From: Clavaria fumosa
Taxonomy: Eukaryota; Basidiomycota; Agaricomycetes; Agaricales; Clavariaceae
DNA length: 64,000 nucleotides
Assembly (NCBI GenBank): GCA_951802425.1
Contig: OX637800.1
Location: 1,612,001-1,676,000 of the forward strand
Reading direction: 5' to 3'
Below, piece by piece: positions 1-64,000 of this stretch; position 1 is the first letter of the stretch, and the number at the start of each line of letters is the position of its first letter. Under the pieces are notes generated by a model, which was not told the DNA's origin, searched no databases, and worked only from the letters and a program-made list of their open reading frames with translations. The position numbers and the translations under genes are program-made.

Positions 1-636
1 CGACGCCTACTCGGGATGCTGATGTGGGCAGATGTCGCTACCCGACCCGATATTGCCTTCGCCATCTCTACTCTCGCTCAGTTCGCAGAAAACCCAGGAC
101 GACCGCACTGGGAGGCGCTCAAGCAAGTCTTTCGTTACCTGAAGGGGACGAAGAACTGGAGGCTCACCTACGGCGGTACCGAGAAGGAACTAGAGGGGTA
201 CAGTGATGCGGATGGAAGCTCGCAAGAGCACAGAAAGGCCATAAGCGGGTACGCTTTCCTAATTGACGGGGGAGCTGTATCGTGGGCGGCTAAAAAGCAG
301 GAGTTGGTCGTTCTCTCGACAACTGAGGCCGAGTACGTTGCCGCGACACATGCGGCAAAGGAAGCCATATGGCTGCGAAGGCTAATCGACGAGCTCGTCC
401 GCCCACTCGCTGCTCCCACCACCCTCTTTTGCGACAACAAATCCGTGATCGCGCTCACACAAGACGGGCACTACCATGCCCGCACGAAGCACATCGACAT
501 ACGATACCACTTCATACGATACGTCGTCCAAAACGGATCTATAAACTTAATCTATTGTCCCACAGACGAGATGGTGGCCGATACCCTGACGAAGGCGCTA
601 CCAAGCGCGAACGCGCTCGGACTACACGCGGTTTGA
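1..636 (+). CDS. Ty1/Copia polyprotein, C-terminal reverse transcriptase edge and RNase H (partial)
   Basis: The frame is open from the first base, so the gene begins outside the window. The N-terminal part (WADVATRPDIAFAISTLAQF, then LRYLKGT-like FRYLKGTKNW) is the conserved end of Copia reverse transcriptase. It is followed by an RNase H domain with acidic residues in YSDADGS, TEAEY, FCDNKS and DTLTKALPS. These domains copy the element RNA into DNA and degrade the RNA template in cytoplasmic particles. The reading frame ends at a TGA just before a G-rich purine tract (636-644) that looks like a polypurine tract, directly followed by a TG that could start the 3' LTR. No frameshift is visible in the part seen, so the copy may be fairly young; whether the whole element is intact cannot be judged. 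Confidence 0.93.
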   Translation, partial: RRLLGMLMWADVATRPDIAFAISTLAQFAENPGRPHWEALKQVFRYLKGTKNWRLTYGGTEKELEGYSDADGSSQEHRKAISGYAFLIDGGAVSWAAKKQELVVLSTTEAEYVAATHAAKEAIWLRRLIDELVRPLAAPTTLFCDNKSVIALTQDGHYHARTKHIDIRYHFIRYVVQNGSINLIYCPTDEMVADTLTKALPSANALGLHAV

Positions 637-644
637 CGGGGGAG

Positions 645-838
645 TGTTGGAGATTCAAACCGCCACCCGTTACCGCGCCTTGCGTAACGGCCCGCCCTCG
701 CGTGTTCGCTTCCGCACCTGAGCATTCTTCCCTTCATCGCTTATTAGCCTAACGCAGTCTTCTCTTCAGCTCCCATCCATTATATAGTCTTGTAGCGTAG
801 CCTTCACGCCCTCTCAACGACTCGCGTCGCTTGAGAGG
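645..838 (+). repeat. Probable 5' portion of the Copia 3' LTR, interrupted at 838
   Basis: Sequence begins TGTTGGAG immediately after the purine tract, as expected for an LTR, and contains a TATATAG box (781-787). It stops at 838, where the TIR element begins. The continuation is probably 4030 to about 4170, which contains GCTAACCCGGTGTTCGCA twice (from 4082 and 4149), either of which could be the LTR end in CA. The other LTR is outside the window, so the boundaries are inferred. Confidence 0.5.
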
Positions 839-1295
839 TACATCAGGAAAAGTGCAAAGTGACTTAGGCAGTCTTAGACCTGTCTTAAATTGGATTTAAG
901 AAAAATTAAGACAAGTTGGACTAAGACGAGACTGTCTTAGTCTAAGACAATCCAATTTTCCAGATTTGTCTTAGATACATCTTAATAATCTTGGCAGGCC
1001 TTAATGATTCTTAGCATCTGGCAGACCAAGAGGTATCAAGTATAATTAAGAACCAAAAGTTAGCCTTACAGCTACTGAATCTGACTGAAACCTGTCTTAA
1101 ACACCTCAGGAAACATAAAACTTTCTTGACCAGAACTTGGCCAAACTTCAATGATCTTAATCCTCAAATTAGACTCAACTTATTAGTAATCAAGTAGTTG
1201 ATTAAAAAATATTATTAATCAAGTACAGTCAAGTACAGTCAAGTACATGTAAGAACATATAAGGCCTATGTAAGGAGCAACAGCAGCTGCTGCCG

Positions 1296-1870
1296 CTGCT
1301 ATTGCTCCGCCGCCGCCGCCGCCACCGCCGCCGCCGCCGCTGCCGTTGCTGCTGCCGCCGTCGCTGCCGCCGCCGCTGCTGTTGCTGCCGCCGTTGCTGC
1401 CGCCGCCGCTGCTGTTGCTGCCGCCGTCGCTGCCGCCGCCGCCGCCGCTGTTGCTGCCGCCGTCGCTGCTGCTGTTGCTCCGTCGCAGCCGTTGCTGCTG
1501 CTGCTGCTGCCGCCGTCGATGTTGCTGTCGCCGCCGCCGCCGTCGATGTTGCTGCCGCCGCCGCCGTTGTTTTGCTGTCGCCGCCGCCGCCGCCCCGTTG
1601 CTTTGCTGCCGCCGCCGCCGCCGTCAATGTTGCTGCCGCCGCCGCCGTTGCTTTGCTGTCGCCGCCGCCGCCGCCCCGTTGCTTTGCTGCCGCCGTCGCC
1701 GCCGCCGCCGCCCCGTTGCTTTGCTTTGCTGCCGCCGCCGTTAATGTTGCTTTGCTATCGCCGCCGCCGCCGCCATGGTTGTTGCTGCCGTAGCCGCTGC
1801 TGTTGTTGCTGCCGTCGCCGCTGTTGCTTTGCTGCTGCTGCCACTGCTGCCGCCGTCGTCGTCGATGCCG
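1296..1870. repeat. GCC/GCT/GTC trinucleotide expansion
   Basis: About 575 bp of near-continuous GCC, GCT and GTC triplets with local duplications of about 55-100 bp (for example the TTGCTGCCGCCGCCG units around 1550-1720). Every frame is open and gives Ala/Arg/Leu/Cys/Pro-rich translations, which is a property of the repeat and not evidence for coding. Confidence 0.9.
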
Positions 1871-2011
1871 GAGGAGAAAGATAGGGAAAGGAAGGGGAGA
1901 GAAGAGAGGGAGGAGAGGGAGAGAGAGGAGAGGGAGAAGCCGCCCTCACCATCGCTCTGTAAATAATAAAAAATGAAAAGAATATGAACAAAAGGGGAGA
2001 GGACGCACCTG

Positions 2012-2345
2012 ATGGACCCTCCCGCCGCCGAAGTTGTTGTGAGGAGAGAGAGGGGGAGAGGGCCGCCGCCGCCGCAGTCATCGCTGGAGGAGAGAGAGGG
2101 TGAGGGTGAAGGTGCCGCCGTCGTCGTCGCTGGAGGTGAGGGCGAGGGTGCCGTCGCCGTTGTCGTCGTTGCTGGAGGTGAGGGTGAGGGTGCCGTTGTC
2201 GTCGCTGGGGATGGGATAGAGGGAGGAGAGAGAGGGAGAGGAGAGGAGAGGAGAGGGAGAGGGTGTCGCCGCCGTTGTTGTCATTGCTGGGGATGAGAGA
2301 GAGGGAAGGGAAAGCGAGAAGGTGCAGCCGCCGTCGTCGTCAGAG
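2012..2345. repeat. Low-complexity GAGAGGG/GTCGTC tract
   Basis: Interrupted runs of GAGAGAGGG alternating with GCCGTCGTCGTCGCTGGAGGTGAGG units, repeated several times. It is probably derived from the same slippage-prone stretch as the GCC tract 150 bp upstream. No gene is supported. Confidence 0.8.
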
Positions 2346-3290
2346 AGGCATGGGTGATGGTGGGAGAAGGACAAGTTCAACATAGCATGTGACGACTTTC
2401 TGAAGGTCGGAGTTTAAAATAAACACAACGCGGATTTGTTCCTGCGCCCTCAGTAAATGTGTATAAATCATGAAAATATTAATATAAGCCATCCTAATAA
2501 GCATTTATATCCTATCAAAATTTGAAGGTAATCCATTCATTGGTTGTTGAGAACCCACAGTGTTGTCATGCTGAGTTTGAAATTGCAGGAACTTCGCACT
2601 TCACACAGGCAAATGCAATGCTGACACAGCCTCACCCTGATTAGGCAGTACCCTCTAATAGTGAACCCTGAACTGAACTGCAAGTTCAGTTCAGGTGAGG
2701 AAGTGAACATCTGAGGAGTGAACCAAAGCTTGGATTTAGTGACCAGTTCAGACTGAACTTTGACTGCACCATGGGGATCTTTGGCCATAAGGGTGCTCAA
2801 GCACCACACCTAAGACAACATTCATTCTAAGACCAACAGCAACAGCAGCATCAGCAGCAAAGCAGTGATGGTGGCAGAAATGCAGCAGCAGTGGCAAAGC
2901 AGTGACAGTGGTGGCAGCAGTGGCAGCTTGTCTTATACATCTTAGCCATCTTAGCTGTCTTATTTGATATGTAGCTACTTGTGTCAAGCTGGCTAAGGTG
3001 CTTTAAGCTGGCTAAGTTCAGCTATGTTTGGTTAAGAAAATTTGATGTTTCCTGATGCAGCAGATTAAGTCATTTTAAGACATTTGATTAAGACTCTGCT
3101 GGTCATTTTCATGGTCTTGGCTTCAATGGCTTGGGTGCACCACTTCATTGAATCACATTTTAATATCTGAATGGTCTTAGAAAGATATTACCTTGATGGT
3201 CTTAGAAAAGTTATTTTCTTAGGTTTAGATCTTGTCATCTTGAGAAAGATGGAGCTGTACTTGCCACCTTATTTGGTCTTGGATTGGGTG

Positions 3291-3583
3291 TAGGGATGCC
3301 ACGGTTCGGTTCTGAACTTTGGTTCGAACCTGAACTGGACTGGACCGAACCGAAAATGAGGTTCAGGTTCAGCCAAGTGGGTGAACCGAACCAAAATTGA
3401 GGTTCAGAAGCCCAAATTTGGGCGAACCATTACCTTATTTGGTAAAAGTCCGGTCCAATGAACTGGACTTGGACTGAACTCAGGTTCAAGGTTCGGAATT
3501 TGGCCTGAACTGGACCTAAAGTCCGGTTTGGGGTTCGAAAAAATTGGCCCTGAACCGGACTTAACCGGACCATGGCATCCCTA
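3291..3583. mobile_element. hAT-type MITE, copy 1 (293 bp)
   Basis: The ends are TAGGGATGCCACGGTTCGGT and the near-perfect inverted counterpart finishing CCATGGCATCCCTA. The element is flanked by a perfect 8 bp target duplication ATTGGGTG (3283-3290 and 3584-3591), typical of hAT transposition. The inside is built from repeated GGTTC/GAACC and CCGGAC units with no ORF. A second copy of exactly the same length is at 12110-12402. Confidence 0.93.
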
Positions 3584-4170
3584 ATTGGGTGGCACCCTCC
3601 TCTTTGTAATTACATCTGGATGGTCTTAGAAAATATATTTTCTTAAGTTTAAAGCTTGTCATCTAGCCATCTTATTTGGTCTTGGATTGGGTGAAACCAT
3701 TTCTTAAAATTACATCTCAACTTCTGGATGGTCTTATGAAAGATATTATCTTAATACCTGGACAGTCTTAGGACAGATGTTTTCTTAGGCATAGCACTTG
3801 AGCTCTTATACCATGACTTTTTGCTCTTAGTACTATTTTCATCTGGTGCTTATGATCTTGGCTACTTGATTATACTTATCATGTCTTAGATTCCATTATT
3901 TATAAAAAAATTAAGACATCCCCAAGACAACTTTGTCATCTGAGACTGTCTTGATAGTCTTAATCACACATTTAAGATGGCTAAGTAAAGTTAAGTAATC
4001 ATAAGTCACTTCGCACTTTTCCTGATGTACGACATATCATTTCCAATCCTTTTACCTACTTACTGACTAGCTGAACACCGTAGCTAACCCGGTGTTCGCA
4101 TTAGGTACTTTCCTTTTAATAAAACAAAACGACTCACATCGCTTGAGAGCTAACCCGGTGTTCGCATTAT

Positions 4171-4350
4171 CGTTGTCCCGGTGAGAGTGAGCTGACATGC
4201 TCATGCCATGCCTGCGACGTCTTGGGAATGCATCATTGTAGTCGAATTTGTGCACTTTCTTGGATGCAAGTTTACTTGATATTGCTAAGCCACTCTTTAC
4301 GCATTTACTACATGAATCTAATCCAAGCGCTGGGCCTTCGCCTCCTCCTT
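4171..4350 (+). pseudogene. Relic of a C-type GTPase (internal deletion)
   Basis: Sequence around 4190-4226 matches the coding sequence of GTPase C near 18802-18838. It then jumps to the C-terminal membrane-segment coding region and 3' flank of gene C (compare 4226-4345 with 19261-19385). The join removes more than 400 bp and the remainder is frameshifted. It shares its 5' 55 bp (CGTTGTCCCGGTGAGAGTGA...) with a second relic at 16765, so both descend from one damaged ancestor. Confidence 0.7.
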
Positions 4351-4527
4351 GTGATGAAGGACTTGCGTCTGAAGAGTCTGACGTTCGAGATCATCACAGC
4401 GGCGCTGGGAGGTTCACGCGAGTGAGTCAAAAACGTGAATCCCCGGAATATAAGACGCGTGAGGGCGGGAGAACCAGCTACAAAGCGTCGCGGGATCCAC
4501 AAAAGGGATCCGCGCTACAAGACTGTA

Positions 4528-6194
4528 TCAAAACAGGAGTATAAAGGCAGCCACAAGGGCGGCTGTCAAGGAAGCGCGAGCCGTAGCCCGACGGGCGCTC
4601 TCTCTCGTCAGATCCTTCGATTTCTTCATGCGTTCATCCTGCGCTTCCTTCTCAGCCCTCGCTCTGCGATCCGCCTCCTTGGCTCGCTCCTCGAGAGTCT
4701 TGGGATCCTGCTCAAGCCTCTTCTCCAATTTTCTCTGTCTGTCACGAAGGGCTTGCGTCTGGTGAGTCTGACGTTCTGGCTGCGCCTTCAACTTCGTCAT
4801 GATTTCGTCCTGTGCTTCCTTCTCAGCTTTCGCTTTGCGATCCGCCTCCTCTTTGTCAAGCTCAGCTTGGCGTTTGCCTTGGAGTAGCTGCTCTGCCAGA
4901 GCCTGGCGCTCCTGCGCAGCAATTTTTTCAAACTCTTCTCGACGACGTTGTTCATCGTGGAGATGCCCTTGCATTTCCTCGATAGCTGCGCGCCTCTTGT
5001 CCACTTCTGACTCTAGATGCGTACGGGCCCTTCTCTCCTCCTCCAGCATAGCAAGAAATGCGCTTCGCTGCTCGTCGAGTTGGCGTGCCGCAATCACCTT
5101 CTCAGCTTCTGCAGATGCCTTGACAGACTCGAGGCCTTCTTCTAGACGAATCTTGTCTTCCTTCCACTGGTCCAACCGATGCTGAAGCTTTTCTCGCTCC
5201 TCTTCCAGTTCCCCCTTCCACTGATCGTCCTTCTCCTGAATGGCCATAGCCATTTCTTCTCGCAACTCCATCATCTCCGCCTCATGCTTCTCGTTGAGCG
5301 CTTTCAGTTCCGTGCTGAGTTCAGAACCGGAGGCTGTCTGATCCAGCGGCATCCCCTGCGCAAGCTCAACCTGAATCTGAAGCGCAATAGGATCATTGTC
5401 GAGGAGCTGGGTCAAGATATTTTGAGCCGATGGAAGTGTATTATCATGGCGGAGCGACCGAGCGCCGGCGTCAACGAGTGGCTTAAAGAACTTGGTGTTG
5501 GTCAGGAGTTCCTGTTCCCGAGCAATTCCAGTGGCCTCGTCGACTTGGTCCCATCTTGAGGTTACGATGACGACATTCTTGAGCGAGTCTGAACCGCAGA
5601 GCTTTTTAAACATCCGCAAGTTGCACGTCGAGACTCCACCCATCCTCGGATCGGTGATTCGGTGCATGTAAATGACGCCGCTCAACAGTCTCTTATCTTT
5701 GAATCTGTGTCGATTATTGTAAAAATAAGGACCCGGGATACGAAAAGACTATGCTTACTCGGCATCGAGGAAGGCAGAAACCCTTTGCAGAATGACGGTA
5801 TCAGTGATTCCCTCGCGAGAATCATCAAAGCCGGGAGTTTCAACGAAAATAATGCAGCGACCATCAGGCTCAAAGTAGCGAAAAAGACCAATGTCGGATG
5901 TCTCAGATTCTACACTATGTCCAATCTTGATATTCTGATCGCCTGTGATGAGCTTGATGAGCTAGTTTCGAGCTTCAGTGTCCATGTGCACATATAAATG
6001 TGCATAAGTGTTTCGTACCGAAGATTTTCCAGTTCCGGTTGAACCCATAATACTGAAAGTGGCTCGTTAGAAATAGAGGGAGGCTACGCAATAGAAGACA
6101 ATCGGACTTACGCAATCGTAATATCTGGACGCCTCTGTCCAGGAACACCGACATCTTCGCAGTAACCCAAATTCGCACTGGGCGAGGGGCTCAT
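4528..6194 (-). CDS. GTPase A: AIG1/GIMAP-like P-loop GTPase with coiled coil and C-terminal membrane anchor
   Basis: I read four exons (6194-6112, 6052-6019, 5961-5759, 5704-4528) giving 498 aa in a continuous frame. The G domain shows G1 GSTGTGKSS (31-39), a G3-like ETPGFDD (80-86, Glu instead of the usual Asp) and TSRWD (155-159) in the G4 position. The GVIYMHRITDPRMGG block is typical of this expanded fungal family. Residues about 205-475 are a long charged Glu/Lys/Arg/Gln coiled coil, and the protein ends in a short hydrophobic tail (ASLTAALVAAFILLF), suggesting a tail-anchored protein. Start chosen at the first ATG before the P-loop exon. In animals and plants the related AIG1/GIMAP GTPases act in immunity; the fungal role is unknown. 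A close but broken paralogue (B) is at 19740-22006. Confidence 0.85.
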
Positions 6195-6426
6195 CTGAAT
6201 TGGATAGGTAGCTGGTTGGTAGCTTAACAGTCGGTGAGAAACGCAAGAGGACATTCTTAAACGCTGCGGTAATAGTCTTACCGCGACTCCAATGCGTGGA
6301 TCGGAATGATGCGGCAATAGGACATTCAACGACGGCACCGCACTCCCGAGGCGTGTATCGGACATGAAAATCACGTTGGAACCCTGGATCTGTGTTAGAG
6401 GGTGTTCGGTCTCAGTGAGGAACGAC

Positions 6427-6678
6427 TTACAGTGTAATCACTGCGAGCTCGATGAGACCATCCTGTGCACTTTCCAACACGAGGACAGCCGGCTCGTGAT
6501 TTAGGATTTGCGAGCCGTTGACGCAAATGCTGGCCTGGGCAAAGTCTAGCCAGGCCCCGTCGTTCAGGTTATCTTTACAGGCGGCGACGCTGAGGGCATT
6601 GACTCTGGCATTATAATGACGCGCAAGGGTGATAGATTGTAGGCAACGGTGATGATAATGTCGTCGTTGATCACGCAC
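6427..6678 (-). CDS. Unrecognised small ORF next to GTPase A, duplicated next to GTPase B
   Basis: Reads towards GTPase A and ends ...GLIELAVITL-stop. The paralogous stretch at 22235-22480 keeps the frame with substitutions (DNLNDGAWLDFAQASI versus DNLNDGAWLYFAQASI, NHEPAVLVLESAQDG versus NHEPAVLVLVSAHDG). The open frame in both copies may only reflect a recent duplication. The composition suggests a small beta-rich domain, but I do not recognise a family. It may be the last exon of a gene whose 5' part lies in 6700-7090, or a remnant. The first codon is not determined. Confidence 0.4.
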   Translation of the reverse strand: MRDQRRHYHHRCLQSITLARHYNARVNALSVAACKDNLNDGAWLDFAQASICVNGSQILNHEPAVLVLESAQDGLIELAVITL

Positions 6679-6679
6679 C

Positions 6680-7360
6680 CATCGCTAGAGGTGGTGGACT
6701 CGCCGTCGTCATTCCTCTGCACACGGATTAGTCGATAAGAAAGTGAAAAAAAGACTAAAGCATACCAGAGGCAGAGAACACTGCCTCCTCGCCACTTGCG
6801 CCCATTCACTCTCGTCCCCCTTGCCCTGGATGGCCTCATTGGTGTCCGTTCGAGGTCCCGAGTCCTGTTGGCACTTCCTACTGCTCCCGATGGCTTTGAT
6901 ATCCTGCTCTGTCCGGTGACCCTAGGCTGCGATCTGTTTTGAGCAGGCTGTGATGGTTTGTGGGGCTGTGCTTGACGTTTGGTTTCGGACGTGCGGTAGA
7001 AGGAACGGCGCGTCCAGGCTGTGCTCGTGTCGCTGCCGTACCACTTTTCCGATGTCCTGGCAATCCCTTCAGCCTTGCTGGCTGAAAACAAACAGAAAGG
7101 GTAAAGATATGCCTCGCCCGTTCGTCACCGTCGTTGCCCCAGTGCTAACCTTCCTGCGATGAGTCGTCCACCAAATTACCATTGGAAAATTCCTAAGCTC
7201 TGCCATCCTCACGTTCGTTATTCTGTGACACAGAATGGAGAGGTTGTAAGGACTCGTCGGCGGCGTAAACCTCCATTCAACAACCATCCTCAACAATCAA
7301 ATGCTTTTCAATTACAAATTCGACAGGCTCCAATGAATTTTGGGAAATTTTCCTACTAAA
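6680..7360. repeat. Segmental-duplication block A, distal part (empty site for the palindromic element)
   Basis: This stretch is closely similar to 22500-22790 plus 31092-31490, in the same orientation. At 6944-6958 it reads GAGCAGGCTGTGATGG without interruption, which is the uninterrupted target of the 8.3 kb element found in block B. No gene is recognised in it. Confidence 0.8.
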
Positions 7361-8166
7361 AACAAAAACAGGAAGCAGGCATCACATGCCCTGAAATGCA
7401 ATGAGTGTAAATGATGTCAGGTAGACAGAGACAAGGAAACCTACTTGACGGTCATCCCCAGGAAATGCTGACACTACCACAGGCCCCTCCGGTTCCCTCA
7501 ACGACTCCTGCTCCTGTACCACCGTTGCGACCATTTCCAGCTGAACCAACGTGCGAGTCAGAGGGTAATTACATCAAACGGAAGAAAATGCCACACCGGT
7601 GATATCCCCTTGTGGTTTCGATGCCGGTGTCGTTGGTCTGATTGTCAGTAACGTCATCGATATCCGCTGTGGCGTCATGACCACTGATAGGAAGGCACGT
7701 CATGCACAGAATTGATAGGTCGAAGACCAGGGTTGTAAGTTCCGAATATAAATTTTTACGGATCGAACGAATTGATAATAAGAGTCAGTCATTATTAATG
7801 GATATCGTAGGGACTTACCTTGGTTCCTCTTATCGTAGCTTCGTTACATCTCACAATTCATCATGTTGTTTCTTGTGGAATCCGCCAGACCGCCGAACCA
7901 ACAGCGTTAGGCCCTTGTCGCCGTCACTCGCCCATTAGTTCCGGGTAGAAGATGGCTTTCAGGTTGCTGCAAGACGCGTGTACTGTAGATGTAAATGATC
8001 AATCAGAATCAGTCTCGTGACTCAGAATGGCGCGCATGTGACGTGTGATTGTCACATATCAATGTACCGCATGTCACATCATGTACCGCAGTGTGTGCGG
8101 ATCCTGCTCTGAGCCATCGATAAGCTCGAATCCTCGTCGCCCTCAACATTTCGTGCCGCTGCACCC
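7361..8166. other. Intergenic, 5' flank of NLR1
   Basis: I see no gene here. The last roughly 100 bp before the NLR1 start (from about 8065) resemble the corresponding flank of NLR2 (36305-36410), so the promoter or leader was duplicated with the gene. Confidence 0.6.
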
Positions 8167-11100
8167 ATGGCACAGGGTATCACTCGTGAGGATTTACTCT
8201 CACGAAACGAAGATCATACTAGTATTACTACAGCAAGTGAGTGCCTTGCGAGGTTGGAGGGCTGTTTGATTTCACTTAGCCCGATCTCTTGCAGACATTG
8301 AGAGAGTGACTGGCATGCCACCAGTGTCCTTGGCCATGCAACAGACTTATGATAACTCAACTATATGTGAGTCTATGTGAGAAGCTTATCCCTCCCCCCA
8401 ATATCCAAAAACTGTTGTAGATGCTAGAGATGTCGGGTCTCATAACCTCACCATCGGTGCACTCCACATCCATCAAAGTGAGCTTGAATGAATGAACCTT
8501 TGTCTCTTTACCTGACTGGCCTAACTCGCCAATGCAGCCCTGTTTGATTCTCCCTCTTCTGCGCAGGCCCAGTCACAAGTCACATTCAAAGGGATGCCCT
8601 CCCCCAGCCCAATTTTCACTGGGCAGAGGTCATACCTCGAGAAACTCCAAAGCCATTTTGGCCCGCGTGAGGGACAATTTCTCCCTAGACGGCTCTTTCT
8701 CCTCTATGGAATGGGAGGTATTGGCAAGACTCAGATTTGTCTGAAGTTCATTGAGGAAAATCCGAAGTTGTGCGTTGACTGACATCGTACTACATTGCTT
8801 AATAACTTACCATTCTGATCAGGTTCTGGCAAGTCTTCTGGATTGATGCAACCAGCCTCGAGACAATTGAGCAGTCTATCAAAGATATTGCCCATGATCA
8901 TGCTGCCCAAGCATCTGGAGTTGAGAGCTCTGTGCGCTCAATTCTCTCATGGATATCCTGGATGAGACAGGAATGGTTGCTTGTTTATGATAATGCAAGT
9001 GACCCTGATGCTGTGAAGAATTATATGCCCGCAAACAACCGAGGCAATGTGCTCATCACTAGCCGGAATCCAGTCATGCATGGACTAGTAAATCCTCGGG
9101 ATTCAACTGAAGTTGACCAGATGGGGGAGGAGGAAGCGATCACTCTCCTTCTGAGTGCGAGCCATTGCAGTGATACTGGTGGACTAAGGCAGATAGCATG
9201 CTCTATTGTGGCCACCTTATGCTACTTGCCTCTAGCTGTTGACCAAGCTGGTGCATCCATTGCAAGTGGTCTATGTGATCTGGGGGATTACCTTGAACAG
9301 TATGAGAGACACCATCAGGAGTTGTTGGATAATCCTTCATTCAGGGGTGCATCCAACTATGGGCAAGCAGTTTATGGGACATGGGAACTGTCAGTTAAAG
9401 AGATAGAAGCCAGGGCACATGGCAGGAGCAAAAGAGGGGAGGCTCAGGCAGCTTCAAGTGCACTTCTCTTGCTACAGATATTTGCCTACCTCCATCATGA
9501 AAACATTCCAGAAATGATGTTCAAAATTGCTGCCAAAGAAATGGCTGTGGGTGGGTCACAAGAAAACAATGCAAGAAGTAGCTGGGAGCAGTTGCAGAAG
9601 GATTCAGTGGCTTGGTCCAACATATTGCATATTGACCATGCAGGAAACTGGGACAATTTCATTTTTAGGAAAGCAGTTGAGATGTTGACATCATTTTCAC
9701 TTGTGAAATGCAGCAGCTCTGGAAGACTGTACTCCATGCATCCACTGGTACATCTGTGGTGCCAAGACAGGTGTTCTGAGGAGGAGAAACAGTCAAAATA
9801 TAATGCTGTTGACACTTTGGTGTGCCACTCAATCACATGTGGAGAAGATTGCTCTGACTATGCCTTTCGTCAATCATTACTGCCACATGTAAAAAAGATC
9901 AACTTACATATACAAAGAGAATATGCAATTGAGGATGCTGAAAGATGGGCAAAACTGGGGTTAGTGTACTATGAGAATGGATCATTTAAAGATGCAGAGG
10001 AGGCTTGTGTATGTGCAATGGAAAGCCAAAGGAGGGAGCTTGGCCCAGAACATCCAGACACTCTGACAAGCATTAACAATTTGGCATCCATATATTCAGC
10101 TCAGGGGAAATACAATGAATCAGAGGGGCTGAAGGTTCATGTCATGGAAGCCAGGAAGAGAGTGCTTGGCCAAGAACATCCAGCCACTCTGACAAGTATT
10201 AACAATTTGGCATTCACATATTCACAACAGGGGAAATATACTGAAGCAGAGGAGCTGCAAGTTCATCTCATAGAAGCCAGCAAGAGAGTGCTTGGCCCAG
10301 AACATCCATCCACTCTGACAAGCATTAACAATTTGGCATCTACATATTCAGCTCAGGGGAAGCACATTGAAGGAGAAGAGCTGCAAGTTCATGTCATGGG
10401 AGCCTGGAAGAGAATGCTTGGCCCAGAACATCCAAATACTCTGACAAGCATTAACAATTTGGCATCTAAATATTCAGCTCAAGGGAAGCACAATGAAGCA
10501 GAGGAGCTGCAAGTTCATGTCCTGGAAGCCAGGAAGAGAGTGTGTGGCCCAGAACATCCAGACACTCTGAGAAGCATTAATGATTTGGCATCCACATATT
10601 TAGCTCAGGGGAAGCACAATGAAGCAGAGGAGCTGCAAGTTCATGTCATGGAAGCCAAGAAGAGAGTGCTTGGCCTAGAACATCCAGACACTCTAACAAG
10701 CATTAATGATTTGGCATCTACATATTCAGCTCAGGGGAAATACAATAAAGCAGAGGAGCTGCAATTGCATGTCATGGAAGCCAGCAAGAGAGTGCTTGGC
10801 CCAGAACATCCATCCACTCTGACAAGCATTAACAATTTGGCATCCACATATTCAGCTCAGGGGAAATACAATAAAGCAGAAGAGCTGCAAGTTCATGTCA
10901 TGGAAGCCAGGAAGAGAGTGCTTGGCTCAGAACATCCAGACACTCTGACAAGCATTGACAATTTGGCATCCACATATTCAGCTCAGGGGAAATACAATGA
11001 AGCAGAGGAGCTGCAAGTTCATGTCATGGAAGCCAGGAAGAGAGTTCTTGGCCCAGAACACCCATCCACTCTGACAAGCATTGACAATTTGGCATCCACA

Positions 11101-12096
11101 TATTCAGCTCAGGGGAAATACAATGAAGCAGAAGAGCTGCAAGTTCATGTCATGGAAGCCAGGAAGAGAGTGCTTGGCCCAGAACATCCATCCACTCTGA
11201 CAAGCATTAACAATTTGGCATTGACATATTCAGCTCAGGGGAAATACAATAAAGCAGAGGAGCTGAATGTTCATATCATAGAAGCCAGTAAGAGAGTGCT
11301 TGGCCCAGAACATCCAGACACTCTAACAAGCATTAACAATTTGGCATCCATATATTCAGCTCAGGAGCAATACAATGAAGCAGAGGAGCTGAAGGTTTAT
11401 GTCATGGAAGCCAGTAAGAGAGTGCTTGGCCAAGAACATCCAGACACTCTGACAAGCATTAACAATTTGGCATCCACATATTCAGCTCAGGGGAAGCACA
11501 ATGAAGCAGAGGAGCTGCAAGTTCATCTCATAGAAGCCAGGAAGAGAGTGCTTGGCCCAGAACATCCATCCACTCTGGCAAGCATTAACAATTTGGCATT
11601 GACATATTCAGCTCAGGGGAAGAACAATGAAGCAGAGGAGCTGCAAGTTCATGTCATGGGAGCCTTGAAGAGAATGCTTGGCCCAGAACATCCAAACACT
11701 CTGACCAGCATTGACAATTTGGCATCCACATATTCAGCTCAAGGGAAGCACAATGAAGCAGAGGAGCTGCAAGTTCATGTCATGGAAGCCAGGAAGAGAG
11801 TGCTTGGCCCAGAACATCCATCCACTCTGAGAAGCATTAATGATTTGGCATCCACATGTTCAGCTCAGGGGAAGCACAATGAAGCAGAGGAGCTGCAAGT
11901 TCATGTCATGGAAGCCAGGAAGAGAGTGCTTGGCCCAGAACATCCATCCACTCTAAGAAGCATTATCAATTTGGCATCCACATATTCAGCTCAGGGGAAG
12001 TATAATGAAGCAGAGGAGCTGCAGGTTCATGTCATGGAAGCCTTGAAGAAAGTGTTTGGCCCAGACCATCCATCCACTCTGACAAGAAGAGTCTGA
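8167..12096 (+). CDS. NLR1: NB-ARC protein with 16 near-identical KLC-type TPR repeats (C-terminal tail lost)
   Basis: Five exons (8167-8236, 8295-8366, 8421-8477, 8538-8769, 8823-12096) give 1234 aa, and the same structure holds in NLR2. A short N-terminal region (about 85 aa, containing ARDVGSHNLTIGALHIHQ-like sequence) precedes the NB-ARC: Walker A GMGGIGKT (124-131), Walker B LLVYDN (196-201), sensor-like GNVLITSRN (218-226), GLPL-like CYLPLAVDQAG (about 277) and an MHD-like MHPLVH (449-454). From about residue 547 there are 16 complete 42-aa repeats of the form RVLGPEHPxTLTSINNLA plus xTYSAQGKxNEAEEL, then a partial one. Fungal NLRs of this architecture are linked to non-self recognition. 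A deletion before the stop removes the tail present in NLR2 and shifts frame, so the protein ends LTRRV. It may still work. Confidence 0.92.
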
Positions 12097-12109
12097 GATG
12101 TGGTATGAT

Positions 12110-12402
12110 TAGGGATGCCACGGTTCGGTTCTGAACTTTGGTTCGAACCTGAACTGGACTGGACTGAACCGAAAATGAGGTTCAGGTTCAGCCAAGTGGG
12201 TGAACCGAACCAAAATTGAGGTTCAGAAGCCCAAATTTGGGCGAACCATTACCTTATTTAGTAAAAGTCCGGTCCAACGAACCGGACTTGGACTGAACTC
12301 AGGTTTAAGGTTCGGAATTTGGCCTGAACCGGACCTAAAGTCCAGTTCTGGGTTCGAAAAATTCAGCCCTGAACCGGACTTAACCGGACCGTGGCATCCC
12401 TA
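12110..12402. mobile_element. hAT-type MITE, copy 2 (293 bp), inside the former 3' coding end of NLR1
   Basis: Same ends and same length as copy 1, with a different perfect 8 bp target duplication, GGTATGAT (12102-12109 and 12403-12410). In NLR2 the homologous uninterrupted sequence encodes the acidic tail, so the insertion point is exact. It lies downstream of the NLR1 stop created by the deletion. Confidence 0.95.
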
Positions 12403-12410
12403 GGTATGAT

Positions 12411-12530
12411 GCCACAGAGGAACTTGCTATTGCTACCTCCAACATCAACTTGAATGGTTTAGATGAGGGGTCTGAAGTATCATATGATGCCAGGGAGGAG
12501 CTTGATCCCTTTTGCCATCTCCAATCATGA
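12411..12530 (+). pseudogene. Orphaned 3' coding end of NLR1
   Basis: Downstream of the MITE the sequence continues as the counterpart of the NLR2 C-terminal tail: it still encodes ATEELAIATSNINLNGLDEG-like and YDAREELDP-like sequence (NLR2: EELDIATSNVNLNGMDEG and WYDAREELDP). It is cut off from NLR1 by the upstream frameshift and the MITE and ends at a TGA near 12528-12530. Confidence 0.8.
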
Positions 12531-13150
12531 TTTGAATAGTTCTTCCAATTTAACCCCTGTCACCTACTGTGATTCCATTTCATGTTGATAGGAACACAGT
12601 TATGAGAATTTGTCAAATGTAACTTGTATAATTTAATTTACTCTGACACCAAAAATCAAAAATTATTTCCTTTGGCAATAAATTGGGTGAGGAGGGTATG
12701 TGATTTCTCATTACTCTCGAAATAAGTCAATTAAGTTGCCTAAGACACCCCACTCATCTTAATCACATCTTAGTAAAACATTTTATTAAGTAGTTTTAAG
12801 TCAAACATAATGATTATGTTTAATCTTAGAGTCAGTATCAAGCAAGTCTGCAATGAGGCAATATCACCACATCATATCAATCAGCTTGATTCTCATGTCC
12901 ATCATGATCTCCTTCTTGTTCTTCCATTACCAACTGCCCCAGCCATCTTCACATAGACAGGCATCTTGTTTTTATCAAAGGGCCTAATTACACAACAAGA
13001 GCAATGTACAAGGGCAACTGCAACAACAAGGCAGATGTTCTGAGGGCAGTGTAAGCAGCAAGGATAGCAGGGTTGTGTCAGGGGGAAGGTGCTCTCACCA
13101 ACTGCACCAAGAGCATCCCTGCCACTGTCACCAACACTGGTACATGAGGA
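12531..13150. other. AT-rich intergenic with CTTAA/TTAAG motifs
   Basis: No gene seen. Around 12730-12840 the sequence is rich in TTAAG, TCTTAA and CTTAG, resembling the body of the 839-4029 TIR element, so it may be a decayed relative; I found no terminal repeats. Confidence 0.5.
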
Positions 13151-16100
13151 AGAGGGGAAATTACTGAATGTGCCTTAGGCAGACTGTAACCACATTGCAT
13201 CCAGATACATTTCCTCCAAGTCACGTCGCGTATTCGCGTGACCTCGAAACAACTAATTCCGAGGTATCGACGTTGCCACCTCCACCCTCACCTGCCCCTC
13301 TACCTTTCCTTCGCCACATGCGCCACCTTGGCCCACTGCAAGTAAATTTTTCTCCTGCAGGTGGGTTCGATGGGTTTGTAGCCAATTTCAACGTTGTTCG
13401 TAGCTGCCTACTGGACACACTCGTATCTCTGATATTCTTAAGACCCTAGCAAAAGATGAGTGACTTGACATTCGGTTCCATTGCAGCACGGCCAGCTTTC
13501 CAAGTCCAAGTCCAATTCTGGCTGATCATTCAGCACTCGACTCGTGTCGTCCTGTGACTGTGACAAGATCCAGATACAGAGTAAAAGGGAAAGAAGAGGT
13601 GCGGCGCAGCAACATACCGGCACGTTTGCGTCGTGCACAACACATCGCGTCCTGGAAACGGTACTTGTTAGGGACGACTGAAGTGCTTCCAATACAGAAG
13701 CTGCACGTACTGCTCGTGAGTGCGCCAATAGCAAACAAAGAGTCTAGATTCCAGGATTGAACAAGTTCTCAAGAATGCCTGCGATAGCCAATCGTCTTCA
13801 GAGAACACTGTTACAATCGAGCCACAGGACGAATGTGAATGCGCGAAATGGCCGGAAGACCTAGCACTCCCGTCAGCCGAGGTGTCTCGGGCCGAAAACT
13901 GAATTACGAAGCAGCATTCACAGGGTATCACACTTCAACAGACCCGCCCGCTCGCGCCACCCCTTCCGCCAAGTCCAACTGCTACGACATCATTATCATC
14001 CTAACAATAGGGCATGTGATGATAAGCTGACCTTCGGTTCTCCAAAGGCGTAGGCCTTTGTGTGGCAATTTAATGGGAATGATCCACCTTGACCACCCGC
14101 ACCTCCTGGGCTGGGTGGAAGGCAATGTCGACAAAGTGCACGTCAATACATCAACGATACGGACCTTTAAAGTCACCAAAATCTTTAGTCCCTGTCGATT
14201 GCGCCATTCGTAAAAGCGTCGGCAATATTTTCGTCACCTTAGGAGGCCCAAAGCAAGTATTCTTCGAAAAGAAAGGCGGAACGAGGTTGTGAGAAGAGGT
14301 CCATCGCATTTTGTGACCTGGAGCAGTTGTACGTGAAAGCGAACCTTGAGGTGACCTTGATGCCCGCTGAATTGCTTGGACTCCCTCGTGCGCTTGCACC
14401 ATTATTTGATTTGTGCTAGTGGTCGTGGCAAGCTGTAGATATTTGGGCGAGAATATTCTAAGTGATGGCAATATTGACGTACTGTGTAATCTGCCAGTGC
14501 GATTATGCGGCCGAGGATTGTAGTGTGATGTGCAAGGGTAGAGGCGTCATCTGTGCTGTTGAAGAATCGTGCAAGTTCATGATAGTCAACTGAGAGTCTA
14601 TCGTCAGCTTCAACCCTGGTGTTGGAAGGATCTGAGGGTTGTCAATGCGAACCTCAAAACGGTAAGAGCTCTGTTGGTTGCAAGAGGATTGTGGATTGGA
14701 GTATTTTCTGTCTCGCTGCATGGCGAAGCTGCTTTTTCCGGCCCTGGGCCCAGAGCCTGGGATTAGGAGACATTCGTCAGTCCGTTGACATCTGGCTGTT
14801 CGTAGCACCTCGATTTGCGCAAAGAGAGTGGAATACACAAGATACGTCTCATATCAGCGAGACGAGGGAAGGGCGTAAGGCAAGGGTGATTGAGCCCGGC
14901 TCGAAATCAAAGCTCAGACTTGTGCCTTACTGTCCTTCACAAAAATTACTGACACTGTCCGTTACCGAAACGACAGAATAAGCATTTAGAAAGAACGTTT
15001 CCTAGATGGTTTCTATAACTCTTACCTTGTATCCATGCGAGGAATCCACACATACTGACGTAGACTTTGCCAAACGTCTAATGATGCACCGCCATCCGTA
15101 GTCCGGACATTCTTCAGTCATTCCGAGGTGATATGCCATGGGTGAAGGGCAGAGCGTCAGGAGACACGCCGACGAGCTTGGAAATGAGGCGTGACATTAC
15201 GCCTCCATCTTTTAGGTTCCTTGTCACACACAACTGCACCGCCCGACTGCAGCACGGACAACTGCCCACGACTGCTCAACACGCCTGGGGCTGATATTCA
15301 ACCCCACACCACCACCACTGACCCTTGCCTAAGCCGCTCCTCCCAACCATCCAATACCCCGTACGTGCAACCTCACCTCCGTCGCGGGCCAACGTATCGC
15401 GTGCAGCGCCACCTCAGCACCGACAGCGGTGCATAATACACACGCCGCAGCCCCAGTAGCCCCGTCGTCAGGTACAGACATTGCAGGCCTGTCGGTGTTG
15501 ACCGGTGGTGCGTGCATCCGTGCATCCATGCAGTGGCTTTATGTGAAATATTTGTGGGTTAGACTTGGAGTTGGCGGAGGAAGGATGGACAGACACACCG
15601 ATAATGCAGCGACAAAATAATCCACTCTCTCCGGGTTGTCTCCCACTGAAGCCTGTGCCCAATGCACTAGTGTATCATAAGCTCCCATGCCCTAGTTCGG
15701 CGTGCACACACGCAATACAAGTTGCGCAGAGTCTCTGCGAGAGCAGGGTCAACGGACAGCCACCGACACGCCTTGAGCAAGAGCAATGTCAGTGCGTGCG
15801 GCGACACGAGCAGCCCTGTTTGGCGAGGTTGGGAGATGTGGCATGCGTGTGTGCCGTGATGGTGTGACGTCGTCGTGTGGATGGGTCGGTTGGCGGTTAT
15901 CATTGTGATATTTTCGATTGACTTGATTAACTTAATCTGATTCATGTTTTTATAGATAGGGGAAAGGGAAAGGATGGGGGGAACGTACGGGCTCTTCAGC
16001 CTCAACCTCAACCTCCGTCTCTCTCTCTCGCCTGCACCAGGCCATCCGGGGTCGTGCGTATGCTTTTGTAGATATGTGTTGTCGCCGTCGTCGTCGCAGC

Positions 16101-16764
16101 AAAAAGCAGTTACTGAACCATGGCGTGATCGCGATGCCGCCGCGTTGTGCCTAGCTCTGCCCGCAGTCCCATTCCCGTTGCCGCCCCTGGATCCCAGTCC
16201 GTAAGTGGCTCTCGTACCGCCGGGATAGAAAAAATAGTGATGAATCTGGTGGGGGTGATGGCGCCGCGAAGAGGAAGATGAGGTAATGGCGTGGGGGTAA
16301 AATTGGGAAAGGTCGGGAGGGCGCTGCTGCTATGGACAGCGATGGCGCAGTTCGTTAGGGGGTCCGCGTGTATCCGTGGCGGGAAGGGACTGGAGTGATG
16401 GGGCTTAGATGGCTTTGGCCATGAGTGCGAGCCCAAGTGGCAGCAGTGGTTGTAGCGGCCGCGCCATGTACCAAACAATGGTTCCGCTGGGGTGGACAGT
16501 GAATACGACACTGTCGTCGCCATCGCTGTCGGAAGACACTGTGACAGTCGTGTTCGCGTTCGGCATGCTAAGTGGTAGTAGCGAAAGTAGCAGAACGGCG
16601 AGAACGAATACGATTGGGATGACGGATGTGGATACGGCGGGGGCTAGGCCGCGCGAGACGCGGATAGTGCGGGGCGCGGAAAGAGAGCGGTCCGTGTTGG
16701 GCTGGCATCTTGGTGGGGCGACTGTGGTGCTTGTGCTTGTGCTAGTGTACGCTCTTGGATGCGT
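13151..16764. other. 3.6 kb stretch without recognisable genes
   Basis: Only short overlapping frames are present, none with a recognisable domain or a paralogue in the window. The minus-strand stretch 14838-14460 encodes plausible protein-like sequence (RFEVRIDNPQILPTP, then in another frame ILGRIIALADYTVRQ) and may be part of a decayed or multi-exon gene I could not assemble. 15240-15430 is C-rich on the plus strand. Confidence 0.5.
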
Positions 16765-17037
16765 CGTTGTCCCGGTGAGAGTGAGCTGACATGCTCATGC
16801 CATGCCATGCTGCGACGTCTTGGGAATGGCCCAGTAGAGTTGCTGATACAGAAAGAAATGGTTAGGGATGGGAAGAGCGTTACGGATACGACGGCAGGAC
16901 TCGAGCTACGAAAAGAGATCTTGAAATTGTCCGAATGGCACAGGGAAGATATGCGCGCGTTGCAGGAAGGAGCTGCCCAAGACCAGGATACGACAGTGCT
17001 GTTGGAGCTCACTGCACGGGAAAGGATTATGTAATTA
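16765..17037 (+). pseudogene. Relic of a C-type GTPase (middle part)
   Basis: From about 16790 the sequence parallels GTPase C codons for GNGPVELLIQKEMVRDG, TTAGLELRKEILKLSEWHRE and MRALQE (18830-19010 in gene C). It lacks the G domain and the C-terminus and stops after ARERIM. Its 5' 55 bp are shared with the 4171 relic. Confidence 0.75.
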
Positions 17038-17974
17038 TGTAAAAGATTCTACACACAAGATAGGCTGGCTAGAGACTGATTACAGGTGACCTGGAGTCAG
17101 ACGCAGGAAGGTCTCCGTCTGAGCCCTAGCTGGTGTGCCGGGGAGTGACAGGACCACTGGAAAAGAAACTAGCCAGATGCAGAATCAGGGAGTGGTGGGT
17201 GGGTAATGCAAGAAACTCTGTGGTGAGGAGGGAGTCAGATTGTGCTGAGATGGGGGAGGAAGAGGACTATAGTACTATATATATGAATGGTACATGATGT
17301 CATCTTGAGACGAAGAGGCATTATGAATGACGCAATGAGAAACGAGTAAAGATGGTGAGAGGGGTGAGAGGGTGCACGTGATGGGGCCTTTGTTTGGCCA
17401 AGACGTCGCGTTCTTTGTCTCACTTTGTGTGGAGTGCGTCGAGGAGTGCGTAGAACCTCGCCTAAGCGCGGGCAGCGGAGGTTCGTGCGTCGCCTCGCAC
17501 AGCAGGACATGCGGTCGCCAATGATTTCCTCATCCCCACTCGCAAACAGTGTGAAACTTGTAAAACCTTACACCGCGACGCTAGTACATGTGCCAGTGAT
17601 CGCACAAAGGTACTTGGACAGGCCACATAGTGGACGAAGACTTGCTGGTGATGCATGTGCTTCATGATATGGGTGCTAACAGGCGCATTGTAGCAGCTTA
17701 ATATCTTCTCAATATTCCACGTCATCATACCTCACCCAGCCCATCGCTCTGGGAGTGCAAGCACGTTCAACGCGGCCTATTTTCCGGTGGTAAGCCTCTG
17801 CCGATCCAAACGCCGAACACGAGTACGTCGCAGCCGCCAACGTCTGTGACGAGCCTTCGGTGTTACCCCGGCACGGCGCCAGCAAAGAAAACATGCGTCC
17901 AAGTCGCCCACGCAGTATGGGCGAGCTTCACTTGATTTTAACTGCATATCATCCAGAGCACTCGCCCCACGAAA
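17038..17974. other. Intergenic, 5' flank of GTPase C
   Basis: No gene recognised. A TATATATA stretch (17276-17283) is present, but it is about 700 bp from the GTPase C start and I do not assign it a role. Confidence 0.5.
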
Positions 17975-19361
17975 ATGTCATCATCTAAGGATCCCAGCAA
18001 TGCCCATCAATCGTCCAGAACTGGTAGCAGTCGCGTTAAACGAGTCGATGGTCAAAAAGCCTCCGGAAAGACAGAAGGCAAGATATACATGTTTTAACAC
18101 TCGTACGACTTCCTGAAAACCGTTTACAGGAATAATCCTGCAAGCTTATATCATCTAGCTGACTGCTCTGCATTTTCATTGCCTTTCGGGGGTTCAGCTT
18201 GATGGGCCAAAGCGGAACGGGGAAATCATCTGTGCGTAAACACTTTCTAAGGGAAATCATATGGCCTTAGCATAGCTTGCCGTGCAGTTTGTAAATCTCG
18301 CTAGTGGTTCTCAATTCCAAGTCGGAAATGGGCTCGAGTCTTGCACCTCAGATATTCAACTCTCACAGCCCTTCGATCTGGACGGCCGAGCCGTGACACT
18401 TGTCGATACACCTGGCTTCGATGATACAACCAAGAGTGATGCCGATATCCTGAACGTGATCGCTGTCTATCTTACCAAGTATTCATTTCCATCTTGAGAA
18501 ACAATGGTTCTGGCTGCCATACATCTGATGGAACTGTACAGAGGAACGCAGGAAGTTCAAGGAAACGTGTATCTCCATCGCATATCCGATGTCAGAGTGG
18601 GCGGCACCGCCAGACGGAACTTTACCATGTTTCAGGAAATCTGCGGCGACGACGCGCTTCGGAATGTCGTCATTGCCACGACTAGGTGGGACGAAGTCGA
18701 CAAGTCGGAGGTAATGACGCGGGAGGAGGGGCTTAGATCAGTGTTCAAGCCTGCTCTCGACGGAGGCGCCTTGCTGCTTCGTCATGAGGGGACGCCTGAG
18801 TCCGCTCATGCCATATTGCGACATCTTCTTGGGAAAGGCTCAGTAGAGTTGCTGATACAGAAGGAGATAGTTAGGGAAGGGAGGAGCGTCCCAGAGACGG
18901 TAGCAGGACTCGAGCTACGAAAAGAGATCTTGGAATTGTCCGAACGGCACAGGGAAGGAATGCGCGCGTTACAGGAAGAAATTGAAGGAGCTGCCCAAGA
19001 CCGGGATACGACGGCGCTGTCAGAACTGGAAAGGGAGGTCCAAGCATTGCGAGACCAGATGACATTTTTGGAGATGGAGGAACAGAAGTTGTCGGGAGCT
19101 CGCGCGCGGCCGAGTTCACGGTTGGATACAGCACGGCAAGGTGGCCGTTCGCCGTCATCAGCACCTGCCACTACCCGGAGACGCAGGGAGTTCTCGCCGA
19201 ATGGCGGTCTTCTTGACGGGGAGCTGGAGCGTCGTTGGCGCGTTCGCCCACTTGCCTGGGTATGCATCATTCTAGTCGAATTTGCACTTCTTCGCTGGAT
19301 TTGGATCCAGTTTACTGATATTGTAGCCGCTCCTCGCGGCCACCTGGCATTTTCTTCATGA
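17975..19361 (+). CDS. GTPase C: AIG1/GIMAP-like P-loop GTPase with C-terminal membrane segment
   Basis: Exons 17975-18090, 18198-18231, 18288-18478 and 18542-19361 give 386 aa. The first splice restores a beta-strand and P-loop (GKIYILMGQSGTGKSS, ending at residue 50), then DTPGFDD (G3, from 90), VYLHRISDVRVGG and TTRWDEV (G4, about 160-166). A charged helical region is followed by a hydrophobic segment near the C-terminus (AWVCIILVEFALLRW), suggesting membrane anchoring. The third intron is the weak point: 18479-18541 keeps the frame, but paralogues suggest the codons for MELYRGTQEVQG just upstream were once exonic, so a lesion here cannot be excluded. It is distinct from A and B, which are close paralogues of each other. 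Confidence 0.78.
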
Positions 19362-19739
19362 ATCTAATCCATGGAGCACTTTCGCAATTGGCCTTCGCCA
19401 AGAGCACCAACGAAGAATGCCTCTCCTCCGCATACGTCCCCGTTCACCCTTTCAAGCAAGACCAATTTCGCACCGAAAGGAATGCGCATGTTATTACCCC
19501 TGCCTCGTCGTTCCCAGGGGCCCCTCCTCCATTGTGTGTCCATAGCCCATCTTCCGTCGGCTCTGGGCATCTAGGAATAAAATAAATCGTGAGGCAGGTA
19601 GCAAAGTAGGTAGCAACTGCAGATTCCGCACTGCCATGAACGATTTCACGGGAGTCGGCACTCATGCAAGGGACCGGGAAATACAGCTTGAGCATTGCAG
19701 GCGTTTAAAGACTACGTCCGGTCGTTGTAATTTACACGA
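19362..19739. other. Intergenic between GTPases C and B
   Basis: Convergent 3' ends. The first part (to about 19390) is also present in the relic at 4.3 kb. No other feature is seen. Confidence 0.5.
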
Positions 19740-22006
19740 TCACAATGACGACGTCGGCTTGGACGTTGTACCACGGGACTTCTCAAACAAGGACTTGTAA
19801 GTGTCCAGCGCTTTGCCAATTCCTCCGCAAACAGTCTCTCCAACGAGGGCGGGAACGAAGGGAATAGACCCACCCAGGTTCCGCCCCATTTGCGCGTGGC
19901 TTCGGTTCATAAATTCTGCGAGTTGGTCGTGGGCCTTTCTTCGAGCCTCCTGTTCTTTCTTCCATCGGTGGTCGGCCTCAAAGATTCGTATCTCGAGGGT
20001 CATGCGATCCTGCTCAAGCCTCTCCTCGAATTGTCTCTGCCGCTCCTTCTCCTCGAATCGCCTCTACCGCTCCTTCTCCTCGTTCAGCAAAGTCGTCCAT
20101 TTGAGCTCCGTCTCCTGTCTGTCACGAAGGGCCTGCGTCTGGTGAGCCTGACGTTCTAAGTCATGCTGCGCCTTCAGTTTCTTCATGCGTTCATCCTGCG
20201 CTTCCTTCTCAGCCTTCGCTTTGCGATCCGCCTCCTTGACTCGTTCCTCCGAGGTCTTGCGATCCTGCTCAAGCCTCTCCTCCAATTGTTTCCACCGCTC
20301 CTTCTCCTCGTTTAGCAAAGTCGTCCATTTGAGCTTCGTCTCCTGTCTGTGACGAAGAGCTTGCGTCTGGTGAGTCTGACGTTCTAAGTCGAGCTGCGCC
20401 TTCAATTTCTTCATGCGTTCATCCTGCGCTTCCTTCTCAACCTTCGCTTTGCGATCCGTCTCCTTGACTCGTTCCTCCAAGGTCTTGCGATCCTGTTCAA
20501 GCCTCTCCTCGAATTGCCTCTGCTGCTCCTTCTCCTCGTTCAGCAAAGCCGTCCATTTGAGTTCCATCTCCGTTTTGTCACGAAGGGCTTGAGTTTGGTG
20601 AGTCTGACATTCTAGTTCATGCTGCGCCTTCAACTTTGTCATGGTTTCGTCCTGTGCTTCCTTCTCAGCTTTAGCTTTGCGATCCACCTCCTCTTTGTCA
20701 TGGAGTAGCTGCTCTGCCAGAGCCTGGCGCTCCTGCGCAGCGATATTTTCAAACTCTTCTCGACGACGTTGTTCATCGTGGAGATGCCCTCGCATTTCCT
20801 GGATACCTCTTGCCCACTTCTGACTCTAGATGCGTACGGGCCGTTCTCTCCTCCTCCAGCATAGCGAGAAATGCGCTTCGCTGCTCGTCGAGTTGGCGTG
20901 CCGCAATCACCTTCTCAGCTTCTGCAGATGCCTTGACAGACTCGAGGCCTTCCTCCAGCCGCATCTTGTCCTCCTTCCATTGGTCCAACCGATGCTGAAG
21001 CTTTTCTCGCTCCTCTTCCAGTTCCCTCTTCCACTGATCGTCCTTCTCCTGAATGGCCATAGCCATTTCTTCTCGCAACTCCATCATCTCCGCCTCATGC
21101 TTCTCGTTGAGCGCTTTCAGTTCCGCGCTGAGTTCAGAACCGGAGGCTGTCTGATCCAGCGGCATCCCCTGCGCAAGCTCAACCTGAATCTGAAGCGCTA
21201 TAGGATTATTGTCGAGGAGTTGGATTAAGATATTTTGAGCCGATGGAAGTGTATTATCGTGGCGGAGCGACCGAGCGCCGGCGTCAACGAGTGGCTTAAA
21301 GAACTTGGTGTTGGTCAGGAGTTCCTGTTCCCGAGCAATTCCAGTGGCCTCGTCGACTTGGTCCCATCGTGAGGTAACGATGACGACATTCTTGAGCGAG
21401 TCCGAACCACAGAGCTTTTTAAACATCCGCAAGTTGCGCGTCGAGACTCCACCCATCCTCGGATCGGTGATTCGGTGCATGTAAATGACGCCGCTCAACA
21501 GTCTCTTATCTTTGAATCTGTGTCGATTATTGTAAAATAAGGACTTGAGATACGAAAAGACTATGCTTACTCGGTATCGAGGAAGGCAGAAATCCTTTGC
21601 AGAATGACGGTATCAGTGATTCCCTCGCGAGAATCATCAAAACCGGGAGTGTCAACGAAAATAATGCAGCGACCATCAGGCTCAAAGTAGCGAAAAAGAC
21701 CAATGTCGGATGTCTCAGATTCTACTCTATGTCCAATCTTGATATTCTGGTCGCCTGTGATGAGCTTGATGAGCTAGTTTCGAGCTTGAGTCTCCATGTG
21801 CGCATATAAATGTGCGTAAGTGTTTCTTACCGAAGATTTTCCAGTTCCGGTTGAACCCATAATACTGAAAGTGGCTCGTTAGAAATAGAGGGAGGCCACG
21901 CAATAGAAGACAACCGGACTTACGCAATCGTAATATCTGGACGCCTCTGTCCAGGAACACCGACATCTTCGCAGTAACCCAAATTCGCACTGGGCGAGGG
22001 ACTCAT
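19740..22006 (-). pseudogene. GTPase B: broken paralogue of GTPase A with extended coiled coil
   Basis: The G-domain exons are nearly identical to A: P-loop exon at 21862-21830, the counterpart of the ETPG exon at about 21770-21590, then GVIYMHRITDPRMGG and TSRWDQV. The coiled coil is then disrupted near 20795 by an 8 bp deletion relative to A (CGATAGCTGCGCGCCTC in A versus GGATACCTC in B on the plus strand), which shifts the frame. An in-frame TAG follows near 20064, at a small local duplication. Beyond it the frame reopens to 19740 and encodes a C-terminus unlike A (ALVGETVCGGIGKALDTYKS). B carries three 228 bp coiled-coil units (76 aa each) where A has fewer. Unless an unseen intron skips the lesions, this copy is dead. 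Confidence 0.75.
20070..20760 (-). repeat. Three 228 bp tandem units encoding coiled coil in GTPase B
   Basis: The landmark TCCTCGTTCAGCAAAG(T/C)CGTCC recurs with exactly 228 bp spacing (CGTT(C/T)AGCAA at 20081, 20309 and 20537). Each unit encodes LEQDRKTLEERVKE...DERMKKLKAQ...LLNEEKER-type heptads. Confidence 0.85.
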
Positions 22007-22234
22007 CAGAATTGGATAGGTAGCTAGTTGGTAGCTTAACAGTCGGTGAGAAACTCAAGGAAAGATTCTTAAACGCTGCGGTAATAGTCTTGCTACTCCA
22101 ATGCGTGGATCGGAATGATGCGGCAATAGGTTATTCAACGACGGCACCGCACTCCCGAGGCGTGTATCGGACATGAAATCACGTTGGAACCCTGGATCTG
22201 CGTTAGAGGGTGTTCGGTCTCAGTCAGGAACGAC

Positions 22235-22480
22235 TTACAGTGTGATCACTGCGAGCTCGATGAGACCATCATGTGCACTTACCAACACGAGGACAGCCGG
22301 CTCGTGATTCAGGTTTTGCGAGCCGTTGACGCGAATGCTGGCCTGGGCAAAGTATAGCCAGGCCCCGTCGTTCAGGTTATCTTTACAGGAAACAGAGTCG
22401 GCGATGTTGAGGGCATTGGCTCTGGCATTATAATGACGCGCAAGGGTGATAGATTGTGGGCAACAATTGCTAGGCATCAA
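22235..22480 (-). CDS. Unrecognised small ORF, block B copy
   Basis: Paralogue of 6427-6678, same position relative to its GTPase and same stop. It differs by several substitutions and a 3-codon difference (NIADSVSCKDN versus SVAACKDN). No family recognised. Confidence 0.35.
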   Translation of the reverse strand: MMPSNCCPQSITLARHYNARANALNIADSVSCKDNLNDGAWLYFAQASIRVNGSQNLNHEPAVLVLVSAHDGLIELAVITL

Positions 22481-22835
22481 GGGTGATGATAATGTCGTCG
22501 TTGATCACGCACCCATCGCTAGAGGTGGCGGTGGTGGTGGACTCACCGTCGTCATTCCTGTACACGGATTAGTGGATAAGAAAGTGAAAAAAAGACTAAA
22601 GCATACCAGAGGCAGAGAACACTGCCTCCTCGCCACTTGCGCCTGTTCACTCTCGTCCCCCTTGCCCTGGATGGCCTCATTGGTGTCCGTTCGAGGTCCC
22701 GAGTCCTGTTGGCACTTCCTACTGCTCCCGATGGCTTTGGTATCCTGCTCTATCCGGTGACCCTGTTCTGCGATCTGTTTTGAGCAGGCTTTGTTCTCAC
22801 GGGACACGGGCGCTTGGGCGGGAACGATTACGTAA

Positions 22836-22853
22836 GCGTGTCCTGGGACACGC
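22836..22853. promoter_or_regulatory. 18 bp perfect dyad GCGTGTCC-TG-GGACACGC
   Basis: Two 8 bp inverted half-sites around a 2 bp centre lie 46 bp inside the left end. The mirror copy is at 30919-30936. The GGGACACG half-site recurs in the central promoter regions. A recombinase or companion-protein binding site is plausible but inferred. Confidence 0.5.
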
Positions 22854-23118
22854 CTCCGCCCCCTCTCTGGCCTCTCGACCTCGGACACCGTTCAGGAGGC
22901 GGGTCGTCGGTGCCCCGGGCTGAGCTCACTGCCACAGCCGCCGCTGTGACTCCCTTTTTTGGGTCTTTTCCCCCGAGTGGCAGGTGCCAATCTCAAGAAC
23001 CGTGCCAGAACCGTATCTCAACTCGCGGCTCAACTGGGTCATCACCAACTCGTTTGTTCATCTTGTGGCTCGTGTTAGCACAAACTAAACCTTCCCCCCC
23101 TCTAGCCCACTTCTTGCA

Positions 23119-24259
23119 ATGGTTCCCAGGCCCTCGGATGTCACCGTTGCCGGCATCTTGCACGCCAAACAGAAGGAGCTCCACTTCTGGATCAAGCAGG
23201 CGAATGCCGCAGCTGGCAGCAAGGTCCTGACTCTACAAGGCACCATCTGCACCCTTCGCGAGAAGCTCGCGCAGTACTACGGCCTCGACCTCACCTGCAC
23301 GGCCTCAAAGACCAATATCGTTATTGCCAGCCTGGTCTCGATGGATCTGCAGCTTCAGCGCAAGCAGTGGGCATACCTACGGACCCTGGGGAGGGAATGG
23401 GAGGCGAGAGCAGCCGCGGGACGGCCTTTCATGCTGTTGGACACCGATTGTGAGTCCTGTCTCCGCCTGGCTCATCCTGTGCTTGCTTCTCACCTCCGAC
23501 AGGCCAGGGCGCTGACGGGTCCATGCCCCTCCCTCCCTCCAGTCCGTCCCATCCAAACAGCATGCCCCCACCTTCTAGCCCAACCTCTGGCAGCCACAGT
23601 GACCCAGCAACACGTGGGGCACCATTGCAGATGGCGGGAGATTGCAACCACGAGGTGCGGTGATTTCTTTGTCGTTGCTGCTATCTTGGCTCAATCTCAC
23701 ATGCCGTTGCCCACCTGTGCTGCTACAGGCATCACCAGATGCCATCCCTGAGGCGGCGATAGCCCCTGCCATGCCAAGCACCCACTCCAACCCCGGGCCC
23801 GATGCCGAGTTTCTTCAAGCCTGTGCCTTGGATCTTGAGGCGCTACAGCGGGCAAAAGATCTTCAGGCCGTGGTTGCCCAGGTTGAGTCAGGTGAGGTGA
23901 GCCGAGTCCGCCAGCTCTACGGACCACGGAAGGGCAGGAAGGCCAACCCGGCCTGGGCAAAAATGAAGGTCACAGTGACCCGGCGTGAGCGTGTCTACGA
24001 GCAGCTGGCTGGGGAATTCAGCGGTGACAAGGAGCAGTTCTTTGACTTTTTCACAGTTGATCAGACCTCAATGAGGTCCTATCGGAAGATTGCGCAGGCA
24101 ATCCCCTGGATGCAGAAGGACCTCAAGGTAGAACAGATCAATCAAAAGTATTTTGACCCGGCAGGGCTGTTTTCACCCAGCATCTGGCATGCATGCTGGG
24201 CAGGAAAGAACAACTGGGAGATCTGGAGGGCCCTCGGGATGGAGCGGTATGATAAGTAG
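23119..24259 (+). CDS. Companion protein of the palindromic element, left-arm copy (337 aa, function unknown)
   Basis: Three exons (23119-23449, 23503-23654, 23729-24259) close to 337 aa. The N-terminal part (about 1-75) contains LTLQGTICTLREKLAQYYGL, whose spacing recalls a SAP-type DNA-binding helix pair; this is a weak resemblance. Exon 2 encodes a Pro/Ser-rich linker. The C-terminal 180 aa include a basic patch (LYGPRKGRKANPAWAKMKV), FFDFFTVDQTSMRSYRKIAQ and W-rich WHACWAGKNNWEIWRALG. It converges on the recombinase gene with 5 bp between stop codons, so the two are likely co-inherited functions. It could be a DNA-binding accessory factor, but no family is recognised. Confidence 0.75.
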
Positions 24260-24264
24260 CCTAC

Positions 24265-25996
24265 TTAACAATGCTGCCGTTTACTGTGATTGCGGTCGTA
24301 ATCTACCATATGCTCGTGGTTGTCATTGGGTGAATAGAAATAGCGGAACATAGTCACTGCCTCCAGCTGCGTCCAGCCTCCCCAGCCAGCAACCATGTCA
24401 ATGCTCCACCCATTGTCTCTGATGCGGTGCTGACATCCTCCACGACGGAATGAATGCGTACCATACAATGACCATGACTTGTAACTGAGATTCTGGAGGT
24501 CTCGGCTCAGTGAACGGCTCATGATGCTCGTTGTCTGTATCAAATCAGTTGTTTGGAACAGTACATGGGACCTGATGTGCACTTACCACTGCTTGCTCTG
24601 TTAAGACAGCACCAGAGGCATGTACTTGCAGGAACAGTGGACCAGTAGGGTGCACATTTTCTCCATAGAGCATAGCAAGGAGTATCAGTGCCCGGACTGG
24701 ACATATCAGTGGATCCAAATCATTGGCATGCAGCCTCCAAGTATGCAGGATCCCAGTTTGAGCTGTTTTCCGAGTCTTGAGTTGGACTTCAAAGTATGCA
24801 CCTGCAAAAGGGACATGAGAATTTGTCTTCTCTTTCCATATTCCTAACTTTAGATTCACAATTGCCCGGTATCATATTAATGCTCTCAAACTCAAGGGTA
24901 ACTACCTCATCAATTCGAAGCATCATAAGCCAGGCAAGGAGGTAAATAGTCTATGTATATCAAAGTTGTCCTCTGAGAACAACGCATCAATGTGGGTGCT
25001 CACATATCGGACTGCACCCCACCGTGTTTCTCCTACAGATAGGCCTTGTTTGACACAAAGGCTGTAGAGCCGGTGCATGTCATCCAAGGAGAGGGCTCGA
25101 GCTGAGCTTGACACCTCACCAGCCTTTGCCTTCATTTTCTCAAGGCCGGTCATGAACTCCGAGACAACCCGGGACCGTGTGGGCAAGCCATGGCTGAGCC
25201 TGGCATCAGCCATTGAATGCAGAAGAGGTATGGGACGCACCAGGTCCCATCCTTGTCCACCTGCCAATCTGTAATGCTCTCACTTGGCCGAACATTACGG
25301 TACCAGAGTGTGAGGGCTGCACGGGTTGAGACGGCAGTTGCGTACTAGGGATTGCAAGGTTAGCCTCGGGGTCATGGTCTCTCAGGGTGCGCAAGTACGC
25401 ACTCGTCTTCCCTCATACCCCTCCTCCTTGCTGCCGCACTTTTGGGTGATATAACGGCGGATGTCATACGGTGTCTGGCTGGTGACCACCTTTGGGTCCC
25501 AAGCCCGTTTGCTCTGCTGGTGAAAATCAATGTAGGCCTTGATAATTCTTCATGATAATGATCAGACGAAGCTTGAACTGAAGCCGAGATGGGCAGGGGG
25601 CTTACCTGTAGTGGTTGGCCCGTGTTCTCACGGCAATACTGCCACGAGTAATGTGGGCCGCATAGACCTCAAGCTCATCGCATGCCACCTGCTCCGGGAA
25701 GTCATCCATGGTCTCCGAGAGGAGGAGGTCAAGGTCAAGGGAGTCAAACTCCTCGAGCTCAAGTTGCAGCATCTCCTTTGAGATCTAAGCCATGCCGTTG
25801 TCCTCAGTGAGTGCTGGCAGGCAAAATTTGGCAGTGAATAGATGCTCACCTTGGGCTCAGTGACCTCACTCTCAATGTCATTTGTGCCGGTACCCACCCC
25901 CACTCCGGCAACACCACCTGGGCTGAGGTTGGAGTCGGGGACTGTGCGGCCGCCGCAAATGGGGGGCGGAGGGGTGCGGGCTTCAATGATATCCAT
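24265..25996 (-). CDS. Tyrosine recombinase, left-arm copy (448 aa)
   Basis: Mirror image of the right-arm gene; eight exons obtained by subtracting right-arm exon coordinates from 53772. The coding sequence has the same catalytic residues, and the one amino-acid difference I found is NDNHEHM here versus NDNHKHM on the right (24315, a CpG transition), near the C-terminus after the catalytic tyrosine. It is predicted to cut and rejoin element DNA through a 3'-phosphotyrosine. Both copies have intact frames. Confidence 0.85.
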
Positions 25997-26831
25997 TCAC
26001 GCAGGCTTGGGCAGGTGTCAGCCTGATGTGGTTGCGCAGGCAGGTCACAATGGACAGCAAGCAAGAGGGGGATGGGAGCCTGTGGATGCGGAATTTAGTG
26101 CGCTCTTGTATGGGACAAACTGAAACAAACTGACTCAGTGGCGAGCAGCAGTCAGCATTACAAGTAAGTATTGTGATCGGGACAGGGTCTGTTGGTTCAG
26201 ACGAGAGCGCCGCTGCCATTGTAGACGGAGTGAGGCGGCGGCAGCTGGGAGCGGCGGGGACATGACACAACAGGAAGTCGACAGGCAGACACGTGAGAGA
26301 GCATGACACATGACACACCTTGTTGATCGTGTCCCGGGGCTGCCAACTAGGCTGAACAGCATGGGACACGCACAGACACGCACCAAGGTCAGAAATGCCC
26401 AGGTCTGGGCGTGTCCCAGGCGCACCAAAGGCGCAACTGATTGCTTGGGACACGCCGGCATTCCAGAGCGTGAGCATGGTGGCCAGGCGCGTGCGCTTGG
26501 GACACGCCGGCATTCCAGAGCGTGAGCATGGTGGCCAGGCGCGTGCCCTCGGGTAACCATGGACCTTAGCTTCATAGTCAGCCATGCAAGGAGGCCAAGA
26601 AAGAAGCAAAGCAATACGGCTCACACACCTTGGTTCGCTTGCATCCAGCAGACCAAGTGGAAGAGGCCAGTGACAGGGCTGCACTGCACATCAGCAAGAA
26701 CACTGATACAGGGTGCGCAGGCTTCGAGGGGGGCCCCCTGCACTCACATCATCATCATGTCCCCGCACCGAGCAACTTTGCAGCGTCGACGATATGCGCT
26801 GATGGCATGCATGTGTTTGCCGCACAAATAA
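25997..26831 (-). promoter_or_regulatory. Upstream region of the left recombinase gene, inner part of arm L
   Basis: 835 bp between the recombinase ATG and the central segment. Frames open across it (minus strand 26684-25983 and 26614-26135), but their codons follow a repeated GC-rich sequence and show no domain, so I treat it as promoter or leader. It contains several CGTGTCCC/GGGACACG motifs (around 26328, 26363, 26410, 26446, 26498) and a 52 bp tandem duplication. Confidence 0.5.
26443..26546. repeat. 2 x 52 bp tandem repeat, left arm
   Basis: GCTTGGGACACGCCGGCATT recurs at 26443 and 26495; each unit carries one GGGACACG motif and one CCAGGCGCG motif. Mirror copy at about 27226-27329. Confidence 0.85.
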
Positions 26832-26940
26832 GCAACCCTTAGAACGAGCCGGGACACACTTGCATAAGCATTTGTAAGCGAGCCACCCATGTGGCTCAGT
26901 CGGACCCCCGGCTACTGTTCACTTAGCCGTGTGACATCGC
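26832..26940 (+). repeat. Central 109 bp segment S' of the palindromic element
   Basis: It begins GCAACCC and ends GACATCGC, and is flanked on both sides by the same inverted sequence (...CACAAATAA / TTATTTGTG...). It is the exact reverse complement of 30983-31091. It holds a dyad GAGCCAC-CCAT-GTGGCTC (26880-26897), the best candidate for a recombination core: two inverted half-sites around a short asymmetric spacer. It also separates the two divergently transcribed recombinase genes. Confidence 0.85.
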
Positions 26941-27775
26941 TTATTTGTGCGGCAAACACATGCATGCCATCAGCGCATATCGTCGACGCTGCAAAGTTGC
27001 TCGGTGCGGGGACATGATGATGATGTGAGTGCAGGGGGCCCCCCTCGAAGCCTGCGCACCCTGTATCAGTGTTCTTGCTGATGTGCAGTGCAGCCCTGTC
27101 ACTGGCCTCTTCCACTTGGTCTGCTGGATGCAAGCAAACCAAGGTGTGTGAGCCGTATTGCTTTGCTTCTTTCTTGGCCTCCTTGCATGGCTGACTACGA
27201 AGCTAAGGTCCATGGTTACCCGAGGGCACGCGCCTGGCCACCATGCTCACGCTCTGGAATGCCGGCGTGTCCCAAGCGCACGCGCCTGGCCACCATGCTC
27301 ACGCTCTGGAATGCCGGCGTGTCCCAAGCAATCAGTTGCGCCTTTGGTGCGCCTGGGACACGCCCAGACCTGGGCATTTCTGACCTTGGTGCGTGTCTGT
27401 GCATGTCCCATGCTGTTCAGCCTAGTTGGCAGCCCCGGGACACGATCAACAAGGTGTGTCATGTGTCATGCTCTCTCACGTGTCTGCCTGTCGACTTCCT
27501 GTTGTGTCATGTCCCCGCCGCTCCCAGCTGCCGCCGCCTCACTCCGTCTACAATGGCAGCGGCGCTCTCGTCTGAACCAACAGACCCTGTCCCGATCACA
27601 ATACTTACTTGTAATGCTGACTGCTGCTCGCCACTGAGTCAGTTTGTTTCAGTTTGTCCCATACAAGAGCGCACTAAATTCTGCATCCACAGGCTCCCAT
27701 CCCCCTCTTGCTTGCTGTCCATTGTGACCTGCCTGCGCAACCACATCAGGCTGACACCTGCCCAAGCCTGCGTGA
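26941..27775 (+). promoter_or_regulatory. Upstream region of the right recombinase gene
   Basis: Mirror of 25997-26831 with the same motifs and the 52 bp tandem repeat. At 27403 one GGGACACG motif has decayed to GGGACATG by a CpG transition. Confidence 0.5.
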
Positions 27776-29507
27776 ATGGATATCATTGAAGCCCGCACCC
27801 CTCCGCCCCCCATTTGCGGCGGCCGCACAGTCCCCGACTCCAACCTCAGCCCAGGTGGTGTTGCCGGAGTGGGGGTGGGTACCGGCACAAATGACATTGA
27901 GAGTGAGGTCACTGAGCCCAAGGTGAGCATCTATTCACTGCCAAATTTTGCCTGCCAGCACTCACTGAGGACAACGGCATGGCTTAGATCTCAAAGGAGA
28001 TGCTGCAACTTGAGCTCGAGGAGTTTGACTCCCTTGACCTTGACCTCCTCCTCTCGGAGACCATGGATGACTTCCCGGAGCAGGTGGCATGCGATGAGCT
28101 TGAGGTCTATGCGGCCCACATTACTCGTGGCAGTATTGCCGTGAGAACACGGGCCAACCACTACAGGTAAGCCCCCTGCCCATCTCGGCTTCAGTTCAAG
28201 CTTCGTCTGATCATTATCATGAAGAATTATCAAGGCCTACATTGATTTTCACCAGCAGAGCAAACGGGCTTGGGACCCAAAGGTGGTCACCAGCCAGACA
28301 CCGTATGACATCCGCCGTTATATCACCCAAAAGTGCGGCAGCAAGGAGGAGGGGTATGAGGGAAGACGAGTGCGTACTTGCGCACCCTGAGAGACCATGA
28401 CCCCGAGGCTAACCTTGCAATCCCTAGTACGCAACTGCCGTCTCAACCCGTGCAGCCCTCACACTCTGGTACCGTAATGTTCGGCCAAGTGAGAGCATTA
28501 CAGATTGGCAGGTGGACAAGGATGGGACCTGGTGCGTCCCATACCTCTTCTGCATTCAATGGCTGATGCCAGGCTCAGCCATGGCTTGCCCACACGGTCC
28601 CGGGTTGTCTCGGAGTTCATGACCGGCCTTGAGAAAATGAAGGCAAAGGCTGGTGAGGTGTCAAGCTCAGCTCGAGCCCTCTCCTTGGATGACATGCACC
28701 GGCTCTACAGCCTTTGTGTCAAACAAGGCCTATCTGTAGGAGAAACACGGTGGGGTGCAGTCCGATATGTGAGCACCCACATTGATGCGTTGTTCTCAGA
28801 GGACAACTTTGATATACATAGACTATTTACCTCCTTGCCTGGCTTATGATGCTTCGAATTGATGAGGTAGTTACCCTTGAGTTTGAGAGCATTAATATGA
28901 TACCGGGCAATTGTGAATCTAAAGTTAGGAATATGGAAAGAGAAGACAAATTCTCATGTCCCTTTTGCAGGTGCATACTTTGAAGTCCAACTCAAGACTC
29001 GGAAAACAGCTCAAACTGGGATCCTGCATACTTGGAGGCTGCATGCCAATGATTTGGATCCACTGATATGTCCAGTCCGGGCACTGATACTCCTTGCTAT
29101 GCTCTATGGAGAAAATGTGCACCCTACTGGTCCACTGTTCCTGCAAGTACATGCCTCTGGTGCTGTCTTAACAGAGCAAGCAGTGGTAAGTGCACATCAG
29201 GTCCCATGTACTGTTCCAAACAACTGATTTGATACAGACAACGAGCATCATGAGCCGTTCACTGAGCCGAGACCTCCAGAATCTCAGTTACAAGTCATGG
29301 TCATTGTATGGTACGCATTCATTCCGTCGTGGAGGATGTCAGCACCGCATCAGAGACAATGGGTGGAGCATTGACATGGTTGCTGGCTGGGGAGGCTGGA
29401 CGCAGCTGGAGGCAGTGACTATGTTCCGCTATTTCTATTCACCCAATGACAACCACAAGCATATGGTAGATTACGACCGCAATCACAGTAAACGGCAGCA
29501 TTGTTAA
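27776..29507 (+). CDS. Tyrosine recombinase (Crypton-like), right-arm copy (448 aa)
   Basis: Eight exons (27776-27922, 27988-28166, 28225-28369, 28428-28531, 28573-28768, 28822-28912, 28971-29185, 29238-29507) sum to 449 codons. Splicing restores box I LLAWLMMLRIDEVVTL with Arg269, and the last exon holds THSFRRGGCQ (His386-x-x-Arg389), GWGGW (Trp413 in the second-His position) and FRYFYS (nucleophile Tyr424 or Tyr426). The N-terminal half (core-binding region) has IIKAYIDFHQQSKRAW and TPYDIRRYI. This is the R-HxxR-W-Y set of the tyrosine recombinase superfamily. There is no reverse transcriptase, so it is not a DIRS element, and no DUF3435-type captain signature that I can see. The family assignment is by motif only. 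Confidence 0.88.
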
Positions 29508-29512
29508 GTAGG

Positions 29513-30653
29513 CTACTTATCATACCGCTCCATCCCGAGGGCCCTCCAGATCTCCCAGTTGTTCTTTCCTGCCCAGCATGCATGCCAGATGCTGGGTGAA
29601 AACAGCCCTGCCGGGTCAAAATACTTTTGATTGATCTGTTCTACCTTGAGGTCCTTCTGCATCCAGGGGATTGCCTGCGCAATCTTCCGATAGGACCTCA
29701 TTGAGGTCTGATCAACTGTGAAAAAGTCAAAGAACTGCTCCTTGTCACCGCTGAATTCCCCAGCCAGCTGCTCGTAGACACGCTCACGCCGGGTCACTGT
29801 GACCTTCATTTTTGCCCAGGCCGGGTTGGCCTTCCTGCCCTTCCGTGGTCCGTAGAGCTGGCGGACTCGGCTCACCTCACCTGACTCAACCTGGGCAACC
29901 ACGGCCTGAAGATCTTTTGCCCGCTGTAGCGCCTCAAGATCCAAGGCACAGGCTTGAAGAAACTCGGCATCGGGCCCGGGGTTGGAGTGGGTGCTTGGCA
30001 TGGCAGGGGCTATCGCCGCCTCAGGGATGGCATCTGGTGATGCCTGTAGCAGCACAGGTGGGCAACGGCATGTGAGATTGAGCCAAGATAGCAGCAACGA
30101 CAAAGAAATCACCGCACCTCGTGGTTGCAATCTCCCGCCATCTGCAATGGTGCCCCACGTGTTGCTGGGTCACTGTGGCTGCCAGAGGTTGGGCTAGAAG
30201 GTGGGGGCATGCTGTTTGGATGGGACGGACTGGAGGGAGGGAGGGGCATGGACCCGTCAGCGCCCTGGCCTGTCGGAGGTGAGAAGCAAGCACAGGATGA
30301 GCCAGGCAGAGACAGGACTCACAATCGGTGTCCAACAGCATGAAAGGCCGTCCCGCGGCTGCTCTCGCCTCCCATTCCCTCCCCAGGGTCCGTAGGTATG
30401 CCCACTGCTTGCGCTGAAGCTGCAGATCCATCGAGACCAGGCTGGCAATAACGATATTGGTCTTTGAGGCCGTGCAGGTGAGGTCGAGGCCGTAGTACTG
30501 CGCGAGCTTCTCGCGAAGGGTGCAGATGGTGCCTTGTAGAGTCAGGACCTTGCTGCCAGCTGCGGCATTCGCCTGCTTGATCCAGAAGTGGAGCTCCTTC
30601 TGTTTGGCGTGCAAGATGCCGGCAACGGTGACATCCGAGGGCCTGGGAACCAT
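29513..30653 (-). CDS. Companion protein of the palindromic element, right-arm copy (337 aa)
   Basis: Mirror of 23119-24259 (exons 30653-30323, 30269-30118, 30043-29513). The coding frame is intact; the difference I found from the left copy lies in the first intron (30308, C to T at CpG on the minus strand). See the left copy for domain notes. Confidence 0.75.
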
Positions 30654-30982
30654 TGCAAGAAGTGGGCTAGAGGGGGGGAAGGTTTAGTTTGTGCTAACAC
30701 GAGCCACAAGATGAACAAACGAGTTGGTGATGACCCAGTTGAGCCGCGAGTTGAGATACGGTTCTGGCACGGTTCTTGAGATTGGCACCTGCCACTCGGG
30801 GGAAAAGACCCAAAAAAGGGAGTCACAGCGGCGGCTGTGGCAGTGAGCTCAGCCCGGGGCACCGACGACCCGCCTCCTGAACGGTGTCCGAGGTCGAGAG
30901 GCCAGAGAGGGGGCGGAGGCGTGTCCCAGGACACGCTTACGTAATCGTTCCCGCCCAAGCGCCCGTGTCCCGTGAAAACAAA

Positions 30983-31091
30983 GCGATGTCACACGGCTAA
31001 GTGAACAGTAGCCGGGGGTCCGACTGAGCCACATGGGTGGCTCGCTTACAAATGCTTATGCAAGTGTGTCCCGGCTCGTTCTAAGGGTTGC
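30983..31091 (-). repeat. Right-end 109 bp segment S, the inverted twin of the centre
   Basis: Begins GCGATGTC and ends AAGGGTTGC, identical in reverse complement to 26832-26940 at all 109 positions. It contains the dyad GAGCCAC-ATGG-GTGGCTC (31026-31043). The left end of the element lacks a corresponding copy: host sequence abuts the arm directly at 22790. Confidence 0.85.
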
Positions 31092-31490
31092 TGTGATGGT
31101 TCGCGGGGCTGTGCTTGAGTCAAGCAGCTTGACGTTTGGTTTCGGACGTGCGGTAGTAGAAGAAACGGCGCGTCCAGGCTGCGCTCGTGTCGCTGCCGTG
31201 CCACTTTTCCGTTGTTCTGGAAATCCCTTCAGCCTTGCTCGCTGAAAACAAACAGAAAGGGTAAAGACATGCCTCGCCCGTTCGTCACCGCCGTTGCCCC
31301 AGTGCAAACCTTCCTGCGATGAGTCGTCCACCAAGTCGCCATTTGGAAGATTCCTAAGCTCTGCCATCCTCACGTTCGTGATTCTGTGACACAGAATGGA
31401 GAGGTCGTATGGACTCGTTGGCGGCGCAAATCTCCATTCAACAACCACCCTCGACAATCCAATTACAAATTCGATAGGCTCCAATCTACC
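31092..31490. repeat. Segmental-duplication block B, distal part
   Basis: Continuation of block B after the element, matching block A from 6951 onwards (GTGATGGTT...TGACGTTTGGTTTCGGACGTGC). It differs by a few small indels, such as AGTCAAGCAG near 31118. No gene recognised. Confidence 0.8.
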
Positions 31491-31989
31491 AAAAGCAAAA
31501 ACAACACCACAATACAGCCACGAGTGGCCCCCACACCCGACACACACCACGAAGAGGGCGGAGCAACCCCGCCAGTCGCCAAATCACAATCCCCGCAATG
31601 TGAATACTAAAGATACGAAACACCGAAAGACAACACAACACATGACACACACGACTTGACACACGAATCAAGCCACACCCACCTGCCCGACAACATGCCA
31701 CACCCGACATTTACACCCAATACCCAATACCCTAAACCCCAACCCGTGCTAGTACAGTACGCTATGTTCGAATGGCACCCGGTCCCTCGCACTGAGGTTT
31801 TTTAACACACCTGGCTCTGCCCCTTTTACTTACACACATACCAATTGGATGGGTGGTATTACAGCCCACATGAAAATGACCCAGCCAACCATAGTATAGA
31901 AAACTCATGACAGACACACATGTAGAGTACTCTACCATAGGGCAATGCCCCAATAAGAGTATAAACAAGGAAAAAAAAAAAAAAAAAAA
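31491..31989. other. Intergenic, 3' flank of NLR2, with an A-run
   Basis: A-rich and C-rich sequence (ACACAACACATGACACACACG-like) with no gene. A run of about 18-20 A at 31971-31989 abuts the NLR2 stop region; it could be a genomic slippage tract or the trace of a retroposed end. Confidence 0.6.
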
Positions 31990-34900
31990 TCATGATTGGG
32001 AATGGTAAAGGGGGTCAAGCTCCTCCCTGGCATCATACCATATTTCAGACCCCTCATCCATACCATTCAAGTTGACATTGGATGTGGCAATATCAAGCTC
32101 CTCTGTAGCATCATACCACATCTCAGACTCTTCATGTGGATCATTGTCACTGGATGAGGCACTATCTGGATAAATTGCCCAGACTTCCATGACATGAACC
32201 TTTGGCTCTTCTGCTTCATTATGCGTCCCCTGAGCTGAATATGTGGATGCCAGACTGCTAATACTTGTCAGAGTGTCTGGATGTTCTGGGCCAAGCACTC
32301 TCTTCCTGGCTTCCATAACATGAACCTTCAGCTCCTCTGCTTCATTATGCTTCCCCTGAGCTGAATATGTGGATGCCAGACTGCTAATACTTTTCAGAGT
32401 GTCTGGATGTTCTGGGCCAAGCAGTCTCTTACTGGCCTCCATAACATGAACTTGCAGCTCCTCTGCTTCATTGTTCTTCCCCTGAGCTGAATATGTCAAT
32501 GCCAAATTGTTAATGCTTGTCAGAGTGTCTGGATGTTCTGGGCTAAGCAATCTCTTCATGGCTTCCATAACATGAACTTGCAGCTCCTCTGCTTCATTGT
32601 GCTTCCCCTGAGCTGAATATGTCAATGCCAAATTGTTAATGCTTCTCAGAGTCTCTGGATGTTCTGGGCCAAGCACTCTCTTCAAGGCTTCCATAACATG
32701 AACCTCCAGCTCCTCTGCTTTATTGTTCTTCCCCTGAGCTGAATATGTCATTGCCAAATTGTTAATGCTTGTCAGAGTGTCTGGATGTTCTGGGCCAAGC
32801 ACTCTCTTCCTGGCTTCCATAACATGAACTTGCAGCTCCTCTGCTTCATTGTTCTTCCCCTGAGCTGAATATGTCATTGCCAAATTGTTAATGCTTGTCA
32901 GAGTGTCTGGATGTTCTGGGCCAAGCACTCTCTTCAAGGCTTCCATAACATGAACCTCCAGCTCCTCTGCTTCATTGTGCCTCCCCTGAGCTGAATATGT
33001 GGATGCCAGACTGCTAATACTTGTCAGAGTGTCTGGATGTTCTGGGCCAAGCACTCTCTTACTGGCTTCCATAACATGAACCTCCAGCTCCTCTGCTTTA
33101 TTGTTCTTCCCCTGAGCTGAATATGTCAATGCCAAATTGTTAATGCTTGTCAGAGTGTCTGGATGTTCTGGGCCAAGCAGTCTCTTACTGGCCTCCATAA
33201 CATGAACTTGCAGCTCCTCTGCTTCATTGTTCTTCCCCTGAGCTGAATATGTCAATGCCAAATTGTTAATGCTTGTCAGAGTGGATGGATGTTCTGGGCC
33301 AAGCACTCTCTTCAAGGCTTCCACAACATGAACTTGCAGCTCCTCTGCTTCATTGTTCTTCCCCTGAGCTGAATATGTGGATGCCAAATTGTTAATGCTT
33401 GTCAGAATGGATGGATGTTCTGGGCCAAGCACTCTCTTCAAGGCTTCCATAACATGAACTTGCAGCTCCTCTGCTTCATTGTGCCTCCCCTGAGCTGAAT
33501 ATGTCAATGCCAAATTGTCAATGCTTGTCAGAGTGGATGGATGTTCTGGGCCAAGCACTCTCTTCTTGGCTTCCATAACATGGACCTTCAGCTCCTCTGC
33601 TTTATTGTGCTTCCCCTGAGCTGAATATGTCAATGCCAAATTGTTAATGCTTGTCAGAGTGGATGGATGTTCTGGGCCAAGCACTCTCTTCCTGGCTTCC
33701 ATAACATGAACCTCCAGCTCCTCTGCTTCATTGTTCTTCCCCTGAGCTGAATATGTCAATGCCAAATTGTTAATGCTTGTCAGAGTGGATGGATGTTCTG
33801 GGCCAAGCACTCTCTTCCTGGCTTCCATAACATGAACCTTCAGCTCCTCTGCTTCATTGTTCTTCCCCTGAGCTGAATATGTGGATGCCAGACTGCTAAT
33901 ACTTGTCAGAGTGTCTGGATGTTCTGGGCCAAGCACTCTCTTACTGGCTTCCATAACATGAACCTTCAGCTCCTCTGCTTCATTGTTCTTCCCCTGAGCT
34001 GAATATGTCAATGCCAAATTGTTAATGCTTGTCAGAGTGTCTGGATGTTCTGGGCCAAGCAGTCTCTTACTGGCCTCCATAACATGAACTTGCAGCTCCT
34101 CTGCTTCATTGTTCTTCCCCTGAGCTGAATATGTCATTGCCAAATTGTTAATGCTTATCAGAATGGATGGATGTTCTGGGCCAAGCACTCTCTTCCTGAC
34201 TTCCATAACATGAACTTGCAGCTCCTCTGCTTTATTGTGCTTCCCCTGAGCTGAATATGTGGATGCCAAATTGTTAATGCTTGTCAGAGTGCCTGGATGT
34301 TCTGGGCCAAGCACTCTCTTCATGACTTCCATAACATGAACCTTCAGCTCCTCTGCTTTATTGTGCTTCCCCTGAGCTAAATATGTCACCGCCAAATCAC
34401 TAATGCTTGTCAGAGTGTCTGGGTGTTCTGGGCCAAGCTCTCTCCTTTGGCTTTCTGTTGCACACACAGAAACTGCCTCTGCCTCCTCAAACCATCCATT
34501 TTCATAGTACACCACTATCAGTTTCTTCCATTTTCCAATGTTTTCAATTGAATATTTTCTTTGTGTATGTAGATTGATGATTTTTATGTGTGGCAGTAGT
34601 GATTGACGAAAGGCATAATCAGAGCCATCTTTCCCATATGTGATTGAGTGGCACACCAAAGTGTCAACAGAACCATATTTTGACTGTTTCTCTTCCTTGG
34701 AACATCTGTCTTGGCACCACAGATGTACCAGTGGATGCATGGAGTACAATCTTCCAGAGCTGCTGCATTTCACAAGTGAAAATGATGTCAACAGCTCAAT
34801 TGCTTTCCTAAAAATGAAATTGTCCCAGTTGCCTGCATGGTCAACATGCAATATGTTGGACCAATGTACTGAATCTTTAAGCAACTGCTCCCAACTACTT

Positions 34901-36304
34901 CTTGCATTGTTTTCTTGTGACCCACCCAAAGCTATCTCTTTTGCAGCATTTCTAAACATCATTTCTGGAATGTTTTTATGATGGAGGCAGGCAAATATCT
35001 GTAGCAGGAGAAGTGCACTTGAAGCTGCCTGAGCCTCCCCTCTTTTGCTTCTGCCATGTGCCCTGGCTTCTATCTCTGTAACTGACAGCTCCCATGTCCC
35101 ATAAACTGCTTGCCCATAGTTGGATGCCCCACTGAATGAAGGATTATCCAACAACTCCTCATGATGTCTCTCATACTGTTCAAGGTAATCCCCCAGATCA
35201 CATAGACCACTTGCAATGGATGCACCAGCTTGGTCAACAGCTAGAGGCAAGTAGCATAAGGTGGCCACAATAGAACATGCGATCTGCCTTAGTTCACCAG
35301 TATCACTGCAATCGCTCGCTCTCAGAAGGAGAGTGATCGCTTCCTCCTCCCCCATCTGCTCAACTTCAGTTGAATCCCGAGGATTTACTAGTCCATGCAT
35401 GACTGGATTCCGGCTGGTGATGAGTACGTTGCCTCGGTTGTTTGCTGGGATACAATTCTTCACAGTATCAGGGTCACTTGCATTATCATAAACAAGCAAC
35501 CATTCCTGTCTCATCCAGGATATCCATGAGAGGACCGAGCGCACAGAGTTCTCAACTCCAGATGCTTGGGCAGCATGATCATGAGCAATATCTTTGATAG
35601 ACTGCTCAATTGTCTCGGGGCTGGTTGCATCAATCCAGAAGACTCGCCAGAACCTGTTCACAATGGTAAGTAATCAAGCAATGTAGTATGATGTCAGTCA
35701 ACGCACAACTTTGGATTTTCCTCAATGAACTTCAGACAAATCTGAGTCTTGCCAATACCTCCCATCCCATAGAGGAGAAAGAGCCGTCTAGAGAAAAATT
35801 GTCCCTCACGCGGGCCAAAATGACTTTTGAGTTTCTCGAGGTATGACCTCTGCCCGGTGAAAATTGGGCTGGGGGAGGGCATCCCTTTGAATGTGACTTG
35901 TGACTGGAACTGTGCAGACGAGGGAGAATCAAACAGGGCTACATTGGCAAGTCAGGCCAGTCAGGTCAAGAGTACAAAGGTTCATTCATTCAAGCTCACT
36001 TTGATGAATGTGGAGTGCACCGATGGAGAAGTTATGAGACCCGACATCTCTAGCATCTACAACAGTTTTTTGGATATTGGGGGCAGGGATAAGCTTCTCA
36101 CATAGACTCACATATAGTTGAGTGATCATAAGTCTGTTGCACAACCAAGGACACTGGTGGCATGCCAGTCGCCCTCTCAATGTCTGCAAGAGATCGGGCT
36201 GTAAGTGAGATCAAACGGCCCTACAACCTCACAAACCACTCACTTGCTGTAGTATGATCTTCGTTTAGTGAGGGTAAATCCTCACCAGTGATACCCTGTG
36301 CCAT
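31990..36304 (-). CDS. NLR2: full-length NB-ARC protein with 18 KLC-type TPR repeats
   Basis: Exons 36304-36244, 36183-36112, 36056-36000, 35938-35707 and 35653-31990 give 1361 aa and match NLR1 exon for exon. The N-terminal region has ARDVGSHNFSIGALHIHQ. NB-ARC motifs are Walker A GMGGIGKTQ, Walker B LLVYDNASDP, GNVLITSRN, CYLPLAVDQAG and MHPLVH. Eighteen 42-aa repeats (RVLGPEHPDTLTSINNLA type) follow, then an acidic tail with a duplicated motif (SEMWYDATEELD, SEIWYDAREELD). NB-ARC proteins act as nucleotide switches, and the repeat array is presumably the sensor. The start is the ATG conserved with NLR1; the frame is also open upstream to 36700, so a longer N-terminus is possible. Intact, unlike NLR1. 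Confidence 0.93.
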
Positions 36305-36700
36305 GGTGAGAGGTGCGGCGGCACGAAATGTTGAGGGCGACAAGGATTCGAGCTTATCGATGGCGGATCCGCGCACACACGCGGTAGATGATGTGTGACA
36401 TGCGGTACATTGATGATTGATGTGTGACACTGGCATAACGCCCAAAGAGGCACATGACCTGTCGTCGTATTCGTCTATTGACCTTTGCCTACGTGTCGAC
36501 GTGTGCGCCAACGAAAGCACTTGTACCTCAATGTCGTTGTACTTTTTCGACCTCACTTTCCCCAGCTTTAAAGTTGCGCCTGATCGCCACTGTCGCCCAC
36601 CAGTAACATTGTCGCGCGCAATATCGTCTTTGAGCCATCGTTCCTCATTACGATTCATCCTCAGAAAATCCAGCCTAATATAAACAGGGTCAACGCTCAA
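36305..36700 (-). other. Open frame in phase with NLR2 exon 1, possible N-terminal extension
   Basis: Upstream of the conserved NLR2 ATG the frame is open for about 132 codons (MNRNEERWLKDDIARDN..., ending PSTFRAAAPLT before MAQG). In NLR1 the corresponding leader has a TGA about 16 codons before the ATG, so the extension is not shared. It may be 5' UTR or a real extra N-terminus. Confidence 0.35.
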
Positions 36701-37216
36701 GGCATATCACAAGCTCTCACCACACCAATAAGTATCGCATTCTCAAATATCAAGTCAACATACACAGGGTAGCTCAGTGTAACAGAAGAAGGGTAAACAA
36801 AATACGATCACCTTCGAGGCGCCATATCGCCTGGAGGTTGCCCGACACTTCTTTTAAGAAAGAGGCAACCCGGAGAAAGTCAAGGGTCATGCAAACCGCA
36901 GAGGTAAATCTCTCTGGGCGGTATATATTGCAAGGTAAGTGAGGATTTCGGAAGCGTAGGGGGTATGCAGGAAGGAACCCGAAGGCTCAAGCGCAGGGAA
37001 CAGGCGGAGATTTTGGGGTAGGCATCAAGGAAAGGGACTTGAAAGTCCATGGAAGATGTGCTGGAAGGAGGAAAGGAAGAAGCCTGGCCGAAATATGGCA
37101 TTAAAGGAAAAAAAGCGTCCTTCCAAGATCTGGTGTCATCAAGCAAAGAGGAAAAAAAGGAATACTGAAGGTGTTAGGCCTTTAAACCAAGAAAGGGAGA
37201 CCACGGAACCCCAAGC
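36701..37216. other. Intergenic
   Basis: No gene seen between the NLR2 upstream region and the 3' end of the membrane-protein gene. Purine-rich on the plus strand from about 36950 to 37200. Confidence 0.6.
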
Positions 37217-38880
37217 TCAGGTCGCCGTACCGATCTCCGCGTCCTCCTGGTTGTATTGGATCACGCTTTGTCGGTTCTTGCCGCGCAGGCCAACACCGCC
37301 CATGACGTTCATGCTCAGCGGACTCGTCGGGTTGTACAGCGTCCTCACGCCATTCCCGTTGTAGCTCGCCGTCCCCGCCACGCGAGGGGGCGAGGTCAGG
37401 CCTTCAGCGACGGACGATGACGGCGACGACAACGACGACGACGACAGGGACTGCTGGCGCGCGGCGTACGCCTTGAGAAGGTCGTCGGGAGACATGACGT
37501 TCGCGGGCATGGCCTGCATCGGCATCATGCCGACCGGACTGCGCTCGTACACCTGCGCGGGGCTCGGGGCCTGCGGTGTGTCGGGTGCCTCCCAGAGGAG
37601 ATAATCATCGCCGGTTGGGTCTGAGCCGACTCCACCCGTGCGCATCACTATAAGCGAGATCCGTCAGTAAAAATGGGCCGAGAATGATAAAAGTGCTCGT
37701 ATACGAACGTGTGAGGGCAGGCATCACTTCGTCCACGCTGCTTCGGGATTTTTCGATGCCTTGCATACGAGCACGGATGTCGTCTGCGGTCAGCGTCAAA
37801 GGGCCATGGGCTTGATCAGGAGAAACCAGAGGAACGGGGGGTAGATTGTCGCCATAAATGCTCTTTTCATTGTACCTGCTCTTGGGCCTGGGATCATTCG
37901 CGAACATGACACGCGAGGTGCGCTCAGACGACGAGAACGCAGATGTGCGGAGACCGGGGCGAAGTTGGGACATCTGGGGCAATGATTCGGACGTTTGGTT
38001 ATGATGCAGGAACAGACCGTTGCCGCCCCGCGCGCTCTGGCCCATTTCAGAAGCGGTGGATTGAGGGCGCGCATTTGCGAACGCATAGTTGGACGTGCGA
38101 TTCGAGATGGCCATGCTGTGCCTGATGGCCTCCTTAGCACCGCTGGGTGTGACAGACTTCCAGTCAGTCGAGATAGTAGACATGCGTCTGTCGACAGCCT
38201 CGCTCCAGCGCTTCCTCTTCTGCTGGCCCTTGCGTCGGGACCGTTTAATCCAGAATGTGACACCCAATGCGATGAAAACAAGCAGAATCATGATGGCAGC
38301 GGCAGCTTTCTTGCCAGGGGAAAGCCCATGCGTGGAGGTGATAGCACCGACGTCGGTGATGCCTGCGTCTGGCTTGGAGGTGTCTGCAATAGCGGGGTCT
38401 CCGCTGCCAGGTGTGTATTTGGCGATGAAAACAGGGCCAGCAGGAAGGGTGGTCATTGAAACGGGGGTGTTGGCTTCCACTATAGCCAGCTGGAGATTCT
38501 TGGTGGATGCCGATTGGTACCATTTCGGCTCAATATATGTGTTGAGCTGGCCAGAAGTATTGGGCACGTCCTTCCACATGTGAATGAGCGACTGAGCATC
38601 GGAAGGAGCGAACAAGTAGATATCGACGTTGACATTTGAGGGCTTAAAGCAAGTAGGGTCCCAAACGATGGGGACGGGTTTCGATGCATCCACGACTAGG
38701 CCCAGAGATGGATACTTATACAAGCCACCAGTGAGGCAGGCTAACAAAGATGAGAACTCAGTTGTAAGAAGAGTCTGAAGAGAGGGATTGGCTGAAAATG
38801 TACTTACCAGGATTGGGAGCGCGCTTTGCATGATTGTGGGCTGCACTCATACGAGTTACGTGAAAATGAGCGAAGCCCAT
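37217..38880 (-). CDS. Single-pass membrane protein, basidiomycete-type, function unknown (511 aa)
   Basis: Three exons (38880-38808, 38740-37709, 37647-37217) give 511 aa. The N-terminal ectodomain-like region starts after a short leader containing AKRAPNP (a possible KR processing site) and includes conserved-looking DPTCFKPSNVNVDIYLFAP. One strong membrane segment, AAAAIMILLVFIALGVTFWI, is followed by a basic stop-transfer (KRSRRKGQQKRKRW). The cytoplasmic tail is Ser/Arg-rich with ADDIRARMQGIEKSRSS, DDYLLWEAPDTP and low-complexity SSSSLSSPSSS. The architecture resembles wall-stress sensor or receptor-like proteins, but I cannot name the family. No clear signal peptide is encoded at the chosen start. 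Confidence 0.75.
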
Positions 38881-39502
38881 CGCCGAAGCGATGTTGAAAG
38901 AATGTGAATTGAGAAGGAGTGAAATGGAGAGCCGAGGCAAAGCGGCGTGGAAGTGCTGGACTGAGCACTGTTGTTTCGTTTCGTGGTCGGGGAGGAAGAA
39001 AGGACAAGCGAGAGCGCAGTGGGAAGGCTCCGCCAACACAAGTCTTTCGAACTCCGATGATTATGTGAAAAATGTCAAGGCAGCAAAAAAAAACATCTCT
39101 AGGCACACCACACGGAGTACAGTTGATAATACAATAGACCCGTACTTCAATAGCAGTGATAGAATTCGCTTGCACTTTTGTATCCGATATCAAGTTGGGT
39201 TTGAGCATCGTCTGCACCCTTGGGGTCAGCCGCTGCCGAGGTCACGGATAGCGCCAATGTTTACCGTTTTGGAAGACCCGACATAGCAACCATCGCTCCA
39301 TAAGCGAGGACCATTGGTACTATCGACAGCTTCCCATTTGGGGTATCCGACATAGCCTACACCGAAAGTGATGTTACGGAATATACAGGAAGCGGGGTGG
39401 ATCCGACAAACAGTTCGAAACAAGGAAATAGAGATGTCAGGGTAACGGGACCGCGAATACACCGCTTGCGCAGAAAACTTCGGAAAAGAAAAGGATAATC
39501 CA
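38881..39502. other. Intergenic
   Basis: 5' flank of the membrane-protein gene and 3' flank of the transporter gene. Nothing further recognised. Confidence 0.6.
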
Positions 39503-41599
39503 TCATTGCGCAGCGCTAACCACTCCAGGGTGAGAGGAGATCATGGGCAGGGCCTCGTAGCTCGGCTTCGAAAGCCTGGCTCCACCAGTTTCCAACGAGT
39601 CTTTCGTGTGGTGGGTCCCGTCGACGCCGAACGCCTCGCCAAAGTCCATATGGTGCCGTTCCCCCTTCTCGTCGGCGTCATACGCACGGACTTTGGTTTT
39701 CGACTTGCGCGTAAAGAAGAACTTCAGAGACCCATATATCTCAATTGCAAAGTCCGCTGGGCAAATGCGTGAGTATTGCGAGCGTTTTTCCTCTTTTGGG
39801 CATGTAGAGATCAGAGCAAGACATACAGAGATTGATACTTGAACCAGAAACTCGTCAGAATTACGTGTGGTCAACAAGAATACGATAAAACCAACCTGTC
39901 CCACAAGGGTCTCCAGATGCTCGTCTTTGGGGCACCTTCTTTTTTATACTCGTTAGGCGTGTATGCCCACCACATAGCAGCGGCAAAGAAGATCATCTGC
40001 AGAGCATGGTGATAAGCTATGTTCGTCGAAGGGGATACGCGAACTTGGATACCTCAATACAGATTGCTAATGCGTTCAACCCGTCCGCGATGTTAGTGCG
40101 TGTCCAATATTTAGTAGGTTTGATGACTCTGCGCTGCAGCAAGTGAAACTGACAGCAGGAAAGAAAAAAAAGAAGCAGCCTCAGAGAGTAGGGAAAATGT
40201 AACAAGAACCAAAAAAATTACCAAGAAAGATTGATAGAATGTGACCATGACAATGAGCTTGATACACAAGAACTTTGCGAGTGGTCGTCGGCCTTTGAGC
40301 TCATCCTTAGTCAGACCGTAGAAAATAATCAGTCCATAAAGGGCAACACTACACAAATCTCTCAGCAGCATTCAAAGCACAAGGGCGGGTTGAAGAGCCC
40401 CAAGACGAACCTGATACTGATGAAGTCGATGATCGCGAGGTACACTTCCGCAAAGTGGAAATTGAATCCGGCCGATTGGCAAAGGACGCCGAACCTTTGG
40501 CATATGATGCCTGCGATCGAAACAACTGCAGGACAAGTCGATGAAAAAGACAAAACGAAAAGGCTGGTGGGTGCACTCACGAGGCCGAACAATGACATAT
40601 TGCAAAACAGCCCACTGAGCGGCAGAAATAAGTATTATATTCGGTCTTCGTGAAGTTACGCTGACTAGCCTTGATAGTGTACATGAAGTAGGCCTAGATA
40701 AAGGAAGCATGATTAAATCCTGAAAAGAGGAGTGGTATCGTCCGTTTTTCGTACCTTTGTGGGTCGATATCTCCAGAAACAGAGCTGTCAATCGAGCCAG
40801 GTTAACGGCGACGAAAGCACCAAATGGCGGGGCAACGAACTGGGAAGGGCAATGGGCTCTTGTCTTTCCGCTGGATGGCGTTGCGCGCGTCGTGCCCTAA
40901 TGCGGTGGCTGCAACATATTCAATGAGGAGCATCCTGATGCGGAGATCAAACGGTCGCATGAAGCACGGACAGAAACAAAGCGTCAACGACGTACAGGAA
41001 TGCTCCTATGGTGATAGCCTGGGCACCCGAATCAATGAAGGAGATAGATGTGAGCGAAGTCAACGACGTACCTCATACGCTACAAGTTACTCAGCCGTCA
41101 GTCTCAGCCGGGAAGCTCAGACCAAGCCACGCACCGACGGGTATCAGGGAATAGTACGTATAACTCCGGAAAAAGCGATACGAAAAGAAGGATATGACAG
41201 CGAAGACAGTAGGCAGGTAAAGAATGCGGATACTTCATAAGTAACAGAACTGTCAGCCTCTTGTGGATAAAAGCCGACTAGTGGCGCACACTTGTCGCTG
41301 CTCAGCACGGTTGGTGTAATTCCTGTGATAAGGGACGGAACGGTGAGATTGCGTGCGGAAGCGAAAATGAACAGGACATACCGACAGTGCAGAAACACCG
41401 ATATTGAAGTGAGTATGAAGGTCTGTGGTACGTTAACCGGGAATCCTCTAATCAATCCCGACAATGAGCGCACCAGCACGGCGCAGCCTCCTGCGATTGC
41501 CCAGCCAATGCGGTGTGCATCCCAGTGCAGGCCAGTGCCGCTCCAGAACGAGCTCTGGTCGACCGCTTGGGCATTGTCGGAGGGACATGTTTGGACCAT
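39503..41599 (-). CDS. OST-alpha/TMEM184 family membrane protein (Solute_trans_a)
   Basis: A multi-exon gene with diagnostic family sequence in order from the 5' end: FWSGTGLHWDAHRIGWAIAG; HCR spliced to NYTNRAEQRQ; ILYLPTVFAVISFFSYRFF and SYTYYSLIPV; MLLIEYVAATALGHDARNA and DKSPLPFP; AQWAVLQYVIVRP; ASIAGIICQRFGVLCQ and YLAIIDFISIS; ALYGLIIFYGLTKDELKGR and PLAKFLCIKLIVMVTFYQSF; YWTRTNIADGLNALAICIE; then a soluble tail (FAIEIYGSLKFFF...). About seven membrane helices are expected. Family members are organic-solute transporter-like proteins or vacuolar and endosomal membrane proteins in fungi. The start is the ATG before the first conserved block. Exons are short, and the exact junctions between 41000 and 39900 were not all resolved. 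Confidence 0.9.
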
Positions 41600-43289
41600 C
41601 CTTTGCGATGTGATAAGCAGATGTCTCTGAAGGAACTCGAGGGTTGGCGGTTGGGAGTGCAGCGGTGTGAAAGCCTTCACCAGGCTCACTTTTCTCCTCG
41701 CCTGAGAGGGGTAATGTGGGTTCGCAAGCACTGCCCAGGCAGGGACGGAGAAAACAGTCCCAATTTGGACAGCACGTGATTTGAGGCCGTGCTGGAGTTG
41801 AGTAACACCGCTGATAAGATGGTCGACTATCGCACAGCTCCCCATCGCAAAGAACCAAATGTATCAGTTGGCTTGTTGATGCAGAGCTCACCTCTCTTGA
41901 TGAAACATCTTCACGTTGTCTAGAGCAAACATTCTTGACATGGCGCATTGAAACATTTTTATCCTCGAGCGTCGGTTTTCTGACAGGCCGGAACTTCATC
42001 TTTCCGAGGACATGGCGTTATATTCAGTGAGTTTTGGGGGTTACAATGTATCAGTATCTGGATTCGAGCTCACAAGATGCTCGAAAAGTACAGTATACTT
42101 ATCCACGAGGACGACACCTATCCCGCATGTCATGTCATCCGATCTATCTTATGCGCCATGTGACCCAAAGATCCTGAATCCGTCATAATTGGGCGCTCCG
42201 AGCGGGTTGCACCGCCTACCAGAACACCATGCGGATACGTCACGATTGGAGACTTACAAGTGAGCGCATTCGCTGCCTATCGTAAAGCATGACGGACTTG
42301 TGAGCTTGAGGGACTCGTGTGGACTTGGGACATATCACGCGGCTCCAACCTCGAAGATCATCGAACTCCAGGACATATCATATGGTAGGTATAGCCCTCC
42401 GAGTTTGTCTTTGACATACATTCATACAACGAACTGCATAGGTCACTCACTTCGATGACTATTTGTGATACTGCAGGTTTACTCGTCACACCCCTCGCCT
42501 CCACTCGGATCAATTCTGAGCGGAGCGCTCGCCGAAGTGTCTGCACCATTGCCTCACGAGAACGCCCACAGCTTGACATATGGGCGTCGAAAACCTAGGA
42601 TTCCTAAGTCCGTTATTTGCGCCAGGCCTATCTTCTGACCTCTCCGCAGCTCGCATCGCATCAATGCTGTATGTGCTGAACTCTATGTTTAAGTATTGAT
42701 CGCGAGAGATAGGCATTATTGCTCTCATCAACTTGGAAAATGTTCTTCTGACGGCAGCAGAGCGACAAGGGTCCGGACTACCCGCATGGTCTTCTAGTTC
42801 TCCCCCCCCCCCTTCGCGGAAACTATTGACACCGACACTCCTTGGTGCTGTGTTGCCGTCTTGGATGCATTGAACCCAGACACGTGATACCTGTGTCAGG
42901 TCAGGAACCTGCGCCGCGAATAATGGCAAACGATGTCGTTCCGATGGGCCGCGGCCTTGCATTGTGCCGCCGGTATACAATTTGGAGATTCGTGGATTGT
43001 GTCGATTCTGCGCCTATTGGAAAGTCGATCCAAGCGTGCTTGAGTAGTGACAAGGTGGGAATAAGTAGCCAGGAGTGACACCAGAAAATGGAATGCCAGA
43101 ATTTGAATTATTCTACCACAGCCCAGGACAGAGATTCAGCGGTACTCCATCTCCAGCTGTATTGTAGCATGCTGAATTGAGCGAAGTGCTTATGAACACG
43201 TGCTCACGGATGACGTAAAGATCAGTCCCGGCAAACCCGCGTGCCGACAGCATTTTTGCCAAAGGCCGTTTCTTGGCGTCGTTGCGCCC
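41600..43289. other. Intergenic or unassigned, 1.7 kb
   Basis: The first 400 bp keep minus-strand frames open upstream of the transporter start and might contain an additional 5' exon. No recognisable gene in 42000-43280. A run of ten C's is at 42806-42815. Confidence 0.5.
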
Positions 43290-45687
43290 ATGGCCTCTAA
43301 CTCACCGTCCTTCGCCCAACGCGTCCAGACCATCGTCTCTGAAAATAAGCGCGTCATTCTCTGCACCGCAGCGATTGTGCTTGCAGTTGGCGGGATCGTC
43401 GTATATACCTCGACGTCGCGACGTCCTCGTGGCGCTGACCCAGAGAAGGGTGAACGCAGGTCCAAAGATCGAAAAAAAACTGGAAACTCGCATAAAAAGA
43501 CAAGGGGGCCGAAGGCAGACGATGGTCCGATACTCGAGGAGCGTACACCTTCCGCAGAAGATGAGGGTGCGTTAGAGCAACTGCTTCATGGGGAAGCAAC
43601 TGAATACCTTTGTAACAGAGCCTCGGTTGATACCTAGTCAAATCCAAGCCATGTCTGCAGAGGTCTCCGTCTATGTCTTGCCCCGGAGTGCCGCAACTAA
43701 CTCTTACTTACCTGCTAGAAACGGTCGCAAACTGCCGCTTCTCTAAAAATACGTGGCAACGAGGCGTACCAACAGCGCAAGTATGACGTCGCGATAAATT
43801 GCTACACGGACGCGATCGCGGTCTCACCAAAAGAGGATGCTATATACTATAGCAATCGTGCAGCATGTACTACGCTCCCTTTCTCCCGCTTGCTCAAACA
43901 CAAATTCTCATAACGGACAGGCTACATGAACATTACCCCTCCCAACTACACCCTAGCATTACAGGATTGCGACTCCTCGCTACGAATTGACTCTCATTAT
44001 GTCAAGGCCCTCAACCGACGCGCCTCTGCCCTCGAGAATCTGGAACGATATGAGGAGGCGCTGCGCGGTTTGTATCTGTCAAAGCTGTGGAAGACAGTGC
44101 CACTAATTCTGACTCCAGACTTCCTGGCCGCAAGCATCCTGGACAAATTTGCGAACGAGAGTACTGTGCAATCTGTCGAACGCGCGCTGAAAAAGCTGGC
44201 CACGCAAAGAGCCATTGAAGTTTCCACCGTATGTTGAATCGACTATGACCCCAATCTCTTGCACGAGCTCAAGCATTCTCTCGTAGCAACGTCAACCGCG
44301 TCTACCATCGATCACCTTCGTATCCTCGTATTTTGCTGCCTTTAGACCACGTAAGTATGCCTTCTCATTGAGCCTACTTTGCCTGAGAGTGCCTGCATCC
44401 ACGCAGGCCCGACTCTCAAATTTCCCGAGTTTCCATCGACGGGAGAACTCACTTTGAAGTTGGCTCTGGAGGCTCTTGCAGCGAGTGACTACACCCACGC
44501 TCTCAGCTTTGTCAATGAATCCTTGGAACAAGGCATGTCATGGAACCTTGGGATGGCGGAGGCTCTGAACCTCCGTGGTACCTTTAGGTGCTCATCTGGT
44601 AGTCTGCTGCAACCTATACTCATACCTCTCTTACAGATTTTTGATTGGGGATGTGGACGGCGCCAAAGCCGACTTCCTCAAGTCGATCGAACTTGTACCA
44701 TCGTTCACTCAAAGTTTAGTCAAGGTCGCCAGCGTTTATATGGACCACGATGACCCTGCACAAGCATTCACGTGCTTTGAAAAGGCCATTGAGCAAAATC
44801 CCAATGACCCTGATATCTATTATCATCGTGGACAAGGTGAATGCCCGTCATGCAATTGAATTGCTATCCTGCGCTCTTATCCCCTCCCTCTTCTCAGTAC
44901 GGTTCCTCATGAAAGATTTTACGAGCGCCGCAAGCGATTACGCCAACTCTTGCCAGTTGGATGATCGGTTTGTCTTCAGCCATGTCCAATTGGCTGTGGC
45001 GCAGTACAAGCAAGGGGACATCTCCAAAAGCAAGGCCACATTTAAGAAGACGATGGAGGCATTCCCGGAGCGAAGCGAGCCTCAGAACTACTAGTGAGCC
45101 ATGTTTCAAACATCTCAATCCTCACGAGATGAGAAAATCGCTCAGTGGCGAACTCTTACTTGACCAACAACTGTTCGAGGACGCCATAGAGAAGTTCGAT
45201 CGAGCGATCCAAATGGAGAGGTCTAAGTTAGTCCACCTTACTCGTTCAATGACATCATTCGCCGAATTGAGGGCTCCGCAGGTCGAGCGGTCTCGCCCCA
45301 AATGTCCTGCCGCTAGTCAACAAAGGTCTCGCACTCTTCCAATGGAAGCAGGACGTGGTGGCCGCAGAGGAGTGTTGCAACGAGGCTCTACGATTGGACC
45401 CAGAATGTGAGGTCGCGGTAGCCACGCTTGCGCAGCTCAGTCTGCACCAAAACTTACCGCAGCGCGCGATGGAGCTCTTCGCGAGACAGGCAGAGCTGGC
45501 TAGGAGTGAGCCTGAGTTGCTCAATGCCCTTAGCTTCCAATACGTGAGTTCGGTTTTTATCGATCACGTCAAAGGTGACAATAACGGAATCCGCATGCAG
45601 GCTTCTTCTGCACAGCTGGAGTTCCTAAAAAATTATCCTGACATGGCGCCGCAGCTTGCTCATATCGCGAGGACATTGGTGAGCTAA
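43290..45687 (+). CDS. TOM70: Mitochondrial import receptor TOM70
   Basis: The N-terminal membrane anchor (VILCTAAIVLAVGGIVVY, about residues 20-40) is followed by a basic charged linker and TPRs: SLKIRGNEAYQQRKYDVAI, YYSNRAACYMNI, ALQDCDSSLRIDSHYVKAL, NRRASALENLERYEEALR, FLAASILDKF, and later DYTHALSFVNESLEQG, FLIGDVDGAKADFLKSIELV and YMDHDDPAQAFTCFEKAIEQ. This is the TOM70 layout: an outer-membrane receptor for hydrophobic carrier precursors delivered by Hsp70/Hsp90. At least ten short exons; resolved ones are 43290-43566, 43649-43662 (14 nt), 43719-43866 and 43921-44067. The second exon joins EDE to AMSAEKRSQ and keeps the frame. Exons after 44119 were followed by domain continuity only. 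Confidence 0.9.
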
Positions 45688-46552
45688 GGTGTGTGCACAT
45701 GTTGGGGCCAAAGTGATGTGCAGGCGCCTGGGCGCGTCCTTTTGACATTTGGAAGGTTTCTAGTTACTGTACGCGTTGTCGCATATTCTCGAATTACCAC
45801 CGCTCTGCTACACATTTTCTATAGTTGCTCATTTGCTGAACTTCTATGAATAATGACCGCATTTTGACGACAGAGATCAAACATTGATCCGACATCTTCA
45901 CGCTTTGATTGCTCAACGTTCAACGTTCAACGTTCAACCCTCACAAAATGTAAAGGAAGTTGGGCCCGCCAAGGTTCACGTGACTTGAGGGCGTTGGACG
46001 CGCGACCTAATTTGATTTGTAGCTAAGCAGTTACGCGCAAATCTTTGCACAACGATGCCGCATCATCGATGTCAAGCCGCCCTTCTCGCTTTCTTCCATA
46101 CCTATACGCGTCGTCGAGTGGTTCAAGCACATCATGGCGTTCTCATGTAGACGCTGCGGCTAACTCGCCGCTTGCCACGCCCCGAGTGCCGACATGGCAA
46201 CCGTGCTCGGCGGCCTCCCTTTGACGACTGCACGAGGTCTTCACAGTATCAAGGCTACGACTCTATTGGTCTCCGTGGTTTACTTGGCTCGGCTGTGCTT
46301 TCTACTGCTGCAATAGTTAATGCTATGACTGCTGTCGTAGACAGATCGCGTCTTCACCTTTCGCAATCAATCACATCATTTAAAGGTAAATCTAGCGACT
46401 ATGTCCGACTCGGATGGCCTGCCTGATATAAAGGTCAGTCAGGCGCTTGACACACTATCCAGGTTAAACATTCTCTCTCTGTCTTCTCCTGAGCCCGGCG
46501 CTCCTTCCTCGCTCTTATTCTATCTCATTTCCTTACGCTTTGCCTAAGCATC
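45688..46552. other. Intergenic, promoter of the secreted three-domain gene
   Basis: Contains a short tandem repeat of TCAACGT (three and a half copies, 45913-45938) and a TATAAA box (46427-46432). No gene recognised, although 46170-46430 has weakly open frames. Confidence 0.6.
46427..46432 (+). promoter_or_regulatory. TATA box of the secreted three-domain gene
   Basis: TATAAAGG lies about 120 bp upstream of the ATG at 46553. The paralogous gene at 59834-60325 has TATAAAGG on its own strand about 167 bp upstream. Confidence 0.55.
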
Positions 46553-48491
46553 ATGGTCCATTTCAGCAAATTAATCTTTGCCTCTGTCGTGGTCGCTGCT
46601 GTATCAGCCTTCCCTCACCAAAGGCGGGCTGCGCAGGTCATCTTCCATACACCATAACCTGTTATACTGTACTATTGCTAATATCTGCTCTCCTTTTTTC
46701 TTATTTGCTATAGCCGTTCACGCTGTCGAACGGCCAGGCCGCACAGGCCCTGAACACCAAGTTCCAAGGCCTGAATGCCAACTCACCCTGCACCGCAGGT
46801 GAAGACGCCTGTATCAACGGCCAGTTCGCACAATGCGTCGGTGGCAAATTCGCCGTCACAGGGTGTGCAGCTCCGACGCAATGCTTCGCGCTCCCGCTCG
46901 TAAACAAGGCTGGCACGTCCGTTACGTGTACGACTCCTGCGGACGCTCAGGCACGCATCGCTGCGACTGGCGCGGGCGGCGTTACTGCCCCTGGAGCTGC
47001 TGCAGTGAGTTTATAATCCTCATACCATCCTTTCGTCCACTCCAGAATTTTTGCCTCGCTGATGTCTCTATTCCTTAATTTAGCCTGTTGCTCCTGCCTC
47101 GTAAGTCTAACTTAAACCGTGTTGCCATCACTGGTTGAAAACGATTCCTTCAAAAGACCAGCCGCCTCTTCAGCTGCTGCAGTACGTGCATGCTTCCTTC
47201 ACATTTTCAGCCCCACTGACACCTGTATTCCCTTTGCACAGCCAGCGGCCTCACCTGCTACGTAAGTACAACTTGACCTTGTTGTAATGACCACTCATGA
47301 AACGATTCCTTCAAAAGACCGGCTGTCCCAGCTGCTGCCCCAGCTGCTGCAGTGAGTGTTGACATCCTAACTCTAATGCGCAGAATCACTGCCTCTACAT
47401 TACTGTGCTATTGCTGATGCCATCTACCATTCTGCTTTTCTCAATCACTCCAGCCCGCTGATGCGAAACCGTTTACGCTGTCGAACGGCCAGGCCGCACA
47501 GGCCCTGAACACCAAGTTCCAAGGCCTGAATGCCAACTCACCCTGCACCGCTGGTGAAGACGCATGTATCAACGGCCAGTTCGCACAATGCGTCGGTGGC
47601 AAATTCGCCGTCACAGGGTGTGCAGCTCCGACGCAATGCTTCGCGCTCCCGCTCGTAAACAAGGCTGGCACGTCCGTTACGTGTACGACTCCTGCGGACG
47701 CTCAGGCACGAATCGCTGCGACTGGCGCGGGCGGCATTACTGCCCCTGGAGCTGCTGCAGTGAGTTTATAATCCTCATACCATCCTTTCGTCCACTCCAG
47801 ACTTCTTGCCTCGCTGATGTCTGTATTCCTTAATTTAGCCTGTTGCCCCTGCCCCGTAAGTCTAACTTAAACCGTGTTGCCATCACTGGTTGAAAACGAT
47901 TTCTTTCAAAAGACCAGCCGCTTCTTCAGCTGCTGCAGTACGTGCATGCTTCCTTCGCACTTTCAGCCCCGCTGACACCTGTATTCCTTTTATACAGCCA
48001 GCGGCCTCACCTGCTACGTAAGTACAACTTGACCTTGTTGTAATGACCACTCATGAAACGATTCCTTCAAAAGACCGGCTGCCCCAGCTGCTGCAGTGAG
48101 TGTTGACATCCTAACTCTAATGCGCAGAATCACTGCCTCTACATCATTGCGCTATTGCTGATGCCACTTACCATTCTGCTTTTCTCAATCATTCCAGCCC
48201 GCTGATGCGAAACCGTTTACGCTGTCGAACGGCCAGGCCGCACAGGCCCTGAACACCAAGTTCCAAGGCCTGAATGCCAACTCACCCTGCACCGCAGGTG
48301 AAGACGCATGTATCAACGGCCAGTTCGCACAATGCGTCGGTGGCAAATTCGCTGTCACAGGGTGTGCAGCTCCGACGCAATGCTTCGCGCTCCCGCTCGT
48401 CAACAAGGCTGGCACGTCCGTTACGTGTACGACCGCTGCGGATGCTCAGGCACGCATCGCCGCGACTGGTGCAGGAGGCGTCACCGCATGA
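46553..48491 (+). CDS. Secreted protein with three six-cysteine domains joined by Pro/Ala linkers (384 aa)
   Basis: Twelve exons sum to 385 codons: 46553-46636, 46714-47004, 47084-47100, 47157-47181, 47242-47261, 47318-47351, 47454-47759, 47839-47855, 47913-47937, 47998-48017, 48074-48095, 48198-48491. Exon 1 encodes a signal peptide (FSKLIFASVVVAAVSAFP) followed by QRRA. Exons 2, 7 and 12 each encode one domain starting PFTLSNGQAAQALN, with cysteines spaced C-x6-C-x7-C-x9-C-x5-C-x14-C. The domains are almost identical, so triplication was recent or is kept uniform by conversion. This domain is common in basidiomycete secretomes and resembles chitin-binding CBM19-like modules; carbohydrate binding is inferred. 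The intervening 17-34 nt micro-exons encode the linkers (PVAPASPAASSAAAPAASPA). Confidence 0.9.
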
Positions 48492-48645
48492 ATGAAATGT
48501 TGCAATGGAATGCCTACGTAGACCACAACGAAATGATATAATCATGGTTACCACCGCATCTGGGGAAGTGAGATTGGGGTCAGACAACCGCCGGTGTGAT
48601 GAGATAAATTTATTGAGAGATAGCAACGTCAGCAAATGAATTCTA

Positions 48646-50082
48646 CTAGATGCCGTAAAGTTTGCGCGCATTATCTCTTGCGACGATGAGTATTTTGTCT
48701 GAATCCCAGTCTCCGCCTGCGACCTTCGCCACGAAGTCTGCTGTCCATGGTATCATGGCCGAATGGCTCAGGGGAAGCTTTCCTTTGACGCCCTGTAAAG
48801 ATCCGTATATGTTCCCTGGTACCATGTATGGCGCGTCAGTTTCTAAGACGATGCGGAGATCCGACGTGGGTGACATGCGACGGATAATCTCTGAGGTGTT
48901 GAAATTGGAGGAGTACGTTATGACACCTGATAGAGTTCAATGAGGGCTATATGGATCGTGACGTGCATGTGGCTCACCAGTGATGCCGATGTAGAGATTT
49001 GGGAAATGATCCAGAAGCCGTTGAACAAACTCGGGGGAGTCAGTGCAACAGTGAATATGAATCTTTTGAAAAATGATGGCGTCAGCTCAACAAAATTCAT
49101 GCATGTTTCCTTTAGACAATCACGAAATGAGATGCTTACTTTATGGTCTTGCGGAACCTCCTGCTTCAAGATTGCCTCTGTATCTTCCTCGGCCTCACGT
49201 GTGTGGACAGTGATAGACTTGCCGAGCCGGACGGCCTGACGGAGCTGCCGCGCGAAGACTCTCCGCTGCACTTCGCGCGGCGAATTGTCGTAGTGATAAT
49301 CCAAGCCAATCTCGCCCCAACCGACGCATCTCGGATGTGACATGGCCTCGATTCTTGGGTTGTCCCAGCCTCCAGTCAGGAAAGATTGGCGTTGGTACAC
49401 GGAGCGTAAGAGCGCTCACATATCCGACTCAACGTCATCGGTGTAGGACTTGGCGTCGTGTCTGATATTGAGAATGGGCGAGGAAGAGCTGACCAGGGAA
49501 AGGTGTCACTCACGGATGAATCCCTGCGTAGGTGGAAGGTACCACAGATGATTGATTACACGGAGGAAAGGTCGCGGCTGAGGTCGACGCACCCATGACA
49601 AACCAGTATTCGATCCCTCCCCACTTACTCGAGCGGTCCTCCAGCGTCAACGCCGAGTCTGCGAGCTCGCGCATCATATATTTCTGCACCGGTGCCTCGC
49701 ACCAAACGTCAATGATGGCCTCGACGTTGCGACTTTCGCACATCCCTCGCAAAACTAGATCGTGATTATTATTACAACGAAGGCAGAGCCGCAACAAGGG
49801 AGGCGCACACTCGAATATGTCTTGATATCGTGCATCCTTGTATCTGTTTCGATACGCGACAAACGTCGAAGCCAAGTGTGTGTGCGTGTCCACGATCGGT
49901 ACGCACGCGCGAGCGGGCATGATGAGATGTTCTTCCGGTGCGACTGATGGTCTTTTGTTGTTCTTCCCCATGAACGTTGGCCTATGAGCTCTGGCGGTCG
50001 AAAGTACTTGAAATTGCCGTGCAAGAAGACTGCTCGACGACGAAAGGGATCTAATAGCGCTCAAGGCTAACAACACGCTCAT
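48646..50082 (-). CDS. TatD-family metal-dependent hydrolase
   Basis: Conserved TatD features in order: VDTHTHLAS with the metal-binding HxH near the N-terminus, CVGWGEIGLDYHYD (catalytic Glu), SITVHTREAEED (His), KIHIHCCTDSPEFVQRLL (His), and LRIVLETDAPYMVPGN (Asp) followed by a conserved C-terminus. The family comprises 3'-5' exonucleases and DNases that act in DNA repair and apoptosis-like DNA breakdown. There are introns near 49500-49430, 49140-49060 and 48960-48900. I chose the upstream in-frame ATG at 50082 because the added residues (SVLLALSAIRSLSSSSSLLA, then RQFQVLSTARAHR) look like a mitochondrial presequence; alternative starts are 49971 and 49920. Confidence 0.85.
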
Positions 50083-50233
50083 CCGCCGTCCGAAGAGCCG
50101 ATATAAATACAGCACGTGGCTGGCTAATCAATCAGCATTTCAAGTCGCGCTTAGACAAAGACGCGTGGCTATAGCGCCTCGCCCACTATTCTTACACCTA
50201 TCGCCCGCGTTCGTGTGGTTCCTCCATCGCTAG

Positions 50234-50494
50234 CTACACCGCGTCAGCAACGTCGTGACTGATGAGTTGCACCTTGCGCCAAATGGCGAGCGCGTCGACG
50301 GTGGCGACGGAGTTGCGGTCGTTCGCATACGCTGCTGCCTGAGTGGTGCTAGGAAGGTCATCGTAGTCGTCATTATTGAAAAGCGATGTAGGAGGCTGCG
50401 TCCATCCAGCTGCACAATATTCCTCGTGACTATTCTCAACTCGGTGCATTCGTGCCGCATGACGAGAATTCAAGGACCAATGGTGAGCTCCCAA
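50234..50494 (-). CDS. Possible small gene or last exon, unrecognised
   Basis: Open minus-strand frame with protein-like composition (GWTQPPTSLFNNDDYDDLPS, then ATVDALAIWRKVQLIS) ending VADAV-stop. It has no recognised domain or paralogue in the window, and the 5' end is unclear. It may be spurious. Confidence 0.3.
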   Translation of the reverse strand: MGAHHWSLNSRHAARMHRVENSHEEYCAAGWTQPPTSLFNNDDYDDLPSTTQAAAYANDRNSVATVDALAIWRKVQLISHDVADAV

Positions 50495-50659
50495 TCTCCG
50501 TCCCTCTGCTCGCTAGGCTGAGATCCACAGCTAGCATATCTCTTAAGGCGAAAAATTACAAGTGAACCCTTGCATCGTCATTCCGCCAAAACGGCAACCC
50601 ACCTGTTACCCCGTTAGCACTGCATCCCTTCCATAAAATATTGACGTTGACTTCTCTCT

Positions 50660-50970
50660 CGGTAAAATCAGACCACTACAACGATTTCGATGACCACCTT
50701 TTTGCTAGCTTTCCAACTCTTGGTGTCTTGGAGCGAGTTACTGTCTACGAGGAAGAATGGTAGGTATATCGGCAAGGCAGTGTCGATCATGGGTTATGCA
50801 GACTCAGGTACTACTTTGATGATAATGTGAGTCAAACTTTCTCGTCGTTCCCTTATCCTCTATTTTCTCCAGGAGTTAATCCGTACGAAGTTCACTGGGG
50901 CGAATTTGCCTTTTCTGGTATTCTTCGCGATGGCGGAGGACATGTATCGGGATGAGAGATTGTCCTGGAT
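50660..50970 (+). CDS. Possible multi-exon gene fragment, unrecognised
   Basis: Splicing GAATG|GTAGG...CTCAG|GTACTAC would join FPTLGVLERVTVYEEEW to YYFDDN, then across a GTGAGT intron to PYEVHWGEFAFSG or, in another frame, FTGANLPFLVFFAMAEDMYR. Residue content is protein-like, but I recognise no family, and neither end is defined. Confidence 0.3.
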
Positions 50971-52292
50971 TTAGTCCTCCATCTCCAGGTCAGCGTACCT
51001 TTTCACAACTGCAGCTCCTCATTCCAGTCGCTGCCTTGACCGGCCTCCCCCGCAATGCCAATTTGCCAACTGCCAACTAGGAACGCATTACGAATGCGCC
51101 TCCTTCATCTCGGGCCTTATCTGGCTGCTCTTTGGAATTGGGATGTCGGTAAGCCTGTGATCAGTGGCTGGCCAAGCTATCTTCGCCACTCTAGGTGTAT
51201 GGGGCTGCTCCTACTTACCAACCCCCTCGATTACATATGGCACTCTTCTGACCCACGTAACGACCCTTTTGGCTCCCACCTGATTTCCGGCCAACATCCT
51301 CATGACCACGTTCTCCAGTCCCCACTCTCAGCACCACCACCCTCTCCGTCAAATATTGGACAAAGCTGATCCCGCACTTTTCTTCGCCTCCGCTTGTGTT
51401 ATGCAAAGTTCCATGTGCCACTCCACTGCGATCGGCATGGACACTCACACTTGCTGGACCGGCACGTCCGCTTAGCCTTGGCTTCATAAAGTGTATCACT
51501 CCGCCAACCTCCCCGCCACAGTTCATTGGGATGCCACCAATTTGCGAATCGCTATCTTCGTTTGGGATTGATGCATCCTGCATGCAATTACCCTCACATC
51601 CCCACAGGAAAACAACGATTGTCTGCGAATCAACGGCGTGTCTTCTTTATGATAGGCAACGGCTAGGGGAAGGGGAACTTGTCAGCGGGATACTGGTGCC
51701 ATTCAGCGAGACGGAAGTTACCGCCGAAGTTGAACATTGGAAGGCCAGAAGTAACGATTGACCCTGAAGCTAAGGCTCCTCTGATAGAGGAATCAATGCC
51801 ACAGAGCTCAACGGGTGGATACCGCACTGCCAATGATATCTTTTATTCATGATAGGGACAATGACAGGCTCTTCATGGCCGCAACAAACAGGTGGTCTCC
51901 CTGCTATTTACAGCTGAAAATTCCTTTGTTGTACAATCACTTCCTTTGTACTAGATTTCGTATTGTAAAAAAAAGTTGAAAGTGCCAGTGGTGCAGGCTG
52001 CATCCATCCAGCCGTACAATCCCCAGTTAACGGGAAATAGGGAACTGAGGGAACACACGTCGTGGTCCGTAAACCCCGCCACTCGTGCGCAGCGGCTTCT
52101 TTGCTGCTATCTTACACGGCGCTCTTGGCTGGCTCTGCATAGTGTTCGTTCGCTCACCTGTGCATTGTCGGCGTTGCGCGTTGCCGGCGTTGTGTATTTG
52201 TGCGCGCCTTGGCACCGAGGCCCGAGGAGCAGTAAGCACAGTAATACACAAGCAGTTCGGACACCCGTACTCGCATTGACCGTTGGATCGCC
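50971..52292. other. Intergenic or unassigned
   Basis: The plus strand at 51080-51150 could encode a hydrophobic stretch (SFISGLIWLLFGIGMS) in one frame, but I could not build a gene around it. A nine-A run is at about 51966-51974. Nothing else supported. Confidence 0.45.
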
Positions 52293-53440
52293 ATGGAGAA
52301 CGTCGAATCGTCGGCCACCCTTCGCCCAATCACTGACGCAGATGTGACTGAGCTGCTGGAGGCCTCTGCTGAACATTCGACGTTCTCTGAATCTGCAAAC
52401 ATCGCAAGACGTCGACTACTCTTTCATCGCAATGCACCTGCGACGAAAAAACGGAAATTATCACGCGTCTACGACCAATCTCCCACACCAGACTCGGTTA
52501 CCCCTTCAAAGTGCCCACCGCCTGAGACGATTGAAGCGCTTTACGCGATCCCCACAACGCCATTCGAGCGCTCTTTTGCTTGTCGTCTCATTGGGCTTGG
52601 AGCGCGCATTCCTGATCGACTGATAGCAGTAGACTGGGAGACGGCGTCGGCGTGGATGAACGTTATGGCGGATATCAGGGAGCATTATGTGTTGAAGCAG
52701 TACGCAATATTATTCCTGGCACGCATACTTGCATTGATGTCCGTCAGCCCAACCCGCGACCATGCTGTCTATCCCTTTGCTCCTATCACATATACTTGTT
52801 TACAGGCAGCCCATCTCACCCAAGTCCACGATCTTCTGGGCCGTTATTTCTGGGCTAACATTGATGGTCTGTCCATACCTCGAATTTAGTTGCATCTCAC
52901 CCATGCGGTTCACGTAGTCAGCGACTTTGTCCCGTCCCCGAGCTCACCCGTCAACGAAGAAAAATATACTGTTGTAGCTGCATACAAGAAGCTGGTTGTT
53001 GGCACAGTGCTGACCCTTCCGACCTCCCCACAAGAAATCTATGTGGCTTATCTGGTTGTGAGGGCTGGGTGGGACAATATAGGCATCGCGACGTACGTCT
53101 ATTCCCGACGCTTGCTCATGTAGATGGGTAACAAATTGCGATGGCTTCACTGATGAGGAATGATTTTAGGAATATGCTTTACCATGTATTATATCGAAAT
53201 CCGGGGAAGGACATAACATTGCACGTCTCTGCAACTAATCCTGCAATGGTGAGCCTCCCACAACTTGCTTTGCGTTTTATAATTGTTTTGACACTGAATC
53301 TTGCATGCCTACAGCTCTTGTATAACCGTTTTGGCTTTAAAGCCGAAGAATTTGTCGTCGGTTTCTACGGTTCGTACATGGACAACAGTGCCAGAGGTTC
53401 CAGGAATGCGATCAGATTACGACTAAGAGGCTCTGAATGA
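52293..53440 (+). CDS. KAT14/CSRP2BP-like GNAT acetyltransferase (317 aa)
   Basis: Four exons (52293-52866, 52918-53092, 53170-53248, 53315-53440) total 318 codons. The C-terminal half is a GNAT domain resembling KAT14 (cysteine-rich protein 2-binding protein): LLGRYFWANIDVSDFVPSPS, VVAAYKKLVVGTVLTL, EIYVAYLVVRAGWDNIGIAT (acetyl-CoA loop region), KDITLHVSATNPAMLLYNRF and GFKAEEFVVGFYGSYM. The N-terminal 100 aa are poorly conserved and basic (ATKKRKLSR, a possible nuclear signal). KAT14 is a histone acetyltransferase in the ATAC complex; the fungal target is unknown. The usual glycine-rich RxxGxG/A loop reads RAGWDNIGIA here, a degenerate form that may weaken cofactor binding. Confidence 0.82.
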
Positions 53441-53636
53441 GTGTCGAGCGATGGAAGATATGAACTGCGCGCACAGAGCGGGAGAGGCGGCATTTACGCT
53501 GCTGCGCTCTGTAATAGTTATTCACAGCTGATCGAAGTGCTTCGGTGAGTCTCAACATGGCTACTAATGTGAGCGTATTCTTTTCCATGGAAACTGTAGT
53601 GACATCACGGAGGTATTGTAATGGTCTGGTCATCCT

Positions 53637-54605
53637 TCATCTCCGAGACCCTTCTTCATCGTTGGACGTTCGGCTTGCGCTTTGTGCTCGCAACTCCGAT
53701 TCTGTTCTGCTGCCTTTCCTACTCGCTGGTCGGCAGTTTGGAGGGCCATCTGCTCGCCGAGGCTTCGCGGGTCTCGCAAAATCGCATTCAACCATGAGTC
53801 CAACACTTCCGCTCTTCGTGTCAGGCTCTAGTGGCTCTATATTTGTGTCGGAAGGAGGTCCGGTCGTTTGACATTCACTCGCTTTCAAGTCTGCAACGAA
53901 GCTCATCGCCTCAAGCTGCGCGCAGCGTGCGGTGGTCCAATTCTTCGACTCGAGGAGACCGCCTTGTGTGTTTGATTCTTTCGTATGGCCCAATGGCACG
54001 TAGCTCGCGGTCCCTGCACTGCATTTCTTGCTCGCCTTGAGCGCGTCAACGTCTTCATCATCTATCTTCACTTGCCTCGTTTGGAACTGCTCGGCCAATG
54101 GCCTGAACTGTGTCTGCGAGCTCTTAATGACACCGCGAACCATCCTAGCCCATCCCTCCAAATCGCGGAGCGGAGGGCGGCTCGTCGTGTCGCCTTTGCA
54201 GCTGCTCGTTTCGTGCTTCTCGGACGGCACCGACGTCGATATCGAAGTGGAGATGGTGCTGCTATCACCGTCTTGGCTGGTGCCCGTGTTGCCACCTGGA
54301 GACGTTTGTCGGTTGCTGGTCAGGAGGTCGTTCAGATTTTGGACGATTGGATCAAGCTCCCGTGTGGTGGTGGTGGTAGTGGCGATGGCGATGGCGATGT
54401 TGGTGTCAGCGCCCTCACCAGTATGGCCACCCGTTTCATCATCGTTGCAGCTAATGCCCGTCGAACGGCGACCCCTGTTGGCTCTGACGCGACCTGCTCG
54501 TGACAAGAGTCGCTTAAAGAGGCGTTCGAACTCGGCGTTGGTGCTCATCGCGCTGGGGCTGGTGGGCTTGGGGATGGTGGGGGTGGTGGGGGTGATTTGA
54601 GACAT
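53637..54605 (-). CDS. Unrecognised Ser/Thr-rich protein
   Basis: Single long minus-strand frame starting at MSQITPTTPTIPKPTSP. It contains a basic segment (FERLFKRLLSRAGRVRANRG), a poly-Thr stretch, a low-complexity STISTSISTS region and a predicted-disordered C-terminus rich in Ser, Arg and Glu. The segment PPLRDLEGWARMVRGVIKSS is the most ordered-looking part. The frame stays open upstream to 54818, so the N-terminus could be longer. No domain is recognised; codon composition is consistent with coding. Overlapping plus-strand frames are considered shadows. Confidence 0.5.
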   Translation of the reverse strand: MSQITPTTPTIPKPTSPSAMSTNAEFERLFKRLLSRAGRVRANRGRRSTGISCNDDETGGHTGEGADTNIAIAIATTTTTTRELDPIVQNLNDLLTSNRQTSPGGNTGTSQDGDSSTISTSISTSVPSEKHETSSCKGDTTSRPPLRDLEGWARMVRGVIKSSQTQFRPLAEQFQTRQVKIDDEDVDALKASKKCSAGTASYVPLGHTKESNTQGGLLESKNWTTARCAQLEAMSFVADLKASECQTTGPPSDTNIEPLEPDTKSGSVGLMVECDFARPAKPRRADGPPNCRPASRKGSRTESELRAQSASRTSNDEEGSRR

Positions 54606-55061
54606 GCTGGGTCGTCGATGGCAAATTGGGAAGAGGTTCAAGAGTTTCGAGAGTCGGTGCATAATCCGTTGGGTTTTTTCGCCGCAGATGTGGGTTGGTG
54701 TTAAGCGACAATGTCGATGGTGGACTAATTGCAAGCCACAAGACCTAGGATTCTTGCCACTTCCATTTTGGGCAGGTCCACACCACGAGAACGAATGTAC
54801 AACTCTTAACACTATCATTTTTCTCTGTCATACTTTCATTTGTATATCCTGCTTACGGGTCCAACCTGAGGATCTCTTCCGTTTAATGTGTACTGTCGAA
54901 GAAATGGGGGACCACGTGACGAATCTTTTTTAATTTAATTTAATTTGAATCAGCATTTTTATACCGCGCAGACAGACACATGTATTCTCCAATGATACTA
55001 CGACAAGGAAAGGGATAATGCAGAACAAGGGGAAAAAAAAAAAGATGTTATGAAAACGGGT
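54606..55061. other. Intergenic
   Basis: Includes TTTAATTTAATTTAATTTG (54929-54947) and a nine-A run near 55034. No gene seen. Confidence 0.6.
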
Positions 55062-56241
55062 CTAATCCACTTTGCCGCACGCGATTGTTTGCCTTGGTCT
55101 CGACCCTAACCCAAACCACCCTGGAATCAGCTCCCAAACCTCGTCCCTGGCCCTATCGACGGTGGCGGCAAAATCAGCTTTGCATGGCTCGCATATCTTG
55201 AGGCTGCACTGTTTCTGTCCGTCCGAGAAATCCGTCCGACTCATCATCTCCACAGCCTGCATCAGTGTAAACAGCGCGTCCCCGTTGCGACCGGAGGCGA
55301 TCCCACCAACCGAGCGGAGGATGTTCAGGATGATAAAGTAGAACGACTCGCGGCACCGGCGGCCCTGCTCCTCGGCCTTGTTCGCGCAGCCCGCAACCAC
55401 GGGCCGGTTCCGGAGCTCGCGCTCAATGAACGTCCCCACGAACTTTTGCGCAGATTCCCGGCCGCGAAACGTGCGGTGGAGAAAGTCGCGGGATAGCCGT
55501 ATGTGTGTATGGTCGCCGAGTCGTGGCGGCGACGCGTCATCATGCTTGTCCGCGGCTGCAGTCTGCGCGACGGCGGGGCTCGGGCGAGGGGTTCCCGTCA
55601 TGATTTTGCTGGGCTCGTAGCGGGACAAGTCATAGAAAGCAGCAGCCAGCATAGTAGTTAGGCCAAGCTCCTGGGCGAGCTCAATAGCAAGGATAGGATG
55701 AGCGAAAACATCACGTGGAGAGTATCGCCCACGCAGGTCCGTGGCTTCCTTTTCCCTTCGGTCCCATCTCGCGAGCGTCGAGGGCCAATCAAGTTCTAAT
55801 CGCATCATACAGTGTTGACGCAGATGCTCAACAAAGTATTTCGTAGAAAGACGGAGGACCGCTGCGATCGACGAGAAGTCTTTGGCGCAGCGATACTGGA
55901 AGTATCTTGTTCATCTCAGTCATAAGTATACAACGGTAGATAGCCAGAGCGACAGATAATCCTTACAGTCCGTCGTAAAGCGCCTTTAGGAAGTGGAATA
56001 CATCTGGAGGGCTGTCATGTAACTCCACCCAAGGGCAACCCTCTAGGAGATCTTGCTGGGCCGGTTGTGGGATTGAGAACAAATTGCTGAAGACTTCAGA
56101 GTGGCGTTCAAGTTGACCACGATGTACCTTGAATGCGAAATTGCCTGCGACCAAGACTATGTTTCCGTCCGGGAACCAGAAGTCAGAGTGCGTCAGGACT
56201 TGTAGTCTGGCTTCCGGACTCAGTGGCGTTGATGGTTCCAT
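55062..56241 (-). CDS. BTB/POZ domain protein (372 aa)
   Basis: Two exons (56241-55967, 55905-55062) total 373 codons. The N-terminal BTB fold has SDFWFPDGNIVLVAGNFAFK, VHRGQLERHSEVFSNLF, WVELHDSPPDVFHFLKALYD and, across the intron, FSSIAAVLRLSTKYFVEHLR. This is the pattern of the large Agaricomycete BTB family. The C-terminal half (ILAIELAQELGLTTMLAAAF, RLSRDFLHRTFRGRESAQKF, CEPCKADF) is the family's usual uncharacterised helical region. BTB domains mediate dimerisation and often recruit Cullin-3 ligases; no substrate can be deduced here. Confidence 0.88.
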
Positions 56242-56860
56242 CCCCGAGTGGGCGATACCGGAGGTTGACGAAGCAGAGATGCCGCAAAACAGTCGACAAG
56301 ACGAGGACCGGACTGCTTATGTAGTTGCACGAGAAGGCTGACGGTTAAGAATGAGTGCCTGAAGCCTCCGGGCCACATGAAAATTCGCGACTGAAAAACA
56401 CCGAGCCATTCAGTCAAGATCTGAAGAGTAGTAAACGCTTGGACGGTCGAGCGAGATACATAATTTGTTGGTTTGATTGTGCAGATCAAAGCAGATCATT
56501 GGTAGAACAAGCCACCGTGAATCATTCTGGCCAGTACGAGAGTATTGCGCTGTGAATTCCACGGTGCACCGTCTGAGTCTAGTCGCCGCTTCCCAAGAGG
56601 CTACCGTTGGTCTTCGAGGTTCCCATCGACAAGTGGCACTCAGTGCCATGGCATGAACCAAACGCCACAACAGCATTGATCTGTGATGGGATGATCCCGC
56701 GGAATATAATCCAGTAGTTACGTAACGCCACGCTAAACCCATAAAAGGGTATCAGCACGGTACAAATACACGACAATTCCGCATTTCCGCGCTCTCCGTC
56801 ACGACGCTTGCAACAACCAAAAAGGCCATTCAGTCCTCGCAGGATACCCCTTTCCTCGCT
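56242..56860. other. Intergenic between divergent BTB and 702-aa genes
   Basis: A likely bidirectional promoter region; no ORF supported and no box identified with confidence. Confidence 0.6.
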
Positions 56861-59181
56861 ATGTACTCTGACTCATCTGGCTCGACGCCGACGGTGCTCA
56901 CGCCCCAGTCGACAGGCTCGACCGACCTGTCGTCCCCCGTCAGAAGGCAAAGACGCCAGACCGCTATATATCCTAATACGAACTCCTCGAACAAGCTCCC
57001 CAAGCCGTTCAGTAGAAGCGCTGCGAAGCGAGACAGCGTGATGGCGCTTGGGAGCATAGAATATCTTCAACACTATTTCACCAAGACAGGGATTGCGGCG
57101 AAGAAAGAGTGCGTTCCGTTCCCCTTCTTTCTTGGCCACCATGGCCGCTCTATCCACTTTTTCCAGTTTCCGACTTGCCTCTCACTTGCCTTGTTACATT
57201 CTTAGGCATTCGGACAAGGCCAGAGGGCTGGTTCCTGCGCTCGGGGGCTTGTCTCATATCGAGACGGGTACCCCCCACGTCGAACTACCCGAACTTCGGC
57301 TGCCCCCTTCTCCGCCGTTACCTGCCTTGGACAGACCACCAAGGTCTCCCTTCGTCAGAACGTCCCAGACTGATCCGGATACCTTGCTCCCTGGCGTTGC
57401 AGAGAATTTGACGGCCGTGGCCCGTGCATGGGGGCTTTACAATGACGAACCTCTCCAATCCGACTCACCAGTGGAGAAGTCTCCAGAGACTCAGACGAAG
57501 TGTGACATCTTGACCAACCTCAAGACCACGACCAGCGCCATCAGATCCGTTCGCAATTACGTCCTGTCTCTGCCCGGCGAGTCCGCAGACACTACCATCC
57601 ATCACTTTCGACCCAAGTCCCTTGCTCCAAATGCCTATCCGAAACGCCTCGTGTCCCAGCCAAACGACCCAGCCGAACCACTGAGTTTGATCCGGCGCTC
57701 AGCATTGGAAGTTCTGACAGTTTTACGTGAGCTGGAAGAGTCGTCGCGATTACCGCTCGCGCGTGACCCTCAGGACGATGAATGTTCGCTGCCGAGTAAC
57801 GAAATCACCCGCTCCTCGTCACCCGTCAACATTTCAGAGCCTCCCGAGGCTGACTTAGCGCGGACGTCATCCCTTTATCTAAACCCCGCCGATTCAGTGG
57901 AGCCGGTCCCGTCTGCCGCAGTCACAACCCTCAAGGTCGAGGGACGCTCTGACTACGTCCTGGTGTGGGAGGATGAACCAGTCGCCAATACCTCCCCACA
58001 AGAACATGTCAAAAAGGAGGGTTGGGAGGAGATGCTTGGGAGTGGATGGTTGTACCGGCAAGACATAGTCCTCGAGAATCTGCAGAAGGAGAGGCAGTCA
58101 GTCGCGAACTATCTGGAGGCCGTTGACGCTGTGCTTTTTGGCGGAGCAAAGGGTTGCAGAAGAGGTTGGGAGAGAGAGGCGGATCAGGTGGCGAAAAGGC
58201 AGAAGGCAGAGACAGAAGTCAAGGCCGGTCGACGAAGAGCCAGCGCCGTGCACGAACGCCTTCTCTCGCCCCCACTTGGTCAGCATCTACGCCGCACGGT
58301 GTCGTCCACTGGACTGCTCGGCGCATCTAGAGACGCGTCCGAGGAGCCTGACGAGGTCGGCACAATCTCGGAGACCGAAAGCTTCGAGGATGATGGTCTG
58401 TCTGATTGGGCTAAGCGGAGCCTGTTTGCGGACGACGATCTTGGTCAGTCTTTATTTACGATTGCGCGCATCCTCTTTAACGCGCTCCCATGCAGGCCGG
58501 GCGCATAGGATGCTGGTTGCGTTCCTCCCTGCCCAGCTCCTAACTACTCTATCGTCGCCCGCGTCATCCTCGCGCACCGCCTTCCTTTCCAGTCTCTCGT
58601 CGGGGCAGCTTCTGTGCGTCGCGTACAACTCGTGCGTGCGCAAATCTGGCAAGCCGTGGGGCTACATCAGCAAGCCTGCGATCCACGATGTCATCGCGCT
58701 CGAACAACAGATAAACAACGCGGCGGAGGATGGTAAGAAGGACGCGGAAGGCGAGGCAGAGTCGGAAAGGGCGAAGCGCGGCTGGACGTTCCGCAGGACC
58801 GATAACTTGCGGCTGTGGGCAGGGTGAGTCGGCCTCTCGCTCAGATTCTCCCACCGGATGTGTCCTGATTTATCGCTTGTGTTTAGGGCTCTGAAGCTTC
58901 GCTATCTCCTGCCTATCATTCTTCCGCAACAGGTGCCGCAGCAGGTCGCAGCCCCCGCCTCCTCCACTGCAGGGCCTCGCCCCAAGCCGCCTGCTCCGGC
59001 CGACCTGGCGCCTGGCCCCATCTTCCGCTTCCCGAGCACCGAGACGGCCGCGTCTCCGGCTGTCATCGCGTTCGACCCCTCGCTGGTTGCACGCAAGGAG
59101 AGCGGCTGGGAAGACGTGCTGCAGCGCGTCTTGCTGAAGTGGGTTGACGCCGTCGTGGCAGAAGCCAGAGGGGAAGCGTGA
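56861..59181 (+). CDS. Unrecognised conserved-looking protein (702 aa)
   Basis: Four exons (56861-57108, 57206-58443, 58496-58823, 58887-59181) sum to 703 codons. The N-terminal 40 aa are Ser/Thr-rich, followed by IEYLQHYFTKTGIAAKK. A long central region looks disordered and rich in Pro, Ser and Glu, with a structured patch SDYVLVWEDEP and WEEMLGSGWLYRQDIVLENL. The part encoded across exons 2-4, MLVAFLPAQLLTTLSS then LLCVAYNSCVRKSGKPWGYI and FRRTDNLRLWAGALKLRYLL, has the hydrophobic pattern of a helical domain faintly like calponin homology. I do not name it. Later parts of 58123-58827 are also open in another frame; the spliced frame is preferred because of domain continuity. Confidence 0.65.
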
Positions 59182-59833
59182 AAAGGGGGTCGTTTTTTTG
59201 TTATGAACATAACGCGATTATAGTTACTCTCGTCTATTCCTCACGGCAGAGCCTATTTTGTTCTCATCTACATTATTAGCGGCGGCTTTCGGAAACATTC
59301 CCCCTCAAGAAAGGCAAACCATGCATATCGTTACCCACTATACCTTGTCCCAGCGTAACATGTTGACGGAATCTCTTTCGCTTCGCGGTACGATGTCTCT
59401 TGATCTGTGTCGCAAGACTCTACTCAGGATAATCAATCATTTCATGAACTGTCAAGTGATGATGCCGAATAGCGAAGAGAATTCTCCTTGAAAATCTTGC
59501 CGCAGTGTTCCATGGAGTACAGAATGAGAGTAACATGGCGCTCGCCAATACTGTAACCGCTGACAGGCCTCTCTTGTTCAGTGCAGGCTCACCGCCTTTG
59601 CAATTCTTGCCCTGATGCACACAAGCCGCGAGATGAGAACCACCCAAGACGTGGGTCCGAACGTCCTTTGACACGAATTCAACAGTAAACCGTCGTTGAC
59701 CCGGCACAACAAGTACTCGTACACAAAAATAAATAATCATCATGACCAGCAGTCAAGTTTTTTGGAAAATAAACACCTCCGCTCTCACGCCTCCCGCGGG
59801 CTCCAGCTCAGCTCTCGCCCACCGCACAAACAC
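59182..59833. other. Intergenic between convergent genes
   Basis: No gene seen. A short minus-strand frame (59743-59420) has no recognisable content. Confidence 0.6.
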
Positions 59834-60325
59834 TCACCCAGCGATACCGCCCGGCGCGCCCGTCGCGGCGAAGCGCGCGCGCGTTTCCGGCTCCGTCGCG
59901 CACGTCACAGACGTGCCCGGCCTGAGCACGAGCGGGAGCGCGAAGCAGAGCGCGGGCGCGCCGCACGACACGATGACGAACTTGCCGAACGTGCACAGCG
60001 CGAAGCGCCCCTGGATGCACGCGACATCGCCCGAGACGCAGGGCGAGCTCGGGGTGAGGCTGCTGAACTGGCGGTTTAGCCGCTGCGCGTCGAGCCCGTT
60101 CTGGAGCGAGAACGCGGCGCGGGCGGTGAGTCCTTGCTGGGTTGAGAGGAGGGGGGCATCAGTGACACTGAGTGTGACAGGAGCCGGCGCCGGCGAGGAC
60201 ACAGACGAGGTGCAGAGAGGATGAACGGAAAGGACACTCACGTCGTCAACCGACTCGGGGACGGGGACAGCCCATACAGAGACGACGGCGAGGGCGAGGA
60301 GCACCAAACTTTTCCAGTGGAACAT
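59834..60325 (-). CDS. Secreted single six-cysteine-domain protein (128 aa)
   Basis: Two exons (60325-60242 and 60136-59834) total 129 codons. Exon 1 is a signal peptide (FHWKSLVLLALAVVSVWAVP) with PVPESVDD. The mature part, FSLQNGLDAQRLNRQF then SPCVSGDVACIQGRFALC, has cysteines at C-x6-C-x7-C-x9-C-x5-C-x14-C, identical in spacing to the three-domain protein at 46553-48491, including FALPLV and PGTSVTC. The acceptor was chosen because the other AG upstream would open into a stop. The stop TGA overlaps a perfect GGGTGAGTG donor-like sequence, so an additional 3' exon is possible. High GC compared with its paralogue. Confidence 0.85.
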   Translation of the reverse strand: MFHWKSLVLLALAVVSVWAVPVPESVDDVSVLSVHPLCTSSVSSPAPAPVTLSVTDAPLLSTQQGLTARAAFSLQNGLDAQRLNRQFSSLTPSSPCVSGDVACIQGRFALCTFGKFVIVSCGAPALCFALPLVLRPGTSVTCATEPETRARFAATGAPGGIAG

Positions 60326-60491
60326 GTTCGTATCAACGAGAAACGAGCGACAGTGCTGACGGGGATTGAAGAAGCGAGAGGACGTGTGGGCAACGAAGAA
60401 CGGGGGAGCACCAGGCTCTGAGTCAGACTGTTTAAGGGGAGAAGGGGGGGGGAATCGATCCACAGAAAGGAGGGCACTGGAATGCTAGGCC

Positions 60492-60497
60492 TTTATA
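60492..60497 (-). promoter_or_regulatory. TATA box of the single-domain secreted gene
   Basis: TATAAAGG on the minus strand, about 167 bp upstream of the ATG at 60325; same extended sequence as the paralogue's box. Confidence 0.45.
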
Positions 60498-61530
60498 CGA
60501 TTGCAGGCTGCCTGGTGGTTCTAAATCCGGCGTGGGTCAGAATATTTGCTTTACCCACTGGCGTGGACAGTGCCTTTCGCTGTGATGTCGTCTCGAATCG
60601 GCAAAAAGCAGACAGCACAACCCGAAAAAGCACAGGAACGTCGCCTGCCAGTGGTCCAACTACGCGAGTCGGGTCACTGCAATAAAAAATGCTTGGATGC
60701 ACATTTCGGGCCCCTAGGCGTAGTCAACAAATCGAAAATGGGTTCCGGAGCGCAAACGAGATGCCCATTGGCCAGTGCGCTGGACTCGGCCACCGTAACG
60801 GGTTCAGTATAACGTAAGCAACGGATTTGGAGTGCGGACTTCCTTGTTGGGACCTGGTCCGAGATTTCCCGCTTCCGCTTCTACAACAAAATTGCCCTTG
60901 CTCCGATATAAGCGTAGGAGATGTACATATCACAGGGGCACCACAGCGGTTGCAGGCCCAGACGACCGGCCGAGCTCAAACCGCGGCGTACCAAAACAGT
61001 GTTGTCACCTCCGAAGGACCACAGGATCAGTGCACACGACGCACCGTCAGAGCGAGAAATTAAGCCTGAGCACGTGCCTGTGTGACCCCCTCCGAGAGGA
61101 CCGCGGTATGTGCACAGGGACCCCTGTAGTCAGTCGCCTCCACGACGCGGCCACGGCCCGGCGGCACGTGTAAGTACCTACATATCGTGAAGGCCCAACA
61201 AACCTCCGGCCGACACACGCGTCGGGCCAAAATCGACGTGAGACCCGGTTCGACAACAAATAGTAAGGGAAGGGGGGGGATGGTAGTTACATCCGATGGC
61301 AGGGGCCAATCCGACATGGGGCCGTTTGCTATTCCCGCACAACACTCACGAGTCAGGGCCTGCCTTCACGAGCGTGCAAGTCTCGTCACGGTCCGGCACT
61401 CGACACAAAGTTTTTTTTCGACGACGGACAAAGACGTCTATCTATCAGACTTACGTAATGTACAACGGGGTTTGATCAATTTGCTCCCCTCTTTTTTCTT
61501 TTCGTCTACTTCAAGGGTGCCACGCTCCCT
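60498..61530. other. Intergenic
   Basis: No gene recognised. Short frames are open on both strands without domain content. Separates the secreted-protein gene from the 3' end of SPE3-LYS9. Confidence 0.6.

Positions 61531-64000
<2,470 letters not shown>

Follow-up and report, generated by a model that had tools for sequence, protein, structure and literature searches.

An 8302-bp palindrome, inserted exactly at one GC dinucleotide and carrying two intact copies of a predicted tyrosine recombinase gene, lies in the 64,000-nucleotide stretch of the Clavaria fumosa genome analysed here (contig 7, positions 1612001-1676000; hereafter the window). We read it as a Crypton-like tyrosine-recombinase DNA transposon that integrated as an inverted-dimer circle, and put the probability of this reading at about 0.6. 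The evidence comes from the architecture of the palindrome, a second copy with the same order of parts elsewhere in the genome, empty insertion sites for both copies, and the dinucleotide found at every junction examined.

Architecture of the palindrome

A repeat search of the window returned two pairs of inverted arms, 22788-26833 with 26939-30984 and 26831-26942 with 30981-31092. Resolved to the base, these form the order L S L' S' over positions 22790-31091, a length of 8302 bp or 2 x 4151 bp. The left arm, L (22790..26831, plus strand), is 4042 bp long, with its outer end, Lo, at 22790 and its inner end, Li, at 26831. Between the inner arm ends lies a segment of 109 bp, S (26832..26940, plus strand). 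The right arm, L' (26941..30982, minus strand), is an inverted copy of L, from which it differs at 7 of about 4042-4044 positions, all by transitions. It is followed by S' (30983..31091, minus strand), a 109-bp copy of S in the opposite orientation with zero differences. Paired arm positions add up to 53772. An earlier reading of this DNA, made from sequence only, had described 4042-bp arms in inverted register with this same sum and a total of twice 4151 bp, and our analysis reproduced that description to the base. Arms of 4 kb exclude a chance origin, and the palindrome in the window is confirmed as real.

The recombinase and companion genes

Each arm carries two genes, for which models were built by hand. 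The recombinase gene of the right arm (27776..29507, plus strand) has eight exons (27776-27922, 27988-28166, 28225-28369, 28428-28531, 28573-28768, 28822-28912, 28971-29185 and 29238-29507) separated by seven predicted GT-AG introns, and encodes 448 aa. The left arm carries the mirror exons, also intact (24265..25996, minus strand), so that by these models the two recombinase genes of the window dimer diverge from its centre. The companion gene of the left arm (23119..24259, plus strand) has exons at 23119-23449 and 23739-24259 and encodes 283 aa; its mirror exons in the right arm are intact (29513..30653, minus strand). Both genes are open in both window arms, in agreement with the initial claim of two intact copies of each.

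A protein search with the recombinase gave 122 homologues at E up to 0.01 among 7996 candidates scored, with 33-69% identity to the query among the 120 homologues listed. Those that carry names are fungi, presumably all Agaricomycetes so far as the genera are recognised; P0001 and P0028 come from Favolaschia claudopus. For one ORF of the window, the top match with a name was to Plicaturopsis crispa (44%), and the top match of all was to a metagenome protein (52%). In an alignment of 22 sequences, the window protein included, K299, H386, R389, W410 and Y424 are invariant and R269 is at least 90% conserved. We take these to be the catalytic R, K, HxxR, H/W and Y of tyrosine recombinases. The window protein ends 24 residues past Y424. 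In a wider alignment of 44 sequences, some of them from incomplete proteins, the conserved columns listed include none from the C-terminal part. An AlphaFold2 model of homologue P0001 (mean pLDDT 76.6, pTM 0.60) was compared with the PDB and matched Cre (E 1.1e-08), XerH (E 3.0e-05) and the Tn1549 integrase (E 2.3e-04); its match to FLP was weak (E 0.033). With these catalytic residues and the Cre/FLP fold predicted for P0001, rather than for the window protein itself, the recombinase falls within the tyrosine recombinase superfamily.

The Pfam family Phage_integrase matched 9 of the 22 alignment members at E 0.1, the window protein not among them; the latter has a sub-cut-off match to Phage_int_SAM_4 alone (E 0.058). 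Searches of viral contigs with the recombinase and with the 22-sequence alignment, and of genome contigs with the alignment, found no relative. A sequence search of solved structures gave one match at chance level (E 0.44).

The companion protein matched no Pfam family. Of the four homologues found, one (P0122) comes from Favolaschia claudopus and the other three from metagenomes. When 15 ORFs from the unit and the two spliced proteins were scanned with Pfam, no enzyme family scored above cut-off, and the sub-cut-off matches in the unit to CYNS_N (E 0.019) and DNApolII_insertion (E 0.093) were set aside as chance.

Further copies in the genome

The 48.76-Mb, 17-contig assembly was searched at the DNA level with one unit as the query. 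A second inverted pair was found on contig 2 at 4113155-4120212, with the tip pattern ending at 4120214. It consists of S, of L as far as position 3440 or so, and of L' resuming outward at roughly 3490-3500, which is the window order read from the opposite strand. About 1.3 kb of its centre is missing, the loss is asymmetric, and the insert measures 7051 bp; its S' presumably lay within the deleted centre. The S of contig 2 and that of the window are the same except at 1 of 109 positions, and the contig-2 segment (4113155-4113272) and S' (30983-31091) are the only other matches to S in the genome. A single arm on contig 3 (4070032-4074010, 3996 bp) matches the unit as one arm only, making it a monomer of L without S, and several of the last 20 bases at its inner end are unlike the inner end of L. 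Contig 11 holds a relic of 818 bp at 75% identity.

The sequence-only reading had proposed a search of the rest of the genome for other dimers or 4151-bp monomers as a check. A second dimer is there, in the same order and with an exact empty site of its own; no 4151-bp L+S monomer was found in the assembly, the sole near-complete monomer being the one without S. Nor are all other copies simple monomers, the case in which the window palindrome could have been a rearranged singleton; the near-complete others are one inverted dimer and one L-only monomer. The sample therefore comprises two dimers in one genome, the centre of one of them deleted.

Protein searches with the window recombinase, run exon by exon with limited sensitivity, found no further recombinase loci, and the divergent homologue P0071, used as a query in the same way and with the same limit, returned the same three loci only. 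A Phage_integrase family search of this genome gave no match even though the element is present, and so is insensitive here. When the genome was scanned for the Lo tip, the five tips already known matched with 0-1 mismatch and seven further places with 3 mismatches. The latter are at chance level, as the scan gave 12 matches and a control pattern gave 21.

The copies differ in their state of decay. The companion gene is open in both arms of the window and contig-2 copies and has one stop in the monomer. The recombinase reading frame, intact in both window arms, has two premature stops in the contig-2 copy, the same in both arms, and two in the contig-3 monomer at other places. The arms of the contig-2 copy differ from each other at 8 of 3449 positions, window and contig-2 arms at 27-38 positions, and the monomer from the others at 62-71. 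CpG-type decay makes up 39 of the 40 private changes of the monomer. The two contig-2 arms have in common 18 changes relative to the window and the monomer (12 of CpG type), and both window arms are set apart by 6 (1 of CpG type). These patterns suggest that the arms have probably been kept alike by gene conversion. The decay and stops shared by the contig-2 arms could stem either from arm-to-arm conversion after insertion or from dimerisation of a monomer that had decayed beforehand and was moved in trans. Because of this shared decay and the two shared stops, arm identity can neither date the dimers nor prove that they formed independently, and dating by arm differences was dropped.

Both dimers are exact insertions

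The flanks of the window element are part of a contig-7 repeat. A search for the left flank gave six paralogues, and 6/6 lack the element and run continuously as the window flanks would if joined via a single GC; the window empty site reads GAGCAG-GC-TGTGAT. The six represent four distinct sequences, with two pairs identical across the 900 bases compared, and one paralogue lies inside the window itself (6382..7334, plus strand). In the right flank of the window copy, at a distance of 21 bases from the junction, stand 14 bases with no counterpart in the six paralogues; one of these paralogues, L072, diverges shortly beyond that point. For the contig-2 copy, the empty sites are the three places besides itself whose match extends to the junction side; all three are continuous and read CTCA-GC-TGAG, which brings the empty-site places to nine. 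The contig-3 monomer has a right flank for which the genome search gave no second copy.

The empty site has one GC, and after insertion there is one on each side. Each dimer is thus shown to be an exact insertion at one GC dinucleotide. It follows from the empty sites, which fix the target to the base, that the dimer entered either in one piece or in pieces joined on exactly at its ends, with one GC left per side. The initial description of a tyrosine-recombinase inverted dimer with divergent recombinase genes at its centre is supported, and these sites show the window copy to be an exact 8302-bp block insertion.

The same dinucleotide recurs inside the element. GC stands at the flank/Lo (22788..22789), Li/S (26832..26833), S/Li' (26939..26940), Lo'/S' (30983..30984) and S'/flank (31090..31091) junctions of the window copy, at the three surviving junctions of the contig-2 copy and at both junctions of the monomer. 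This makes 10/10 junctions, partly non-independent since ends recur, at a GC dinucleotide frequency of 0.076 in the window. Beyond the end far from Lo, the target begins TGTG, TGAG and TGTG in the three copies. Element and target have in common GC and at most GCT. Both dimers are opened at one junction type, S-left/GC/Lo, and have the same outer ends, the S-left end and the L-outer end. A self-complementary core of 2 bp would be unusual for a tyrosine recombinase and would account for a loss of orientation control.

Repeated motif and predicted fold of S

Of the 17 GGGACAC motifs in the window, the element contains 15 (8 in L+S and 7 in L'+S'). Against the 8 of one L+S unit, 500 simulations gave 0.76 on average and never more than 4. 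Of the 8, two are near the outer end (22801 and 22845), five form a cluster in the left arm (26329..26505) at 300-500 bases from its inner end, two of these within a 52-bp tandem duplication, and one is in S (26851). The right arm has four of the cluster's five together with the two outer sites, and S' has one. The contig-2 copy has 5 and the monomer 2. The motif may be recognised by the recombinase or by the companion protein.

In the predicted fold of S, a 7-bp hairpin forms in the middle, and the first 10 and last 20 nt stay unpaired. As a single strand, S folds somewhat better than shuffled sequences (z -2.3; 6 of 200 shuffles as good). A scan of the palindrome centre for bacterial promoters and terminators was uninformative.

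How the dimer may have formed

The sequence-only reading had proposed that a 4151-bp circle dimerised head to head. This part of it fails, because an [L S] circle would then give L S S' L', whereas the observed order is L S L' S'; a plain head-to-head dimer is excluded. The possible products were enumerated for one exchange, parallel or inverted, between two monomer circles with S facing either way, and for one inversion within a direct dimer. Of the two-circle exchanges, the only kind to produce L S L' S' is an inverted one between like circles that joins one type of L/S junction to the other. An inversion within a mixed direct dimer yields this order as well.

In the pathway that we favour, there would have been a 4151-bp circle of L and the 109-bp S, with S perhaps flanking DNA picked up through imprecise excision. 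With two copies aligned in inverted orientation, which the self-complementary GC would allow, the recombinase would swap Li/GC/S of the one with S/GC/Lo of the other to give a circular L S L' S'. This dimer circle would then integrate at GCTGWG-like targets. The dimers could be made anew each time, or one dimer could have moved twice. Several observations speak against this pathway: the common core of 2-3 bp is short beside the 6-8-bp spacer given for such enzymes in PMC3212892, the near-complete monomer found is without S and none with L+S was found, there are just two dimers from one genome and one of them has lost its centre, the contig-2 arms have their two stops in common, and the other copies have fewer GGGACAC motifs (5 and 2).

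The strongest rival is stepwise accretion. Here an [L S] monomer would have inserted first, and a second circle would have entered inverted at its S/flank junction, the element's ends being good targets. The same kind of GC exchange would be used without a dimer intermediate, and we would expect identical junctions and an identical empty site. The same order and outer ends at two unrelated sites mean, however, that this would have had to happen twice, and no [L S] monomer is found in the assembly. We regard stepwise accretion as unlikely.

In a further rival account, the dimer formed once by whatever route, for example by template switching during circle replication, and the 8.3-kb unit then transposed whole while conversion homogenised its arms. 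The like outer ends of both dimers fit such a history, and the 18 shared contig-2 changes, 12 of them CpG-type, and the two shared stops are expected under conversion after insertion. That decay could also have preceded dimer formation, in an inactive monomer moved in trans, and a single origin alone gives no reason for GC at every internal junction. We hold it to be improbable, though less so than the accounts that follow.

An inserted monomer might also have been duplicated in place, in inverted orientation, by fold-back replication or break repair. Such events yield short-spacer palindromes like L S L', but no result here favours them; they leave unexplained why S' lies on the far side of L' and why the joints fall exactly at GC, they usually carry flanking DNA into the mirror image, and a separate event would have to be supposed for each of two loci, which makes this very improbable. 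Slightly further down stands a linear molecule with hairpin telomeres, poxvirus- or protelomerase-like, in which S and S' would be the loop sequences (flip/flop) of a replicated circular dimer. S and S' are oppositely oriented, relatives of tyrosine recombinases make hairpin telomeres, and S folds somewhat better than shuffles; yet with its ends unpaired in the predicted fold, S would fail to cap the arm duplex as a hairpin, and we give this account hardly any weight. A mirror artefact of assembly is unlikely, and the least probable explanation of all: chimeric reads are known to give palindromes, but the arms have their 7 differences, the unmirrored flanks join to read like the six paralogous empty sites at the junction, and a second dimer with its own arm differences lies elsewhere.

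Comparison with known elements

DIRS-like retrotransposons have a tyrosine recombinase, integrate as circles with a very short target match, and in some cases bear inverted repeats. The present element differs from them in that Pfam found no reverse transcriptase family in its 15 ORFs or both spliced proteins. The captain recombinase of Starships belongs to DUF3435, which is not one of the two Pfam families matched by the 22 alignment members at E 0.1. Starships are giant elements of Pezizomycotina (PMC12134995); they are alike in being fungal mobile elements driven by a tyrosine recombinase, and unlike in size and host group.

The closest comparison is with Cryptons. As set out by Kojima and Jurka (2011, PMC3212892), CryptonF elements have a GCR1_C domain, most fungal Cryptons have 6-bp terminal direct repeats, Cryptons are without terminal inverted repeats, and animal Cryptons have neither the C-terminal domain nor terminal repeats; movement by way of a circle has been proposed, and some Cryptons carry an additional protein. 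The element shares the general Crypton feature of a tyrosine recombinase as sole recognisable transposition enzyme, with no reverse transcriptase. GCR1_C is absent among the Pfam matches of the 22 alignment members at E 0.1, and instead of the 4-6-bp terminal direct repeats of CryptonF and CryptonS, only GC, at most GCT, is common to both ends and the empty site. Since animal Cryptons lack both features, their absence excludes CryptonF and not Cryptons in the wide sense. Unlike Cryptons, the element has inverted arms of 3.4-4.0 kb in two of three near-complete copies, and its integrated form is an inverted dimer that includes a 109-bp segment distinct from the arms. We therefore class it as Crypton-like and not CryptonF, its membership of the Cryptons being uncertain. 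An inverted-dimer Crypton or tyrosine-recombinase transposon was not among the matches listed in a search of the open-licence literature.

The yeast 2-micron plasmid and its FLP recombinase, as PMC3147054 presents them, also involve a tyrosine recombinase working on inverted sites in a circle, though the circle of the present element is one that we infer. The 2-micron plasmid is extrachromosomal and has a pair of 599-bp repeats; the element is chromosomal, its repeats make up nearly the whole of it, and no replication function was identified. In the plasmid, inversion just after a site has been replicated can start double rolling-circle replication (PMC3147054), and by analogy the same exchange on a half-replicated circle could do so here.

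Implications

We know of no settled account of how Cryptons multiply without copying during excision and integration. That dimers lie at two unrelated sites, with every surviving internal joint at the target dinucleotide, points to dimer formation driven by the recombinase during an extrachromosomal stage. By analogy with 2-micron and FLP, the inverted-dimer circle might even be the normal mobile form, in which the recombinase would flip copies at the self-complementary 2-bp core and amplify them; we consider this possible, if doubtful. If true, it would mean that a chromosomal transposon has a plasmid-like step of copy-number amplification.

Results and discussion

The inverted dimer is surrounded by duplicated stretches (window 6382-7334 and 31990-35661, and contig 7 at about 1.51-1.64 Mb). 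Beginning 21 bases beyond its right junction are 14 bases (31113-31126) that are missing in all six paralogous empty sites, where the insertion-site flanks are joined without the element. The adjoining minus-strand ORF (31990-35661) encodes 1223 aa, with 17-18 matches to tetratricopeptide-repeat families. DUF7779 is the sole Pfam match for its N-terminal part and falls below the cut-off; we take this part to resemble an NTPase and the gene as a whole to be NLR-like. At the window's end, GC content rises abruptly to 70% (62000-64000), a stretch that contains a spermidine/spermine synthase ORF (62998-63702).

Both window arms carry a 52-bp tandem duplication with GGGACACGC sites (26443-26546 and 27219-27322). 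The unit is present once in the single-arm monomer on contig 3, and the region has been lost from the second inverted dimer, on contig 2. The central deletion of that contig-2 palindrome is asymmetric (L009:5150-5280). Asymmetric central deletions are a type of change that stabilizes long palindromes.

The contig-3 monomer (4070030-4074027) has 40 private changes, 39 of which are C-to-T or G-to-A at CpG. This sequence pattern suggests that transposon cytosines are methylated in this fungus.
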